64,000 nt of DNA from Synechococcus sp. WH 8016 (lineage in GTDB: Bacteria; Cyanobacteriota; Cyanobacteriia; PCC-6307; Cyanobiaceae). A program made the position numbers and the translations under genes. The notes under the pieces are model-generated. The model ran no database searches. It had not been told where the DNA came from and worked only from the letters and a program-made list of their open reading frames with translations. Positions 1 to 64,000 of the stretch are shown piece after piece. Positions within the stretch are counted from its first letter, which is position 1. Every line of letters begins with the position of its first letter. The stretch lies in contig NZ_AGIK01000001.1 in the NCBI RefSeq assembly GCF_000230675.1, forward strand, positions 1-64,000. Direction: 5' to 3'.

Positions 1-3000
1 CAACCCAAGCAGGTGCAGTTGCTGGTGGGGCTGCTTCTACCAGTAACGGTGTCACCGTTACCTCTAAATACGACGCCGGAACTCAAACAACGAGTTATGG
101 CGTTGAGGTTGCAGCGGGTAATGGTCTGACAATTAATAATGGTGGTCAACTAGAAGTGAACACTGGTGGCAATAATATTATTGTTAATCCCAACGGTTCG
201 CTAAGTGCTCTCAAGACCACTGTTTCAGCGGTTGATCAAAAAGTCACAGTGACTGCAACCGGTGGTTTTGACGAGGCTAATAATTACACCACAAATTATG
301 AAGTTGGGATAAACATCGCCGACCGTTCATACAACGCTCTCAAATGTACTGGTGAGGGAGACGGTGCTGAATGTTATGGCAACGATGCTGAGGCGACAGG
401 AGCTTCATCAACCGCGATTGGATCAGGTGCGAAATCTACAGCTGTTGGAGCTACGTCATTGGGTAATGCATCCTCTGCATCGTCTACGAATGCAACTGCA
501 ATTGGTCGTAGTGCTGATGCTTCTGGGGATGAGGCAACAGCTGTGGGCTACAAAGCCATTGCCAATGCAGAAGAAAGTTCTGCCTTTGGTACGGGATCCA
601 TCGCTTCTGGCAAAGAGTCAACAGCGGTTGGCTACGAAGCGATTGCATCTGCAGAAGATAGTTCTGCTTTTGGTAAGGACGCGAAGGCTTCTGGTAGGGA
701 GTCAACCGCTTTTGGCTATAAATCTGATTCTGGTCAACTGCGCTCTACTGCGATTGGAGCTGAATCCAAAACGACCCGAGCGAATCAGCTCATGCTTGGT
801 TCTGCTTCTACTCAAGTTACGCTTGCCAATCTTTTTGGCACTGGTAGTGCCATTGTCACTGCCAATGGCGATGGAACACTTTCTAGAAAAGAGGTTGGAG
901 ATAACACCCTTGAATCTCTTACCTGCGAAGGCAATGGAGACAACGCTGTTTGTTATGGTCCGGCTGCAAATGCAACGGGAATGAATACCACAGCATTGGG
1001 TGCGTATTCCACTGCAGCGGGAGCAACGAATGATCTTGATTTAGGTGCAACGTCTGTTGGTGCTGGTGCTTTTACTAACACATTTAATGCCGTTGCTTTA
1101 GGACGCAATGCGCGCGCAACTGCTGCTTCTGCATCAGCCTTTGGTGCTTTCTCAGATGCATCTGGTGTGCAATCGATTTCCATTGGTCGTGGCAGTTCTG
1201 CAACTCAAACCAAAGCACTAGCGATTGGTGATAGTGCAATAGCCTCCGGTGTCTCGTCGATTGCGATTGGTGATTCCAGTATCGCCAATGCAGAAAATGC
1301 TCTTGCCCTTGGTGTGGGTTCAAATGCATCCTATGCCGATTCCACGGCTATTGGTGCGGGCGCCCAAACCACCGCAGTCGATCGGATCACGATTGGAACA
1401 GGAACTTCAAGCATCCAGACGCCAAGCCTTAAAACTCAGATTCCTAGCCAGGTAGGAGTGATCGTGACCCAACCTGATGGTGTGCTGAAGGTCGCCACCT
1501 TCGCAGAAGCGGACCTACCCAACAGCTATTGCGTGGGCGCTGGCAACGGAGCAACTTGTTATGGCCAATTATCGGATGCAACAGGCTCTGGCACCACCGC
1601 CATTGGTGCTGGCAGTCAGGCCAATAGCGGTGCAGGATCAGATCAAGTTGTTGCAGCAACTGCCTTAGGTACTTTTGCTAAAGCCACTGGAGCAGGATCC
1701 ACGTCTCTTGGTGTTCTGGCCAATGCATCGGGTGTAGGTTCTATTTCCTCCGGCATGAATTCATCAGCTACAGGTCGTGGTGCTGTGGCCTATGGCTTTG
1801 GAGCGAATGCCACATCAGAAAACACCATGGCCATTGGCGGTTTCTCTACCGCCAATGGCGATCAATCTGTAGCCATTGGATCTGGTGCTTTGGCCAATGG
1901 TCGCCGGGCTTTCGCTTTTGGTTCGGGAGCGCAGGCGCTTGGATTTAATACCGATCCGATTGCAGGTGGAACGAATTCGTTGTCTGATGGCACTTCCACA
2001 TCGGCCTATGGCGGCGAGTCCAAAGCGATTGGGACGAATGCCACGGCAATTGGTGCTTATTCAACGGCGAATGGCGTCAATGCCATAGCGATTGGATCGG
2101 ATTCCGTCGCCAAAGGAAATCAAGTAATAGCTGTTGGTGCTGGATCATCAGCAGTGTTTGCTGGATCAACAGCTCTTGGTGCTGGTGCAACAACTACAAG
2201 AACCAATCAAGTGGTCATAGGTACCTCAGCGGATGAGGTGACGATTCCTGGATTGAGTGGATCAGGAACGGCGCTGGTGGCAGCAAACGATGATGGAACA
2301 CTCAAGCGTTCATCGGTCTCGATGGGGCAAGTGGAAACAGCAGTGAAAACTACGATTCCAAAACTTGAAAAAGCAGCCCGCGGTTTAGGTCGTGCTGCGG
2401 AGTCAGCCGGTGCTGTTGGCGCTGCGCTGTCTGGATTGCCCGAGGTGTCGCTGCTACCAGATGAACCAGCCCGTTGTGGTTTTGCCGGGGGTGGTTTCGG
2501 CTCGCAGTATTCAGTTGCCGGTGGTTGTGCCCTACGGATCAAGGATCGCTTCCATCTCAATGGAGCGATTGCGTATACGCCATCGGTTGATTACGAGTAT
2601 GGCTCTACGTCATCCTTCGCAGGTCGTATCGGCTTCTCCTTCCCGTTGGGCAAGATTGATCGCTCCGACAAGGTGGCAAAAGAGAGCCTGTACGGCCAGC
2701 AAATTGCAGCCTTGCAATCTGAGGTGAAGGAACTGCGCAGTGCAGAGCCCAGCTCTGACTCCAGTGCAGGGATCTCCGTTTCTGACCCTCAAGTGTCTGC
2801 TTACCTCGGTGAAGTGTCTGGAGACATCAGCCGTTTGGAGGGTGAAGTGCAGTCTCGCGATCAACAAATTGACTCTCTCACAAGGAGATTGGAGGAGTTG
2901 ATGGAAAACCAGCGCACGAATGCTGGGTCGGATGCAGCTGCATCCGAGGCAACTCAGAATCTGATCGAGATTCTTAAAGCTCAGATCGAGGAACTCACGG

Positions 3001-3140
3001 CCCGTGATTCTTCGAATCGAGATGAGATTGAAAATCTCAAGTCTCAATTAGAAGCTCGTGATCAAAAGGTCAATAAGTTGCAGCGACAATTCAATGCCAT
3101 CATGCAGAAGCTTGGCTTGCAGAGCTCTGACAAGCAATAG
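1..3140 (+). CDS. Trimeric autotransporter-like adhesin (YadA/Hep_Hag head, YadA anchor, C-terminal coiled coil), 5' partial
   Basis: The frame is open to the left edge (first full codon at 3), so the N-terminus is missing. The protein is built from degenerate 14-16 residue head repeats of the STAIG/AxG type seen in YadA and Hia-like trimeric adhesins. These fall into three large modules beginning near 340, 920 and 1525. Each starts with a cysteine pair of form C-x(7-8)-CYG and ends with a VTxxNGDGTL-like strand segment. A YadA-type membrane anchor follows (about 2377-2655: small-residue helix GRAAESAG, then four amphipathic strands ending IGFSFPLG). About 155 more residues of heptad coiled coil come after it, which is unusual because the anchor normally ends the protein. 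It probably forms a trimer in the outer membrane and binds surfaces or particles. The small secreted protein and chitinase downstream fit a particle-attachment role. The family is clear; the ligand is unknown. Confidence 0.85.
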   Translation, partial: TQAGAVAGGAASTSNGVTVTSKYDAGTQTTSYGVEVAAGNGLTINNGGQLEVNTGGNNIIVNPNGSLSALKTTVSAVDQKVTVTATGGFDEANNYTTNYEVGINIADRSYNALKCTGEGDGAECYGNDAEATGASSTAIGSGAKSTAVGATSLGNASSASSTNATAIGRSADASGDEATAVGYKAIANAEESSAFGTGSIASGKESTAVGYEAIASAEDSSAFGKDAKASGRESTAFGYKSDSGQLRSTAIGAESKTTRANQLMLGSASTQVTLANLFGTGSAIVTANGDGTLSRKEVGDNTLESLTCEGNGDNAVCYGPAANATGMNTTALGAYSTAAGATNDLDLGATSVGAGAFTNTFNAVALGRNARATAASASAFGAFSDASGVQSISIGRGSSATQTKALAIGDSAIASGVSSIAIGDSSIANAENALALGVGSNASYADSTAIGAGAQTTAVDRITIGTGTSSIQTPSLKTQIPSQVGVIVTQPDGVLKVATFAEADLPNSYCVGAGNGATCYGQLSDATGSGTTAIGAGSQANSGAGSDQVVAATALGTFAKATGAGSTSLGVLANASGVGSISSGMNSSATGRGAVAYGFGANATSENTMAIGGFSTANGDQSVAIGSGALANGRRAFAFGSGAQALGFNTDPIAGGTNSLSDGTSTSAYGGESKAIGTNATAIGAYSTANGVNAIAIGSDSVAKGNQVIAVGAGSSAVFAGSTALGAGATTTRTNQVVIGTSADEVTIPGLSGSGTALVAANDDGTLKRSSVSMGQVETAVKTTIPKLEKAARGLGRAAESAGAVGAALSGLPEVSLLPDEPARCGFAGGGFGSQYSVAGGCALRIKDRFHLNGAIAYTPSVDYEYGSTSSFAGRIGFSFPLGKIDRSDKVAKESLYGQQIAALQSEVKELRSAEPSSDSSAGISVSDPQVSAYLGEVSGDISRLEGEVQSRDQQIDSLTRRLEELMENQRTNAGSDAAASEATQNLIEILKAQIEELTARDSSNRDEIENLKSQLEARDQKVNKLQRQFNAIMQKLGLQSSDKQ

Positions 3141-3235
3141 ACGTCAGTTCTATGGTGTCTTGCCAGTGTTAGAACCTCGATGGTTGTTTGATGGCCAATG
3201 TTTTCGGTTAAATTTGTTCTATTCGTTTTTTGTTG

Positions 3236-3568
3236 ATGCGTTCTTCGTTTCTTTTCGTTGCTGCTCTTGGTTTGGCCTTGATTCCCCAAGTCGGATGGGC
3301 GCAATCTGCCCAGAAGCAACCAACGGACGCTCAGCTGTCTCGGAGTTTTCGCGACTCCTTCTTGAAGGGTTGTAAGTCAGGCAAAACTCCCAACGTCTCC
3401 AACCAAAATGCCTACTGCACCTGTATGGCTAATGGTTATCAAGCTCGGTATGACGGAAAAACGCTCACAGCCATCTCTCAAGTGGCGGGTTCGATCGGTC
3501 AAAATGGCCCTGCATTGGTCAATCTGATGATGCAGCCTGAAGGCAAGCGCTGTGTCGCCGGTTCGTAG
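3236..3568 (+). CDS. Small secreted cysteine-containing protein
   Basis: A 110-residue protein with a clear Sec signal peptide (MRSS, hydrophobic core, cut after VGWA-Q). The ATG at 3236 is preferred over the TTG two codons earlier. The mature part has four cysteines: one near residue 45, a CTC pair about 16 residues later, and one near the C-terminus, enough for two disulfides. No family is recognised. The spacing resembles the 81-residue secreted protein encoded at 19018-19263 (also C, CxC, C), so the two may be distant relatives. It lies 95 bases after the adhesin stop and before the chitinase, on the same strand. Confidence 0.75.
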   Translation: MRSSFLFVAALGLALIPQVGWAQSAQKQPTDAQLSRSFRDSFLKGCKSGKTPNVSNQNAYCTCMANGYQARYDGKTLTAISQVAGSIGQNGPALVNLMMQPEGKRCVAGS

Positions 3569-3956
3569 GCGCTTCAATCGCAGCGTTGACTGCTTTTCCA
3601 GGCTTGGCTCGTCAGCAATGGCGAGCTTTTTGATTGTTTGGTGTCTTTCTCAGATGCAGTTGGTCATAGTCGCTATGCGGTTGGGTCATGGTTAGGGGGT
3701 TTGGATCTGTAAACGTGGTTTTGGAGTTCAAAAGCTGCGTTTCTGAATTGCTTTTCCTTCTTTGCTTGAAGGAAGATTCATTGATTCTCGGTTTCCTAGA
3801 GGGAAACTGATTCTTTGTTGTCTGCTTTTATTTTGAGGCTGCATTGATGCCGGCTTTGTCTTGAGCTGGTGATTGTTTTGCTTCCTTAAATATTGGTTCT
3901 GGCATGATTCGAAATCTGCATTTCATGGCTCTTCTCTTTCTGTTCTTGAGGTCTGA
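3569..3956 (+). other. Intergenic region, no gene seen
   Basis: 388 bases between the small secreted protein and the chitinase. It holds a terminator-like hairpin at 3607-3631 and T-rich sequence. A GAGG sequence at about 3946-3949 is a good ribosome-binding site for the chitinase ATG at 3957. No ORF with coding character was found on either strand. Confidence 0.5.
3607..3631 (+). terminator. Putative Rho-independent terminator
   Basis: A GCTCG/CGAGC stem with a 10-base loop is followed directly by five T residues. It lies 40 bases after the stop of the small secreted protein. The stem is only 5 bp, so the call is moderate. Confidence 0.45.
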
Positions 3957-6900
3957 ATGATGACTGATTCCTTTATTGGTGGCGTGACCTATCAAGCCAA
4001 CCCTGCAGGATCTGATATCACCGATTTCAATCCAACAAAAGATCGTTTGGATTTTGGAGAGATATCTGTTCATGGCTTAATTCTTGGTGCCTTACCTGAT
4101 GGCACGGCGGGGATTGTGAATCCCTGGGGAGATCAGGTGCAAGCCCTTCAGGGGTTGAGTTGGAACGATCTCAGCCTGGATAACCTTGGTGTTGTTGGCA
4201 ATGAACATCTTCGTCAAGACATTGGCGCGGTGCTGTCTTGGGAGCAAGGCATCGGTTCCCGTGAACCGGGGACTGTGTACGTGCGCTCCCATCAATTTGG
4301 TGTTCAAGAGGTGATTAATGGCTTTGATCCTCAAACCCAAAAGCTGAACTTTCTCTACACCGGTACACGCGAACGACTCTCTGTGGTCGATACGGATCAG
4401 GGGCTATTGATTCAGTTTGAGCCCACGAATCAAAGTGTTCTGTTAACAGGCGTTCAGCGCAGTGATTTGATCGGCGCCAATCTCGAGTTTCATCACGATC
4501 AGGTGATGGAGGACAACCTCGAGGTTCCCTTTGGCTTCACGGCCGAAGAGGTGTCCCTAGTGAGCCGGGCTGGTCTCCTCACGCCTCAAGCTCCCAGTGG
4601 TGCCTCCACCGATGGCGAGCAGGTGCGGGCTGGGCTGATGGTGAATCCTGACTCCACCGTGATAGCGATGGACGCGTCTCAGTCCATGACTGACCACTCC
4701 ATGCACAACCATCCGATGCCATCGAGCTCGGGCGAACTGCAGGCTTCGGTTGCTGGCAATCTCTATTCCGGGGGGATGGGTGGAACCCTCACGCTCTCGA
4801 ACGCATCGAATGTTGCACTCAAGGATTGGTCGTTCAGTTTTTTGACCAATCAACCCGATTTTGAGAGTTGGTCGGCTGAATCCTCAGTGAACGATCTCGG
4901 TGGTGGTGTCTATCAGGTGTTGATTACGCCTCCCGCCTGGGGCCTTGAGATTCCAGCTGGTGGGTCTGTTGATCTGTCTTTCAACGCCGGAAGCATTGGC
5001 CTGGCGGATTCGGGTGCACTCACCAATGCAATGTTTTTTGTTGCTGCGTCTGGGGCCGATGTTGTGGCTCCAGAACAAGCAGCGTCCATTGCTGAGCCAC
5101 TGCCCATTGCTGAGCCACTGCCCATTGCTGAGCAACTGCCCATTGTTGAAGGATCGCCAGTCGTTGAGCCATCGCCAGTTTCTGAGCCATCGCCGCTGAT
5201 GGCAGATTCGCAGGGACTCTCTGTATCGGCCACGATCACCGGTGGTTGGTCTGGCGTCTTTGCTGGCGAGATCACCGTGACCAATCTGGGCAATGGTTCT
5301 GCCGGCACCGACTGGAGTGTTGCCCTTGTCATGGATGCACCGCTGACATCGGTCAGCAACTTTGATGTGCAGTCTGAGCTGCGCAGTGATGGACGCTACG
5401 ACGTCTTGCTCTCTCCTAAATCATGGGCTGCTCCCTTAGATCCAGGCGATTCACAGTCGTCTTATTACCAAGCGGCTGGTGAGGCCACAAACCCTGCTGA
5501 GGTGTTTGATTTTGTTGATGTTGATGTTGATGTTGATGTTGCAGATCCTGCAGAGACTGCAGATGTTTCAGATGGCTCAACTGTGTCGTCGGAGCAGATC
5601 GATTCAGCGCTGGATGTAGTGATGGATTCAGTGATGGAACCCACTGCCTTCAACGAGTCTGTGGATTCGTTGGATCTGCAAGCTCCGAATGGGGGTGGTG
5701 ACAAGCGCATCGTCACCTATTTCGAGGAGTGGGGTGTGTATGAGCGCGATATCAATCTGTCCGATGTGAATGGGCAAGCGATGACCCATCTCAATTACAG
5801 CTTTTTTGATGTGAAGGCGGATGGCTCTGTTCAGCTGTTTGATTCCTATGCAGCGCAAGAGAAGCGGTTTGAGGCAGCGGATCAAGTGAGCCGTACGTTT
5901 AGCCAAGCGGAGTATGCAGCGGTTGATCCTGCTCTGATCGCTGCTTACAACTCCGATCGCTACACGATCAGTGAATCGGCTGATTCGGTCACGGTCACCA
6001 GTGTTCCCGTTGGTTGGAATGATGCGGGTCCCCAGGATGCAGGCAATTTCGAGCAGCTTCGTCGTTTCAAGGAGCTCAACCCCAATGTTGAGCTTGGGTT
6101 TGCCTTAGGTGGATGGACGCTCTCCGATGAGTTCAGCACAGCGTTTGCAACCCAAAGCGGTCGCGATCGCTTCACCAGTGATGTGGTGGATATTTTTAGG
6201 AACAACGATTTCTTCAGTGTTGTTGATTTTGATTGGGAATACCCCGGTGGTGGTGGGGATCCCGGTAATGCATCGAGTCCTAACGATGGGGCAAACTTTG
6301 CCTTAGTGCTTGAACAGTTGCGCGCTGAGCTTGATGCGCTTGAATCGGAGACAGGTGAAAACTATGAGGTTTCTATTGCTACAGCTGGTGGCTCAGAAAA
6401 GCTTGCCAATCTCAATCTTGCTGGTATCGATCCTTACGTTGATTTTTATAATGTGATGACCTACGACTTCCACGGTGGTTGGGAGAATCAAACGGGGCAT
6501 CAGGCAGCGATGACGGGTGATGCCAACAATTACGACGTCACAACGGCTGTGTCTGTTTTCGAAGATGCTGGCGTGGAGCTCAGCAAGGTGGTTTTGGGGG
6601 CTCCGGCCTATACCCGGGCTTGGGGTGGGGTCGAGGATGGCGGCAGCTTTGGTTATCAACAGTCAGGGATGGGTGCAGAGGCTGAAGGATCGCTTGAAGC
6701 CGGGGTTTATGACTACAAAGACATCGTGACGGATGTGATCACGGGGCAGACAGATCTCTACTGGGATGACAACAGCAAAGCGGCCTTTGCCTATAACGGT
6801 GATGAATGGAGTTCCATTGAAACCACCGCCACAATCGCTGGAAAAGCGGCTTACGTTCATGCGAAAGATCTGGGTGGAATGATGTTCTGGGCCCTGAGCA

Positions 6901-7058
6901 ATGATGCTGAAGGTGATCTCAGTTTGGTGGAGGCTGCTGATGACATTCTGCGTCAGGGTGCCTCCTATGCAGATGCGGTTGATAAGGCTCCAGAGTTTGA
7001 TTATGTTTTGGGCGGAAATGGTGAATTTAGTATCAGTGATTTTACGGCATTAGCTTGA
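3957..7058 (+). CDS. Multidomain chitinase: N-terminal cyanobacterial domain, two CBM2-like domains, GH18
   Basis: 1033 residues, predicted to hydrolyse chitin beta-1,4 bonds outside the cell. Residues 1-185 form an acidic domain without a signal peptide. Two CBM2-like beta-sandwich domains lie at about 261-366 and 419-511, rich in W and in the GxGxxGTxxxxN style of carbohydrate binders. Linkers are Pro/Glu-rich (AEPLPI repeats) and a DV repeat. GH18 occupies about 581-1000: strand LGFALGGWTLS near 712, the catalytic core VVDFDWEYP near 755 (DxDxE kept, but the first Asp of DxxDxDxE is Ser), MTYDFHGGWE near 835, and FWALSNDAEG near 980. A short acidic tail follows. Lack of a Sec signal suggests a type I-like or other non-classical route (inference). 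Chitin use by some marine picocyanobacteria is established. RBS GAGG precedes the start. Confidence 0.9.
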   Translation: MMTDSFIGGVTYQANPAGSDITDFNPTKDRLDFGEISVHGLILGALPDGTAGIVNPWGDQVQALQGLSWNDLSLDNLGVVGNEHLRQDIGAVLSWEQGIGSREPGTVYVRSHQFGVQEVINGFDPQTQKLNFLYTGTRERLSVVDTDQGLLIQFEPTNQSVLLTGVQRSDLIGANLEFHHDQVMEDNLEVPFGFTAEEVSLVSRAGLLTPQAPSGASTDGEQVRAGLMVNPDSTVIAMDASQSMTDHSMHNHPMPSSSGELQASVAGNLYSGGMGGTLTLSNASNVALKDWSFSFLTNQPDFESWSAESSVNDLGGGVYQVLITPPAWGLEIPAGGSVDLSFNAGSIGLADSGALTNAMFFVAASGADVVAPEQAASIAEPLPIAEPLPIAEQLPIVEGSPVVEPSPVSEPSPLMADSQGLSVSATITGGWSGVFAGEITVTNLGNGSAGTDWSVALVMDAPLTSVSNFDVQSELRSDGRYDVLLSPKSWAAPLDPGDSQSSYYQAAGEATNPAEVFDFVDVDVDVDVADPAETADVSDGSTVSSEQIDSALDVVMDSVMEPTAFNESVDSLDLQAPNGGGDKRIVTYFEEWGVYERDINLSDVNGQAMTHLNYSFFDVKADGSVQLFDSYAAQEKRFEAADQVSRTFSQAEYAAVDPALIAAYNSDRYTISESADSVTVTSVPVGWNDAGPQDAGNFEQLRRFKELNPNVELGFALGGWTLSDEFSTAFATQSGRDRFTSDVVDIFRNNDFFSVVDFDWEYPGGGGDPGNASSPNDGANFALVLEQLRAELDALESETGENYEVSIATAGGSEKLANLNLAGIDPYVDFYNVMTYDFHGGWENQTGHQAAMTGDANNYDVTTAVSVFEDAGVELSKVVLGAPAYTRAWGGVEDGGSFGYQQSGMGAEAEGSLEAGVYDYKDIVTDVITGQTDLYWDDNSKAAFAYNGDEWSSIETTATIAGKAAYVHAKDLGGMMFWALSNDAEGDLSLVEAADDILRQGASYADAVDKAPEFDYVLGGNGEFSISDFTALA
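5088..5141 (+). repeat. Three 18-bp tandem repeats in the chitinase linker
   Basis: Three consecutive copies of an 18-base unit (first two identical, third with one change) encode the hexapeptide IAEPLP. They sit in the linker between the two CBM2-like domains. Such in-frame repeats can change copy number by slippage and so alter linker length. Confidence 0.9.
5514..5540 (+). repeat. GTTGAT hexamer repeat in the chitinase linker
   Basis: Four and a half perfect GTTGAT units encode a Val-Asp repeat in the linker ahead of the GH18 domain. Changes in copy number would keep the frame. Confidence 0.9.
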
Positions 7059-7119
7059 TCCAAGAGCTGTTGAGTGCTCTGGCAATTTTAAGTTCTAGTG
7101 CCCTTGGTTGAGCGGCATC

Positions 7120-7146
7120 ATCCTCTCCTGAATGGGGAGGATTTTG
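7120..7146 (+). terminator. Putative Rho-independent terminator of the chitinase gene
   Basis: A 9-bp stem ATCCTCTCC/GGGGAGGAT (one G-U pair) with a 5-base loop is followed by TTTTG. It lies 62 bases after the chitinase stop codon. Confidence 0.65.
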
Positions 7147-7274
7147 TTGTTGATGTGATTGCGGCGTCGGCTTTGGTACTCGTCGCAAAATGGTTCCGTT
7201 TTTAGCTCACGCCTGAGAGTCCCGCACTCCAGGCATGGAGCGCCGATGATGGCCACACGAATTGGCTTGTTCAG

Positions 7275-7772
7275 ATGGGTGTGCTGCGTCGGCTTTTGGT
7301 TTCCTTGCTCGCTGCGGTGCTCCTGCTTCTTGTCACGCCCAATGCAGCCCTAGCCCAGGTTCACCAACACAACGATGAGGCGGGTGCACCGATGCTGCGC
7401 AGTCTCGAAAGCCTGCGAGACCTTGATTACGACAGCTGGCAAGCCGTGGCCTATCGCACCGGTGAGCCCGGTAACCCAGTGATCCTGAGAATTGTGGGTT
7501 ACCCCGGAAAAGTTCGGCTTGAGCATCCGGTATCGCTGCATGTTCAAGCCGGAGTGAAGGAATGGGACTTGGATGACATCACTCTCGACAATCCCGCGCT
7601 CGCCAGCGACGGCCGCGAAGCAGCCGCTGAATTCGCCCTCGATCCGCTGCTCAGCAATTTGAGCAACAACCGTCCTCTGCGCCTGTTCCTGCCAGGTGTC
7701 TTTAATGAGTTGCCCGTTCCCCCCTATGTGGTGGGTGAGTGGCGGGATGTGCAAACCCAGCCGTTGAGCTGA
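7275..7772 (+). CDS. DUF3122-like exported protein
   Basis: 165 residues. Residues 1-28 form a signal peptide (RR, Leu-rich core, ALA-Q cut). The mature part resembles the cyanobacterial DUF3122 family: SWQAVAYRTG, an RIVGYPG strand, and conserved LPxPPYVVGEW near the C-terminus. No enzymatic residues are evident and the function is unknown. It is probably periplasmic or lumenal. Its TGA overlaps the ATG of ribD (TGATG), so the two are translationally coupled. Confidence 0.7.
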   Translation: MGVLRRLLVSLLAAVLLLLVTPNAALAQVHQHNDEAGAPMLRSLESLRDLDYDSWQAVAYRTGEPGNPVILRIVGYPGKVRLEHPVSLHVQAGVKEWDLDDITLDNPALASDGREAAAEFALDPLLSNLSNNRPLRLFLPGVFNELPVPPYVVGEWRDVQTQPLS

Positions 7773-8869
7773 TGCAAGCGGGCTGCAAGCACTGGAATGG
7801 TTGGATGCGCCGGGCGCTGCAGTTGGCAGCCCTGGCGGAAGGCCAAACCAGCCCCAACCCCCTCGTGGGTGCAGTGGTTTTGGATGCTCAAGGAGTCCTG
7901 GTGGGTGAGGGCTTTCATGCCAAAGCAGGCCAAGCCCATGCCGAGGTGGGTGCCCTTGCTCAAGCGGGTGCCCGCGCCCAGGGCGGCACGATCATTGTCA
8001 CGCTCGAGCCTTGCTGTCATCAGGGCCGCACGCCCCCCTGTGCGCAGGCGGTGATTGCTGCTGGCATTCAGCGCGTGGTTGTGGCCCTTACAGATCCTGA
8101 TCCACGCGTGGCCGGTGGTGGCATTCAGCGCTTGCGCGATGCTGGATTGGAGGTGATCACTGGGGTGCTGGAGGCGGAAGCGGCCCAGCAAAACCGAGCC
8201 TTTGTGCATCGCGTTCAAACCGGCCGGCCCTGGGCCCTTCTCAAGTGGGCGATGAGTTTGGACGGCCGCACGGCCCTGCCAAATGGCGAAAGCCAGTGGA
8301 TTAGTGCTCCTCCAGCGCGGGGCTGGGTGCATCAGTTGCGCGCTGGTTGCGATGCGGTGATTGTGGGTGCTGGCACGCTGCGCGCTGACAACCCCCTGCT
8401 CACCAGCCGTGGAGGGCGTTCGCCCGAACCCCTGCGCGTGGTGCTGAGCCGCAGTCTTGACCTGCCTGCCCAGGCACAGCTTTGGGATACCAGCCTGGCC
8501 CCAACGCTCCTGGCCCATGGGCCAGGGAGCGCTGATCGCCCCCTGCCAGAGGGGCCGGAACCTCTTGAGCTTTTCGCCAGCGAGCCTTTGGATCTCCTGC
8601 ATGCTTTGGCTGAAAGAGGCTGCAACCGCGTGCTCTGGGAATGCGGCCCGGCCCTGGCAGCAGCAGCTCTACAGCAAGGGTGTGTGCAGGAATTGGCGGT
8701 GGTGATTGCCCCCAAGCTTCTCGGAGGCACCTTGGCCAGGACCTCCCTGGGCGATCTGGGTTTCTCGGCGATGGATCAGGTGATTCCTCTGTCCGCGCTG
8801 AAGGCAGAACGGTTGGGATCTGATCTGTTGCTGCAAGCCATCACGCCTCCCCTGGGCCCGGCTGTTTAA
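7772..8869 (+). CDS. ribD: Bifunctional riboflavin biosynthesis protein RibD (deaminase/reductase)
   Basis: 365 residues in the cytoplasm. It converts 2,5-diamino-6-ribosylamino-pyrimidinone phosphate through deamination and then NADPH-dependent reduction, steps 2 and 3 of riboflavin synthesis. The N-terminal deaminase domain shows PNPLVGAVV, the zinc site HAEVGAL and PCCHQGRTPPC. The C-terminal reductase domain (from about residue 160) shows WALLKWAMSLDGRTA and ADNPLLTSR. The ATG at 7772 is chosen because its A is shared with the upstream stop; the in-frame upstream start at 7739 would lie deep in the preceding gene. The 3' end overlaps the convergent aldo/keto reductase by 4 bases. Confidence 0.95.
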   Translation: MQAGCKHWNGWMRRALQLAALAEGQTSPNPLVGAVVLDAQGVLVGEGFHAKAGQAHAEVGALAQAGARAQGGTIIVTLEPCCHQGRTPPCAQAVIAAGIQRVVVALTDPDPRVAGGGIQRLRDAGLEVITGVLEAEAAQQNRAFVHRVQTGRPWALLKWAMSLDGRTALPNGESQWISAPPARGWVHQLRAGCDAVIVGAGTLRADNPLLTSRGGRSPEPLRVVLSRSLDLPAQAQLWDTSLAPTLLAHGPGSADRPLPEGPEPLELFASEPLDLLHALAERGCNRVLWECGPALAAAALQQGCVQELAVVIAPKLLGGTLARTSLGDLGFSAMDQVIPLSALKAERLGSDLLLQAITPPLGPAV

Positions 8870-9822
8870 GGGGTATCCCACAGCGATTGAAGTGTCCAGG
8901 GACCTCCCTCCATCACCCAAAACGATCCGTTCACCAGGCGGATGTTTTGATCGAGCGCTTCCATCGTTTGCAACTCGCTGGTGCTGAGTTTGATCTCCGC
9001 CGCTTGCAGGTTTTCAAGCAACCGTGACGGCTTGACCGACTTGGGAATGGCTGAGATGCCCCGTTGCACATCCCATGCCAGCACCACCTGGGCCGGCGAG
9101 CAGCCACGCGTTTCTGCAATCGAGCGAATGACGGGATTCTCGAGCACAACCGGCGCATCCTTCACTTTGAAGGCTTCGGGCCGGTCCATGGACCCGAGTG
9201 GGGAATAGGCGGTGATCAGAATCCCTTCCGATGCGCAGTACTCCAAGAGTGCTTGCTGTTGCAAAAGGGGATGGTGCTCTACTTGATTCACCTCTGGTTT
9301 TTGTTTGCAAGAGGAGATCAGTTTTTGCAACTTTTGAATCGAAAAGTTGCTGACACCAATATGTCTTGTCAGGCCTTTTTCGCATGCTGATTCCATCGCC
9401 TCCCATGTTTCGCCGATCGGACTTTGTTCCGGTGAGAGCAGATCATCAACCGATTCTGCAAACGGTTTCTCTGGCTTGATGCTCACCGGCCAATGAATCA
9501 GGTAAAGATTCAGATAGTCCACGCCGAGATTCTGAATGGATTGGTTCAGTGCCGCCTCAACGCGATCTTTCCCATGGCAGTTAGACCAAAGCTTGGATGT
9601 AATCCAAAGCTCAGATCTTGTGACCTCATGATTCTGGATGGCATCCCGAATCGCATCACCAACTTCCTTTTCATTGCCATAAACGCTCGCGCAATCAATG
9701 TGGCGATATCCAATCTTGATCGCTTCCCGTACGGCCGCATAAACCTGTCTTGATTCGGACTTCCACGTTCCTAAGCCCAACAACGGCATCTGGTCGCCGT
9801 TGGATAGGGATGCATATTGCAT
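8866..9822 (-). CDS. Aldo/keto reductase
   Basis: 318 residues, a (beta/alpha)8 NADPH-dependent carbonyl reductase. The catalytic tetrad is visible: Asp and Tyr in DCASVYGNE, Lys in ITSKLW, His in LIHWP. The cofactor loop IPKSVKPSRL is near residue 260. The substrate is unknown; the family reduces aldehydes and ketones, and stress detoxification is plausible. It is convergent with ribD and is followed on its own strand by nothing closely coupled. Typical length for the family. Confidence 0.92.
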   Translation of the reverse strand: MQYASLSNGDQMPLLGLGTWKSESRQVYAAVREAIKIGYRHIDCASVYGNEKEVGDAIRDAIQNHEVTRSELWITSKLWSNCHGKDRVEAALNQSIQNLGVDYLNLYLIHWPVSIKPEKPFAESVDDLLSPEQSPIGETWEAMESACEKGLTRHIGVSNFSIQKLQKLISSCKQKPEVNQVEHHPLLQQQALLEYCASEGILITAYSPLGSMDRPEAFKVKDAPVVLENPVIRSIAETRGCSPAQVVLAWDVQRGISAIPKSVKPSRLLENLQAAEIKLSTSELQTMEALDQNIRLVNGSFWVMEGGPWTLQSLWDTP

Positions 9823-9871
9823 GGTTGTTGTTGATTCTTTTTTCGCTCCACGCTAGTGCTGACGCATCTGC

Positions 9872-10612
9872 TCAGCGTCGATCGTCGTGTTCAAAGATCT
9901 CTTTCTCTTCCACTTGGTTGGTGTAGCGACCGATCAGGACTCCCATCACCACGGCTAAATAGAGCGGTCCGATAATTCCTGTGATCACGGCCAGCATCCG
10001 CGAGATGGGCAGCACGGGTTGGATGTCACCAAAGCCCACCGTGGTTAAGCAAATGAAGGCGAAATAGTTGATCTGGGAGAAGGCGTCCATCGAGACCAGC
10101 ACGCTGACGTCAGCCCCGTTGGCGGATTCTTGAAGGATGTTGAGCGGTTCGAAACTGCCCGGCTGGATGGTTTCCACCGCACTCATCACCAAACCCGCCG
10201 TCAGGCCTAAGAGCAGATAGCCAGCGGCAGCGCCCATCAACAATCCAGAGGTGACTCTTCGTTCCAGGGAGAGCCGCTCCACCAAGCGGATCACGCTCCA
10301 TCCCACCAGCAAACTCCAGCTGAGCACAAGGGGAACGCCGCTTACCACCCAGCGCACAGGCGTGATTTGCCACAGGAGCAGGGCAAGGAGAGCTCCAAGA
10401 CCTAGGAGTTGGTACAGGCGGTCTCCCACGCTGAGCGACGTCTTGCGGATCATCACCAATTGCGTGAGCAGCAAGGCGATCAAGGCGTAGCCCAGGGGGC
10501 CGATCCAGCTCAAGCGCGGAAAAGCAAAGCTGACCAACACCACTAAGCAGAGGGCTAGCAGCAGCTCATAAATTTTTTCTCGATAGCGGCGCTTCGCTCG
10601 GTCTGATTTCAT
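9872..10612 (-). CDS. Two-pore-helix ion channel family protein (K+ channel-like)
   Basis: 246 residues. It has about six hydrophobic segments, the last two flanking a pore loop with the selectivity filter TVGFGD, typical of Kch-like potassium channels. The filter is T-V-G-F-G, a common variant of TVGYG. The N-terminus is basic and cytoplasmic; the C-terminus is short, with no RCK/TrkA domain. The start overlaps the upstream gene by 47 bases, so the two are probably co-transcribed. Confidence 0.85.
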   Translation of the reverse strand: MKSDRAKRRYREKIYELLLALCLVVLVSFAFPRLSWIGPLGYALIALLLTQLVMIRKTSLSVGDRLYQLLGLGALLALLLWQITPVRWVVSGVPLVLSWSLLVGWSVIRLVERLSLERRVTSGLLMGAAAGYLLLGLTAGLVMSAVETIQPGSFEPLNILQESANGADVSVLVSMDAFSQINYFAFICLTTVGFGDIQPVLPISRMLAVITGIIGPLYLAVVMGVLIGRYTNQVEEKEIFEHDDRR

Positions 10613-11453
10613 CTTCAGAGCATTCCGCCAGGCTCAGGATTCCAACGATCGCGAACGCCAGCGAGCCCAGCAAGGTCGTACGCATGGACATTGTGCTGTC
10701 GAAGACCTGTTCCAGGGGCAAGTTTGTTGGTAACCCGGCGATGGCCGATTGCATGAACCAGACACAACCCAAGGCATTCACGATCGAAATCCACCAGCCA
10801 AGGTGATCTGGTTCGAACACCAAAAGTCTTCCGTGTCCGACCTCTTGCAGTCCGTAGGCAGCAGAAATCAGAAAGAGGATGGATCCGAGCACATTGGGGA
10901 GGATCCCCAGCCATAGCCAGAGCTCAGTGTTTGGATGTTGGAGGCTCCAACTGAAAAAGGTCTCGATGTTGAACAACACCGTGCCAATGCTTTGAGTGAG
11001 GGTGCAACGCAGGCCACACCACTCCCAGGACGGCCCGTCCCTTGGCAGCATTCGATCTCCAATTCGTGCTTGCTGGAGTTGCCACCAACCACCGGCTGTG
11101 AAGAACACAGAACCGATTGCCAGCAAACCAAGAGCCAACCGTGGCTCTTGGTTTGTGTGTAGTTGCACCCAGGAACCAAGCGCAAACAGAAGGGGGCCAA
11201 CAATGAACGCCAGGGCTGTCTGCGTTTCGAGGCGTTCCACCCGCTTTGGCCTCAGCAAAGCGCGAAGGATCTCGATCAAATTAAGGGCCTGGTAGTGCTT
11301 CTTTCTGAGAGGTCCATGGCCCTTACGGAGGCGACGGCTGGTCCAAATGCCAAGGGGATGGAGCCATGCGCTGGTTCCTAGGGAACTATGCCAATGGGGA
11401 CGCAGACTTTCGCTGGCCATCCAGGCGTTCGGTTCTCCCTCCAGCACGGGCAC
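10566..11453 (-). CDS. YrhK-like integral membrane protein
   Basis: 295 residues with about six membrane segments after a basic N-terminus. The central part (NIETFFSW, PNVLGSILFLISAAYGL) resembles the YrhK domain of bacterial membrane proteins of unknown function. The first 11 residues may not be used; a Met at 11420 is an alternative start. It is followed by the channel gene with overlap and is divergent from ftsH, with 51 bases between the starts. Function unknown. Confidence 0.65.
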   Translation of the reverse strand: MPVLEGEPNAWMASESLRPHWHSSLGTSAWLHPLGIWTSRRLRKGHGPLRKKHYQALNLIEILRALLRPKRVERLETQTALAFIVGPLLFALGSWVQLHTNQEPRLALGLLAIGSVFFTAGGWWQLQQARIGDRMLPRDGPSWEWCGLRCTLTQSIGTVLFNIETFFSWSLQHPNTELWLWLGILPNVLGSILFLISAAYGLQEVGHGRLLVFEPDHLGWWISIVNALGCVWFMQSAIAGLPTNLPLEQVFDSTMSMRTTLLGSLAFAIVGILSLAECSEDEIRPSEAPLSRKNL

Positions 11454-11504
11454 CCAACAGGGAAACTACCGACTTAGTTTGGTGCGCATTCGGGAACCGG
11501 CTTC

Positions 11505-13388
11505 ATGGCGATTCGAGAAGACGACAATCGCCCTAATCGGCGCTTCGGGATCATCAACATTGTTTTGATTGGCTTCGGAGTGTTGTTGTTGCTCAGCAGC
11601 TTCATTCCCAATCAAGGGATGCAGCAGGTGCCTCGGGTGCCTTACTCCCTGTTTATCGATCAGGTCAACGATGGAGCGGTTAAGCGCGCCTTCATCACCC
11701 AAGATCAAATTCGTTACGAGCTCAGTGAGGTGGAGGAAGGGGCCCCTTCCGTGCTCGCCACCACGCCGATCTTTGACATGGATCTGCCTCAGCGCCTTGA
11801 AAGCAAAGGCGTTGAGTTTGCTGCCGCGCCGCCGAAAAAGCCCAATATCTTCACCACCATTTTGAGCTGGGTGGTCCCGCCGCTGATTTTCATCCTGGTG
11901 CTGCAGTTCTTCGCCCGTCGCTCCATGGGTGGTGGCGGTGCGCAAGGTGCGCTGAATTTCACCAAGAGCAAGGCCAAGGTGTACGTGCCTGATGAGCAAT
12001 CCCGGGTCACCTTTGCCGACGTGGCAGGTGTGGATGAAGCCAAGGATGAGCTCAATGAAATTGTTGACTTCTTAAAAACACCCGAGCGCTACACCGATAT
12101 CGGCGCCCGCATTCCCAAAGGTGTGTTGCTGGTGGGCCCTCCAGGTACGGGAAAAACACTCTTGTCCAAAGCCGTTGCCGGTGAAGCAGGGGTGCCCTTC
12201 TTCATTATCAGTGGTTCCGAATTTGTAGAACTGTTTGTGGGAGCTGGCGCCGCGCGCGTTCGCGACCTGTTCGAACAGGCCAAAAAGAATGCTCCCTGCA
12301 TCATCTTTATTGATGAGTTGGATGCGATTGGTAAGAGCCGTTCGGGCTCGATGGGTGTGGTTGGCGGTAACGACGAACGCGAACAAACGCTCAATCAATT
12401 GCTCACCGAAATGGATGGCTTTGCCTCCAAAGACAAGCCGGTGATTGTGTTGGCTGCCACCAACCAACCTGAAGTTCTTGATGCTGCACTGCTGCGCCCA
12501 GGTCGATTCGACCGTCAGGTGCTTGTGGACCGCCCGGATCTCTCTGGCCGCAAAACGATTCTCGATATCTACGCCAAAAAAGTAAAACTTGCTGAAGAGG
12601 TTGATTTAGACAAAATTGCTCAAGCCACCAGTGGTTTTGCGGGCGCTGATCTTGCCAATTTGGTGAACGAAGCAGCCCTCTTGGCGGCCCGTAATTACAA
12701 GAAAGAAGTTGTCCAGGGCGATCTCAATGAAGCCATTGAGCGCGTTGTTGCCGGCCTCGAGAAAAAGAGCCGGGTAATGCAAGACGACGAGAAAAAGGTT
12801 GTGGCTTATCACGAGGTTGGTCACGCGATCGTGGGTCACCTCATGCCTGGTGGCAGCAAAGTGGCCAAAATTTCGATCGTGCCCCGCGGCATGAGTGCCC
12901 TGGGCTACACCCTGCAACTTCCTACGGAAGAGCGCTTCCTCAACTCTCGCGAAGATCTAGAAGGGCAGATTGCCACTCTCTTGGGCGGCCGCTCTGCTGA
13001 GGAAATTGTCTTCGGAAAGATCACCACGGGAGCTGCTAATGACTTGCAGCGCGCCACCGACATCGCTGAGCAGATGGTGGGCACCTACGGCATGAGCGAC
13101 ACGCTTGGACCGCTTGCGTATGACAAGCAAGGTGGTGGCCGTTTCCTTGGCGGCAACAACAATCCTCGCCGTGCGGTGAGTGATGCCACAGCGCAGGCGA
13201 TCGATCGCGAAGTGCGGGGCCTTGTGGATCGTGCTCACGATCAAGCCCTGGCGATCCTTCGTCAAAACATGGCGCTGCTCGAAACGATCTCCCAGAAAAT
13301 TCTTGAAAAAGAAGTGATCGAAGGGGATGACCTCAGAGAAATGCTGTCGGCCAGCGTGATGCCCGAGGAGCATTCCGTTGCTGCCTAA
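11505..13388 (+). CDS. ftsH: ATP-dependent zinc metalloprotease FtsH
   Basis: 627 residues, a membrane-bound AAA protease for quality control of thylakoid and plasma membrane proteins, including photodamaged D1. Two TM segments (about 17-35 and 115-137) flank a lumenal domain. Walker A GPPGTGKT lies near residue 210, Walker [12 protein letters not shown] near 268, the second region of homology and R-finger near 325, and the zinc site HEVGH near 432 with the downstream Asp ligand region. The N-terminal sequence ([15 protein letters not shown]) looks closer to cyanobacterial FtsH1/FtsH4 than to FtsH2 or FtsH3 (tentative). Full length, followed by a terminator. Confidence 0.95.
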
Positions 13389-13460
13389 GCAGCAGCTCTG
13401 TCGTTAGAGCGGATTCCATTTCAGTTGTCATTCACTGAGGGAAGTGCATGAACTCCATCA

Positions 13461-13488
13461 ACTGTCGCCTTCGGGGGGCAGTTTTTTT
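13461..13488 (+). terminator. Rho-independent terminator of ftsH
   Basis: A GC-rich stem ACTGTCGCC/GGGGGCAGT (one mismatch, one G-U pair) closes on a TTCG loop and is followed by seven T residues. It lies about 75 bases after the ftsH stop. Classic intrinsic terminator form. Confidence 0.8.
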
Positions 13489-13602
13489 GTGTGATCGCTG
13501 AGCTCCAGGCGCCGCGAACAGCATCGGTTCCAGCACGGAGGATCAAGAAGGCTTGACGAGCAGGCCTTTCATCCCCGATAACACTCCTTTAAAGCCGCTG
13601 GC

Positions 13603-14550
13603 ATGGATAAGGGCGTTGCTGCTGTTCTCACCTCCCTGAGCGGGCGTGATTACCTGTCGTCTGCGGACGTTTCGGCGGATGAAACCCAGGCTCTGCTCGA
13701 CCTTGCGCGCCAACTCAAATCTGGTGACCGTCGCATCGATCTCGGCAATCGCGTGCTGGGGTTGATCTTCACCAAAGCGTCCACGCGCACCAGGGTGAGC
13801 TTTCAAGTAGCAATGGCCCGCCTCGGTGGTCAAACCGTTGATCTCAATCCCCAGGTCACCCAGCTCGGTCGTGGTGAACCCTTGGAAGATACGGCCAGGG
13901 TTTTGAGTCGGTTTTGTGACGCTCTCGCTGTGCGCACCTTTGCCCAACAGGAGCTCGTGGATTACGCCTACTGGGCTTCGATTCCGGTGATCAATGCCCT
14001 CACGGACCTCGAACATCCCTGTCAGGCCTTAGCTGATTTCCTCACGATGCAGGAGGCCTTTGGCGATCTGCAAGGTCAAACCCTGGCCTATGTCGGGGAT
14101 GGAAACAATGTGGCCCACTCCTTGATGCTCTGCGGTGCTCTTTTGGGCGTGAATGTGCGCATCGGTTGTCCCGATGGATTTGAGCCCCTTCCTGGGGTGC
14201 TGGATCAAGCCCGTGCTCTTGCCGTGTCTGGAGCGCAGATTGAGGTCACCAGTGATCCAGTGGCGGCGGTGCGCGGTGCCCAGGCGCTGTACACGGATGT
14301 ATGGGCCTCGATGGGCCAGGAGGAGGAACAAGCGGAGCGCGAGCAGGCGTTTAAAGGGTTTTGCTTGGATGAGGCCCTGCTCTCAGAAGCGGATCCCAAA
14401 GCGATTGTTCTGCATTGTTTGCCTGCCCATCGCGATGAGGAGATCAGTGCCGGGGTGATGGAGGGTGCCTCCAGCCGGATCTTTGACCAGGCGGAGAATC
14501 GTCTGCATGCCCAGCAGGCTCTCCTCGCCGTGTTGCTTGGTGGTTTGTGA
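13603..14550 (+). CDS. argF: Ornithine carbamoyltransferase
   Basis: 315 residues, cytoplasmic. It joins carbamoyl phosphate to ornithine to give citrulline in arginine synthesis. Carbamoyl phosphate site STRTR near residue 52, EHPCQALADFLT near 135, the ornithine site DVWASMG near 230, and HCLPAHRDEE near 268 with the active-site Cys. Normal length. The stop overlaps the GTG start of the next gene (GTGA), so the hydrolase is coupled to it. Confidence 0.95.
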   Translation: MDKGVAAVLTSLSGRDYLSSADVSADETQALLDLARQLKSGDRRIDLGNRVLGLIFTKASTRTRVSFQVAMARLGGQTVDLNPQVTQLGRGEPLEDTARVLSRFCDALAVRTFAQQELVDYAYWASIPVINALTDLEHPCQALADFLTMQEAFGDLQGQTLAYVGDGNNVAHSLMLCGALLGVNVRIGCPDGFEPLPGVLDQARALAVSGAQIEVTSDPVAAVRGAQALYTDVWASMGQEEEQAEREQAFKGFCLDEALLSEADPKAIVLHCLPAHRDEEISAGVMEGASSRIFDQAENRLHAQQALLAVLLGGL

Positions 14551-15299
14551 GCGCATCGCCCCAGGCGTTTTCACTGCCTGGTGGGGCCGTGACGGTGGTT
14601 CTCATCCATGGGTTTACCGGCTCACCCTCCGAGATGCAGCTCCTCGCGCAGGCCTTGAATTCTGAGGGCTATGGCGTTGAGGTTCCCCTGCTCATGGGGC
14701 ATGGAACCAAGCTCACGGATCTGATGGGGGTGCACCCGCAGCAGTGGATCGACCCTCTTGATGCCTTGATCACGCGCCTGTTGTCAGAGGGGCAGAGAGT
14801 GGTGGTGGGGGGACTGTCGTTGGGCTCGATTTTGAGCCTGCAACTGGCGTTGCGTTACCCGCAAATCAAGGCTCTTTTGCTGTACTCACCCCCCATTCGC
14901 AGCGGAGACCCCCGCCGCTTTTTGGCCCCTTTGCTGATCCGATTCACGCAATCGTTGCCAAAGCCCGCCTCTGATTTCTTTGATCCGATCGCGGCAGAGC
15001 GGCTTTGGTCTTACGACCGCTATCCCGTGGCCACCAGTGCTCGCGTGCTCGATCTCATCTCCTGCACGCGCAAGCAGCTCACCCAGGTTCAGCAACCGCT
15101 GCTGGCGATTGCCAGTCGTCGCGACAAGGTGATTTCATCCAGTGGCATAGAGCTGTTGATGCGCAATGTGCAGTCCTCTCCTCGAGAGCTTTGCTGGTTA
15201 GAGCGCAGTAGTCATGCGATCACGGTGGATGCTGAATGGACGGTGGTCCGTGATCTCAGTCTCGACTTTCTACGTAAGATTTTTTCAACGTCAACTTGA
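14547..15299 (+). CDS. Alpha/beta hydrolase (Est30-like carboxylesterase)
   Basis: 250 residues starting at GTG inside the argF stop. Oxyanion loop IHGFTGSP near residue 19, nucleophile elbow GLSLGS near 90, acid in SRRDKVI near 190, and His in SSHAITVD near 222. The pattern resembles small monoglyceride or carboxyl esterases of the Est30 type. Substrate unknown. It begins a chain of short coupled genes reaching 16203. Confidence 0.85.
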   Translation: MSASPQAFSLPGGAVTVVLIHGFTGSPSEMQLLAQALNSEGYGVEVPLLMGHGTKLTDLMGVHPQQWIDPLDALITRLLSEGQRVVVGGLSLGSILSLQLALRYPQIKALLLYSPPIRSGDPRRFLAPLLIRFTQSLPKPASDFFDPIAAERLWSYDRYPVATSARVLDLISCTRKQLTQVQQPLLAIASRRDKVISSSGIELLMRNVQSSPRELCWLERSSHAITVDAEWTVVRDLSLDFLRKIFSTST

Positions 15300-15302
15300 A
15301 AC

Positions 15303-15473
15303 ATGGATCAAGTCGAACGAGACAATTGGCAAAGGGTTCTGGAAGCCCTAGAGGCGGCCGGTGACCGTGAGAGCGGCTTTTATCGCAGGGCTCAAGCGAT
15401 CTGCAACGGTGAGCCAGATCCCTTGCTCGAGCAGGAGCGGCAAGATCAGGAGAAAAGAGAGCAAAGCGCATGA
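15303..15473 (+). CDS. Small acidic protein of unknown function
   Basis: 56 residues, ATG at 15303, 3 bases after the hydrolase stop. Highly charged and helical (RDNWQRVLEALEAAGD), one Cys, no membrane segment. Its TGA overlaps the next ATG (ATGA). Position in an unbroken coupled chain and continuous coding character support it. No family recognised. Confidence 0.6.
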   Translation: MDQVERDNWQRVLEALEAAGDRESGFYRRAQAICNGEPDPLLEQERQDQEKREQSA

Positions 15474-15718
15474 GTATGAACCCGATCGAGCGAGGCCTGG
15501 AACAGTCCTTTGAACTCGAAAAGTGGGGCCGGTTCATCCGTGAGTGCGATGACATCGACACCCTTCGAGAAACAGCTCTTTCTTTGGTGCAGCAACTCGC
15601 TCAGCTCAAAGCCTCCAGTGCCTGGATGGCCTCTCGCGCCTCCGAATCTGAAAACGCCAAATTGGAAATGTTGGCGGAATTGATCAAGCAAAAAAACGTC
15701 GACCAGGACAAGCCATGA
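15470..15718 (+). CDS. Small helical protein of unknown function
   Basis: 82 residues, predicted all-helical and soluble (ERGLEQSFELEKWGRFI, LVQQLAQLKASSAWM). It starts with ATGA overlap on the previous gene and ends with ATGA overlap on the next. Probably a conserved cyanobacterial protein; function unknown. Confidence 0.7.
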   Translation: MSMNPIERGLEQSFELEKWGRFIRECDDIDTLRETALSLVQQLAQLKASSAWMASRASESENAKLEMLAELIKQKNVDQDKP

Positions 15719-16203
15719 GCGTTCTTTCCAGGCTGCGCAGCTGCGATGGCTTGCAAACATCTGCTGCAGTGCGAACCATCCTGATCATGGGTTCCACGGC
15801 CGCCGCCGTGTCTGTTGCCTCGGCGTTGCCGAGCCATGCCAGTTGGTTGCCAAAACCTGAGCCCAAGTTTTGGAGTCAGGTGCGCCGGCAAATGCTTGAT
15901 CAGGACACGGCAAAACAGGCTGAATGGACGTTCATGGAGGCGATGCAATCCCCCAAGATCGACGCGGCTGAATATCTGCGTGACCCTCGCCGCCTTGATC
16001 AGACGGTGACGTTTCAGGCCCTGTTGTTGATGCGCAAAGGCGAGAGCAACCCGTGGGGTACGCGCCAGCTATCGATGCGCGCCCAATGCCTTGATGGGGT
16101 GTTGGAGCGGCAGGATCAGGAGGGGCGTTGGAGCCCTTACCCAGGCCGTCAGGGAACGGCTTCCAAGGTGAACTGGATCTGCGCCCAAGCTCCCAATCCC
16201 TGA
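15715..16203 (+). CDS. Exported or membrane-anchored protein of unknown function
   Basis: 162 residues. Residues 20-42 are a hydrophobic Ala/Val stretch ending SHASW, which could be an uncleaved anchor or a Sec signal with a long n-region. The mature part is charged, with two Cys. No known domain is recognised. It is the last gene of the coupled chain that starts with the Est30-like hydrolase and lies just upstream of lexA. Confidence 0.65.
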   Translation: MSVLSRLRSCDGLQTSAAVRTILIMGSTAAAVSVASALPSHASWLPKPEPKFWSQVRRQMLDQDTAKQAEWTFMEAMQSPKIDAAEYLRDPRRLDQTVTFQALLLMRKGESNPWGTRQLSMRAQCLDGVLERQDQEGRWSPYPGRQGTASKVNWICAQAPNP

Positions 16204-16229
16204 GCCCCTTGCCAAACCCCCAGCGAATA

Positions 16230-16243
16230 GGTACAAATGTATT
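16230..16243 (+). promoter_or_regulatory. LexA box upstream of lexA
   Basis: GGTACAAATGTATT fits the cyanobacterial LexA consensus RGTACNNNDGTWCB with a single mismatch (C to T at position 13). It ends 20 bases before the lexA GTG, a typical place for autorepression. Confidence 0.65.
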
Positions 16244-16263
16244 GACTGAAATGGACCATCCCG

Positions 16264-16881
16264 GTGACCACTGGATCCCCCGAGCCGCTCACCACTGCTC
16301 AGCAGGAGCTTTACGACTGGCTGTCGGACTACATCGGTAGCCATCGCCACAGCCCCTCTATTCGTCAGATGATGCAGGCGATGGGGCTGCGTTCCCCCGC
16401 TCCTGTGCAAAGTCGATTGCGCCATTTGCAGCAGAAGGGATGGCTCACTTGGCAGGAGGGACAAGCGCGCACCTTGCAATTGTTGGGGGATGTGGCGTCG
16501 GGTATTCCGGTGCTTGGCGCTGTAGCGGCAGGTGGTTTGGTGGAAACCTTCGACGATGTGCAGGAACACCTTGATCTGGCTCCCGTGCTCGAAACCCGGG
16601 GCTTGTTTGCCCTCACCGTGAATGGTGATTCGATGGTGGATGCCCACATCGCCGATGGTGATGTGGTGCTGATGGGACCTGTGCAAGAGCCGGGTCGCTT
16701 GCGTCAGGGCACGATCGTGAGTGCTTTGGTGGCAGGGAGTGGCACCACCCTTAAGCATTTCCATCTCGATGGCAGTTTGGTGCGCTTGGAAGCGGCGAAT
16801 CCTGCCTATGCCCCCATTGAGTTACCAGCGGAGCAGGTGCAGGTTCAAGGCAAATTAATGGCGGTGTGGCGCCAGGTTTGA
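16264..16881 (+). CDS. lexA: LexA repressor
   Basis: 205 residues. The N-terminal winged helix (about 8-70: SPSIRQMMQAMGLRS recognition helix) binds SOS boxes. The C-terminal S24 autoprotease has the cleavage region AVAAGG near residue 88, the catalytic Ser in GDSMVD near 123 and Lys in TLKHF near 160. It represses DNA-damage genes and is inactivated by RecA-stimulated self-cleavage. It starts with GTG; the ATG at 16251 is out of frame. The LexA box just upstream supports autoregulation. Confidence 0.95.
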   Translation: MTTGSPEPLTTAQQELYDWLSDYIGSHRHSPSIRQMMQAMGLRSPAPVQSRLRHLQQKGWLTWQEGQARTLQLLGDVASGIPVLGAVAAGGLVETFDDVQEHLDLAPVLETRGLFALTVNGDSMVDAHIADGDVVLMGPVQEPGRLRQGTIVSALVAGSGTTLKHFHLDGSLVRLEAANPAYAPIELPAEQVQVQGKLMAVWRQV

Positions 16882-16945
16882 GCTCCGTGGCGGTGTATGC
16901 TTCGCCACGACAGTGAACAGGCTTGCGGGTCTTTTAGCTGTTGAT

Positions 16946-17018
16946 GGGGCCATAGCTCAGCTGGTAGAGCACCTGCATGGCATGCAGGGGGTCAGCGGTT
17001 CGAATCCGCTTGGCTCCA
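16946..17018 (+). tRNA. tRNA-Ala (anticodon GGC)
   Basis: A 73-base cloverleaf: acceptor GGGGCCA/TGGCTCC, D-arm GCTCAGCTGGTAGAGC, anticodon stem CCTGC/GCAGG with loop ATGGCAT (anticodon GGC), T-loop GGTTCGAATCC, discriminator A. CCA is not encoded. The 3' end is part of a 7-bp inverted repeat CCACTAG/CTAGTGG (17016-17037), which may help transcript 3' end formation. It stands at the border between core genes and the small-gene zone. Confidence 0.97.
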
Positions 17019-17123
17019 CTAGGTTTTCAGCTAGTGGCACTCCCCGAATCGTCTGAAACTTGGTGCAAGAAAGCGCAGACTTCTGTGCTCTCTTGCATTC
17101 AATTCAGCTTCGTGGCTGCGTGC

Positions 17124-17441
17124 TTAGGCCATTTTTGCGAACAGCTTTTTGTGATGGTCCACAACGTCTTGGCAACCGATCACAGGAGTGAAGTCCATCT
17201 CAATGCCGTATTGAGCGCGCCAAGGAGCGAAATGTTCAAAAATCTGTGCGTCGCTTTCGGCTTTAAATAAACAGGTCACCCGACCAGCGCCTGGAGCATG
17301 GACGCGAAACAGCATCTCAAAGCCAGGGAAGCTATCGGCCTTTGCCATCTCCCCTGAATCCCATAATTCACAAAAACTTTTATAGGCAGCGAGCTGACCT
17401 TCTATATCCGGAAAAATGCAGTCCGCGAGATACATTTGCAT
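17124..17441 (-). CDS. DUF3303-like small protein
   Basis: 105 residues, soluble. It has a beta-alpha-beta look with MYLADCIFPDIEGQ at the start and a central GRVTCLFKAES strand, resembling DUF3303-type ferredoxin-fold proteins found in cyanobacteria. Three Cys. Function unknown. It is the first gene after tRNA-Ala, on the opposite strand, with about 100 bases on each side. Confidence 0.6.
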   Translation of the reverse strand: MQMYLADCIFPDIEGQLAAYKSFCELWDSGEMAKADSFPGFEMLFRVHAPGAGRVTCLFKAESDAQIFEHFAPWRAQYGIEMDFTPVIGCQDVVDHHKKLFAKMA

Positions 17442-17579
17442 GGTTGGCTAAAAATGAAGACATTCTTTTCCTAGCCACTGCCCATGGAAGAGGCTGCTCA
17501 AGTCACCACTTACTGACCGCTCCTCTCAACCTCCGCGATGTTGAGAGGTCCTGGACCTAAAGGATCCTCTTGGTGCCAG

Positions 17580-18023
17580 TCATTGAACAGGAACCGTGTT
17601 GGGCATTCCCTCCACGCTGGCAAACGTCACCAGGCTGATGGCTGGTTCAGTCCCTCTGTTGATCACGTAGTGCGGCTCTTCCGGGTGACCTTCAAGGAAG
17701 CCGTCTCCGGCCTTAATGGTGTCGGTCTCCTCCGCACCATTGACGATCCGCACATTGCTGAGTTCTCCCTGCTCCACCATCACGACAACGGGTGCAGGAT
17801 GGATGTGCAAAGGAATTTTGGCCCCAACAGGAAGCGTGAGCCGATAGACCCGCATCTCTGGCGTTCCCTCGGGATAGGCGACAACGTTGCCGCCGAGGGT
17901 TCGATTTGCTGTGAACAGCTCCTCGACCACTGGCTTGGGTGATGCCAGGGCAGGGCCCGACAAAAGCAGCGCGGTTGCTGCTGCAACCCCAAAAAATTTT
18001 GAGAACATCATCTTTTTTCGCAA
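17580..18023 (-). CDS. Exported cupin-domain protein
   Basis: 147 residues. A signal peptide ends at PALA-S near residue 28. The rest is a single cupin: metal site HIHP near residue 78, a GELSNV turn, then GDGFLEGHPEEPHY with the second His set, and NRGTEP. Probably a small metal-binding barrel in the periplasm; the catalytic role is not evident. Start at 18023; Met at residues 5 and 6 are alternatives. Confidence 0.75.
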   Translation of the reverse strand: MRKKMMFSKFFGVAAATALLLSGPALASPKPVVEELFTANRTLGGNVVAYPEGTPEMRVYRLTLPVGAKIPLHIHPAPVVVMVEQGELSNVRIVNGAEETDTIKAGDGFLEGHPEEPHYVINRGTEPAISLVTFASVEGMPNTVPVQ

Positions 18024-18097
18024 GAATTATTGGCCCTATGCATAGTGCAAGGGGTGGTTCGCTGAAGTGGATGACAAACGTTTTCAGCGATTGCTGA

Positions 18098-18388
18098 TCA
18101 AGCTGCCTCTGCTTCTGCCTCTGCGCCTGGCTCTTCGTATAAGTCTCTGAGCTGATCGAGCTCGGCCCTTAGATATTGAATCTCAAGCCAGTCCGTAGAT
18201 AGCTCAATTGCGATTTGAAGCCGCTCAATCTGACGCTTTAGAAGCAAGGACATCTGCCAGGGAACGGGTTCAGCCATAAAACCGCGCTCTGAAGGTAATG
18301 CAAGCACTGAAGTGCCAGAGAACAGCGCTTGATCAAGCAGCTCTCGGATCCAGCGGAGATTGGGATCCGCTGATTCCCTCGTCAGCAT
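18098..18388 (-). CDS. Small helical protein, acidic C-terminus
   Basis: 96 residues, helical, with a coiled-coil-like centre (LLLKRQIERLQIAIELSTD) and a Glu/Ala tail. No membrane segment and no known domain. Its start lies 12 bases from the divergent start of the zinc-ribbon-like gene at 18401, so the two may share a control region. Confidence 0.55.
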   Translation of the reverse strand: MLTRESADPNLRWIRELLDQALFSGTSVLALPSERGFMAEPVPWQMSLLLKRQIERLQIAIELSTDWLEIQYLRAELDQLRDLYEEPGAEAEAEAA

Positions 18389-18400
18389 GTGTTCGCGAAG

Positions 18401-18904
18401 ATGGCGAAGCAGGTCACTCTTTCTCGATTCCAGATGCCATCCAAGCCCCGGAACCGAGTTGGTGAGGTGTACGGAAAGCTCACGGTCGTCCGTGCCTCAG
18501 AGCGTCGTACCAAAAGCGGAAATGCCTATTGGTGGTGTCGATGCTCTTGTGGTCAGGAACGTGAGGTTCCAGGCGACAAACTTTCGCAGAATTCAGCCCG
18601 TAAAAAGCCCTTGGTCACGGCCTGTTTGGATTGTTCTCGAGAATTTCAGGTTGAAGCTGTCTGTGCCAAAAATGACCGTGAAGAGCGTCAACGACGCATC
18701 GATGCCAAGCAGCGTCGCGCCCAACTGACAGGCAAAGTCCCAGATGGATGGCTTTCGCTGCCACTCACAGACGCCCATGCAAGGGAGCTGGGGCAGGTGT
18801 TGTTTTTTCGTGGCACGCTCTGCCTTCGAGGGCATCTTGCGCCCTATCGCATTAATGGGGGGTGTCTCACTTGCTCTGGGCAAAAGCCTTCTGCTGCTGA
18901 TTAG
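18401..18904 (+). CDS. Protein with two Cys-rich (zinc ribbon-like) motifs
   Basis: 167 residues from the ATG at 18401 (a GTG at 18389 is possible). The first part, GKLTVVR...WWCRCSCG followed by TACLDC, gives C-x-C-x-C plus CxxC and resembles domains attached to phage and mobile-element HNH proteins. A very basic helix follows (REERQRRIDAKQRR). The C-terminal part has LCLRGHLAPYR and CLTCSG, a C/H plus CxxC set. Two zinc-binding sites and a nucleic-acid role are likely; no catalytic HNH motif is seen. A phage or mobile origin is inferred. Confidence 0.6.
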   Translation: MAKQVTLSRFQMPSKPRNRVGEVYGKLTVVRASERRTKSGNAYWWCRCSCGQEREVPGDKLSQNSARKKPLVTACLDCSREFQVEAVCAKNDREERQRRIDAKQRRAQLTGKVPDGWLSLPLTDAHARELGQVLFFRGTLCLRGHLAPYRINGGCLTCSGQKPSAAD

Positions 18905-18958
18905 CGTTGCGCAGCATCGGCTTGATCGCTTCGGGGCTTGAATCAACCGTTGTCATCA

Positions 18959-18990
18959 GGTGAAGAGCCGTTCAGATACGGCTCTTCACC
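18959..18990. terminator. Strong bidirectional hairpin between convergent genes
   Basis: A perfect 13-bp inverted repeat (GGTGAAGAGCCGT and its complement) with a 6-base loop lies between convergent stops at 18904 and 19018. There is no T-run on either side, so it may act by structure or 3' end stabilisation. Confidence 0.65.
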
Positions 18991-19017
18991 CACTTGTTGT
19001 TCGTGAAACTGGCGGCT

Positions 19018-19263
19018 CTACTTGATGCAGAAGTTTTTGGCTTCTTCAATACTCTTGTGGTTATCCATCTCCTTCACGACGCAGTTACAGGTTTCATTTT
19101 TCTTGCTCAAGAGAAGTTGTTTGCCGGCTTTCATATATTCCTTATTCATCGCCTCGGCGCATTTGCCGAAGATGATCTCATCCACCCACTTGCTGGCGTG
19201 AGCAGGGGAAAATGAGACCGAGGCAACAGCCGCAACAGCGATCACAACAGGGAGTCGAGACAT
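19018..19263 (-). CDS. Small secreted cysteine-containing protein
   Basis: 81 residues. A signal peptide of about 23 residues ends PAHA-S. The mature part has four Cys arranged C, CNC, C, enough for two disulfides, and is Lys-rich. The layout resembles the 110-residue protein at 3236. No family recognised. Confidence 0.7.
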   Translation of the reverse strand: MSRLPVVIAVAAVASVSFSPAHASKWVDEIIFGKCAEAMNKEYMKAGKQLLLSKKNETCNCVVKEMDNHKSIEEAKNFCIK

Positions 19264-19595
19264 CGATAAAACCAGCTTTGTCCTTCAAACCCTAGAGCCA
19301 TTTCACCCTGTCAAACCACTCAGACAATCTCATGTCGTTCTCATGCCCCGCCTATCCCTCTATGCGTCCATGTCAGCCAGAGGATTGAGGTTCAAAACCA
19401 TCCACAAAAGTATGGCTGAACAAGCTTTGAGATCAGCGCCATCGTCGTATTTCCAGTCTTTCACCATGCTCACGAGCTCATGCTGAGCATTGGTGATAAC
19501 TAGCTTCTTAGATCAGCTGCGAAGCTCACAATATTGTTAGTCCGTCTGCGCAAGGCTGGTTGTTCTCAACAGCTTGCTTCTGAGATCGGATTTGG
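19264..19595. other. Intergenic region with a possible gene remnant
   Basis: 332 bases. On the minus strand 19360-19473 can encode 37 residues from GTG, including VKDWKYDDGADLKACS and a hydrophobic stretch. The frame stays open upstream to about 19519 without another start. This looks like the 3' part of a decayed gene, or a small real one. Nothing else is seen. Confidence 0.3.
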
Positions 19596-19997
19596 TTAAG
19601 TGGCTTGACCTTCTTCTATCTGTAGCAACTGGGCAACTCCATTCCCAAACGACCAGTCTTCGCGTTGTGTCGGACTAATACTGATGAAGAGGTCTTCTTT
19701 ATGAATGCCTTGTTTCTCCAGCGCTTCCGCAAGCATGCGGAACAACTCCACTTTTAAGGCTTTGCTCCTGGGCGAAGATGTGATTTGAAGAAGCAGGGGT
19801 GGATCCTCCGATCGTTTGATCCCCCACATCTCACGACTAATCTTCATACGTGATCTTGGACGTTCATTAATAATATAAAAGCCTCCATTCTCTGGGATTC
19901 CCCATGCGCTCACAAAGCAAGAATGAATGGTTTCTTGAAGCTGATCTATCGCCTCTTCAGGCATTCCCTCTGTGATATTAATCGTGATGAGTGGCAT
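19596..19997 (-). CDS. Tautomerase-superfamily protein
   Basis: 133 residues from the ATG at 19997, chosen so that Pro follows Met: MPLITINITEG is the classic N-terminus of 4-oxalocrotonate tautomerase and MIF-like enzymes, where Pro1 is the catalytic base. The length matches the Tautomerase_2 type (two fused beta-alpha-beta units). A start four codons earlier would bury the Pro. Substrate unknown. Alone, with no coupled neighbour. Confidence 0.75.
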   Translation of the reverse strand: MPLITINITEGMPEEAIDQLQETIHSCFVSAWGIPENGGFYIINERPRSRMKISREMWGIKRSEDPPLLLQITSSPRSKALKVELFRMLAEALEKQGIHKEDLFISISPTQREDWSFGNGVAQLLQIEEGQAT

Positions 19998-20237
19998 TCT
20001 ATTGTTCAATACTATGATGCCTTCTTAGCATGCATCGATCCCTTAATCGGTCCTTCTTGTGACTGATTGTTCAAATAGCATGTTTCACGGATCGGCTCAA
20101 TATCCCATGCCTCTCCATGCGAGAGGGCCTCTCAATGTGGATCGAATGGGGAGAGTTTTCAATTCGTTTGCATCGCTGCGTCTCCGCTGATCACAATGCG
20201 AGACTGATTGCAACCTTGCTTCTGCGGTTAAGGCCCC

Positions 20238-20504
20238 ATGGCGTCGAGAGATCGTATTCGGGCTGTGTTTGCCGATCCCCAGCTCGATGGGATGGATCGT
20301 CTCTATCAAGCGATTGGAGCGATGCTCAAAGACGGAGTTGCCTTTGATAGCGCCTACGCCCAAGTTGTTCAATCTGGTGCTGATTCCGCTAAGACCTGGA
20401 TCAGGTTTTGTGTTCAATCGGCTAGCCGATTTGATGAACCACCCGAGGAGTCGGAGTTTCTAGCCGTCTTGGAGGAATGTTGCAGAGAGCATGTTGGCGT
20501 CTGA
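20238..20504 (+). CDS. Small helical protein of unknown function
   Basis: 88 residues, ATG at 20238, soluble, mostly helical (MDRLYQAIGAMLKDGV), with three Cys near the C-terminus. No known domain. The 225-base spacer to the next gene is AT-rich and shows nothing. Confidence 0.55.
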   Translation: MASRDRIRAVFADPQLDGMDRLYQAIGAMLKDGVAFDSAYAQVVQSGADSAKTWIRFCVQSASRFDEPPEESEFLAVLEECCREHVGV

Positions 20505-20729
20505 TAAGACAACACGCTAGTTTTTATTTTAGTAATGCTTGAAAGACTGATCAGAGACTGTTCTCATCCAATGATGTGAAGCATTTGTTAAATGACCAGA
20601 TATAATCTCAATGAATAATTGAAATCGCCTGTGTTTAGAGTGTATGAATAAATTTTGATGGATTGAAGTTAAGTTCGAAGTTTAAAAATGTTCTATCCCC
20701 TTATCGTTCAAATGGTTTGTAATCGGTTC

Positions 20730-20921
20730 TCAATCTTCTTCTTCAACCTGGGGGAGGTCTGCTGACCAGGCTCGCTCGAGTGCGTTCACATTTTCATTTC
20801 TCTCAGGAGACTCAACGATCACGTTGACGTTGCGCTTGGCAAGAATCAAGCGTACGAGTGAAACCAAAAACCAGTATGCAGTGGCAAACAGCACGCTGAA
20901 GTAGACAAAGCGCATCATCAC
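20730..20921 (-). CDS. Small single-TM protein
   Basis: 63 residues. One membrane helix at about 5-28 (VYFSVLFATAYWFLVSLVRL) is followed by a charged tail ending in four acidic residues. No family recognised. Divergent from the gene at 21032. Confidence 0.55.
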   Translation of the reverse strand: MMMRFVYFSVLFATAYWFLVSLVRLILAKRNVNVIVESPERNENVNALERAWSADLPQVEEED

Positions 20922-21031
20922 TCATCTCCTAACGATCTCTATGTTATCGGCAGTTCGTAGGGGGTTGCGGTCCAAAATTCCCGTGTTCCTGTTCGCCGCC
21001 TCCCTTGACCAACGTCCAGGTGACGAGTTTG

Positions 21032-21379
21032 ATGGAACACTTTGTGGTAGCAACAATGCAGGACGAGGCTCTTAAGGCGTTGATCTCTGATTTGGGAGAG
21101 GGGATCGTGATTGATGCGGAGCTGCTTGAGGGTTGCTCGGTTGCCGCCCACGATCTTGACGACATGGATGCCGTACAAGCTGCTGAGGTTGCCGCGCATG
21201 TATTCACGACGTTGTTTGAAACCAAGGTTTCAGAGCAGACAGGCGAGAGTGCGGAACCTGAGGAAGGTGAATGGTCTGGCGTTGTGAATGGGTTTCGTTT
21301 TGTGATTGAACGCGATGGTGATGGTGACCTCGTCGTCGATTTCAGTGATGCTCCCTCTGGAACGACAGGCGATGCTTGA
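21032..21379 (+). CDS. Small acidic protein of unknown function
   Basis: 115 residues. ATG 21032 is preferred over an in-frame TTG at 21005 because AGGTGA lies about 10 bases upstream. Acidic, with a helical first half (MQDEALKALISDLGEG) and a beta-rich second half (RFVIERDGDGDLVVDF). No membrane part. Function unknown. Confidence 0.6.
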   Translation: MEHFVVATMQDEALKALISDLGEGIVIDAELLEGCSVAAHDLDDMDAVQAAEVAAHVFTTLFETKVSEQTGESAEPEEGEWSGVVNGFRFVIERDGDGDLVVDFSDAPSGTTGDA

Positions 21380-21439
21380 GGGTGAGCCCGAAGGAGCGTC
21401 TGAGTTTGCCCATGAGAGCTAGAGCTTCAAGGTCGTGGC

Positions 21440-21592
21440 ATGCGGATTGAGAAAGTTGAACAGGTTGCTGCCTTGATCATTACGGCTGGCCTCGTGCTCG
21501 GAAATTTTGTGATGTTCACTCCCTGGAGGAATGACCAAGACCCTCGCAATCGTCCAGATCCTGCCCTTCCAACACAGCCTGATCGACCTTGA
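21440..21592 (+). CDS. Small single-TM protein, Pro-rich tail
   Basis: 50 residues. ATG 21440 reads MRIEKVEQ, then a membrane helix (AALIITAGLVLGNFVMF) and a polar Pro/Arg/Asp tail. The frame is clean and codon use is ordinary. It is 60 bases after the previous gene on the same strand. Function unknown. Confidence 0.5.
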   Translation: MRIEKVEQVAALIITAGLVLGNFVMFTPWRNDQDPRNRPDPALPTQPDRP

Positions 21593-21720
21593 CCCCAGCT
21601 GATGATTGAATTTTTCAGTGGATTGCAGGGGTTGTTTTGATTCCGCTTCTCAGGGATTGGCTCTTGGAATTTGTCTCTGACCCAAAGGCTTTATGCTGAG
21701 ATGCCATTGAGCCTTTGATT

Positions 21721-21852
21721 TTGGGAGATTACACAGTCGCCATCCTTGCAACCATTGGCCTTGTGATCGTTTTTACTGTTCCCGTTGTCTGGCAGTTTTT
21801 ACAACCTAATGACGACAATTTTGGTGATATTAGTAAAAAGCCAAAGCAATAG
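21721..21852 (+). CDS. Possible small single-TM protein
   Basis: 43 residues from TTG 21721 (TTG 21715 also possible). A short N-terminus, one hydrophobic helix (VAILATIGLVIVFTVPVVW), then a polar tail ending KKPKQ. No ATG start exists in frame, so the call is tentative. Confidence 0.4.
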   Translation: MGDYTVAILATIGLVIVFTVPVVWQFLQPNDDNFGDISKKPKQ

Positions 21853-21884
21853 TTGTGTGTCGTTGTTTTAGCCGCGTTGCTTGC

Positions 21885-22079
21885 TTAATTTTCTTCTGTG
21901 GAGTCGTTTAATCGTCTCTCTTCGGGTGTTAGATATTCTTTGATGATAGGAGACTCTTCACCAGCTTCTAATGCCTTGATATCTCGCTCGATATTTTCAA
22001 TAAAAAGTTTGTTTCCATTGGCTTTAGCAATGACAAGCACTTTGTTCAATTGCTCTAGCAGTTGCTCGTAATCGCTCAT
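21885..22079 (-). CDS. Small charged protein of unknown function
   Basis: 64 residues from ATG 22079 (MSDYEQLLEQLNKVL). Helical and acidic, ending in EEN. A longer frame reaching 22358 exists, but its first part has no coding character, so the shorter form is preferred. Function unknown. Confidence 0.55.
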   Translation of the reverse strand: MSDYEQLLEQLNKVLVIAKANGNKLFIENIERDIKALEAGEESPIIKEYLTPEERRLNDSTEEN

Positions 22080-22426
22080 TGATCTTTTTGTGGCTACAGC
22101 TGATGGTTGATGATCGTTTGGCTTCAGAGCAGCTATCACCACAGCCTCCCAGTCTTGGACGGTTTTGTTGGTTTGGCAATGCGCCTTAACACCGATGCCA
22201 GTTGGTGGTTGTTGGCTCAAAATGTTGAGATGAGATCGGAGACGCTTTGACAGACGACACTCCACCTGAGTCTTCAGCAGAAGCAAGCTGACTTCAGCTG
22301 TCACCTTCAACAGTCTCACCAAGACAGAGAAGGAGGGCATGTTGAGGATTGGTACCAACTTTTGCTAGTCGTCTTTTCGATGGGGAGAGCTAGCTCCCCT
22401 ACGTTTCTGAAATTTGGAGAATCTTC

Positions 22427-22726
22427 ATGTCCAAAGCTGCTGTTTCCGTTTTCCAGGCTCAGCCTTCACTGATGTCCGTCGATGCGGCATCCGAATGCCG
22501 TCTGCGCAATGATCGTCAGAGCTATTTTTCGATCACCAGAAGCCTGGTTCAAGCTCAGTTCAAGCTCGATGACCGCGAGTTGTCTCGACGCTTGTGGCAG
22601 GAAGTGGCCGACCGAGATCTTGATGTGAGTCGGATTATCAATTTGATGTATGGCTGTTGGTTTCACCAGGATGAGGATGAAATGATTGAGGTTGATAACC
22701 GTCACCTTTCATTATTTGTTGACTAG
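22427..22726 (+). CDS. Small protein of unknown function
   Basis: 99 residues, ATG 22427. Polar N-terminus, then a helical domain (DDRELSRRLWQEVADRDLDV) and an acidic HQDEDEMIEVDNRH segment. Soluble. No family recognised. A hairpin with a T-tract begins at the stop codon. Confidence 0.6.
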   Translation: MSKAAVSVFQAQPSLMSVDAASECRLRNDRQSYFSITRSLVQAQFKLDDRELSRRLWQEVADRDLDVSRIINLMYGCWFHQDEDEMIEVDNRHLSLFVD

Positions 22727-22757
22727 CTTGATGCTTTAAGCACCAATCAAGCCTTTT
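22726..22757 (+). terminator. Putative Rho-independent terminator
   Basis: A 7-bp stem GCTTGAT/ATCAAGC, whose loop contains GCTTTAAGC, is followed by CTTTT. It starts at the stop of the 22427 gene. Confidence 0.6.
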
Positions 22758-23193
22758 GTGTGATGGCTTTAAAGTGTCTCGCCTTATTGGCAGCGCTTTA
22801 AGGCTTTGTCATGGTGATAGCTATCCATTCGTTTGCAGAATGAGTGGTTTGGTGGTGTGATTTGACTTGTCCGTTCATTCATTGGGAAAGTCTGTTCCCC
22901 TTATCTCATTGGCTTTGTGATAGTGCTTGGCCTTGTTTTGCCATGGCTGTGCAATGTTATGCAGCACAGGCGCTGCAAGCTTGAATCCAAGGCGGAAAGG
23001 TAGAAGAAAGGATAAATCCCTATTGATTAGGTTTTAATATAAGCATTGGATTCCCAAGGCTTGTGAATCCTAACCTTGCATATTTTGATTGATCAAGACT
23101 ATTCTTTTGTATTGTTTATGTTTTTACCTGCTGGTTGTATGTTTGCAGCTTGACTTTGTCCGTTGTTTGGCTGTCTAGCGATCTCTTTGTCTG
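22758..23193. other. Intergenic region, no gene seen
   Basis: 436 bases, AT-rich toward the right. Only very short ORFs occur. The palindrome CTTTAAAG and a similar GCTTTAAGG lie near 22770-22810. An unrecognised small RNA could be here, but nothing specific supports one. Confidence 0.4.
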
Positions 23194-23475
23194 CTACGCA
23201 CACTTTTGCTGATGAAGAGATTGAGATTGTGTGGCTGCATAGCGCCGTCCTGCCTTATGGGCCTCGCCCACTGTCCTGAAGTTTCCAACGTGGTCGTAAT
23301 GCACTCCATTGGTGGTGGCAGAGACTGAATAAAGGCTCGAAGTGACCTTTTGTACGCACCAATGCATGAAACAGGATGGAGCCTTCTCGAGCGACTTCAT
23401 GTCCTTTGCTCTATCGAATGTGTTGAAAGTAAGATAGTATTGGGTCTTTAACGCTGCTCCTTCACGAAAATCCAT
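23194..23475 (-). CDS. Small protein of unknown function
   Basis: 93 residues from ATG 23475 (MDFREGAALKTQYYLTF); a start at 23547 would add 24 Lys-rich residues. It contains HYDHVGNFRTVGEAHKAG, which looks like a beta-hairpin followed by a helix, and four Cys. Nothing ties it to a known family. Confidence 0.5.
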   Translation of the reverse strand: MDFREGAALKTQYYLTFNTFDRAKDMKSLEKAPSCFMHWCVQKVTSSLYSVSATTNGVHYDHVGNFRTVGEAHKAGRRYAATQSQSLHQQKCA

Positions 23476-23602
23476 TTTATTTAAGTTTTTCTTTAGGATT
23501 GTGTTGAACAGTGTTGGTTGTTCGTGCTTTTGGCTCTTGTTCGCCAAAACCGACTCGCTTCAATTGGTTCCATGACTCATTGTTGTTGCTGAGGATTTTT
23601 CT

Positions 23603-23818
23603 ATGGCTCTTGATCAACTCAAAGCTTTTCTCGTCAAGATGCAGGACGACGAGGCGCTTAAATCCACCGTTCTCTCGGCTTCAACAGCGGATGATGTAGC
23701 CAAAATTGCTGCCAAATTAGGTTATGAGTTCTCTGGAGATGAGTTATTACGCCAATCTGGGAAAAAAGTGGGTCGCGTGACAGTCTCTAAACAAGAAACT
23801 CCCGGTGAATACAATTAG
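23603..23818 (+). CDS. Nif11-domain small protein
   Basis: 71 residues. Residues 1-50 match the Nif11 helical domain (LKAFLVKMQDDEALK, then AKIAAKLGYEFSGDEL). In other picocyanobacteria this domain is the leader of lanthipeptide and other RiPP precursors. Here the tail after the domain is short, Lys/Arg/Thr-rich, Cys-free and lacks a Gly-Gly cleavage site, so a RiPP core is unlikely. GAGG upstream of ATG 23603 is a good RBS. A second Nif11 gene is at 47201. Confidence 0.8.
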   Translation: MALDQLKAFLVKMQDDEALKSTVLSASTADDVAKIAAKLGYEFSGDELLRQSGKKVGRVTVSKQETPGEYN

Positions 23819-23922
23819 TTTGAAAGGCTGAGTTGTCTCTATTTGTAGCCTGCCGGGTGTTGCTGAGGTGTTCTTTGAACCGATATTCTTCCAAATAGGA
23901 TATCAGATTTCTTTTGTCTTGA

Positions 23923-24174
23923 TTATTCGATTGGTTCTCGATCAATACTGATCTCAAATTCTATTCCGAATCGATGGGCGGTTTCTCTAAATCGTTTTGC
24001 TAGCTCTATAAAGAGTTTTTTAACCAATTCGTCGTCAAACTCATAGATTTCTAGATTTGCCGTTTTTGACATTGCTTGGAGATCTTCAACCAGTTTTTCT
24101 ACTCTGGTTGAAAAGACTTTCCCAAACCGTGCTCGTTTCTCCGTTGACGAATTAAAATCCGGCACATTTGTCAT
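23923..24174 (-). CDS. Small helical protein of unknown function
   Basis: 83 residues, soluble and amphipathic-helical (RVEKLVEDLQAMSKTANL, DDELVKKLFIELAKRFRE). No known domain. Confidence 0.55.
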   Translation of the reverse strand: MTNVPDFNSSTEKRARFGKVFSTRVEKLVEDLQAMSKTANLEIYEFDDELVKKLFIELAKRFRETAHRFGIEFEISIDREPIE

Positions 24175-24262
24175 GGTGTGGCCCCATCCTTACCGTTGCT
24201 CTATCGCTATTTTTGCATGCCATCTCTTCATGCAAAAGAATTCTCGGATTATTTTTGACCAC

Positions 24263-24305
24263 CATTCCAGTCCGATGAGAAGCGATGCTTTGTTCGACTG
24301 GAATG
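24263..24305 (-). terminator. Hairpin downstream of gap1
   Basis: A perfect 10-bp inverted repeat CATTCCAGTC/GACTGGAATG with a 23-base loop lies 24 bases beyond the gap1 stop. On the minus strand it is followed by GTGGTCAAAAATAA, so it has no clean T-run. Confidence 0.5.
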
Positions 24306-24328
24306 ATCATTGATGCGTTTGTATAAAT

Positions 24329-25354
<1,026 letters not shown>

Positions 25355-25462
25355 CTAGTTATAGGACCTGTGCATCGTTCTGCATGTCTGTATTTGAGGA
25401 TGCTCACATGTGATTGAGTATTAACACTCAGATTTCGTGTTTCGTGTGTTGTCTTTTTGACT

Positions 25463-26125
25463 TTAGAGATTGCAGGGTTGGTTTGATGTTACAAGGACTT
25501 CATCGCCAAGGTTGATGTTTTTGATGAGTTTATTGAGATCCTTGTTGTTCATATTGATGCAACCACCTGTTACGCGTTGTCCGATACGTTTCTCATCATT
25601 CGTTCCATGAATTGCAAAGCTATACCACCGGTAGATTCCGTCGTATTCGTTAAAGTTGAATGGCTGGGGTGTTGGTGGTACTGGGGTAAGGCTGATATAT
25701 CCTGATCCATACTCACCAGTTTCCCCATCCCCTTTAAAGTCTATAGAGTTCATATTTTTGAACAGATTATTTGCTAGGTATTGTTTCGTTTTCCCGGATT
25801 TTTTGATCAGCGCTTCATCCATTTCGAATCTACCTTTGCTCATAATTGCATTCACTTTGAAGGTCCCCAGCGGAGTCACGCCTTCCTGAAATGTGCTGCC
25901 GATGCATCCAACGCCATTTTTCCCATAGCCCACGTCGAACACCATCTCTTTGCCATCGCTTTGAGCAATGCCTTTGCTTTCTTGTGGCTTGCTTTGGTTG
26001 AGTTTGATCTCGATTGATCCCTCGACTTGAGACGAGGCTTTGGTTGTTTTTGACTCTTGCATGCATCCTGAAAGCAGGAGAGCTGATGTTGTGACCATCA
26101 ACATCTGTGCTACTCGCATGATCAT
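25463..26125 (-). CDS. YkuD-type L,D-transpeptidase, predicted lipoprotein
   Basis: 220 residues (start at 26125, or ATG 26119). The lipobox LLLSGC near residue 21 gives a lipid anchor. The C-terminal YkuD domain has IHGTND...TGGCINM, where the Cys is the catalytic nucleophile and the His its partner; the usual S-x-G-C-I-R-M is changed to T-G-G-C-I-N-M. Such enzymes make 3-3 crosslinks in peptidoglycan or attach proteins to it. It probably faces the periplasm. No coupled neighbour. Confidence 0.85.
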   Translation of the reverse strand: MIMRVAQMLMVTTSALLLSGCMQESKTTKASSQVEGSIEIKLNQSKPQESKGIAQSDGKEMVFDVGYGKNGVGCIGSTFQEGVTPLGTFKVNAIMSKGRFEMDEALIKKSGKTKQYLANNLFKNMNSIDFKGDGETGEYGSGYISLTPVPPTPQPFNFNEYDGIYRWYSFAIHGTNDEKRIGQRVTGGCINMNNKDLNKLIKNINLGDEVLVTSNQPCNL

Positions 26126-26203
26126 TAGGCTGGTTGTTCACCTATCATGACGTGATTTCAATCATCTGCCTGCATCGATGGGCATGTTCTGAATGTTTTT
26201 GTT

Positions 26204-26296
26204 TTGAAGCTTCTGATTGCATCCGCATTTCTACTCGGTTTGTTGGCCTTCACGCAGTTTCTCGTTCGCCGAGGAATGTCGCGTGATGAGGATTAA
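26204..26296 (+). CDS. Possible 30-residue membrane peptide
   Basis: TTG 26204 opens MKLLIASAFLLGLLAFTQF, a single hydrophobic helix, followed by a charged end (VRRGMSRDED). No clear RBS. It precedes psaK by 95 bases on the same strand. The TM pattern and positive-inside end are suggestive only. Confidence 0.35.
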   Translation: MKLLIASAFLLGLLAFTQFLVRRGMSRDED

Positions 26297-26391
26297 CTTT
26301 CTAGCTTGCCCATCGTTCGTTTGAAGCCTTTTTACGAAATGGTTTCGGCCGATGCAAATGGCCCGATGATAAGCCAAATTCACTTGCATCC

Positions 26392-26649
26392 ATGGCCTTT
26401 CACCTTTTCGCAGTCGCCCCCCCTGCAACCTTCAGTTGGTCTCCAAAGGTGGGTCTCTTAATGGTGTTGTGCAATATCCTTGCTATCTATCTCGGAACAA
26501 AAATTTTTAAGGCTGGGGAGGGGACTCAACTACCTAATCCTAAATACTTTGGAGGATTGGGTTTAGAGGCTTTACTGGCTACAACCAGTCTTGGCCATGT
26601 CATTGGCTTTGGTGTCATTCTCGGCTTCGGTGCTGCCGGCTTGCTTTAG
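26392..26649 (+). CDS. psaK: Photosystem I subunit PsaK
   Basis: 85 residues with two membrane helices (about 18-37 and 58-82) joined by a stromal loop. Family signatures are FSWSPKVGLLM, the loop PNPKYFGGLG, and ALLATTSLGHVIG. PsaK lies at the rim of photosystem I, binds chlorophyll and helps dock antenna. Single gene with its own hairpin downstream. Confidence 0.93.
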   Translation: MAFHLFAVAPPATFSWSPKVGLLMVLCNILAIYLGTKIFKAGEGTQLPNPKYFGGLGLEALLATTSLGHVIGFGVILGFGAAGLL

Positions 26650-26671
26650 TTGTAGGTCTGTTGACTTGAAT

Positions 26672-26695
26672 GCTGCCCTCAAAAGCGAGGGCAGC
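26672..26695. terminator. Bidirectional hairpin between psaK and the TVP38-like gene
   Basis: A perfect 9-bp stem GCTGCCCTC/GAGGGCAGC with a 6-base loop lies between the convergent stops at 26649 and 26705. No T-run follows on the plus strand. Confidence 0.65.
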
Positions 26696-26704
26696 CGCCT
26701 TGGC

Positions 26705-27385
26705 TTATGCAGTTTTTCTTTGATACTTTTTTACAAGTCCAGCAATGAGGGCTAAGGCAAAGACACCTAGAAGCGCTAGCCCAAGCATTAGCTTTCCTCC
26801 GCTAAAGACCCCAGCGCCCAGGGCAACAATGGGTGGATCACTCAGTGCCACGCTGATGATGAGTGCTGGAGTAAATATCTTCCATTTGGTTCCGCCAAGG
26901 CCCGCTGCGTAACTCACAAAATCAAACAGACCTGTCATTAAAAGTCCTGTGAGGAAGAAAGGATTTCCTTCGATTTGTGACTGGTTAAAGCTTTCAATGC
27001 GTTTGCTTGCTTTCTCGCCTACGAGGGCTCGCACCGGTTTTTGTCCAAAGCGTTTGGCTACCAAAAATGCGATTTGGCAAAAAACTAGATCGGTAATGAA
27101 GATTGTGATCAGTCCTGTCTCAAACCCAAGCAGTGCGCCAGCAAGCAGTGAATACGCTGTGCTTGGTAAGGCTGGAAGCAGGATGCTGACTCCCCTGAGC
27201 GCCACAATCCCAAGTGGTGCCCATACACCCATGCCTTCGACCTGAGCACGCAGGGGTTCGAGAGCGTGGGTGTGGGCGAGATGGAGCACAACAATGGCCA
27301 GAGCTACAACAGCGCTGACGCCAATGATTTTGCGAAGTCGCTGCACGTATCGCTGATGGAGTTTGATCGTTGTTGACTCTTGCAT
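26705..27385 (-). CDS. TVP38/TMEM64 (SNARE-associated, DedA-like) membrane protein
   Basis: 226 residues, about six membrane segments. It has the family core GVSILLPALPSTAYSLLAGALLG (two re-entrant halves) and GLFDFVSYAAGLGGTKW. Members are linked to lipid scrambling and polyprenyl-phosphate recycling. The specific role is unknown. Basic C-terminus. Confidence 0.85.
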   Translation of the reverse strand: MQESTTIKLHQRYVQRLRKIIGVSAVVALAIVVLHLAHTHALEPLRAQVEGMGVWAPLGIVALRGVSILLPALPSTAYSLLAGALLGFETGLITIFITDLVFCQIAFLVAKRFGQKPVRALVGEKASKRIESFNQSQIEGNPFFLTGLLMTGLFDFVSYAAGLGGTKWKIFTPALIISVALSDPPIVALGAGVFSGGKLMLGLALLGVFALALIAGLVKKYQRKTA

Positions 27386-27679
27386 TTTTTAATCGCGCAT
27401 GAACCTTTTCGTTTCGATGTGGAATGAGTTGTTACAGCTTCTTTGTTATTGATTGCCTTTTTCTTGACTTAATCTCTTGCCCGCGATTCTTCTTTTAATC
27501 AACACTTCTTTTGTCTGTTTTTCTGGGTTTTCAAGTTCTTGCTTGTTTTCAGACCCCTGATGCGCCCTTTTCCGCTTGCTTTCGCTTGGCTCCTCCTCCT
27601 GATCCACAGGTTTTCTTTGGGATTGGCTTGATTTTGATTGCTTTGTCAGCGTTACCTTTCCGGCAAATGCCCCGTTCCT

Positions 27680-27865
27680 ATGGATTCGATTGATCTCGAA
27701 GTGGTGAATGTTCTGGTTTTCCAGCAGCTTCTGGAGTCTGTCGAGAGCGAATCCTGGGCGGAGGCCACCATGGCCCTGTACAAGCTGTACGACATTGAGG
27801 CTGGTCAAACATTCTCTGATTTAGACGAGGAGGAGGAAGAAGAGCTCCTCCCAATGGCGGCCTGA
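27680..27865 (+). CDS. Small acidic protein of unknown function
   Basis: 61 residues from ATG 27680 (MDSIDLEVVNVLVFQQLLE). Helical, ending in a run of Glu (DEEEEEEL). It ends 5 bases before the convergent stop of the transporter gene. The longer frame from 27638 adds residues without coding character. Confidence 0.6.
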   Translation: MDSIDLEVVNVLVFQQLLESVESESWAEATMALYKLYDIEAGQTFSDLDEEEEEELLPMAA

Positions 27866-27870
27866 ATCGT

Positions 27871-29184
27871 TCAGCACTGTTGGGGCTGAGCCTGTTTCAG
27901 TAAGGGTTTGAACGCTGTCTCCCTTGTGAAGAAGGCAGCCGTCACAAAGGTGCAAAGACCACTGAGTGCCACCCAGATCGCTAAGTAGACGGGATTTCCG
28001 CTCGCCCTCGCAATCAGTACAGCCGCAATCAGCGGGGTGGTTCCACCAAACCAGCCTTCCGCAAGGTTGTAGGCCAAGGCTGTCCCCGTGCATCGCACTT
28101 CCGCGGGCATCAGCTCCACGTTGGCTGGGCCCTTGCCACCATCCACCACTGCAAGCGCCAGTGTGAATCCCAGTTCTCCACGAACGATCGATTGTGGGTC
28201 TTGGCTGTGAATCAGTTGGAGGAATGGAAGTGCCCCAATGCAGAGCAGGGCTGCCCCACCCATCAACATCGGTCTTCTGCCGATCCTGTCTGAGAGCCAG
28301 GCTGTGATCGGGTACAGCAGCAGCAAAACAGCCATCACATCCGTATTCAGGCTGAGAGCCACGCTGTCTGCGATCCCGTCCACGTCTTCGACGTAGGTCA
28401 CTAAATAGACATAGACCGCATAGAAGCCAACGCTGCTGGCAATGTTCAGCGCCAACACCCTGAAGAATGCCGTTCGGTGGGCACCCAGGGTTGAGGAGAG
28501 TGGGGTTTTTGTTTTATTGGATGTGTTGTCTTCTCCGACGCCTTGGCGAATAATCACCCCCGTTAGGGCCACGACGGAGCCCATAGCAAAGGCCACGCGC
28601 CACCCCCAATCCCCCAGTTGCGTTTGTGTGAGGGTTCTCGTGAGGAGATCTCCAAAGGCTGAACCCATCAGCATCCCCAACACGGAACCCCAGAGTCCCC
28701 AGATGCAAAAGAAGCCCCGTTGTCGATCTGGAGCAGATTCGGCGAGGAAAATGATCGAGGTTGTGTATTCCCCCCCGGCTGAAATTCCCTGGAGGAGTCG
28801 TAGAAGCACCACGGCAATCGGCGCTGCAATTCCGATCTGGGCATGGGTGGGTAAAAAGGCCATCCCTACGGTTGGGATCGCCATGGCGATCACCGACAGG
28901 GTTAGGGCGCGGCGACGTCCTACCAAATCGCCGATGCGGCCATAGACAATTCCTCCAAGGGGGCGGACGATGAACCCGGCGGCAAACGCTCCGAAGGCAC
29001 CAATCAGGGACGCCGTTGGGTTAGCTGAGGGAAAAAATTGTTGGCCAATCACCGTGGCGAAGTAGCCATAGAGGGCAAAGTCGTACCACTCCATCACGTT
29101 GCCGATCAGACCGGCGATTAAGACCCTTGCTCTGGATGGCGGTTTCGAACCATTCCCTTGTTCTTCCAGCATCAACACAGCCAT
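27871..29184 (-). CDS. MFS transporter of the metabolite:H+ symporter (MHS) type
   Basis: 437 residues from ATG 29184 (29226 also possible). Twelve predicted TM helices. MHS signatures are NVMEWYDFALYG, FIVRPLGG, GRIGDLVGRRRAL between TM2 and TM3, and LLRLLQGISAGGEY. Relatives carry proline/betaine, alpha-ketoglutarate, citrate or shikimate with protons. The substrate cannot be told from sequence. The divergent start of the next gene is 76 bases away. Confidence 0.88.
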   Translation of the reverse strand: MAVLMLEEQGNGSKPPSRARVLIAGLIGNVMEWYDFALYGYFATVIGQQFFPSANPTASLIGAFGAFAAGFIVRPLGGIVYGRIGDLVGRRRALTLSVIAMAIPTVGMAFLPTHAQIGIAAPIAVVLLRLLQGISAGGEYTTSIIFLAESAPDRQRGFFCIWGLWGSVLGMLMGSAFGDLLTRTLTQTQLGDWGWRVAFAMGSVVALTGVIIRQGVGEDNTSNKTKTPLSSTLGAHRTAFFRVLALNIASSVGFYAVYVYLVTYVEDVDGIADSVALSLNTDVMAVLLLLYPITAWLSDRIGRRPMLMGGAALLCIGALPFLQLIHSQDPQSIVRGELGFTLALAVVDGGKGPANVELMPAEVRCTGTALAYNLAEGWFGGTTPLIAAVLIARASGNPVYLAIWVALSGLCTFVTAAFFTRETAFKPLLKQAQPQQC

Positions 29185-29259
29185 CCCGAATCTCCAGATT
29201 GGACGACCGGGCACGTTTGAACTCACTTTGCTAAAGAGAGTTCAAACTCCCTCACGCTG

Positions 29260-29547
29260 ATGTGTTTACTGGCTGCTTTGGGCCTATTCGTTCCAAGGTT
29301 GATTCTGATTCTTCTCTGGTTTGTGAATGCGCCCTTTGTGCTCGGACCCTTCAGCGGCTTACCTCTTCCAGATTTTGTTGCACCCTTGATTGGCTTGGTG
29401 ATATTGCCAACCACCACCTTGGGGTACTGCTGGGCGAGTGCGTCCTATGGCGGAATTAGTTCGTTTAGTGGACTCCTCATTGTTGGTATTGGTTTGTTGA
29501 TTGATTTTGGTTTGATCGGTGGCGGGAGAGGGATTGCCCGCCGTTAA
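29260..29547 (+). CDS. Small membrane protein of unknown function
   Basis: 95 residues with three hydrophobic stretches (RLILILLWFVNAPFVLG, VAPLIGLVILP, SGLLIVGIGLLIDFGLIGGG). Basic C-terminus. ATG 29260. No family recognised, though its form is common in cyanobacteria. Confidence 0.65.
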   Translation: MCLLAALGLFVPRLILILLWFVNAPFVLGPFSGLPLPDFVAPLIGLVILPTTTLGYCWASASYGGISSFSGLLIVGIGLLIDFGLIGGGRGIARR

Positions 29548-29566
29548 TCAAGCTCCTGAAAGCGGA

Positions 29567-29746
29567 TTAGGGAGAGCCCAGCCCTTCAATGCATAGGGTG
29601 CTGGCTTTTGGTTGCCATGCCTTGATCAATCTGGCGTTGGCTTCGCACTGATCTCTTGAGGCTTGTGGAACTTTTTCTAGGGCCGCAGTGGTGCGATGAG
29701 CTCCATAGGTGGCCCAAGTGATGATCAGCCAAGTGATGGGTTCCAT
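29567..29746 (-). CDS. Small protein of unknown function
   Basis: 59 residues from ATG 29746. It starts MEPITWLIITWATYGAH, a hydrophobic segment that could be a signal or anchor, then a charged helix (ALEKVPQASRDQCEANAR) and a C-terminal LCIEGLGSP. Two Cys. Its coding character is better than the overlapping 69-codon frame on the same strand. Convergent with the gene at 29260. Confidence 0.5.
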   Translation of the reverse strand: MEPITWLIITWATYGAHRTTAALEKVPQASRDQCEANARLIKAWQPKASTLCIEGLGSP

Positions 29747-29821
29747 GAGGCGTTAAGTGAATTCTCCTTCCAGCTTGTCGTCTCGTGCTGCCCAATTGTG
29801 GACGTCTTCTTGGCTTTTGGT

Positions 29822-29989
29822 TTACACAAGGATGTCGTCTTCAATCAGCCAGCCTTTGAGGATCAGTTCTGCTTTTTTGGGTTTGACGTCTGCGGCTGGT
29901 ACATCAACCATCAAAAACACACCATTGCGGTTGCAATAAAGCCGTCTGAGTCCAATCACGTGGGCGGCTCCTGCTTGTGCTCTTCCCAT
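29822..29989 (-). CDS. Small protein of unknown function
   Basis: 55 residues from ATG 29989. Begins MGRAQAGAAHVIG and ends LKGWLIEDDILV. One Cys. The open frame extends 18 codons upstream without a start. Alternating beta/alpha composition and regular codon use argue for a real gene. Function unknown. Confidence 0.5.
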   Translation of the reverse strand: MGRAQAGAAHVIGLRRLYCNRNGVFLMVDVPAADVKPKKAELILKGWLIEDDILV

Positions 29990-30052
29990 CTTGTTGAGGG
30001 TTGCCTGAATCTTTAGTAGCGGCTGAGACCAAGCACGAATCGTTCGAATGAA

Positions 30053-30760
30053 TCAGCTGTCGCTGATGTCATGCAATCTGTCAATTAAGAGGTCAACATC
30101 GGTTGCATTCCCACCATCTTCAGCCCAGGCTTCGGGTTGAATTCTGTCTTGAATTTGTTGATTCAATCGTGTGGCGTTGCGCAGATTGAGCAGGGTTTGG
30201 TTGCTCGCTGTTTGGGTTGTGGTTGCACGTGTTTCGGTTGCCTGTGATGAGGATGCCTGTGTTGAGGATGCCTGTGTTGAGGTTGCCTGTGTTGAGCTTG
30301 CCGGCTTCTCTCCGACCAAGTGGCAAGCGACGCGCCGTGTGCTTCCGAGTTGGCGATGCTCCCACAGATACACCGCTTGCCAGGTGCCCAAGAGCAAGCG
30401 ACCGTTTTGAACGCTAAGTGTCATGGTCTGACTGGTGAGGGCCGTTCGGATGTGAGCAGGCATGTCGTCGTCTCCTTCGTCGTCATGGAGATAACGCCGC
30501 CGTTGGCCTTGGGCGTCTGCTGGTCCTTTGCCGTCCTGTGGCACAACGGCCTCCATCCATGCGGCTAAATCCTTGAGCACGCGTGGATCGGCGTTTTCGT
30601 TGATCGTGAGGCTGCAGCTGGTGTGCAGACAGGTGAGGTGCAAAACCCCTTGCTCGATGTCCTTGCTTCCGAGCCAGGATTCAATGCGCTCGTTCAGTCG
30701 CGTGAACCCTTTCCCTTTGGTTGGGATCTCGAGTTGCGTCAAGGACTGGGCAAAGGCCAT
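30053..30760 (-). CDS. YjbQ-family (UPF0047, secondary thiamine-phosphate synthase-like) protein with repeat tail
   Basis: 235 residues. Residues 1-148 form the compact YjbQ domain: CLHTSCSLTINENADP with conserved His, Asn and Asp, then YLHDDEGDDDMPAHI and a C-terminal GTWQ-VYLWEHR strand set. Some members have weak thiamine-phosphate synthase activity; the true role is unsettled. From about 150 there is an extra Ser/Thr/Gln-rich tail made of five-residue STQA(S/T) repeats, then an acidic end. The tail is not part of the family. Confidence 0.85.
   Translation of the reverse strand: MAFAQSLTQLEIPTKGKGFTRLNERIESWLGSKDIEQGVLHLTCLHTSCSLTINENADPRVLKDLAAWMEAVVPQDGKGPADAQGQRRRYLHDDEGDDDMPAHIRTALTSQTMTLSVQNGRLLLGTWQAVYLWEHRQLGSTRRVACHLVGEKPASSTQATSTQASSTQASSSQATETRATTTQTASNQTLLNLRNATRLNQQIQDRIQPEAWAEDGGNATDVDLLIDRLHDISDS
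30237..30296 (-). repeat. 15-bp tandem repeat in the YjbQ-family gene
   Basis: Four 15-base units, nearly identical (two exact copies at 30252-30281), encode the STQA(S/T) repeat in the C-terminal tail. Unit gains or losses preserve the frame, so the locus may vary between strains. Confidence 0.9.
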
Positions 30761-30781
30761 CGAGACTTGGTCCAGGGATAT

Positions 30782-31540
30782 CTACGGTTTAGCGGTGTTG
30801 ATTGTTTCTGGGCTTGCCGTGTGGGCTTCTAGTCCGAAAGGCTCGCCAGGCACTGGGATGACAACGCGTGGATCAGGCTGCTCTTTGATCGTCGCCCCTT
30901 GCAGGAGGGTGCTGATCAGTCCGCTGAAGGTCACGTCTCCACCCGTTGTACTGGCCAGCACCGTGCGGGGAGTGAAGCGTTGAATCAAGTCTGGAAGCAC
31001 GCTGGCACCGGTAATGAAGTTACCGGCGAGTGGTAAGCCGAGGTCGATCACCGGCGTAATCACGGTATCGACAGGCCGGGAGGCCAGTTTGGGATCGAGC
31101 ACGCCGTGGGGCTCGAGATACAACGACCCATCGGACCAATCAAGGAGGTAACCGTTTTCCACATTGGGCACCGCCGCGCCTGCTGTGGCCTCGATGCTGA
31201 GCCCCTTGATGGTGCAGGTTTCACCCGGTTTGAGGGTTTCAATCTGTTCAAAACCCAAACGGTTCACCACGTTTGCGGCAGCTGCAGAGCCCACCACAGG
31301 CAGGTCGCGCGGCAGCAGTTTCAGGCTTGGTTGGTGGCAATGATCAGCGAGTCCTTGGGTCAGCAGAAGCAGGTCAAGATTCTCCGGAACAGGCCAGGGG
31401 TGGGGCAGTTCGCCGCGCAACATCCAGGCTCCAGGTGGGAACACCAAGGGGCCACTGAGCCAGGGGTCGACGAGGACACGAAGATCAGCGATTTCCAAAA
31501 GCCAGCCATTGGCTCCGAAATACGTGGCTTGAGACCTCAT
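30782..31540 (-). CDS. Metallo-beta-lactamase-fold protein with altered metal motif
   Basis: 252 residues, UPF0173-like layout: TYFGANGWLLEI and VDPWLSG at the start, GGDVTFSG near residue 205. The usual T-H-x-H-x-D-H is replaced by LLLTQGLADHCHQ: the first two His are Gln and Leu, while Asp-His remains. A changed or lost metal site is likely. The stop of the small upstream gene overlaps the start. Confidence 0.75.
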   Translation of the reverse strand: MRSQATYFGANGWLLEIADLRVLVDPWLSGPLVFPPGAWMLRGELPHPWPVPENLDLLLLTQGLADHCHQPSLKLLPRDLPVVGSAAAANVVNRLGFEQIETLKPGETCTIKGLSIEATAGAAVPNVENGYLLDWSDGSLYLEPHGVLDPKLASRPVDTVITPVIDLGLPLAGNFITGASVLPDLIQRFTPRTVLASTTGGDVTFSGLISTLLQGATIKEQPDPRVVIPVPGEPFGLEAHTASPETINTAKP

Positions 31541-31665
31541 GACTGCTCCGTGGGTGGGGTCTGCAGCGATTCATCGAGGCCAAGATCGATCTCGCCGATC
31601 CAAGCCACCATGGCCAAAAGGGCCAAAACGGAGCCGATTAGGGGAACCAAGCGGCGGGCTTTCAT
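31537..31665 (-). CDS. Small single-TM protein
   Basis: 42 residues from ATG 31665: MKARRLVPLIGSVLALLAMVA with a basic start and one helix, then an acidic tail. Its TGA overlaps the ATG of the metallo-beta-lactamase-like gene (ATGA), supporting expression. A longer frame to 31740 lacks coding character. Confidence 0.55.
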   Translation of the reverse strand: MKARRLVPLIGSVLALLAMVAWIGEIDLGLDESLQTPPTEQS

Positions 31666-31717
31666 GAACGTTTTATCAGTGGCTGAACCGTAGAAGGGCG
31701 TTGGCTTGCTCCGTGAG

Positions 31718-32590
31718 TTAGGCGAGAACGGCGAGGGCAACTCCGCTCACCGCCAGGAGTGATGCACACACGCCAGCTGCTCGTGGATGGTCGCCTTCCG
31801 GTGCTGCAACCAATAAAGCCATCACGGGGGCCGTGCTGAGAACCGTGATGCCGATACCGAGGGGTAATTGCTTCAACACCACCTGCTGCAACACAATCCC
31901 AAAATTGGTGCCGAGCAGGGTGGCCAACAGCACTCTTGGCCAGCGCCTGTGGTTTGGGCGGGGCTTCGGGAACAGGGTGCGGATCCGCAGCCATGGCAGC
32001 AGGAGCAACAACCCTCCCAACAGGCGAGTGGCTGCGCTTTGCCATGCCGTGAGATCCGTGCTGATCAAAACGCTGCGGGAGACGGCTGCTCCGCTCACTC
32101 CACACAACACGGCGAGTAGCGCCAAGACAATCCCTTGCCACTGCACGCTCCGACTGCGATCGCGATCGCGCGTGCTGTCTGGTGGACTTTGACGCGCCAC
32201 AAGCAAAACCGATAGGGACACCATGGCGGCGCCTACCCACGCTTGCCCTTGAATGCTTTCGCCCATCACGACGAGTCCGCCGAGGGCTGCGAGCAACGGT
32301 GCCAGAGCCTCAAGCGTGAGGGTGCGTCTTGTGCCAAGACGACGAAGGGCGGCCAGATAAAAGCTGTCTCCTAAGGAGATGCCGAGCCCACCGCTGATCA
32401 ACAGCCAGAGCAGGGCTTGGCTCTCATCTGCCCATGGCAGGAACAAGAGCACCGGCAGCAACAGGGCACAGGCGATCGCGTTTTTCAGCCCGTTCAGTTC
32501 AAGAGCCGTCAGTGAGGTGGAGAGGCCACGCCAAAGGCTGCTTGCAAAGGTCCAAGCCAGCGCTGCGACCAACCCCGCGATAACGCCCAT
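31718..32590 (-). CDS. EamA/DMT-family transporter
   Basis: 290 residues, ten predicted TM helices in two EamA halves (1-135 and 150-290). Signatures are LELNGLKNAIACALLLP, GDSFYLAALRRLGTRRT, and GIGITVLSTAPVMALL. Drug/metabolite exporter type; the substrate is unknown. It begins 8 bases from the end of the ferredoxin-like gene, so it may be in one unit with it. Confidence 0.88.
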   Translation of the reverse strand: MGVIAGLVAALAWTFASSLWRGLSTSLTALELNGLKNAIACALLLPVLLFLPWADESQALLWLLISGGLGISLGDSFYLAALRRLGTRRTLTLEALAPLLAALGGLVVMGESIQGQAWVGAAMVSLSVLLVARQSPPDSTRDRDRSRSVQWQGIVLALLAVLCGVSGAAVSRSVLISTDLTAWQSAATRLLGGLLLLLPWLRIRTLFPKPRPNHRRWPRVLLATLLGTNFGIVLQQVVLKQLPLGIGITVLSTAPVMALLVAAPEGDHPRAAGVCASLLAVSGVALAVLA

Positions 32591-32597
32591 GTTTCAA

Positions 32598-32903
32598 CTA
32601 CCAATAGGGGTCTGTGGCGAATTCCACGCGAAGGGATCCGGAGCTTGAAGCCGGCACCGTGCTGATACAGGCACGCACCGTCTGACCATTCACTTCAATT
32701 TCACAGGCTCCACAACTGCCCCCGAGACAACCGGTTGGAATGTGGACGCCTGCCGCTTGCGCCGCCCCGAGCCAGTCATCACCTTTGGAGCACTGACTTT
32801 GGCTCCCGTTTGGCCATTGAATCGTGATGGCGGACTGTTGGTTCTCCATCGTGGATAGGGGCAAAACGGCACCCTTGGGCGGATGCAAAGCACGCTGGTT
32901 CAT
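32598..32903 (-). CDS. Plant-type 2Fe-2S ferredoxin-like protein
   Basis: 101 residues from ATG 32903 (ATG 32849 would give 83). The cluster motif is CLGGSCGACEIEVNG then C in RACIS, giving C-x4-C-x2-C plus one, as in plant-type [2Fe-2S] ferredoxins. The first Cys is followed by Leu and Gly rather than the usual Arg-Ala. Electron carrier. Its position beside cobQ hints at a reductive partner in corrin or other metabolism (inference). Confidence 0.82.
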   Translation of the reverse strand: MNQRALHPPKGAVLPLSTMENQQSAITIQWPNGSQSQCSKGDDWLGAAQAAGVHIPTGCLGGSCGACEIEVNGQTVRACISTVPASSSGSLRVEFATDPYW

Positions 32904-32943
32904 TCTTAATTTCACCCTAACGAGCCCTTGAGGGCAGCAGGCT

Positions 32944-34443
32944 TCAACCGTTTGGACGGTTGCTGAGCAGGGGGGCGAGCTGGATGTGTTGCTCGAAGGC
33001 ATCAGCGAGGCGATCGAGCAGGGCATCTCGCTGACGGCTGTGATGTGGTTGATCCTCACGAAGGGGTGGTAATCCCTTGCGCTCTCTCAGCTGATTCAGC
33101 CACCGTCGGCGCCAAGGGCCACTCTCAAACACTCCATGCAGATAGGTGCCTGCCACAAGACCTCCTTGCTCGCCGATGGGATTGACCCAGCCAAGCTCTG
33201 CATCAAGGCAGAGCGTTTGGCAGGTTTCAGTCGCAGTGGTGCGGCCATGGTGCAGTTCAAATCCTTCGAGCTTGAGAGTGCTGCCTCCATTGGGCCAGCG
33301 GGCCACACTGCTGCGCTGCTTGAGGGCTTTGTCGGCGGAAAACAGCGTATGAAGCGGCAGGAGTCCTAGGCCTTGATGGTTGTTGGTTTGGGATGAGCCG
33401 CCTCCTTCAAGACCTTCCGGATCGCCCAATGTTTCGCCCAACATTTGCATCCCGCCGCAGATGCCAAAGACGTGTCCACCGTTGAAGGCGTAGGCGCAAA
33501 GAGCGTCCCCCAGGCCGCTGTGATGGATGGCGGCAAGATCGCGGAGGGTTTGTTTGCTGCCTGGGATCACAACGGCATCGGGTTTGCCAAGGTCTTCGCC
33601 CGGGGCGACCCAGCGCAGTTTCACGGATGGTTCGGTTTCGAGGGGATCGAGATCCGAGAAGTTGCTGAGGGAAGGCAGTTTGAGCACAGCAATCTCGAGG
33701 TCCGTGGGTCCTCGGGTGGGTTTTCGCTCAAGTAAGTCGAGGGAGTCTTCCGGTGGGAAGACATCGTTGAGCCATGGCATGACGCCAAGCACCGGCACTC
33801 CGGTGTGGTCTTCGAGCCAGGTTCTTCCTTCATCAAAAAGTTCTCGGCGCCCGCGAAAGCGGTTGATCAAGATCCCTTTCACCAGAGGGCGTTCCACAGG
33901 CCGAAGCAAGGCGAGGGTGCCAACGATTTGGGCAAACACGCCTCCCCGTTCGATGTCGGCAACGAGCAAGCAGTTGGCTCGCAGATATTGCGCCAGCCTC
34001 AGGTTGGTGAGGTCGCGTTTTTGCAGGTTCACCTCCACGGGACTGCCGGCACCTTCCAGCACCAACCGTCCATCGGGCCATTGCTGTTGCAGCTCGGCTA
34101 ATCCGCTGCGAATCGCTTTCCAGCCTGGGCGAAACCAATCGCGGTAATAGTGTTCCGCTCTGGCGGTGCCGACGCTGTGGCCGGAGTGGATCACTTCGCT
34201 CGTGCTGTCGCCTTTCGGCTTGAGCAGCACTGGGTTCATGGCGCAGCAGGGTTCGAGTTTTGCGGCCCAGGCCTGCATCGCTTGGGAATAGGCCATTTCG
34301 CCTCCGGACGCATCCACCCAGGCGTTGTTGCTCATGTTTTGCCCTTTGAAGGGCAAGGGTTGCTCTCCATGTCGTTTCAGCACCCGGCAGAGAGCGGCTG
34401 TCATCAGGGTTTTGCCGGCACCACTCGAGGTGCCAAGCACCAT
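32944..34443 (-). CDS. cobQ: Cobyric acid synthase CobQ
   Basis: 499 residues from ATG 34443. It amidates four side chains of adenosylcobyrinic acid a,c-diamide using glutamine and ATP, a late step in B12 synthesis. P-loop GTSSGAGKT is at the start, then [13 protein letters not shown]. The C-terminal glutaminase domain has [12 protein letters not shown] (Cys nucleophile) and YLHGVFE with the His. A TTG start at 34467 is possible, but ATG 34443 shares its A with the stop of a short leader ORF preceded by a strong RBS. Confidence 0.93.
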
Positions 34444-34487
34444 CAGGGGGCGCTGCAAGGGAGCCAAGGAAACAACGGAGCCATCAT
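34443..34487 (-). CDS. 14-residue leader ORF overlapping the cobQ start
   Basis: ATG 34487 encodes [14 protein letters not shown] and stops with TGA, whose A is the first base of the cobQ ATG (TGATG). AAGGAG lies 4 bases upstream of the first ATG and 7 of the second, and is the only good RBS near cobQ. Ribosomes finishing it could restart on cobQ. Confidence 0.45.
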
Positions 34488-34530
34488 TCTCTCCTTGGAG
34501 TGGTCCAAGGAAGGGTTAGCCCCCAGGAGA

Positions 34531-35409
34531 TCATTCCTGTCGTGGAATGGGTTGCTCTTCTTGGGGCATCGAGCTCTGTTTCTCGAGAACGTCTTCACCG
34601 CCACCATTAACAGGCTCTAACCAGGAGCCAAACAGATGGCGCAAAATATCAATTAACTCCTGACTGGAACGGGTGAGTTGATCGGCATCCTTGAGCGACT
34701 CAACAACCAAAGGTTGGGTTTCTTGAATGAAGGATCGCGTGTCTTGCTCCACAGCCTCGGTCGATTGGCTTACGGCGTGAACATCTTTGGCCACGCTGGC
34801 GATCGATTCCCGCACCACGGGGGCCGCGGCTGTGACTTCCTTTTGCAACGACTCCGCAAGACGACGGGTGGAATGAAAGGCTGTGCTGATGCTCCCGTTT
34901 TCTGCTGTTAAGGCGGTGGTATTACGCAGCGTGAGATTCAGTAGTTGTTGAGAGCTGGCCAGCTCTTTGAGCAGGGCATCGATATTGATCGGTTCGTCGT
35001 AGCCGATTGTGCGGCCTTGTATCTCCTGGGCTTGTTCCCGTGGTCTGGGATCGGCAGTGATCACGAGATAGGGCTCGCCGATCAACCCCTCTTTGGCGAG
35101 ACTTGCCTTGCTGGAAGGCCCGATCAGATGGGCTTTGTTTTCCTCAATCTTGAGCGTGACCTTCACGTCGCCTTGATCATCGAGATGCATCGTTCCCACT
35201 TGACCCGCCACGATGCCGGCAATGCGGATGTCTTCTCCGTGGTTCAGTCCATTGACGTCGCTGGCTTTGATGTAGATGTCAACAAACCGGGTGCCCCAGC
35301 GCTGCGCTTTGGCAAACCCCACGAGGACAAACACAACCAGCAGAAGGCCTGATCCCAGGAAGAGAAGACGGTCTTTTCGGTGTCCTTGTTGTCTGGGAGA
35401 AAGCGTCAT
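34531..35409 (-). CDS. MlaD/MCE-domain lipid transport protein
   Basis: 292 residues. One N-terminal TM helix (about 14-33) is followed by an MCE domain (about 39-125: VNGLNHGEDIRIAGIVAGQVG and LAKEGLIGEPYLVI), then a long helical tail. The periplasmic domain binds lipid and would form a hexamer in an Mla/TGD-like pathway moving lipids between membranes. It is coupled (ATGA) to the upstream permease-like gene. Confidence 0.85.
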   Translation of the reverse strand: MTLSPRQQGHRKDRLLFLGSGLLLVVFVLVGFAKAQRWGTRFVDIYIKASDVNGLNHGEDIRIAGIVAGQVGTMHLDDQGDVKVTLKIEENKAHLIGPSSKASLAKEGLIGEPYLVITADPRPREQAQEIQGRTIGYDEPINIDALLKELASSQQLLNLTLRNTTALTAENGSISTAFHSTRRLAESLQKEVTAAAPVVRESIASVAKDVHAVSQSTEAVEQDTRSFIQETQPLVVESLKDADQLTRSSQELIDILRHLFGSWLEPVNGGGEDVLEKQSSMPQEEQPIPRQE

Positions 35410-36044
35410 CTGATCAATTCATTCATGGGAAGAATTTTGGTCACTAGGAACCAGATCAGCTTCAGGCCGATCCCCATCATCAAGCCTTCCATGAGCAAGT
35501 TGCTGACGATATAAGTCTTGCGATGGCCCTGACGCAGCGGCCCATCTGCCCTCCACTGACACCAGGCACAGAGTGCTGCAAGGAAGCCAGCTGAACGCAG
35601 GAGTGAGCGCAGCAATTCAACAAAGCTTGTTTTTGCCAACAGCGCGAACAGTTCTATCCCGAGTTCGCTGCGGGGGGTGATCAGGATGCCTGCCAGCAGA
35701 GAGGCGCTGAAAAACATCAGCATCAGCACGATGCCGATCAAGGCCGCTCCCGGAACGGAACGGCGCCAGGCGCGATGACCTGTTGATGCCACACGATCGA
35801 TCCAGCGTGGGAGTAGAAGGGCCATCCCCAGCACACTCACCAGCAGCGGACCCATCAGCTCAAGCACCAGCAAACTGAGCATTTGCAAGCTCAACGGGCT
35901 GGATTCTTTGAGGGTGCCAGTGGAGAGTTGGATCACTCCCACTCCCACGGCGATGCCTGCAATCAGCACAGGACCGGCGCAGCGCTGACCATCGCGCTCT
36001 GCCACCAGCAAAATGGTTTTCAACTGGGACTGTTTGGCAATCAC
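35406..36044 (-). CDS. MlaE-like membrane protein (divergent permease)
   Basis: 212 residues with about five TM segments. Its place directly upstream of the MCE-domain gene with 4-base overlap suggests it is the membrane partner. It is divergent: the usual MlaE E-x-G-T-M motif is not clear. LLRSLLRSAGFLAALCAW and SNLLMEGLMMGIGLKL resemble the C-terminal half of MlaE-type proteins. No ATPase gene is next to it. Confidence 0.55.
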   Translation of the reverse strand: MIAKQSQLKTILLVAERDGQRCAGPVLIAGIAVGVGVIQLSTGTLKESSPLSLQMLSLLVLELMGPLLVSVLGMALLLPRWIDRVASTGHRAWRRSVPGAALIGIVLMLMFFSASLLAGILITPRSELGIELFALLAKTSFVELLRSLLRSAGFLAALCAWCQWRADGPLRQGHRKTYIVSNLLMEGLMMGIGLKLIWFLVTKILPMNELIR

Positions 36045-36160
36045 CCTTGCTGAATCACCGATGAAAAGTGACCCGACGTTATGAGAATGTCCTCCTTTTT
36101 GTCGGCTCGTGAGCTCAAATTTGTGAGCCTTTTATTGGGTTAATTCGAATCGAGACGAGG

Positions 36161-36601
36161 TCATAGCCGGGGACGATGCCTGCGCAGCCAGTGATGCATC
36201 ACTTGTAGTGCATCTGCCCTTGGAATCTCACCATCCCAATGATCGAGGAGGTCGCGTCCCATCGGCGTGAGCCGCACCCGCTCTGTGAGCCCTTGGCCAT
36301 CCACTTCGCGGCGAAGCACGCCCACTTGAATGAGCCAGATCAGATCGTCTTCCGTGCTCGAGCGAGAGAGAGGTTTGCGGCTGATAGCCATCCAATCCTT
36401 TTGGCTGCTGAGCTGGGTGCTGCTTCGGGCTTCGTGTTCTAGGTCGTCATAGAACGCGCGGCGAAAGGGAAGACAGCGCATGGCCTGACGTGCCCGCTTC
36501 AAGGCTCGTTCCGATACCAGGGTGGTGGATGAGGTCACGACCTTGCCGCTTCGGAGATCATTCTCTTCCCGCTTGATTCCGAGCGTGGCTGTGACCAGCA
36601 T
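36161..36601 (-). CDS. Npun_F0494-family protein
   Basis: 146 residues from ATG 36601 ([19 protein letters not shown]). It has a helical first half and a winged-helix-like second half ([32 protein letters not shown]) typical of this cyanobacterial family of unknown function. The DNA-binding look is inference. The longer frame to 36736 would overlap the divergent maf gene. Confidence 0.7.
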
Positions 36602-36619
36602 CAAACTGATCAAGGTTGC

Positions 36620-37231
36620 TTGTTTGTTGTGTTGCTGTTGGCATCCGCGTCTCCAGCCAGACGCCGTCTGTTGGAGCAAGCGCAGATCCCCCATCAGGTG
36701 AGGGTGAGCGGCGTGGATGAGGATCAGATTCAGCATCCTGATCCAGCCCAGTTGGTGCAGCTATTGGCGGAGGCCAAGGCATTGGCTGTGCAGCGGACCC
36801 TTGCCCAGAGTGCTGAGCGCAATCCCTTGATTACGGCCGTGCTCGGTTGTGATTCGGTGCTTGCGTTTGAGGGCGAGGTGTTTGGTAAGCCTGTGGATGC
36901 GAATGAGGCCGTCGAGCGCTGGCAACGGATGCGCGGGCGCTGGGCTGAACTGCATACAGGGCACTGTTTATTGCCCGCATCGCTGGCGCTTTCAAGAAAT
37001 GGTTCAGCGGCTGAGATGCAGCGCACGTGTGTCACGACCCGTGTGCTGTTTGCCAATCTCACGGATGCGGAAGTGAAGGCGTACGTCGCTTCCGGAGAGC
37101 CGTTGCAGTGTGCTGGTGGTTTTGCGCTCGAAGGACGCGGTGGCTGCTGTGTGGAGCAACTCGATGGGTGTTATTCGAATGTGATCGGCCTGAGTTTGCC
37201 GCTGCTTCGACGCTGGCTGGCACTCTCCTGA
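36620..37231 (+). CDS. maf: Maf-like nucleoside triphosphate pyrophosphatase
   Basis: 203 residues from TTG 36620. Maf domain: [14 protein letters not shown] at the start, then [15 protein letters not shown], and GYALEG-like [11 protein letters not shown] near the C-terminus. Hydrolyses non-canonical nucleoside triphosphates to monophosphates; linked to septum control. Divergent from the Npun_F0494-family gene, 18 bases between starts. Confidence 0.9.
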
Positions 37232-37290
37232 TGCCGTTGTCATTTTTCTCTTGTTGTAGCTAAATCAAAGACAGCTCTTGCGTCGCGACC

Positions 37291-37548
37291 ATGATGAACT
37301 GCCTGCTTTGCCGCTGTTTTTCACTGCTGATTGTCACGGCAGGAGTGGCGCCTGCATTTGCTTTTGAACCCCTTCAAAAATCCTTTGACGCAACGCCTCA
37401 AGATGCATCCAGCGAGCTCAGCGTTGAAGAGGTGGATTTCTCCTCTGAAGACTTGAGGCAGGCGGAATCCTTAACAGTGACTCCAGCGGCTCCAGGGGAA
37501 AAGGGCCGCGCCCCTAAGGGGTATTCCCTGCTGGATGTTGGCTTCTGA
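37291..37548 (+). CDS. Small exported protein
   Basis: 85 residues with a signal peptide (MMNCLLCRCFSLLIVTAG, cut near AFA-F). The mature part is acidic (SVEEVDFSSEDLRQAES) and ends GYSLLDVGF. The lack of mature Cys rules out disulfides. Function unknown. Confidence 0.6.
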   Translation: MMNCLLCRCFSLLIVTAGVAPAFAFEPLQKSFDATPQDASSELSVEEVDFSSEDLRQAESLTVTPAAPGEKGRAPKGYSLLDVGF

Positions 37549-37634
37549 GCTTGTCTTGAGGAGAGCCGTTTGTTTTGACGGCCAGTGTTTGAACAATGTT
37601 TGATCCACAATGCTTGTCAACAATGTGTGACCAA

Positions 37635-37664
37635 TAAAAAAACCCTCACCTTGCGGCGAGGGTT
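37635..37664 (-). terminator. Rho-independent terminator of psbC
   Basis: Read on the minus strand: AACCCTCGCC, TTGC-type loop, GGTGAGGGTT, then seven T residues. The 7-bp outer stem is perfect, with one internal mismatch. It lies just after the psbC stop at 37687. Confidence 0.85.
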
Positions 37665-37686
37665 GCGATCGGTGATCAGTGAATGA

Positions 37687-39075
37687 TCAGTCGAGGTCAG
37701 GCATAGCCAAGGTGGGCTCGGCTTGACGATCGATTCCTTTTTCGAAACCAGCTGCAGCAGCGCGGGCGCGGCCTGCATGCCAGAGGTGACCAACAAGGAA
37801 GAAGAAGGCAAGGATGAACTGCGTCGCGGCGAGCCACTGACGGATGTTCACGAAGTTCACCGAGTTGGGCTCGGTGATGATGCCTCCAACAGAGTTGATC
37901 GACGCGTTAGGAGCGTGGGTCATGTATTCAGCGGCGCGGCGAACCTGCCAAGGCTGAATATCGTTCTGAAGCTTGTCGAGGCTTAGGCCGTTGGGTCCAC
38001 GAAGGGGCTCCAACCAAGGACCGCGGAAGTCCCAGAAACGCATGGTTTCACCACCGAAGATGATTTCACCTGTTGGTGAACGCATCAGGTACTTACCAAG
38101 ACCGGTTGGGCCCATGGCGGAACCGATGTTGGCTCCCATGCGTTGGTCACGCACAAGGAAGGTGAAACTTTGTGCCTGGGAGGATTCGGCGTTCGTTGGG
38201 CCGTAAAACTCCGAGGGGTAAGCGGTGTTGTTGAACCAGATGTAGGCCGAAGCGATGAAGCTCATGAAGCTCAGAGCGCCAAGGCTGTAGCTCAGGTATG
38301 CCTCACCATTCCAGATGAAGGCGCGACGCACCCAGCCGAAAGGCTTGGTGATGACATGCCAGATGCCACCGAAGATGCAGGTCAAACCGAGCCAGATGTG
38401 GCCACCGATGATGTCCTCCATGGAGTTCACACCGATGATCCAGCCTTCGCCACCAAATGGTGCGCGGAAGAGGTATCCGAAGATCACACCGGGATCAAGG
38501 GTGGGGTTCGTGATCAAACGAACGTCTCCACCACCTGGGGCCCAGGTGTCATAAACGCCACCAAAGAACATGGCCTTGAAGACCAGGAGCAGGCAGCCCA
38601 CACCCAGAAGGATGAGGTGATAACCAATGATGTTGGTCATCTGGTTCTTGTCGCGCCAATCCTGGGAGAAGAACGTGGAGTAGTTCTCCAGAATTTCTGG
38701 ACCACGAAGGGCGTGATACAGGCCACCGAATCCGAGCACGGCAGAACTGATCAGGTGCAGAACACCAACAACAAAGAAGGGGTAGAGGTTGGTGACCTCT
38801 CCGCCAGGGCCAACGCCATAGCCAAGGGTGGCCACGTGTGGGAACAGGATCAAGCCCTGCTCATACATCGGCTTGTCAAAGGTGAAGTGACTCACCTCGA
38901 ACAGCATCATGGCGCCAGCCCAGAACACCATCAGACCAGCGTGGGCCACGTGGGCACCGAGCAGTCGGCCAGACAGGTTGATGAGACGAGCATTACCGGC
39001 CCACCAGGCAAAGCCGGTGGAGTCGAGGTCTTTACCGCCAGTGGCGATAAGACCGGAATTAAAGGGCGTTTCCAC
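37687..39075 (-). CDS. psbC: Photosystem II CP43 protein PsbC
   Basis: 462 residues, six TM helices, inner antenna of photosystem II that also ligates the Mn4CaO5 cluster through its large lumenal loop. Signatures: [16 protein letters not shown], then [32 protein letters not shown] 39075 is chosen ([12 protein letters not shown]), matching the picocyanobacterial N-terminus and giving the conserved 17-base overlap with psbD. A frame starting at 39153 would be 26 residues too long. Co-transcribed with psbD. Confidence 0.97.
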
Positions 39076-40114
39076 GGGGCAGAACCTCTTCAGGGAAGAC
39101 GAAGTTTTCGTGCGGCTGGTCAGCCGGTGCCATCCAGGCACGCAGGCCTTCATTCAGAAGAATGTTCTTCGTGTAGAAGGTCTCAAATTCAGGATCCTCA
39201 GCAGCGCGGATTTCCTGTGACACGAAGTCATAGGCACGCAAGTTGAGGGCAAGGCCAATGATGCCGATGGAGCTGGTCCACAGGCCCATCACAGGCACAA
39301 ACAGCATGAAGAAGTGCAGCCAACGCTTGTTGGAGAACGCAATTCCGAAGATTTGGCTCCAGAAACGGTTGGCGGTGACCATGGAATAGGTCTCTTCTTC
39401 TTGGGTGGGTTCGAACGCCTTAAAGGTGTTCGACTGTTCACCATCCTCAAAAAGAGTGTTTTCCACGGTTGCGCCGTGAATAGCGCAAAGCAGTGCACCG
39501 CCAAGAATGCCGGCCACTCCCATCATGTGGAAAGGATTCAGGGTCCAGTTATGGAAGCCCTGGAGGAACAACAGGAAGCGGAAAATTGCAGCCACACCAA
39601 AGGAGGGTGCAAAGAACCAGCTGCTCTGTCCCAAGGGGTACATCAGGAAGACACTGACGAACACCGCAATCGGACCGGAGAAGGCGATGGCGTTGTAAGG
39701 ACGAATGCCGACCAAACGAGCAATTTCGAACTGACGCAGCATGAAGCCGATCAGTGCAAAGGCGCCGTGGAGAGCAACGAAAGCCCAAAGGCCTCCGAGC
39801 TGACACCAGCGGACGAAGTCACCCTGGGCTTCTGGGCCCCAGAGCAAGAGAAGGCTGTGACCCATCGCATCAGCGGGGGTGGACACAGCAGCGGTGAGAA
39901 AGTTGCAACCCTCGAGGTACGACGACGCAATGCCGTGGGTGTACCAGGAAGTTACAAAGGTGGTTCCCGTTAACCAGCCACCAATCGAAAGGTAGGCCGT
40001 GGGAAGAAGGAGAATGCCGGACCAGCCGACAAACACAAATCGGTCGCGTTTGAGCCAGTCATCGAGGACGTCGAACCATCCCCGCTGCGGCATGCGACCT
40101 GCAGCGATCGTCAT
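39059..40114 (-). CDS. psbD: Photosystem II D2 protein PsbD
   Basis: 351 residues, five TM helices, one of the two reaction-centre core proteins of photosystem II; binds P680, pheophytin and QA. Signatures: [32 protein letters not shown] near residue 215, and [23 protein letters not shown] 40114 is chosen, giving MTIAAGRM; an in-frame ATG at 40141 would add nine residues. It overlaps psbC by 17 bases. Confidence 0.97.
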
Positions 40115-40334
40115 GAGTTGAACGGTGCGGTTAACCCGCATGCATTGGGTTCATGGGGGACCTTAACAATCTTGTTGGGTGCTTCGGGGCTTAGATGGCC
40201 CAGCTGAAACCCGTTGTATAGGAATGCATCTTCTGGGTTTCTTTCGATTTGAGTCCTCGTTTCGTGGCAATGCTTTGTAGCGGGCTCAGCTGATTGGCTT
40301 TGCAGTCCAAAATGACCTCTGACTTTGGGCTTTG

Positions 40335-40871
40335 ATGGCCGCTGATCTGCTCGAACAACCCGTCCTCGGCTCGCGCCGGCTTTCGAACATTCTCGTGGCC
40401 TTGATGGTCACGATTGGCGGTATTGGTTTCCTGTTTGCTTCTCTCTCCAGCTATTTGGGTAGGGATCTCCTGCCCCTCGGCCATCCCGCCGGCTTGGTTT
40501 TTGTCCCTCAGGGTCTCGTCATGGGGTTGTACAGCCTCGCAGCAGCCCTGCTCGCCACGTATCTCTGGGCCGTGATCACGATCAATGTGGGCTCAGGTAG
40601 CAACCGTTTTGATCGCTCCGCCGGTGTGGTGACCATCTCGAGGCGTGGATTTCGTCAGCCGATCAGTGTTGAAATTCCCATCAAGGACATTCAGGCGGTG
40701 AAAGTTGAGGTGAGAGATGGCTTCAACACGCGTCGCCGGGTTTCGCTGCGGGTGCGTGGCAGACGGGACATGCCCCTCACCCGAGTGGGTGAACCCCTGC
40801 CTCTGGCCCAGTTGGAACAGGACGGAGCTGAGTTGGCACGTTTTTTAGGTGTGAATCTCGAAGGACTTTGA
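40335..40871 (+). CDS. ycf4: Photosystem I assembly protein Ycf4
   Basis: 178 residues from ATG 40335 (TTG one codon earlier). Two membrane helices near the N-terminus (about 20-45 and 60-85), then a stromal domain with [17 protein letters not shown] and a [10 protein letters not shown] strand. Ycf4 is a scaffold for assembly of photosystem I. Divergent from psbD, with 220 bases between. Confidence 0.93.
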
Positions 40872-40885
40872 TCTTTTTCTCTTTT

Positions 40886-41584
40886 ATGAAGCGCTCAATG
40901 ATGCGGACGCTCCTATCCCTTGCGGTCTGCTTGCCCCTTCTGGTGGGTTGCTCCCAGTCCACGTCCACGTCAACGGCTTCCGTTCCTTCGGGTTGCAGCC
41001 AGGCCAGTAGTCCCTGTCTTCAAGGGAAGGCCAACGTGGAGCTCACAACCACCCGCGGGGTGGTCAAGCTTGAGCTCGATGGTGACGCGGCACCTGTAAC
41101 AGCCGGCAATTTTGTGGATCTTGTTAAGAGGGGTGTGTACGACGGCACTGTTTTCCATCGGGTGATTCGTGAGCCCGTGCCTTTTGTGGTTCAAGGTGGC
41201 GACCCTGCATCCAGCGACGTCAGCACCTTGAAGTCTCAATACGGCCAGGGAAGTTTTATCGATCCAGACAGTGGTCAAGCCCGCTTCATCCCCCTCGAGC
41301 TCTCCTATCAAAATGAAGAGGAGCCCCGCTACAGCCGTCAGAGCACCAATCCCAGTGATTTGCAAAAGCTCAAGCTGAGCCACGATCGAGGGTCGCTTGC
41401 CATGGCTCGCTCCCAGTCTCCCGATTCGGCAAGCGCGCAGTTCTACATCGCTTTACGACCGCTGCCTGAGCTTGATGGCCGTTATGCCGTCTTTGGTCGC
41501 GTTACCGATGGCTTGGATGTTGTCGATGCGATCCAACAGGACGACAAGTTGATAAAGGCGAAGCTCCTGACGCCAGGCCTTTGA
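40886..41584 (+). CDS. Cyclophilin-type peptidyl-prolyl isomerase, predicted lipoprotein
   Basis: 232 residues from ATG 40886. Lipobox LLVGC near residue 20, a Ser/Thr linker, then a cyclophilin domain: GNFVDLVKRGVYDGTVFHRV with catalytic Arg, FVVQGGDP, SLAMARSQSPDSASAQFYI and YAVFGRV. A periplasmic folding catalyst, lipid-anchored. It lies 14 bases after ycf4. Confidence 0.92.
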   Translation: MKRSMMRTLLSLAVCLPLLVGCSQSTSTSTASVPSGCSQASSPCLQGKANVELTTTRGVVKLELDGDAAPVTAGNFVDLVKRGVYDGTVFHRVIREPVPFVVQGGDPASSDVSTLKSQYGQGSFIDPDSGQARFIPLELSYQNEEEPRYSRQSTNPSDLQKLKLSHDRGSLAMARSQSPDSASAQFYIALRPLPELDGRYAVFGRVTDGLDVVDAIQQDDKLIKAKLLTPGL

Positions 41585-41630
41585 AAATCAGCCATCAAGC
41601 GGGCACACGCGCTCCGCTGATGGCTGATTT
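41585..41630. terminator. Long bidirectional hairpin inside the ilvH 3' end
   Basis: A 17-bp inverted repeat (AAATCAGCCATCA plus GCGG, one bulged A) with an 11-base loop spans the stops of the convergent cyclophilin and ilvH genes. About 36 bases of it are coding sequence of ilvH. It can serve both transcripts. Confidence 0.65.
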
Positions 41631-42125
41631 CAGCAATTCGGTGTTCACTCCTGAAGCCCGTTCCAGGGCTACCTTCCCGGTTCGGGCGATTTCCAAGATG
41701 CCGTAGGGAGCCATAAGGCGTTCTAGTGCCACCAATTTGCCCGGATCTCCCACCACTTCCAGGGTGAGCGCGTCATCGGCCACATCCACCACTTTGGCGC
41801 GGAAGACCTGCACCAATTCAAGAATGCCGCTGCGTTGTTCTGCTGGTGCGGCAACCTTCATCAGCATCAGCTCCCGTTCCACTGCAGGGATTTGCGAGAG
41901 ATCGAGCACCTGGAGCACGTTCACCAACTTGTCGAGCTGCTTGCTCATTTGCTGAAGGGTGTGCTCATCGCCTTCCACCACCATGGTGAGACGCGATTGC
42001 CCGTTCGTTTCAGCAGGACCCACCGCCAAGCTGTCGATGTTGAAGCCACGTCTGGCGAACAGGCCGGCGATGCGGCTCAGTGCGCCGGATTCGTCCTCCA
42101 CCAGGACGGACAGGGTGTGATTCAT
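41595..42125 (-). CDS. ilvH: Acetolactate synthase small subunit IlvH
   Basis: 176 residues. Regulatory subunit of acetolactate synthase, giving valine feedback and activation to IlvB in branched-chain amino acid synthesis. The N-terminal ACT domain is [25 protein letters not shown] cut to its core; the C-terminal domain holds [24 protein letters not shown] overlap with the upstream hydrolase gene. Confidence 0.95.
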
Positions 42126-43102
42126 GCCCGTTGCTGTGCTTCCAGCGCGCTTGTTCTCCCTAAATTAAGGTCCAGCCAGCGCAAAAGCTCTTGATGGAAG
42201 TGTTCGGGGCTTTCATCGTGGGGGCAATGGCCACTGCCGTCGAGCACGCAGAGCTTCAGCCAGGAATGCTGTCTTTGAAGGTTTTGGCCAATCAGCAAAG
42301 GCACGAATCGGTCCTGCCGGCCCCAAAGCAACAGGAGGGGCAGGGGCCGATCCTGCTTGGCTAAACGCTCCAGCAACGCTGGTGCTGTGGCTCCGCGTGG
42401 ACGTAAGGCCATGCCAACACTCATGGCGCGCAGGCTGCGTGCGGCGGTCCGGCGACGGGCTGGGTGGGCAATTAGCTGATGCAATTCCCGATCGGAGCGA
42501 ATGGAGCGTGAATATGCCCCTTGGAGCCCCATGCGCAGCAGCGAGGTGCGGCTGATCAAGGGAACAAGAAGTTCGAGAGGGAGCAGGCGGCAGAGCAACG
42601 GAACCGCTGCATTCCGTAGCCGGCGACGGCGGGGTGACAGCCGCTGTGGCAGCGGCTTGATCAGGGCGGGATCGGGCAGCGGCGCCGCAACCACTGCCGT
42701 TGTTAATTCAGGCCGAAAGGCCGCGGTGGTGAGTGCGGTGAGACCCCCCAAGGAATTGCCCACCAAGACAGCAGGTTTTTGAACCACCTGTTCCACAAAG
42801 GCTGCCAACTGCCGCGCCCAAAGACGGTTGTCCAAGCGGATCTGGGGATGTAGCCCCGGTTGTTCAGAGCGACCGAAGCCGATCAAATCAAGTCCATAAA
42901 CCCGATATCCAGCCCTTGAGAGCGGGGCCGCGTTGTGCCGCCAATGGCTGCTGCTGGCACCAAACCCATGCAGCAGAACCATCGCCGGGGCTTGGGGATC
43001 TCCGAGCACGCGCCAGTGACAGCGGTAGCTCTTCCAGGTCCAAATAGCGCTTTCGCCCCATTCGGCACCGTTGGAGGCAGGCTGGAGAGCGGTTGCGTGC
43101 AC
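42122..43102 (-). CDS. Alpha/beta hydrolase
   Basis: 326 residues. Oxyanion loop [15 protein letters not shown] near residue 45, [14 protein letters not shown] near 75, nucleophile elbow GNSLGG near 117, acid [11 protein letters not shown] near 260 and His SGHCPHDE near 290. It resembles cyanobacterial relatives of pheophytinase/chlorophyll dephytylase-type hydrolases, but substrate is not proven. Coupled to ilvH. Its first 30 bases overlap the start of the divergent Trm1 gene. Confidence 0.85.
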
Positions 43103-44333
43103 ACGCCTGACGGAGTTGAACGCTCACTATCGCGAAGGGATGGCCACATTGCGGCCCGGGAGTGGTTTCTTTCGCCCCGACTCCAGACCGGCGAGAGATC
43201 TCTCCGTGTTGTTAGCCGCTTCCACCTTGGAGGGCGCCTCCAGAGAGCGTCCCCTGCGCTGGCTTGACCTCATGGCTGGCTGCGGGATCCGTTCGTTGCG
43301 CTGGGCCCTGGAGGCGCGAGGAGCGTCTCATCAGCCTGTGGAGCTCTGGGTGAATGACGCCGATCAAGAGCGTGGGCCGCTGCTGGCTGCCAATCTCGAA
43401 CCGTTGCATGCCTGCGACGGGGTTGTGCTCAACCAGATCCATCAGCCGGCGGAGCGGCTGTTGCGTGAGGCCTATTTGGAGCACCGCTTCTTCGATCTGA
43501 TCGATATCGATCCGTTTGGCTGCCCGAATGTTTTGCTGCAGTCGACGCTTCAGGCGATGCGGTTTGGAGGCGTGCTGTTGCTCGCGAGCACCGACGGTCG
43601 CTCTCCGACGGGGCATGACCGGTTTGCCGCTGTGCGTCGGTTTGGTGCCGCGGCTCGTGCTCACCCATCGAGCTGGGAGCTGGCGCTGCGTCTGCAACTG
43701 GCTGCTGTCGCCCGTGAGGCTTGGCTGCTGGGACGGGGCCTCGAACCTTTGTTCAGCTTCAGCGATGGCCGCACCTTCCGTGTGGCGGTGCGCATGCGCC
43801 AGCGCATCCGTTCCGGTGAGGAGCAGCAGCTGGGCTTCGTCGCCCGTTGTGAGCGCTGCGGGGATCAAGCGGTGCAAGCGATGTTGGACCTCCAGGGGTG
43901 GAGGCCCTGCGCCTGTACGGATGGCTGCGGACGCTGGGCGGTGAGTGGTCCGCTCTGGATCGGTCCGATTCAGAATGTTTCCGCGATCAACGGGCTCTTG
44001 GAGATCAGTGACCGCTTGGACGCAGGCTTCAATGCAGGGGTAAGCGCAGGGTTGAGCGAGGGGCGAGACCAGACCCTTGCTCCTCGTAGCAGGCGGATGT
44101 TGGAGGGGCTGTTGGCGGATCCCGGTCAACCGGCCTGTTGCTGGTCAACGGCTGAATTGTCTCGACGGTTTCAGCTCAAAGGTCCGCCGGCGATCGAGCC
44201 CTTGGTTGCCGCTCTGCGGGCCTCCGGGTATGGCGCCTGCGTGAGTGGAGTGATGGCTGGGCAGGTGCGAACCAATGCGCCTCTCGGCATCTTGTTACGA
44301 CGATGCGCCGAATTCGGCGGGAAAGATCGTTAA
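43071..44333 (+). CDS. Trm1-type tRNA (guanine-N2,N2)-dimethyltransferase
   Basis: 420 residues from TTG 43071 (TTG 43116 also possible). Trm1 markers: REGMATLRPGSGFFRP and ARDLSVLLA at the start, WLDLMAGCGIRSLRW (SAM site), VNDADQ, DLIDIDPFGCP (catalytic), and ASTDGRSPTGH. A Cys-rich zinc region CERCG...CACTDGCG lies near residue 265. It dimethylates G26 of tRNA. Trm1 is typical of archaea and eukaryotes and uncommon in bacteria, though known in some, including cyanobacteria. The start overlaps the divergent hydrolase gene. Confidence 0.88.
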   Translation: MEAGWRAVACTRLTELNAHYREGMATLRPGSGFFRPDSRPARDLSVLLAASTLEGASRERPLRWLDLMAGCGIRSLRWALEARGASHQPVELWVNDADQERGPLLAANLEPLHACDGVVLNQIHQPAERLLREAYLEHRFFDLIDIDPFGCPNVLLQSTLQAMRFGGVLLLASTDGRSPTGHDRFAAVRRFGAAARAHPSSWELALRLQLAAVAREAWLLGRGLEPLFSFSDGRTFRVAVRMRQRIRSGEEQQLGFVARCERCGDQAVQAMLDLQGWRPCACTDGCGRWAVSGPLWIGPIQNVSAINGLLEISDRLDAGFNAGVSAGLSEGRDQTLAPRSRRMLEGLLADPGQPACCWSTAELSRRFQLKGPPAIEPLVAALRASGYGACVSGVMAGQVRTNAPLGILLRRCAEFGGKDR

Positions 44334-44360
44334 ATAGATGTTGATTGTGAATCCCGTTTC

Positions 44361-44459
44361 ATGGCTTCGGAAATTTTCGGAATTGCTGTCGTGTTCTGGG
44401 TGTTGATTCCCGTGGGCCTCGCTGGTGGTGCCCTGCTTTTGAAACTTCAAGGCGACTGA
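44361..44459 (+). CDS. petM: Cytochrome b6f complex subunit PetM
   Basis: 32 residues, one membrane helix: [20 protein letters not shown] then [11 protein letters not shown]. Length and the terminal K-L/I-Q-G motif are those of PetM, the small subunit VII of the cytochrome b6f complex. ATG 44361. It lies 27 bases after the Trm1 gene. Confidence 0.88.
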
Positions 44460-44514
44460 AGGGCGCGGCAAGCCTTTGAGCCCTTTAGGCTCCTCGCTTG
44501 CAATGACTGACCCG

Positions 44515-45477
44515 ATGCAAGTTCTGGTGGTTGGTGGGACAGGAACGCTTGGTCGTCAAATCGCAAAACAAGCGATTGATGCTGGCCACAAAGTGCGTTG
44601 CGTAGTGCGCTCACCTCGAAAGGCGGCCTTCCTACAGGAGTGGGGGTGCGAGCTCACACGAGGTGATCTTCTCGAGCCAGCCAGCCTCGATTACGCCCTC
44701 GATGGCATGGATGCGGTAATCGATGCTGCCACCAGTCGGCCAACGGATCCCAACAGCATTTATGTCACCGATTGGAAAGGCAAGCTCAATCTGCTTAGGG
44801 CTTGTGAAAAAGCCGATGTGAAGCGGTTTGTGTTCCTCTCCCTCTTGGGTGCGTCAAAGCATCGCAATGTCCCTTTGATGGACATCAAGCACTGCACCGA
44901 AAGACTGCTGGAGGAGTCAGACCTTGATTACACAATCCTGCAGGGAGCAGCGTTTATGCAGGGTGTGATCAGTCAGTTCGCCATTCCAATTTTGGAAAGC
45001 CAAACGGTCTGGGTGAGTGGAAGTCCCACCCCGATTGCCTACATGAACACGCAAGACATGGCGCGTTTTGCGGTAGCGGCCGTGGATCATCCAGAAACCA
45101 TTCGCTGCTCCTATCCGGTGGTAGGGCCTAAAGCCTGGAACACCGGAGAGGTGATTCAACTCTGTGAGCTGGCGAGCTCAAGGTCAGCAAGGGTGTTTCG
45201 CGTTCCTGGGGCCTTGCTCAATCTGATGCAAAGCATCTGTTCGTTCTTTGAACCAGCCGTGAACGTGGCAGAGCGCCTTGCCTTTGCGGAAGTCACCGGT
45301 GGTGGTGGCTCCCTTGATGCCCCCATGGAGGCCAGTTATCGCGCCTTTGGCCTTGATCCCAACGAAACCACCCAGATGGAGGCCTATATCCGTGAGTACT
45401 ACGACACGATTTTGAAGCGCCTCAGAGATATGGAGGCTGATCTGGACAAGGACGCCAAGAAAAAGCTGCCCTTCTAG
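44515..45477 (+). CDS. ycf39: Ycf39-like NAD(P)-binding assembly factor
   Basis: 320 residues from ATG 44515 (44503 or TTG 44476 also possible). Rossmann fold with VLVVGGTGTLGRQIAKQA at the start; atypical short-chain dehydrogenase, HCF244/Ycf39 family. It helps early assembly of photosystem II by delivering chlorophyll to newly made D1. Next to petM, in line with a photosynthesis cluster. The C-terminal Lys-rich end is typical. Confidence 0.9.
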   Translation: MQVLVVGGTGTLGRQIAKQAIDAGHKVRCVVRSPRKAAFLQEWGCELTRGDLLEPASLDYALDGMDAVIDAATSRPTDPNSIYVTDWKGKLNLLRACEKADVKRFVFLSLLGASKHRNVPLMDIKHCTERLLEESDLDYTILQGAAFMQGVISQFAIPILESQTVWVSGSPTPIAYMNTQDMARFAVAAVDHPETIRCSYPVVGPKAWNTGEVIQLCELASSRSARVFRVPGALLNLMQSICSFFEPAVNVAERLAFAEVTGGGGSLDAPMEASYRAFGLDPNETTQMEAYIREYYDTILKRLRDMEADLDKDAKKKLPF

Positions 45478-45495
45478 GCACTTTAGTCAACGCAT

Positions 45496-45509
45496 AGTGC
45501 GCTTGTACT
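45496..45509 (+). promoter_or_regulatory. Possible LexA box
   Basis: AGTGCGCTTGTACT fits RGTACNNNDGTWCB with one mismatch (A to G at position 4). It lies 40 bases before the ATG of the next small gene and near a TACTAT -10-like sequence. One match in an intergenic region could be chance. Confidence 0.35.
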
Positions 45510-45548
45510 ATTTACCCGCTAGGATCGAGTCGTTTTCGGAGTGTTGTC

Positions 45549-45764
45549 ATGTCTGTCGCCCAGGTTAAAAATCTTCAGCGACGGCTCGACAATCTCGCCC
45601 GAGAAGCGGAAACGGAGCTCAACCGTGCCTGTGGCCATGAGCTTTGGCAAAGCGTTGGCTTCGACGCATTTGATGGCATTGAAGATATCGATCGCCGCGC
45701 CAGCGCCAATTACTACTACGGGCAATGGCAAACCGTTCGTGAGCTTCAGGATGTTCTGAGCTAG
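45549..45764 (+). CDS. Small cyanobacterial protein of unknown function
   Basis: 71 residues, ATG 45549. Helical N-terminus (VKNLQRRLDNLAREAETEL), one Cys, and a YYYGQWQTVRELQD C-terminus. Soluble. Possibly LexA-controlled, judging from the site at 45496-45509. Confidence 0.65.
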   Translation: MSVAQVKNLQRRLDNLAREAETELNRACGHELWQSVGFDAFDGIEDIDRRASANYYYGQWQTVRELQDVLS

Positions 45765-45826
45765 GGGCTCTGCCTCTTTTGGGCTCAGTCCTGTCCAGAA
45801 TGGGGAGCACGTACGCCCCGTTGCCG

Positions 45827-46612
45827 ATGTCGTCTTGTTGCGGCCCCACTCCGTCTTCTCTCGATCAGACCCAGGCGGTAGAGGACCGGTACGGTGCTGC
45901 CGCAGCGGAACAGGAGGCCTGCCTTTGCACGCCAGTGGCGTTCGATCCCTCCTTGCTGAAGCCCATCCCCCAGGAGGTGGTGGAGAGGGACTACGGCTGT
46001 GGGGACCCCACCCGTTGGGTGCGGTCTGGAGATGCTGTGTTGGATCTCGGCAGTGGAAGCGGCAAGAATGCCTTTATCTGTTCGCAGGTGGTTGGGCCGA
46101 CAGGCCGCGTGATTGGTGTGGACCGAAATGCGGACATGTTGGCCCTCTCGCGTTGTGCTGCACCCGTGGTGGCAGAGCGAATTGGCTACGCCAATGTTTG
46201 CTTTCTCGAGGGTGCCATTGAGGCGCTGGATGCCACCAATGCTCAGGGAGAACCCCTGGTCGCTGATTCCAGCGTGGATGTGGTGCTAAGTAATTGCGTG
46301 CTGAATCTGGTGAACCCATCGGCACGCGAGCTGTTGCTGCAGAACATTCGGCGCGTGTTGCGCCCTGCCGGCCGCGTTGCGATCAGCGACATCGTTTGTG
46401 ATCGCCCGGTGCCGATGGATCTTCAGCAGGACGCCGAGCTTTGGAGTGGCTGCATCAGCGGGGCCTGGTTGGAGGAGGCGTTTCTGGAGGATTTCCGAGC
46501 GCTAGGGCTTGAGCAGGTGCAATACGCAGAGCGTTCTGAGACGCCCTGGAGGGTTGTTGAGGGAATCGAATTTCGCGCGGTCACGCTCACCGGTGCGTTG
46601 CCGAGCGGCTAA
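45827..46612 (+). CDS. ArsM-like SAM-dependent methyltransferase
   Basis: 261 residues from ATG 45827. It opens MSSCCGPTPSS, then CLCTP, the SAM site VLDLGSGSGKNAF near residue 75, SNCVLNLV near 155 and SGCISGA near 208. The last two Cys match the arsenic-binding pair of ArsM (arsenite methyltransferase), and the first Cys is in the N-terminal region. Function as arsenite methyltransferase is probable but not proven; related marine enzymes may act on other substrates. Its last 26 bases overlap the convergent RluE-like gene. Confidence 0.75.
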   Translation: MSSCCGPTPSSLDQTQAVEDRYGAAAAEQEACLCTPVAFDPSLLKPIPQEVVERDYGCGDPTRWVRSGDAVLDLGSGSGKNAFICSQVVGPTGRVIGVDRNADMLALSRCAAPVVAERIGYANVCFLEGAIEALDATNAQGEPLVADSSVDVVLSNCVLNLVNPSARELLLQNIRRVLRPAGRVAISDIVCDRPVPMDLQQDAELWSGCISGAWLEEAFLEDFRALGLEQVQYAERSETPWRVVEGIEFRAVTLTGALPSG

Positions 46613-47204
46613 GCAGTCGCTGTAGGCGCTGATCTTCCGTGCGGGTGACCTCTCGCCACTTCCCAGGATCGAGGCCTTCGAGGCTCAAACGTTTGTCCCC
46701 ATCCATCAAGTCAATGGAATGACGAATCAACCGCAGTGTGGGGAGACCCACGGCTGCGGTCATCCGCCTGACTTGGCGGTTGCGTCCTTCGCGGAGTTCA
46801 AGACAAATCCAGCAGGTTGGAATCGAGCGGCGTTCGCGAATCGGCGGCTGGCGATCGCTGATTGCCTGTGTCTCGTGCTCCGCCAGCAGCCTTGCTTTGG
46901 CAGGACGGGTCAGGCGCCCTTGAATCATCACTCCTCGCTGAAGTTGATCCAGCTGGCGATCGGTAGCGCAACCCTCCACTTGAACCCAATACTGCCGCCA
47001 ATGGCCGAAGCGAGGATCGGTGAGGCGTTGCTGCAGCCGACCGTTATCGGTGAGCAACAACAGGCCTTCGCTGTCGGCATCGAGGCGCCCAGCAGCGTAA
47101 ACATTGGGAATGGGGACCCACTCAGCGAGACATCCCCAGCGACTTTGAGGTTCAGGTGTGAACTGACTCAGAACCCCGTAGGGCTTGTGGAGCAGCAGGG
47201 TCAG
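46587..47204 (-). CDS. rluE: RluE-type 23S rRNA pseudouridine synthase, CTG start
   Basis: 205 residues if CTG 47204 is the start. Pseudouridine synthase RsuA/RluE fold: LLLHKPYGVLSQFTPEP, the catalytic motif GRLDADSEGLLLLT (Asp), and the C-terminal RNRQVRRMTAAVGLPTLRLIR. RluE makes pseudouridine in 23S rRNA domain V. There is no ATG, GTG or TTG between the upstream stop and the core: the first such codon, at 47060, is inside the catalytic domain. CTG lies 7 bases after GGAG and overlaps the upstream TGA as CTGA. Confidence 0.85.
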   Translation of the reverse strand: MTLLLHKPYGVLSQFTPEPQSRWGCLAEWVPIPNVYAAGRLDADSEGLLLLTDNGRLQQRLTDPRFGHWRQYWVQVEGCATDRQLDQLQRGVMIQGRLTRPAKARLLAEHETQAISDRQPPIRERRSIPTCWICLELREGRNRQVRRMTAAVGLPTLRLIRHSIDLMDGDKRLSLEGLDPGKWREVTRTEDQRLQRLLSRSATHR

Positions 47205-47449
47205 TTGTGCGCTCCAAAGCAGAGCAGAAGGGCTTCTCCCCAGCTGGAGGCGTTGTTGAGATGGTCGTCGTGAAGGTGCTTGGTCTTCTCTGCTTGCATC
47301 TTCATCAGGGTGGCTTGGTTGAAAACGTGCCCTTTTTCGGAGGCAAGATTCACAACGTGGGCCGGGGAGGGTGCCTGGCGAACCTGTTCCCGCAGCTGAG
47401 AATCAGATTGAACCAGGGATGTGAACGCAATCAGAGCTGATTCAGACAC
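47201..47449 (-). CDS. Nif11-like small protein
   Basis: 82 residues. SALIAFTSLVQSDSQLREQV and VVNLASEKGHVFNQ match the Nif11 domain (helical, about 50 residues). The tail is His-rich (KHLHDDHLNN) with one Cys and no Gly-Gly site. Coupled by CTGA overlap to the RluE-like gene. Second Nif11-family gene in the window. Confidence 0.7.
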   Translation of the reverse strand: MSESALIAFTSLVQSDSQLREQVRQAPSPAHVVNLASEKGHVFNQATLMKMQAEKTKHLHDDHLNNASSWGEALLLCFGAHN

Positions 47450-47476
47450 AGAAGCACTGCAGAACTTGTCAACAAG

Positions 47477-47566
47477 CTAATTCGCATTTTGACGGTTACG
47501 CCAGAGATTCACAGCGCCGATAGAAATAAGCAACAGGCCCAGGTCGAGGGAAAGCGGGGGGAGCAT
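47477..47566 (-). CDS. Possible small membrane peptide
   Basis: 29 residues from ATG 47566: hydrophobic LSLDLGLLLISIGAVNLW with an Arg/Asn tail. The frame is open further upstream but without ATG or GTG. Weak case based on TM pattern only. Confidence 0.35.
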   Translation of the reverse strand: MLPPLSLDLGLLLISIGAVNLWRNRQNAN

Positions 47567-47679
47567 CAAAGGGGCTGTTAGCAGGGGCGTTGACCCTAAA
47601 GAGAGTGAGGGCGCAATGGTGGAAATGCGTTGGAGGTGGCCTTCTAAACTGGTGTCAATGACGACGTTGACCTTGGCGC

Positions 47680-47949
47680 ATGATTGAGACCTCGGGTGTG
47701 ATTGAAAAAGAGCAGGGGAACGGGTTTTACCTCGTAACCCTGGAGCAGCCCGCTGGTCACCAGTGCCTGTGCCGTGCCGCCGGAAAGCTCACGAAATTCC
47801 GCATCAAACTGCTCGCAGGCGACAAGGTTTTGGTGGAAATCAGTCCCTATGACCTGACCCGTGGTCGGATTACCTACCGCGAGCGCAACGCCGGCGCACC
47901 GGGTGGACGTCCAGGTGGTAATCGTCCTGGTGGCCCACGCCGCCGTTAA
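47680..47949 (+). CDS. infA: Translation initiation factor IF-1
   Basis: 89 residues. IF-1 OB-fold: MIETSGVIEKEQGNGFYLV, ending DLTRGRITYRER. Assists binding of initiator tRNA in the ribosomal P site. The C-terminal Gly/Arg-rich extension (GGRPGGNRPGG) is longer than in E. coli. GGCCCTT/AAGGGCC at 47971-47987 in the convergent gene could serve as its terminator. Confidence 0.93.
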   Translation: MIETSGVIEKEQGNGFYLVTLEQPAGHQCLCRAAGKLTKFRIKLLAGDKVLVEISPYDLTRGRITYRERNAGAPGGRPGGNRPGGPRRR

Positions 47950-47965
47950 CCCATCGGTTTTTGGC

Positions 47966-49330
47966 TTATTGGCCCTTGAGAAGGGCCTCGATCGCCCCCT
48001 TGAATTCACTGCGCTGTTTCACCCCGCGCCATTGCTGCTGGAGCGACTTGTCAAAAAACAGTTGGACCGTTGGGGTGCCGTTAACGCCTGCCTGTTCGGC
48101 AATCTCCTGATCGGCTTCGATGTCAATTTCAACGCCTTGAGCCTGTCCATTCAGCTCTGACAACACCCGTTTGAGTTGCGGCTTCAGCACATGACAGGGG
48201 CCGCAGCTTGGGGAGCTGTAAATCACGAGCAGGGGCTTGTTGCTGTCGTGATAGAGCTTGCGCAGCGCATAACTGCCTTTTTGCCATTCAGCGCCGGCGT
48301 CATAGGTGGCTTCTGTTGTTGCTTCGATGGCTTGCGGTGCCGTGGCTTTTTGCGGTTCCACTTGCTCACGACGAACAAGGGTGGCCAAGTCGTGGTGGCT
48401 TAACCAGCGCTCTGCGGCAAGCGCCGCTTGGCAACCACTGCCTGCAGCCGTAATCCCTTGGCGCCATTCCGCGTCAGCGACGTCACCCGCTGCAAACACC
48501 CCCTCGAGGGAGGTCTCGGGTCTGCCGGGTTGGGTGACGAGATAGCCGCGGGGATCGCAATCCAGTTGGCCTTTCAAGAGCTCGGTGTTGGGCGTGTGAC
48601 CGATGGCATAAAACATGCCACGTACAGCCAGTGTTTCTTCCTGGCCGCTGTCTCGATTGCGGAGGCGGAGGCCGTTCATCCAGTCCGTTCCTTCCACATC
48701 CACCACCTCGGTGTTCCAATGCACCGTGATTTGGGGATTGGCTTGAACGCGATCAGCCATGGCGGCGCTAGCCCGTAAGCGCTCCGAACGCACCAATAGG
48801 TGCACATGACTGCCGTATTTGGTGAGATACACCGCTTCCTCACAAGCGGAATCTCCACCGCCAACCACCGCCAACTCTTCATTGCGGAACTGGGGAGTTG
48901 CGCCATCGCAAATAGCGCAGGCACTGATTCCCTGGCTCCAGAAGCGATCTTCGCTGGGTAATCCCAGGCGGTTGGCACTCGCGCCAGTGGCGATGATGAT
49001 CGATTGGGTTTGGATCGTCTCGCCGTCCGCCTGAATGGTGTAGGGACGTTGGCTCAGGTCGATGACGTCAGCATCGGCTTCGAGCAGGTGAGTGCCCCAG
49101 CGCTCCGCTTGCGCCTTCATGAGATCCATCAGATCGGGGCCAAGGACCCCATCAGGAAAGCCTGGGAAATTTTCAACATGGGTGGTGGTCATCAGTTGAC
49201 CGCCGGGGATGCCTCCGCGCTGAAACCCAGTGATGAGCAGCGGATTGAGGTTGGCTCTTGCCGCGTAAATGGCTGCCGTATACCCAGCCGGGCCGGATCC
49301 AACAATCACTAAATTCTCGCTCACGCCCAT
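47966..49330 (-). CDS. NADPH-thioredoxin reductase C (TrxB-thioredoxin fusion)
   Basis: 454 residues. Residues 1-310 are thioredoxin reductase: FAD site [15 protein letters not shown], active site CAICDG near 143, NADPH site [10 protein letters not shown], and FAAGDVAD near 290. Residues 345-454 are a thioredoxin domain with [10 protein letters not shown]. This NTRC fusion reduces 2-Cys peroxiredoxins and regulates carbon and chlorophyll metabolism with NADPH, also in the dark. Usual NTRC length. Confidence 0.95.
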
Positions 49331-49457
49331 GGCTTATGCGTATTGAGTATGAGTTGAATCTAAACGGAACCTCTTGGCGATCGCTCCGTTTTTATTGCGA
49401 AGCGCCGTGAAATTTCCGGAAAAAGATGTGCCGCAAGAGCAAGATTTAATAATTTAT

Positions 49458-49706
49458 TCAGATTTCGACCGAGTCTTCCGCCCCTTCCTCGAGGTCAAGA
49501 CCTTTTTGGTTTTTTGAGATTTTCCCCACGCTCAGCACAGATTCAGCGAACAGTTCCGGACTTTCCCCGATACATGTGATCCATTCTCTGAATTCTTGGG
49601 TCAGGGCGTAGCTGTCCTCATAGCGCTCAGCGCTGTCCAGAGCATTGATTCTGGTTGTTGCCCAGCAGGTGGCAACACTGACTCGTCGTTCAAGTGCTGC
49701 GTCCAT
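49458..49706 (-). CDS. Small protein of unknown function
   Basis: 82 residues from ATG 49706 (MDAALERRVSVATCW); 49772 is an alternative. Soluble, with an acidic C-terminus (DLEEGAEDSVEI). Two Cys. No known domain. It follows the helicase gene on the same strand. Confidence 0.5.
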   Translation of the reverse strand: MDAALERRVSVATCWATTRINALDSAERYEDSYALTQEFREWITCIGESPELFAESVLSVGKISKNQKGLDLEEGAEDSVEI

Positions 49707-49802
49707 GACTGACTCCCAGATAGAGACCACATTGCCTGTTGGAGAGCCAACATCGTGTGTGATTTCGCACAACGTCGCATTTTTTTTTCTACAGAGAAGT
49801 TT

Positions 49803-51314
49803 TCATTGATGCAAAAAATTGGGTAATTCGGGGGTTCTGAGTCGAATGACGGCACCGGCGCCATCGTTAACGGCCTCCAAGGGCAGGCTTGGACCTCTCC
49901 ACGCACCGGACTGCAGCGGGTCATCGGCATCCACCTCCTGCGGTTGCGCTTGAATTCGATAGGGCTCTGAGAGGGACCAACTGCGCGCGTAGCTCATCAG
50001 CAAGGGGTCTGCTGGAGCAAAGACATAGGAAGGGTCTCTTGGCACCGTTTCTGTAGCCGCCCTGATGTTGCACATCCGAACGGCTCGGGTGATGCCCTGC
50101 ACGAAGCGACTGCGGGTCACAACAGTGGTGAGATAGGCGACAACACGCAACCTGGGGGCGTCGAAGCCTTCGGCGCACATGTCGATGCTCACAAGCCAGT
50201 CGGCACCTCCCTCTTGAAAGTTGCTGAGTCGCACAGCGGCTTCGGGGTCTTGTGAATGCACCAGGTCCACCCGATCACCCTGTTCTCTCAGCAGGGTGCT
50301 GATCGAGCGGGCGTGAGCAATGTCTTTGGCGATCACAAGACCACCCGCGCCCGGGTGCTGTTCACGCACCTGCTCCAGCTTGCGCCTGGCTCTGATCAAA
50401 AGTTGCTGAGCAATACTGCTGCTGTCGGATAGACGGATCGCCCGGCGCAAATTGCGTGCTCTCCAACTTTCACGCACCTCCTCAGAGAGTGGCGAGACAT
50501 CGCGATCAGGCTTCCCCTCACGGCTGTGCTCCACCCAACCGTCTTGAAAGCGAAATTCCAGTGGTCGCACATCGCCCGCTGCAATCAGCTCTCGGGGTTC
50601 AACGCAAAGGTCAGGGCTGATCTGTTCCACCAGCTGCCCTCCTTCTTGGATACGGATCCGTCTCGCGGCACAAAAGGCGAGATTATCGGCTCGAAAAGGT
50701 GTTCCTGTGAGCCCCAGCCTCAGACGCGCCTGGCTGCTGAGCTCTAGAAAGGTGCGTCCCCAGACGGGACCATCGGGTTCATCCGGGTCCACCCCTAGAT
50801 GATGCGCTTCGTCCGCAATCGCGAGCAGTTCATCACCCGCCCATGACTCGAGCGCCTGTTTAAGCCCCTGCAGCTGACTCGCCGCCCCTTGATAGGTGAC
50901 GATCCAACCATCGGCATTTTGGATGTTTTGAGAATGGGTGTTTTGGGATTGAAGCTGGGCGCTTGATTCACTCCAGTCTTCGAGGCGAAGCCCCAGCCGC
51001 TCTGCTGATGAACGCCATTGGCTGAGGATCGATGTGCGGTGACACATCACCAAAAAGCACTTCAGCTTTCCCTCTTGCTGCATGGCTTGGAATCCGAGCA
51101 AGGCCCCCAGGGTCTTGCCCGCACCAGGTCCCGCATGGATCAGGACATCGCGTCCGTGGCTTGCTTCCGGATCCAGTCGTCTGCGGAGCAGCTGAACGAG
51201 TTGCTGTTGCCACTGACGGGGTTGGATCCTGCTACGCGAGCCGTCTCCTGGGAGCTGAAACGAAGGACGTGCGATCGGTCAGCCGCGAAAGTTAGGTCTT
51301 TCTAACCATTCCAT
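49803..51314 (-). CDS. Superfamily II DNA/RNA helicase interrupted by an in-frame UGA at codon 12
   Basis: The main frame runs from 51278 to 49803 (about 491 codons). Helicase motifs: WQ-containing segment RQWQQQLVQLL, P-loop GPGAGKT at 51111-51131, ADEAHH box, GLTGTPFRAD, and QGITRAVRM (motif VI). A RAD25/SSL2-like architecture is likely. There is no ATG, GTG or TTG between the 51281-51279 TGA and codon 51101, which lies after the P-loop. ATG 51314 is in frame and gives MEWLERPNFRG, then TGA (followed by C), then the helicase. Either the gene is broken by one stop, is read through, or the base is an error. The rest of the frame is intact. Confidence 0.75.
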
Positions 51315-51375
51315 CCGTTGATGCCACCCTTAGCTTCCAGCCAACAGCTCTTGGGGTTTCCGGCCCCCTGCCGCC

Positions 51376-51552
51376 ATGGCCAAAAGCCGTCCTCGTTACC
51401 GATCCAATCCTGATCAGCGCCAACAGCTTGAACATTGTTGGCCGCTGGAATGCGACATCGATCCCTTGATCCTGCGCCTGCGTTGGTTGCAGCACCAGAG
51501 GCAATGGCCCCTGGTGCAGGCGGTTGAGCAGGAGCTCCTTCCGTTGTTCTGA
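51376..51552 (+). CDS. Small basic protein of unknown function
   Basis: 58 residues, ATG 51376. Basic start (MAKSRPRYRS), then DQRQQLEHCWPLECD and a Leu/Arg/Trp-rich helix (LILRLRWLQHQRQW). Two Cys. Divergent from the helicase gene. Its coding character is good; no family recognised. Confidence 0.6.
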   Translation: MAKSRPRYRSNPDQRQQLEHCWPLECDIDPLILRLRWLQHQRQWPLVQAVEQELLPLF

Positions 51553-51571
51553 CCCGCCTCGATCCCCTTAA

Positions 51572-52162
51572 TTAAAGAGATTCGCTGTGGTTGTAGAGCA
51601 AGCGCTCTACTTCCATTAACCCTGCTTCTGCAGCGGTTTGGGCCCGTTGCGCATCGCCGCCAGCGGCATTGGTGAGCTGGGCGACCACCCGCTCCACCAT
51701 GGCGGTCTTTTGGTCTTTGATCATGGCCAGAATTTCGCCTTCGATCAGCTGACGCACGGCGTTGCTGCGCAAATGATCATCGGAGGCTTCGTCAAAGGTT
51801 CCCTGGACGAGCTCTTGAATAAACAGACGGTGCACTTCACTGCTGCGCAGGAAGCTTTCGGTGGCGTTGATCATTCCATCCACCAGGGTCCGATCCGGCT
51901 CGGCCTCTGTGTCGGACTGTTTGTTTTGCAATTTGAATTCCCAATCCAGGTGGCGTCGTTGCCAGCCCGCTGCGTGCAAGCTGGGCATCACCGATTGAGA
52001 GAACGTGTCTACGGACATTTCGTAGATCCGTTCCGCGAGGCGCTCACACCATTCCCGACCGTGTTCGGCAAGAAGTTCTTCCATGGTGTGGCGATTCACT
52101 GCATGCCCGCCGTGATGGCTATGGCAAACGCCATCGGGACATTCGATTGCGGAGAGACCCAT
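51572..52162 (-). CDS. Conserved protein of unknown function, His-rich N-terminus
   Basis: 196 residues. The N-terminus has CPDGVCHSHHGGHAVNRH, a possible metal-binding cluster, ahead of a helical domain (EHGREWCERLAERIYEM). The rest is helical and soluble (QELVQGTFDEASDDHLRS). Possibly a conserved cyanobacterial family. A start at Met 27 would remove the His-rich part. Confidence 0.65.
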   Translation of the reverse strand: MGLSAIECPDGVCHSHHGGHAVNRHTMEELLAEHGREWCERLAERIYEMSVDTFSQSVMPSLHAAGWQRRHLDWEFKLQNKQSDTEAEPDRTLVDGMINATESFLRSSEVHRLFIQELVQGTFDEASDDHLRSNAVRQLIEGEILAMIKDQKTAMVERVVAQLTNAAGGDAQRAQTAAEAGLMEVERLLYNHSESL

Positions 52163-52282
52163 GTGCTTATAGACAGAATCCTCTGATTAGCCACAGCTCC
52201 TTCCTTAAGTCAGCTTCTACAGAAAAGATCCGTTTCGGGAACCACGACCTCGTAATCTCAGCTGGGTGGCGGCACAACGAAC

Positions 52283-53425
52283 TTGCCCAGACTCCTTATC
52301 CCGATTGAAAGCGCAGCGGCTGAAACCCGTGTAGCGGCTTCACCCGAGACCCTTAAAAAATTCATTGCCCTCGGCTGCTCTGTTGCAGTTGAGCGTGGTG
52401 CCGGAGTGTCCTCCGGTTTCCTTGACGAGGCTTACGCCAGTGCTGGAGCCGATTTGGTTGCTCCAGGAGACGCTCAAACCTGGGGTCAGGCAGACGTTTT
52501 GCTGTGTGTGCAAAGCCCAAGCCCAACATCCCTGGCTCGATTGCGACGGGGGGCTCTCGTGGTGGGCATGTTGTCCCCCTATGGCAATCACGAGCTATCG
52601 GAAGCGATGAAGGCTTGTGGGCTCTCAGCCATGGCGCTTGAGCTTCTCCCTCGTATCAGTCGTGCCCAGGCCGCTGATGTGCTCTCATCCCAGGCCAACA
52701 TCGCTGGTTACAAGGCTGTGTTGCTCGGTGCTGCGGCCTTAGATCGCTATTTCCCGATGTTGATGACCGCAGCCGGCACCGTGCAGCCCGCCAGGGTTGT
52801 GGTGCTGGGTGCTGGTGTTGCAGGACTTCAGGCCGTTGCAACCGCTCGCCGTTTGGGTGCGGTTGTTTATGTGAGCGACATTCGACCCGCTGTGAAAGAG
52901 CAGGTGGAGTCGCTTGGAGCCCGATTCATCGATCCTCCGGAGATGGAGGACAAGCCAGCCGAATCCGGCGGTTACGCCAAACAAGCCTCGGATGCATTTC
53001 TGGCCGCGCAGCGACAACAGCTGTCCGATCAGCTCGCCCAAGCTGATGTGGCGATTTGCACAGCCCAAGTTCCGGGCCGGCGAGCCCCACGTTTGATCAG
53101 TGAAGACATGCTCGATCGCATGCGCCCCGGATCGGTGGTGGTGGATCTAGCCGTGGCTCAAGGTGGCAATTGTGCCGACACCGTGCCGTCCCAAACGGTG
53201 AACCGCAAAGGCGTGAAGCTGATTGGTGCGAATGAGCTTCCCTGCAGCGTTCCGAATCACGCCAGTTCGTTGTACGCCCGCAATCTTTTGGCTTTGCTGC
53301 AGCCCACGCTTCAAGACGGCCAGCTCACGCTCGACACCGAAGACGAGCTGATTGCTGGTTGTTTGATCGCCCATGACGGCAGCATTCGCCGTGGCGATGT
53401 TCTTACTCCTGGAGGTACCAACTGA
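52283..53425 (+). CDS. pntA: NAD(P) transhydrogenase subunit alpha part 1 (PntA1)
   Basis: 380 residues from TTG 52283. NAD(H)-binding domain I of proton-translocating transhydrogenase: PIESAAAETRVAASP at the start, VVVLGAGVAGLQAVATA near 172, and EMEDKPAESGGYAKQ near 225. Together with PntA2 and PntB it couples hydride transfer between NADH and NADP+ to proton entry. The TGA and next ATG share one base. Confidence 0.95.
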   Translation: MPRLLIPIESAAAETRVAASPETLKKFIALGCSVAVERGAGVSSGFLDEAYASAGADLVAPGDAQTWGQADVLLCVQSPSPTSLARLRRGALVVGMLSPYGNHELSEAMKACGLSAMALELLPRISRAQAADVLSSQANIAGYKAVLLGAAALDRYFPMLMTAAGTVQPARVVVLGAGVAGLQAVATARRLGAVVYVSDIRPAVKEQVESLGARFIDPPEMEDKPAESGGYAKQASDAFLAAQRQQLSDQLAQADVAICTAQVPGRRAPRLISEDMLDRMRPGSVVVDLAVAQGGNCADTVPSQTVNRKGVKLIGANELPCSVPNHASSLYARNLLALLQPTLQDGQLTLDTEDELIAGCLIAHDGSIRRGDVLTPGGTN

Positions 53426-53733
53426 TGTCGTTTTTAAGTGAGGCTCTCTGGGTCCTGCTGCTCGGCAGCCTTCTCGGTCTTGAACTGATTGGCAAAGTGC
53501 CCCCTACTTTGCATACCCCTTTGATGAGTGGCGCTAACGCCATTTCAGGGATCACGGTCTTGGCGGCTCTCACCTTGATCATCAAGGCGGGAAATGACGG
53601 CAATACACCTTTATTGGCCTTGGGTGCTGTGTCCCTCGGTTTCGCTCTTTTCAATGTGATTGGCGGCTTTTTGGTCACCGATCGAATGCTGGCCATGTTC
53701 AGCCGTAAGCCCGCTCGCAAGGAGAACCGCTGA
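53425..53733 (+). CDS. NAD(P) transhydrogenase subunit alpha part 2 (PntA2)
   Basis: 102 residues, about three or four TM helices. Core: PPTLHTPLMSGANAISGIT, typical of the membrane domain of the alpha subunit encoded separately in cyanobacteria. Starts at ATG 53425 and its stop overlaps the pntB ATG (TGATG). Confidence 0.93.
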   Translation: MSFLSEALWVLLLGSLLGLELIGKVPPTLHTPLMSGANAISGITVLAALTLIIKAGNDGNTPLLALGAVSLGFALFNVIGGFLVTDRMLAMFSRKPARKENR

Positions 53734-55157
53734 TGAGCACTGCTGTCGTTGTTAAGTACGCGATCGATCTGGTCGCCGTCCTGCTGCTAGCCCTTGGCAT
53801 CAAGGGACTCTCAAAAGTACGTTCTGCGCGGGAGGCCAATCGTCTGGCTGCCGTTGCCATGGCTCTCGCCGTGTTGGGAGTCTTGGTTGATTCGTTTGCC
53901 GGTGGAATCTCAGCTTCTGCCTGGACTTGGATCATCGGAGGCACTATCGTTGGTGGCCTTTTGGGCGCGATTACCGCTCAAAGGGTGCCGATGACATCGA
54001 TGCCCGAGATCGTTGCCCTGTTCAACGGTTGTGGGGGAATGTCATCCCTGCTGGTGGCCCTTGGTGTTGCCCTGTTCCCTGTGATGGGGGCGGAAGGGGA
54101 ATCTCGAATCGTTGAAGAGATTTCGATCGTGATCTCGGTGTTTGTGGGTTCGATCACCTTCACCGGTTCAATCGTGGCGATGGCCAAGCTCCAGGGCTGG
54201 TTGTCCACACCGCCATGGATGCAGAGCAAGGCGCGCCACGTGGTGAACATTGCTTTGGCAGTGGTGTCCTTGATCGCTGCGATCGAGATGATCCGCAATG
54301 GCGGAAGCGGACTGTGGCTGCTGGTTGTGGCCTCGGCGTTGCTCGGCATCGGCGTCACCCTGCCGATCGGCGGAGCCGATATGCCCGTGGTGATCTCCCT
54401 TCTGAACAGCTATTCGGGCGTGGCCGCTGCTGCTGCTGGTTTTGTGGTGGGCAGTCAGCTGCTGATTGTGGCGGGCGCGATGGTGGGCGCCGCCGGTTTG
54501 ATCCTTACCCAGGTGATGTGCAACGGCATGAATCGCTCCCTGGTGTCGGTGCTGTTTGGTGGAGCTCTTGGTGCTTCCTCCACAGCCTCCGGTGGTGGTG
54601 GCGAATACACCAACATCACCAGTTGCAGCGCTGAAGAGTGTGCACTCACCCTCGAAGCGGCAGAACGGGTGATCATCGTTCCCGGCTATGGCCTGGCTGT
54701 GGCTCAAGCCCAGCACACGTTGAGAGAGGTGACGCGCTCCCTTGAGGCCGCTGGGATTGAGGTGGCCTACGCCATTCATCCTGTGGCGGGACGGATGCCC
54801 GGTCACATGAATGTGCTTCTGGCGGAAGCCGATGTGCCCTATGAGCAGCTCAAGGAGATGGATGTGATCAACCCTGAGTTCCCAGCGACTGACGTCGTGC
54901 TGGTTCTGGGTGCCAACGATGTGGTGAATCCCCAGGCCAAGACCGATCCCAATTCACCGCTCTATGGCATGCCAGTGCTGGATGTTCAGCAGGCCCGCAC
55001 CGTGTTTGTGGTGAAGCGCGGCATGAGCGCTGGTTATTCCGGCATCAAAAATGACCTGTTTGAACTCGGCAACACCTCCATGGTGTTTGGCGATGCCAAA
55101 AAGGTGCTTGGAGATCTGCTGGGAGAACTCAAGGAGTTAGGCGTCGGTAAGAAATGA
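53733..55157 (+). CDS. pntB: NAD(P) transhydrogenase subunit beta
   Basis: 474 residues. Membrane domain with about nine helices, then NADP(H)-binding domain III (from about 295: VIIVPGYGLAVAQAQHTL, AIHPVAGRMPGHMNVLLAEA, LVLGANDVVNPQA). Completes the proton-translocating transhydrogenase. It shares an operon with pntA1 and pntA2. Confidence 0.96.
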   Translation: MSTAVVVKYAIDLVAVLLLALGIKGLSKVRSAREANRLAAVAMALAVLGVLVDSFAGGISASAWTWIIGGTIVGGLLGAITAQRVPMTSMPEIVALFNGCGGMSSLLVALGVALFPVMGAEGESRIVEEISIVISVFVGSITFTGSIVAMAKLQGWLSTPPWMQSKARHVVNIALAVVSLIAAIEMIRNGGSGLWLLVVASALLGIGVTLPIGGADMPVVISLLNSYSGVAAAAAGFVVGSQLLIVAGAMVGAAGLILTQVMCNGMNRSLVSVLFGGALGASSTASGGGGEYTNITSCSAEECALTLEAAERVIIVPGYGLAVAQAQHTLREVTRSLEAAGIEVAYAIHPVAGRMPGHMNVLLAEADVPYEQLKEMDVINPEFPATDVVLVLGANDVVNPQAKTDPNSPLYGMPVLDVQQARTVFVVKRGMSAGYSGIKNDLFELGNTSMVFGDAKKVLGDLLGELKELGVGKK

Positions 55158-55164
55158 TTCGCCT

Positions 55165-56253
55165 GTGAGCTGGCCTGATCCAATCCCAGACCCCCAGCTG
55201 TTGAAGCAACTGGGGGTGGCTCCATTTCAACAGCGCCTTCCCTGGTGGGGTGGCGATCTTCAGACGTTGAGGGACACGCTCCGTCCCGTGGATTTGCCGA
55301 TCGATCAGGGTCAACCCCTCGAGATCCAAGTGCCTGCGCTGAAAAGTGGTGCTGCAGGCTCGGGAGCCTTGCTGGCCTTCTTGGATTGTCCAGCCGCTCC
55401 GAGAGCCTTGGTGGTTGTCTTGCATGGACTGGGGGGGTCCAGTCGTCGCGAGGGTTTGCGCAGGCTTGGGGTGGCCCTGTTTGAGGCGGGTTATGCGGTG
55501 CTGCGCCTCAATATGCGTGGCGCTGATCCTGGGCGCCATCTGGCTGGTGGTACCTATGCGGCTCAGTGCAACAGCGACCTTTTGCCTGTGTTGCATCGGG
55601 CGCGACAGCTCTGCAGCACGCTCTCCACAGCAGGAACCTCCCTGCCCTTGTTTGGCGCCGGGCTTTCCCTGGGGGGAACCATGCTTCTAAATGCATGCCT
55701 CTCAACGCAAGCCGAACGGGTGGCTGCCGGACTCGACCCAACGCGCCAGCCCCTGGATGGATTGTTCTGTGCCAGCAGTCCTTTGGATCTGGCTGCCTGC
55801 AGCGCCTCGATTGAACGTCCCCGCAATCGGGTGTACCAACGCTGGTTGCTGCAGCGCTTGGTGCGTCAGACGCTGGCCGATCCCTTTGGCGTGAGCGATT
55901 TGGATCTTGAGCGCATGAGTGGTGCTGAGCAACCGCGCACCATTCGTGCTTTTGATCGCACCGTCACCGCTCCGCGTTGGGGATTTGCGGACGTGGATGC
56001 CTATTACCGCGAGGCGTCTCCGCTCCAGCATTTGATCCAATCACCCCAGCAGTTGCCCCCCACCCTGTTGCTTCAGGCTCTTGATGACCCATGGGTTCCC
56101 GCTCACTCGGCCCTCGAGCTACGGGAGGCTGTCTCCACTAATCAGCCAATTCAGTTGATTTTTACGCGCAAAGGCGGCCACAACGGTTTTCACGGGCGCA
56201 CGGGCTGTTGGGCGGATGCCCTGGCTGCATCGTGGTTGAAAACCCTCAACTGA
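55165..56253 (+). CDS. YheT-type alpha/beta hydrolase
   Basis: 362 residues, GTG start 55165, 7 bases after pntB. LPWWGGDLQTL and VVVLHGLGGSSRREGLRR at the start, NMRGADPGRHLAGG, nucleophile elbow GLSLGGTMLLN near 175, acid DDPWVPAHS near 310 and His GGHNGFHG near 340. YheT/Emb8 family, esterase or lipase-like; substrate unknown. Convergent with the 2Fe-2S gene, 8-base overlap. Confidence 0.88.
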   Translation: MSWPDPIPDPQLLKQLGVAPFQQRLPWWGGDLQTLRDTLRPVDLPIDQGQPLEIQVPALKSGAAGSGALLAFLDCPAAPRALVVVLHGLGGSSRREGLRRLGVALFEAGYAVLRLNMRGADPGRHLAGGTYAAQCNSDLLPVLHRARQLCSTLSTAGTSLPLFGAGLSLGGTMLLNACLSTQAERVAAGLDPTRQPLDGLFCASSPLDLAACSASIERPRNRVYQRWLLQRLVRQTLADPFGVSDLDLERMSGAEQPRTIRAFDRTVTAPRWGFADVDAYYREASPLQHLIQSPQQLPPTLLLQALDDPWVPAHSALELREAVSTNQPIQLIFTRKGGHNGFHGRTGCWADALAASWLKTLN

Positions 56254-56581
56254 AGGGAGTGGTCTTCAGGATCCACTCCTCGATCGGTTGTCCTTGGATG
56301 ATGTGTTGCTGAAGAATGCTGCTGATGCGTTCCGGCGTGACACCGCCATACCAGGTGCCATCAGGCCAGACCAACAAGATGGGGCCCTGATCGCAGATTC
56401 GTAAGCAATCCGCTTTGCTGCGCAGCACGATTCCCTGGACTCGGCTGGGATTTTCGAGGTCCAATTCACGCACCTGTTGCTTGAGAGCGTCCCAGCTTGC
56501 GGCACCGATCTCTGGATCACAGCACTTGGCTTTTGTGGGTGTGGCGCAGAGTAACAAGTGATGGCTAATCCGCTGGTTCAT
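56246..56581 (-). CDS. Thioredoxin-like 2Fe-2S ferredoxin protein
   Basis: 111 residues from ATG 56581 ([20 protein letters not shown]). Thioredoxin-like [2Fe-2S] fold: one Cys near residue 11, Cys-Cys near 18-19, then [18 protein letters not shown] with two Cys near 70-74. Electron transfer or sensing. The ATGA overlap with the dxr stop couples it to isoprenoid synthesis; a role with the iron-sulfur enzymes of that path is inference only. Confidence 0.85.
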
Positions 56582-57831
56582 GCGGCCAGCGATGCGCTGT
56601 TCATGCGCGTGGTGCCTCGGTTCACCTGCTCGCGCACGGCCTGGCGCGCCCATTGATCCACCGCCAACACATCATTCAGAGACGGGCTGGAGGCGAGATC
56701 CGCTTTGTGTTGCTCGCAGGCTCCCTCAATCATCTTGGGGATGTCGAGAAAGTGAATCTTCTCTTCGAGGAACTGGGCCACGGCCTCTTCATTGGCTGCG
56801 TTCAGCACAGCAGGCATGGTGCCGCCAGCACGCCCTGCGGCGTAGGCCAGGTCCATGCAGGGATATTTGGCTGGATCCGGTGCGCGGAAACTCAATTGCC
56901 CCACTTCGGTGAGATCGAGCCGTCGCCATGGGGTCTCCAGCCTGGAAGGCCAACTCATGCAATAGAGGATCGGTAGCTTCATGTCGGGCCAGCCGAGCTG
57001 GGCTAACACCGAGGAATCGGCAAGCTCCACCATGGAATGGATGATGCTTTGAGGATGAATCACGATCTCGATGTGGTCGTAATCCAGCCCAAATAAATAG
57101 TGAGCCTCAATCACCTCCAACCCCTTGTTCATTAAGGAGGCTGAATCCACGGTGATTTTTTTGCCCATGCTCCAGTTGGGATGGGAGGTGGCATCGGCCA
57201 CCGTTGCTTTTTCAAGCTCAGAGGCTGACCAATCGCGAAAGGCTCCACCCGAGGCGGTGAGTTGAATGCGGCGTAGGCCAGGCGTTGGAACCCCGGTGGA
57301 GAGACGGGCGGTGTCGCTCCAAGGTGTTCCCTGCAGGCACTGGAAGATGGCGGAGTGTTCCGAGTCGGCAGGAAGCAGCCGGCTGCCGCTTTTCTTCAAC
57401 TCAGGTAACACCACCGGCCCAGCGGCAATCAGCGTTTCCTTGTTGGCAACGGCCAGATCTTTGCCCGCTCGGATGGCCGCCAGGGTGGGCAGCAAGCCGG
57501 CACAGCCGACGATGCCGGTGACGACGAGATCAGCCGAATCCCAGGACGCCGCCACATCCAAACCTTCGGGTCCACCCACCAAGTGCGGCAAGGGCTCCGG
57601 GCGTGTCTCCGCAGGCAGGGCCATCAGCCTGTCCTTCAGCTCAGCAAGCAGCGCTGGATCCGCTAGGGCCACCACATCAGGGCGATGCCTCTGGATTTGG
57701 GACACGAGCAGGCTGAGGTTGCGTCCAGCGCTGAGCGCCACCACCCGGAATTGCTCGGGGAAATCTTCAACGATCTCCAGCGTCTGGGTGCCGATTGAGC
57801 CAGTGGAGCCCAGAACGCTGATGGCTTTCAC
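56578..57831 (-). CDS. dxr: 1-Deoxy-D-xylulose 5-phosphate reductoisomerase
   Basis: 417 residues. Second step of the MEP isoprenoid pathway: DXP to MEP using NADPH. NADPH site [24 protein letters not shown] near 130, catalytic [15 protein letters not shown] near 155, and MSWPSRL substrate loop near 285. Full length. Coupled to the 2Fe-2S gene downstream. Confidence 0.95.
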
Positions 57832-57915
57832 AGGGATCCAGGCAATTGATCACAGTTTCCCACCTCAGTGCCTGCGCCTGGCAAACTTCGCACCATTACG
57901 GATGGACTCGGGCTG

Positions 57916-59253
57916 ATGGCGCTGAAGGAGCACTGGCGGTCCGGATTGGGATTTGTGTTCGCCGCGGCGGGGAGCGCTGTGGGCTTAGGCAACCTTTGGG
58001 GCTTTGCCTATCGCGCCTCCCAGGGAGGTGGGGGCGCCTTCCTGCTGCTGTACGTGCTGATTGTGTTGTTGGTGTGCCTGCCCGTGCTGATCGCGGAGAT
58101 GGTGCTGGGGCGAAGTACGGCCCAAAGTCCCTTGCTCGCTCCTGTGGCGGCGGCGGGAGACGCTTGGCGGCCGATGGGGTGGCTGTTCTTGATCGCCTCC
58201 TGCGGAATTTTGGCGTTCTACGCGGTGTTGATGGGGTGGACGGGCCACACCCTCGTCCATGCTCTATGGGTGGGGTTGCCAGCCGATATGGAGACAGCGA
58301 AATCGTTGTTTGCTTCGGTGAGCAAGGGGAATAGCGCACTGCTTGGCCAAGGGGGCAGTCTTGCTTTAACCGCTGCGGTGGTGGCTGCTGGGGTGCAGGG
58401 CGGAATCGAGCGTTTATCGCGTTGGGCCCTGCCTCTGTTGTTTGTGTTGTTGGTGGGCTTGGCCCTATGGGCCACCACCCTCTCTGGAGCTGTTGGCGGA
58501 TACCAAACCTTTCTGTTGCGTTGGGATTCAACGCAGCTGCTCAACCCCACCACGATTCGCAATGCCTTTACCCAGGCCTTTTTCTCGATCGGGACGGGCA
58601 TCGGTTGCATCCTTGCCTATTCGGCCTATCTGAAAAGCAGTGCCCGTCTGCCGAGGGAAGCGATCGCGGTGGTGGGTTTGGATACGGCCGTGGGTCTGTT
58701 GGCTGGACTGATCACCTTCCCTGTGGTGATCAGCTTCGGTCTGCAGGAAACGGTGAGTGAGTCCACGGTTGGGGCTTTGTTTTTGGCGATTCCCACCGGA
58801 CTTGCTTCCCTTGGGTCGGCAGGGCGCCTGGTGGCCGTGCTCTTCTTCTCACTGGCCTATCTCGCGGCGATTACCTCCTCGGTGTCCTTGCTGGAGGTCC
58901 CTGTGGCGTCCTTGATGGACCGCTTGGGCTGGTCCCGCAGGCGATCGGCATGGTTGATGGCCTTGCTGATTTTTATTGCCGGCCTGCCAGCGGCGATGTC
59001 GATTCCGGTGTTGGAAGCGATGGATTCGATCTTTGGGGGAGTGTTGTTGATCTTGGGAGGACTGTTGTTAGCGCTGCTGATGGGCTGGGTGGTTCCGAAA
59101 CGGTTTCGGGATGATCTTCAGACATCAAAAACATCAGGGGGCTTAATCCGCTTGATGTTGTTTTTCCTGCGCTGGGTATCTCCTGTTGTAATCACGGCTG
59201 GCTTAGTCATCAGCGTTGTTGATTTATGGCGTCAATGGTTTCCAGCGGCTTGA
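57916..59253 (+). CDS. Neurotransmitter:sodium symporter (NSS) family transporter
   Basis: 445 residues from ATG 57916. NSS signature at the start of TM1: FVFAAAGSAVGLGNLWGF, then the YRASQGGGGAFLLLYVL region with conserved Gly. About 12 TM helices. Sodium-driven uptake of amino acids or similar amines; substrate unknown. A GTG at 57868 is a possible longer start. Confidence 0.92.
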   Translation: MALKEHWRSGLGFVFAAAGSAVGLGNLWGFAYRASQGGGGAFLLLYVLIVLLVCLPVLIAEMVLGRSTAQSPLLAPVAAAGDAWRPMGWLFLIASCGILAFYAVLMGWTGHTLVHALWVGLPADMETAKSLFASVSKGNSALLGQGGSLALTAAVVAAGVQGGIERLSRWALPLLFVLLVGLALWATTLSGAVGGYQTFLLRWDSTQLLNPTTIRNAFTQAFFSIGTGIGCILAYSAYLKSSARLPREAIAVVGLDTAVGLLAGLITFPVVISFGLQETVSESTVGALFLAIPTGLASLGSAGRLVAVLFFSLAYLAAITSSVSLLEVPVASLMDRLGWSRRRSAWLMALLIFIAGLPAAMSIPVLEAMDSIFGGVLLILGGLLLALLMGWVVPKRFRDDLQTSKTSGGLIRLMLFFLRWVSPVVITAGLVISVVDLWRQWFPAA

Positions 59254-59285
59254 TGGCAGGTAGCAGAAAGCATGCTGCTCAGGTT

Positions 59286-59705
59286 TTAAAACTTTCTCTG
59301 CACGAATTCGCTTGCCAAGCGAACCTCCAGGAGGAATGAAACTGAGGCCAACATCAACATCCCCATCGTGGTGATGAAAAGAGGTGCAACGATTGCGGTG
59401 AGGTTCACTTGCGTGATCACACTCATAAACATCGCTGAAACCACGATGGAAAGGAGGAGGGTGGCGCAGGTGAGTAGCCAGATTGCGCGAAGAATATGTT
59501 GCATTCGCCGCTTGCAATGCTTGCGATCAATATCATCTGCTCTGGCATCTGATTCGCTCAGTCGGCGTGAGTGATCAGCAACGCGGGCGAGCCTGGTGGA
59601 CAGCACATTGAGCAGGGCCCCGATTCCAGCGAGCAAAAACACCGGCGACACCGAGAGCTGAATGGCCTTGGACAGGCTTTCAGGATGCAAGTTTGTGAAT
59701 TCCAA
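59286..59705 (-). CDS. DUF2721-family membrane protein
   Basis: 139 residues with three TM helices. DUF2721 pattern: FLLAGIGALLNVLSTRLARV near residue 23, a basic cytoplasmic loop KRRMQHILRA, then two helices. Function unknown. Convergent with the NSS transporter and divergent from the small gene at 59772. Confidence 0.85.
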   Translation of the reverse strand: MEFTNLHPESLSKAIQLSVSPVFLLAGIGALLNVLSTRLARVADHSRRLSESDARADDIDRKHCKRRMQHILRAIWLLTCATLLLSIVVSAMFMSVITQVNLTAIVAPLFITTMGMLMLASVSFLLEVRLASEFVQRKF

Positions 59706-59771
59706 GGGCGGGTGAGTCCGTTAGGTGGTGTCAGCAATCCGGTAGACAGGAGCCTCTGTGGACGCAGTTCG

Positions 59772-60011
59772 ATGTTGTGGCTTAAACGTTGGAACTTTAT
59801 TGAGCGGGCTCGGTTGGAGCGGGAGCTTTGGGATGCATTCGAGGCCAAGGAGGATATCGAGGCCATGGTGAATGGCCTCAAGGCCCGTATTGAAGCTGCC
59901 GATCCCAGTGACCCTGATCTTGGCGATCAAAACTTCCGTTTGGAGGTCTGGATCACCACCATGGAAAGGATCCGCAAAATTGAAGCCATGATGGCTGGAA
60001 AGGAGCGCTAG
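59772..60011 (+). CDS. Small helical protein of unknown function
   Basis: 79 residues from ATG 59772 ([19 protein letters not shown]). Helical, charged ([20 protein letters not shown]). Overlaps the cysS stop by 4 bases (convergent). The longer frame to 59571 is antisense to the DUF2721 gene and not used. Confidence 0.6.
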
Positions 60012-61513
60012 ATCGTTTTCCAATCGGTGAGTCCACCAGGCTTGTCGATTAGCTCAATGCCTTGGTCGCTGAGGGCCTGGCGGATGCGATCGGCTTCTTG
60101 ATAGTTCTTGGCCTGTTTCGCTGCTTTGCGATTGGCAATGGCCAGTTCAATCGCCTGAGCATCCACTTGGCCGTGTTCAGAGGGTGGGGATTGATCGGTT
60201 TCGCTGCGTAAACCAAGCACGCCGGCCAGTTCGCGCAACACCATCCAGCGCGCGTGCAGTTCGTTGAGTTCGCTGGCTGGCTGGTCAGGCTGGTCGCCGC
60301 GATCGAGGCGGTTGGTTAAGCCCCTCAGCGGACGGGCGAGATCAAACAGCACGGCCAGGGCGCCGGAGCTGTTGAGGTCATCGTCCATAGCGGCGATGAA
60401 CCGTTGCTTGAAGGCTTCAAAGGGGCCATCGGCGCTCAGTTCAGCGCGAACCGCTTCCCCGCTCAAGGGCACCTGATCGCTCCATCCCAAAGCGGCAGCA
60501 TGGGTTTCGCCCAATTTGAGGGCGGAATTCAACCCCTTCCATCCAGTGGTTGCTGCCTCCAGCGCTTCCGGGGTGAAGTCCAGAGGCTTGCGGTAGTGGG
60601 CCTGCAAAACAAACAGACGCAGGGCCATCGCCGAGAGGCCGCTGTCTAAAAGTGCGCGAATGGTGGTGAAGTTGCCCAGGGATTTGCTCATCTTTTCTCC
60701 CCCCACATTCACCATGCCGTTGTGCAGCCAAACCCGAGCGAGTTCGGATCCCGTGGCCGCTTCCGACTGGGCAATTTCATTTTCGTGATGGGGGAACACC
60801 AAATCGGCTCCGCCGAGATGGATATCGATGGTGTCGCCCAGTTCTTCACGCACCATCGCCGAACATTCGATGTGCCAGCCAGGGCGACCCTCACCCCAAG
60901 GGGATGGAAAGCTGGGTTCATCCGTTTTCGCCCGTTTCCAAAGGGCAAAATCAAAGGGGTGTCGCTTTCGTGCTTCTTCCGCATCGGCGACGCGACCCGC
61001 AGCATTCTCCTGCTGCTCACTGAGGTCTCGGCCGCTGAGCTTCCCATATCCCGCGTGCTTCATCACGGCGAAATAGACATCGCCATCGGCTGAGTAGGCC
61101 GCCCCTTTGGCTTCAAGCTCTGCGATTAAGCCACGGATGCTGTCCAGACAACGGGTGGCACGGGGCATGCGGTCGGGGCGCAAGATCCCAAGAGCATCCA
61201 TGTCTTGATGGAAGGCTGCGATGTTGCGCTCGCTCACCTCATCCATTGATGAGGACTCTTCAGCAGCGCGCTTGAGGATTTTGTCGTCAATGTCGGTGAA
61301 GTTTTGAACGAACGTCACCGCGTAGCCGCGCCAGATCAAATAGCGACGTAAGACATCCCAGTTGATGTAGCTGCGGGCATGTCCGAGATGGCAGAGGTCA
61401 TAGACCGTGACCCCACAGCAATAAATGCTGACCTCTCCTGGCTTCAGTGGGAGAAAGGGTTCCGTGCGGCGGGTGATGGTGTTGGTAAACCGCAGGGAAG
61501 ACATCAGGCTCAA
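60008..61513 (-). CDS. cysS: Cysteinyl-tRNA synthetase
   Basis: 501 residues, class I synthetase. [20 protein letters not shown] carries the first zinc Cys and the HIGH-type motif (HLGH); WHIECSAM holds another zinc Cys; KMSKS near residue 280. Attaches cysteine to tRNA-Cys. Normal length. Start at 61513; Met at residue 4 is an alternative. Confidence 0.95.
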
Positions 61514-62114
61514 AAAGGGGGGATCAAATCACGGTTCATGCCTGACTGCGCAGTTCAAAAACCTTGGATGGATGGTAGATCCGAGCAGGTGTTGCCCCTT
61601 CTTTTTGCGTTGGACGGAAAAACCGAGCGTGGTTTGCGCTCAACTCCTCAACACTTCAATGCATTGTTATTGAAATCATAGAAACATTCGTTTTAGAGGC
61701 TGCGTTGTGAAAACCGATATCTCGACATTGATTGGCAGATGAGATGCATGGAAGTTGGCCATAGGCCCAGCGATGCGATCGATACGACGTTGTTGTTGGC
61801 AATCGAGGATAGGCAGGGGATGCTGATGGTGGATCTAAGCCTTAAGTATAAGGTTTGAATCCAAGGCTTAAAATGATGCTGATTGAGGCCATATTGCGCA
61901 CGCCTGTTGTGTATTTCTGTGGAAACAATGTTGGTTTGATCAAGCCAATGTTGCTAAGCCTGAGGGATCAATGCTGGTTGCGGGCTGCTTGCATGCTGCT
62001 CTTGCAACCCTGGATTGTGGCAACGGTTTGTGTCGGTGACTTGCATTGGCATTGCAATGAATTATCTGGTTGCTAGCTTTTGTTTGAAAATTAATTTGTT
62101 AGAGAGGATATTTG
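61514..62114. other. Long intergenic region with alternative hairpins
   Basis: About 600 bases between divergent cysS and the MFS gene. No convincing ORF (a 73-codon frame at 61855 has poor coding character). An 8-bp inverted repeat TAAGCCTT/AAGGCTTA spans 61836-61870 and overlaps a smaller CCTTAagtaTAAGG hairpin at 61840-61853, so the two exclude each other. Confidence 0.5.
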
Positions 62115-63359
62115 ATGTCACTGGCGATTTTCGCTTTGATGTTTACTTGTTTTGTTGATGTGATGGGTCAAGGTCTTGCCTTCCCCATTTTTGCTGCTTT
62201 GTTGATGCAGCCCAATGCTGGCTTTCTTCCAGCTGGTGTTTCGCAGTCACAGGGTGCTCTTCTCTATGGAATAGCGATTGGAACATTCTTTCTGACCTGG
62301 TTTTTTGGATCGATTTATGTTTCAAGGCTGTCAGACAGCATTGGTCGTAAGACGGGAATCCTGATTTGTTTGATTGGTGCCATTGCCGGTTATGCAATTG
62401 CAGCGGTGGCGCTGATTTCACATAATTACACTCTTTTGGTGGTCTCTCGGGGGGTGACTGGCTTCACTGCTGGAGCTCAACCGATTGCTGCTGCAGCGAT
62501 GATTGATCTTGCTAAAAGTGATCGAGAAAGTGCACGTAATTTAGGACTGACAACGGTTGGTATGAGTTTTGGTCTTGTGGTGGGCCCCATTATTGGAGGA
62601 CTCTTCTCCGATAAGGATCTTCTTGGTGGCCTGGCATCCTCACATTTGCCATTTCTGATTGGTGGCTTGTTGTGTTTTGTGGGATTGATGCTTGTCTTCT
62701 TTGGTTTTGAAGATGCCAAGACGGAGGCCAGTCCGATGGATGTCAATCCATTGGTGGTGTTCAAGTTATTAGCGGATGCCCTTAATCGAGAGTCTGTTCG
62801 ATGCGTTTCAACGGCTTTCTTTCCCTATATGTTGTGCGTCTTAGGCCTCTATGTGTTTGTGTCGGCCAACCTATCTACACGGTTTGGTTATGGAGCGACA
62901 GGCTCCAGTATTGGAATGTTCTTGATGGGAATTGGCTTGATTGGTTCCAGCAGCCTCCTCGTTGAACCTTTGAATGCACGGTTTTCAAAACGGACGATTA
63001 TGGCGAGCTGCACCGTGTTGTTTTGTGGTTGTGTGACGGCATTCTTGTTCGTTGCCTCTGGGCCCCTGGCCTTGGCAATCATGCTGCCTTCAGGGGTCTT
63101 GCATGGTATTGGCTATCCAACAATGTTGACAGGCTTTTCTGAGTCTGTTTCCAAAGAAGAGCAGGGCTGGGTTATGGGTTTTGCCACATCACTCTTTACC
63201 CTCGCTGCCGCAATCGTTTCCTTCTTTGGCGGTCAATTGATTGCTTCGAGTGGACCACAAGCACCGTTTCAATTTTCAATAGTCTGCGGTGGAGTGGCCA
63301 TCATTGCCTTGGCAGCGAATTGGAAAAATTCCCCTTACTTAAATAAGGTGATGTCATAA
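62115..63359 (+). CDS. Major facilitator superfamily transporter
   Basis: 414 residues from ATG 62115, twelve TM helices. MFS motif A SRLSDSIGRKTG near residue 75, and PIIGGLFSD. DHA1-type (drug:H+) architecture: N-terminal FTCFVDVMGQGLAFPIFAAL. Substrate unknown. TTG one codon earlier is possible. Confidence 0.88.
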   Translation: MSLAIFALMFTCFVDVMGQGLAFPIFAALLMQPNAGFLPAGVSQSQGALLYGIAIGTFFLTWFFGSIYVSRLSDSIGRKTGILICLIGAIAGYAIAAVALISHNYTLLVVSRGVTGFTAGAQPIAAAAMIDLAKSDRESARNLGLTTVGMSFGLVVGPIIGGLFSDKDLLGGLASSHLPFLIGGLLCFVGLMLVFFGFEDAKTEASPMDVNPLVVFKLLADALNRESVRCVSTAFFPYMLCVLGLYVFVSANLSTRFGYGATGSSIGMFLMGIGLIGSSSLLVEPLNARFSKRTIMASCTVLFCGCVTAFLFVASGPLALAIMLPSGVLHGIGYPTMLTGFSESVSKEEQGWVMGFATSLFTLAAAIVSFFGGQLIASSGPQAPFQFSIVCGGVAIIALAANWKNSPYLNKVMS

Positions 63360-63383
63360 CGGTTGGCCAAGGTTGATCGTCAA

Positions 63384-64000
63384 TTATTTGCATTCCATCC
63401 AGTTTGCTCCGCTTCCTGTTTCCACGTCCAAAGGAACAGATAGATGGATGGCGTTTTTCATAGTTTCCACCACGAGCTCCTGAACTACGGCAAGTCCCTC
63501 GGGTTCCGTTTCGAGCACCAGTTCATCATGCACTTGTAGAAGAAGTCTGGCTGGCAGGTTTTTGCTTTCAAGTTCTGCTTGAAGCTGCACCATCGCCAAT
63601 TTGATGATGTCGGCACTCGAGCCCTGGATTGGAGCATTGGCCGCGGCGCGCAGTTGCTGTGCTTCCATCCCGCCGCGTCGCGCCACCTCCAAATTGATCT
63701 CGAGGGGATCCATTCCCTTGAGGCGGCCGAGACCATTGCGATCGAAGTGAAACGGTCGCCTGCGCCCCAAAAGGGTTTCCACGTAGCCCTGACTGAGGGC
63801 GAGACGTTCCTGCAATTCAAGGTACGCAAACACCTTGGGATAGCGCTCTTTGTATTTGCTCAAAAAGTCTTTGGCTTCGCTTTGGCTGACCCCTGTTTCG
63901 CGTGCAAAGCGTTGGGCGCCCATGCCGTAAATCACGCCGAAGTTGATGGTTTTGCCCAAACGTCGTTCATCGGCCGACACCTCGTCTTTGTCGAGGAGCA
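63384..64000 (-). CDS. polA: DNA polymerase I, C-terminal part (5' truncated by window edge)
   Basis: The frame continues past the right edge. The visible part is the polymerase fingers and palm: RRLGKTINFGVIYGMGAQ (O-helix), AANAPIQGSSADIIKLAM, and LLQVHDELVLE (catalytic Asp of motif C). Template-directed DNA synthesis in repair and lagging-strand processing. The gene is on the minus strand, convergent with the MFS gene. Confidence 0.95.
   Translation of the reverse strand, partial: LLDKDEVSADERRLGKTINFGVIYGMGAQRFARETGVSQSEAKDFLSKYKERYPKVFAYLELQERLALSQGYVETLLGRRRPFHFDRNGLGRLKGMDPLEINLEVARRGGMEAQQLRAAANAPIQGSSADIIKLAMVQLQAELESKNLPARLLLQVHDELVLETEPEGLAVVQELVVETMKNAIHLSVPLDVETGSGANWMECK

What the first reader, a model, noticed from the sequence alone, without database searches (positions are those of the whole stretch)
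1..3140. YadA-type anchor followed by a long C-terminal coiled coil
In known trimeric autotransporters the four-strand anchor ends the protein. Here about 155 residues of heptad coiled coil follow the anchor strand IGFSFPLG (about 2655-3140). The extension would reach into the periplasm and could tether the trimer to peptidoglycan or stabilise it.
Basis: partly seen in the sequence, partly recalled or inferred. Interest (0 to 1): 0.65.

Follow-up and report, generated by a model that had tools for sequence, protein, structure and literature searches.

The report
Cyanobacterial adhesin with periplasmic coiled-coil foot
A giant three-chain surface adhesin of a marine Synechococcus-type cyanobacterium carries a conserved rod-like tail after its membrane anchor, a layout already known in other phyla, and is encoded next to an undescribed small secreted protein that accompanies such adhesins across cyanobacteria and is probably a dedicated helper.

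Summary
One uninterrupted frame (3-3140) carries YadA head repeats, a YadA_anchor (2457-2642, above Pfam's cut-off) and a 162-residue tail, about 105 residues of it coiled coil. The premise is wrong: trimeric autotransporter adhesins (TAAs) with coiled coil, SLH or OmpA domains after the anchor are published for Negativicutes, Fusobacteria and Synergistetes. I found no report of them in cyanobacteria. Nearly all TAAs found in the Synechococcus/Cyanobium/Prochlorococcus family have tails (39-165 aa); the filamentous cyanobacteria examined lack them. Tails are under purifying selection, and 50 of 56 contain the R-h-x-x-h-E trimerisation motif (shuffled mean 1.9); the window's own copy lacks it. 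No wall-binding domain was found, so the peptidoglycan tether is unsupported; a trimerising, extraction-resisting periplasmic foot fits best. The more novel result is next door: a 110-aa secreted four-cysteine protein (3236-3568), absent from Pfam and NCBIfam, lies within 1.5 kb of a YadA anchor at 18 of 21 sites in 400 family genomes (0.03 expected), and beside one in Anabaena, Nostoc, Chrysosporum, Dulcicalothrix and Pseudanabaena. It is a candidate TAA accessory factor, comparable to SadB or TpgA in genetic linkage or role, with no detected relationship to them.

The parts
3..3140 (+). Trimeric autotransporter adhesin gene, 3' half (5' half very probably at the end of contig C8)
   Evidence: single open frame of 1045 codons; C8 frame and shared 206-bp repeat
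489..2147 (+). YadA head repeats (left-handed beta-roll passenger)
   Evidence: PF05658, 143.5 bits, 15 stretches
2322..2429 (+). Helix that would run through the barrel pore
   Evidence: AlphaFold2 helix at model residues 15-50, moderate confidence; role inferred from YadA topology
2457..2651 (+). YadA-type four-strand membrane anchor, ending in GRIGFSFPLG
   Evidence: PF03895 at 2457-2642, 34-40 bits; strands in the model
2652..2786 (+). Linker between anchor and coil, with one low-confidence helix (2673-2735)
   Evidence: no coiled-coil signal; pLDDT mostly under 60
2787..3110 (+). C-terminal coiled coil in two blocks (2787-2918, 2934-3110), inferred to be periplasmic and trimeric
   Evidence: COILS-type score, helices with pLDDT about 80 in the middle; aligned class A relatives
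3236..3568 (+). Small secreted four-cysteine protein (110 aa, signal-peptide-like start 3236-3301), candidate TAA accessory factor
   Evidence: linkage to YadA anchors at 18 of 21 places in 400 family genomes and at 10 of 10 loci in an independent search; no Pfam or NCBIfam family
3606..3627 (+). Terminator-like hairpin followed by a T run; first one on this strand after the small gene
   Evidence: consensus scan; none found on this strand between the two genes; not evidence of function by itself

Best explanation
This is a type Vc (trimeric autotransporter) adhesin whose C-terminus continues from the 12-strand barrel into the periplasm as a parallel trimeric coiled coil. SHOWN: the order anchor, linker, coil in one frame; its conservation through one family of cyanobacteria; purifying selection; enrichment of a trimer-specifying motif in the family. 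INFERRED: the coil lies in the periplasm, zips the three C-termini together so that the barrel assembles in register, and then stays as a folded polar foot that resists pulling the anchor out of the membrane. INFERRED: the linked secreted four-cysteine protein acts on the same adhesin in the periplasm, during export or as part of the anchor. The foot is not itself a recognisable wall-binding module.
For: Anchor and coil in one frame. R-h-x-x-h-E in 50 of 56 tails against a mean of 1.9 and a maximum of 8 in pattern-preserving shuffles, and in all three tail classes; the same motif stabilises the periplasmic trimeric coil of FapF (PMC6173795). Tail dN/dS 0.15-0.19 in three pairs. Simulations of AtaA with TpgA indicate that a periplasmic mass alone, without wall coupling, raises the extraction force (PMC13082670). 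Linkage of the small protein to TAAs.
Against: No oligomer was modelled: only single-chain prediction was possible, with a low pTM of 0.29. The window's own tail lacks an exact R-h-x-x-h-E (AQIEELTAR where relatives read QRIEELEAE). Tails are related by descent, so the motif count is not 50 independent events. The tail varies fourfold in length and evolves two to three times faster than the anchor. Class D members and filamentous cyanobacteria do without it.
Confidence: 0.5

Rival explanations
1. The tail is an outer-membrane-to-peptidoglycan tether, binding the wall directly or through the small linked protein.
For: Outer-membrane barrels with trimeric periplasmic coils are tethers in OmpM and SlpA (PMC10628300, PMC9388160), and SLH or OmpA domains follow the anchor in some TAAs (PMC7549365). 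About 108 helical residues would span roughly 16 nm (own arithmetic, 0.15 nm per residue).
Against: No wall-binding domain in tail or small protein; C-terminal residues not conserved and many tails short; the small protein also accompanies tail-less TAAs.
Confidence: 0.17
2. The tail is mainly a docking platform: it recruits the small four-cysteine protein or the BAM machinery during export, and its coil form is incidental.
For: 14 of 16 class A sequences have the small gene next to them; cyanobacterial BAM mostly lacks accessory lipoproteins (PMC6604945); the RDQQI stretch is conserved in class A.
Against: The small protein is also linked to tail-less TAAs, and class B and C tails have no small gene beside them.
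Confidence: 0.2
3. The tail is a neutral extension that came with one ancestral adhesin and has no selected role.
For: It evolves faster than the anchor, may have arisen once, and its length varies fourfold.
Against: Purifying selection, presence in nearly all TAAs of the family and retention of a trimer motif in three tail classes.
Confidence: 0.07

Closest known systems
C-terminally extended TAAs of Veillonella and other Negativicutes, Fusobacteria and Synergistetes (PMC7549365, PMC5491611)
   Same: YadA anchor followed by a coiled coil after the last strand; function of the coil unknown there too
   Different: Different phyla; many of those carry SLH or OmpA domains. The cyanobacterial tails have none, and many have a linked small secreted protein that those papers do not describe
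CbpF of Fusobacterium nucleatum (PDB 9gh4/9gh5, PMC12012533)
   Same: Only solved-structure sequence convincingly matching this anchor; barrel predicted to end at residue 431 of 479, so it has a short tail
   Different: Tail not resolved in the structure; short; the match covers only the anchor
OmpM / SlpA outer-membrane tethers (PMC10628300, PMC9388160)
   Same: Outer-membrane barrel trimer with a periplasmic trimeric coiled coil
   Different: Their coil is N-terminal and ends in an SLH domain that binds the wall; here it is C-terminal with no SLH
SadB with SadA (PMC3953254) and TpgA with AtaA (PMC6604945, PMC13082670)
   Same: Dedicated periplasmic helpers of one TAA; SadB, like the small protein here, is encoded in a conserved cassette with its TAA
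   Different: [quoted passage not shown] the cyanobacterial protein is a small four-cysteine protein, predicted all-helical, with neither
FapF amyloid transporter (PMC6173795)
   Same: 12-strand barrel protein with a periplasmic trimeric coiled coil that depends on R-h-x-x-h-E
   Different: Coil is N-terminal; each chain forms its own barrel; an unrelated secretion system

Membership tests
Trimeric autotransporter adhesin (type Vc) | YadA-type anchor | tested here: met
   PF03895 above its cut-off at 2457-2642
Trimeric autotransporter adhesin (type Vc) | YadA-type passenger repeats | tested here: met
   PF05658, 15 stretches, 143.5 bits
Trimeric autotransporter adhesin (type Vc) | signal peptide | tested here: inconclusive
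   signal-peptide-like start on contig C8, joined to the window only by inference; no signal-peptide predictor was run
Trimeric autotransporter adhesin (type Vc) | homotrimer forming a 12-strand barrel | not testable with these tools
   single-chain prediction only
C-terminally extended TAA (Veillonella type) | coiled coil or other domain after the anchor | tested here: met
   162-residue tail with coiled coil
C-terminally extended TAA (Veillonella type) | SLH or OmpA domain (present in some members, not all) | tested here: not met
   none in Pfam at E up to 10 for the protein (best 25 families shown) or up to 0.01 for the tail alone
OmpM / SlpA outer-membrane tether | SLH domain at the end of the coil | tested here: not met
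   no SLH match in the tail
OmpM / SlpA outer-membrane tether | binding to peptidoglycan | not testable with these tools
   needs a sacculus assay
SadB family (applied to the small protein) | lipoprotein signal | tested here: not met
   read by eye: no cysteine at the inferred signal-peptide cleavage site; the mature start is QSAQ
SadB family (applied to the small protein) | gene next to a TAA gene | tested here: met
   but downstream, where sadB is upstream of sadA (PMC3953254)
TpgA family (applied to the small protein) | peptidoglycan-binding (OmpA-like) domain | tested here: not met
   no such Pfam match in any of 11 members

The most novel reading that the evidence does not exclude
Cyanobacteria have their own trimeric-autotransporter assembly cassette: the adhesin, a dedicated secreted four-cysteine helper that belongs to no family in Pfam or NCBIfam, and, with tail-less adhesins, a secreted TPR protein; in the Synechococcus/Prochlorococcus lineage a built-in C-terminal trimeric coiled coil took over part of that role.
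Probability: 0.4. Interest if true: 0.65.

Novelty: new variant of a known kind. Interest (0 to 1): 0.45.

Why it matters
Type Vc secretion was long thought to need only the general export and BAM machinery; the few dedicated helpers I found described (SadB, TpgA) are from Proteobacteria. A small protein family tied to these adhesins from Pseudanabaena to marine Synechococcus, together with a tail that in most relatives carries a trimer-specifying motif, gives a directly testable case of how trimer assembly and anchoring are solved in a phylum whose BAM complex mostly lacks accessory lipoproteins.

Tried and rejected
Frameshift or read-through artefact: rejected, since the same order is open in many independent genomes. 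Peptidoglycan-binding domain hidden in the tail or the small protein: none in Pfam; NCBIfam and PHROGs gave only weak or coiled-coil-type matches. Lpp-like covalent wall linkage through a C-terminal lysine: rejected, termini vary. Fold search with the small protein: no convincing match (best Foldseek E 3.6, best VIA Z 4.6); with the anchor-tail model only generic helical hairpins came back, so neither says anything about function. Phage or plasmid origin of the small gene: no match in either collection. Small protein as a partner of the tail specifically: not favoured, because it also accompanies tail-less TAAs in Anabaena, Nostoc and others. TAAs of Negativicutes and Fusobacteria were not resurveyed here; their tails are taken from papers.

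Full report
WHAT IS THERE. The window begins inside a gene: 3-3140 is one open frame of 1045 codons that runs off the start of contig C1. Pfam finds 15 YadA_head stretches and one YadA_anchor (PF03895, 34-40 bits against a cut-off of 22.7) at 2457-2642. After the last anchor strand, GRIGFSFPLG (ending at 2651), 162 codons follow. The first 45 or so are a linker with one low-confidence helix; the rest is predicted coiled coil in two helices. The 5' half is very probably the 1048-codon frame that starts with a signal-peptide-like stretch and is open to the end of contig C8 (60,088 bases): both contig ends carry YadA heads and share a 206-bp repeat at 88% identity, which would explain why the assembly broke there. 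Open frames of less fragmented class A relatives reach 2448-4809 codons.

IS IT KNOWN? The premise that the anchor ends the protein in known trimeric autotransporter adhesins (TAAs) is not correct. All TAAs of Veillonella parvula SKV38 have a coiled coil or an SLH domain after the anchor, and similar extensions are reported in other Negativicutes, Fusobacteria and Synergistetes, with OmpA domains in Streptobacillus (PMC7549365; PMC5491611). CbpF of Fusobacterium, the only solved-structure sequence convincingly matching this anchor, has a barrel predicted to end at residue 431 of 479 (PMC12012533). My searches turned up no paper that describes such tails in cyanobacteria, but most subscription journals are not in that library.

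DISTRIBUTION OF THE TAIL. In 400 genomes of the window's family (it holds named Synechococcus and Cyanobium; small genomes in it are taken to be Prochlorococcus-like), 50 have a YadA anchor. Reading the C-termini gives four classes. A: last strand F-P-L/I, tails of 64-165 aa, the window's class (16 sequences). B: F-K-L-G-like, 39-117 aa, typically with a variant of LLARLERLE (37). C: G-F-G, 140-164 aa (4). D: no tail, last strand ending in an aromatic residue (such as GRLGAFWQF), as in canonical TAAs. The filamentous cyanobacteria examined (Anabaena, Nostoc, Dulcicalothrix, Chrysosporum, Pseudanabaena) are class D. A maximum-likelihood tree of the anchors puts A, B and C together (support 92/89) with D outside, so one gain of the tail is the simplest reading, though columns are few. 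In most tailed proteins the terminal aromatic residue of the last strand is replaced by L/I/F-G.

WHAT THE TAIL LOOKS LIKE. Fifty of 56 tails contain R-h-x-x-h-E, against a mean of 1.9 (maximum 8) in 500 shuffles that keep the hydrophobic pattern; it appears in all three tail classes. Tails are related, so this is not 50 independent events. The motif is the published trimerisation motif, and breaking it destabilises the periplasmic trimeric coil of FapF (PMC6173795). The window's own tail has a decayed version (AQIEELTAR where relatives read QRIEELEAE), which weakens the case for this copy. Tail dN/dS is 0.15-0.19 in three pairs, one of them near saturation: two to three times the anchor's, but still constrained. 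No wall-binding domain is detectable, the last residues are not conserved, and length varies fourfold. A trimerising periplasmic foot that also resists extraction therefore fits better than a wall tether. Resistance through a periplasmic mass alone has support from simulations of AtaA with TpgA (PMC13082670). None of the mechanism is shown experimentally here.

THE NEIGHBOUR. At 3236-3568, 96 bp after the adhesin's stop and before the first terminator-like site on that strand (3606-3627), lies a 110-aa protein with a signal-peptide-like start and a C-x(14)-C-x-C...C pattern. It has no Pfam or NCBIfam family. In the window's genus, matches occur in 5 of 31 genomes, and each of the six lies within 1.5 kb of a YadA anchor. 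With a profile (A1), 400 family genomes give 21 places, of which 18 lie within 1.5 kb of a YadA anchor; 0.03 would be expected by chance. Eighteen of the 50 genomes with an anchor have it, and 2 of the 350 without (Fisher p 4e-16, ignoring relatedness). The exceptions are a diverged copy (G565), one 0.4 kb from a contig end (G584) and one 14 kb from an anchor (G372). Fourteen of 16 class A sequences have the small gene directly downstream; none was found beside classes B and C. A separate search of all species-representative genomes with the small protein as query, that is, blind to the adhesin, returned ten loci (five Synechococcus/Cyanobium-type, and Anabaena sp. 4-3, Chrysosporum bergii, Dulcicalothrix desertica, Nostoc sp. 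FACHB-152, Pseudanabaena cinerea), and all ten have a YadA anchor frame directly upstream; six of the ten coincide with genomes already in the samples. In the phylum sample every strong match (over 100 bits) is beside a TAA or, in G372, 14 kb from one; the rest are weak (20-33 bits) and look like another kind of small CxC protein, with no anchor found in their 3-kb loci. AlphaFold2 predicts four helices (pLDDT 83); no solved structure resembles it convincingly.

A THIRD GENE. In the tail-less cassettes a TPR-protein gene with a signal-peptide-like start sits beside the small gene in Anabaena, Nostoc, Dulcicalothrix, Chrysosporum and three Synechococcus-type genomes (about 27-33% identity between the two groups), not in Pseudanabaena; no relative of it was found around the tailed adhesins (7 of 8 against 0 of 13). 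This suggests that tail and TPR protein are alternatives, but with perhaps a single evolutionary event it does not show it.

VERDICT. The tail is real, conserved and apparently unreported in cyanobacteria, but of a known kind. The linked small protein is the better lead: a candidate accessory factor for type Vc secretion in a phylum whose BAM complex mostly lacks accessory lipoproteins (PMC6604945), comparable to SadB (PMC3953254) and TpgA in linkage or role, with no detected relationship in sequence or domains.

Noticed in passing
window 3957-7058 (+): Next gene downstream encodes a 1033-aa protein with a GH18 (chitinase-type) domain and CBM_2 domains, unusual company for a picocyanobacterial adhesin.
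   Followed up: no
L002 557-1860 (G000:C3, around the anchor at 138225-138416): The genome's second TAA is split: a signal-peptide-bearing frame runs into a 21-bp tandem repeat (8.7 copies) in one frame, while the anchor lies in another. Pseudogene, slippage or assembly error.
   Followed up: partly
window 2475-2537 and aligned anchors: Two conserved cysteines (RCG...GC) in the first strands of the anchor in Synechococcus-type and filamentous TAAs, absent from the anchors of some other cyanobacterial families (L048, L053, L058); a possible disulfide.
   Followed up: no
L155-L158, L011, L015, L128: A TPR-protein gene with a signal-peptide-like start is conserved beside the small four-cysteine gene and tail-less TAAs in filamentous cyanobacteria and some Synechococcus-type genomes.
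   Followed up: partly
L148 (G622:C68): A decayed class A TAA with broken frames still sits next to a small-protein gene that itself has in-frame stops, as if the two were decaying together.
   Followed up: partly
L161-L169: A weakly similar family of small CxC proteins in other cyanobacteria (20-33 bits), with no YadA anchor in their short loci; possibly the wider superfamily of the small protein.
   Followed up: no
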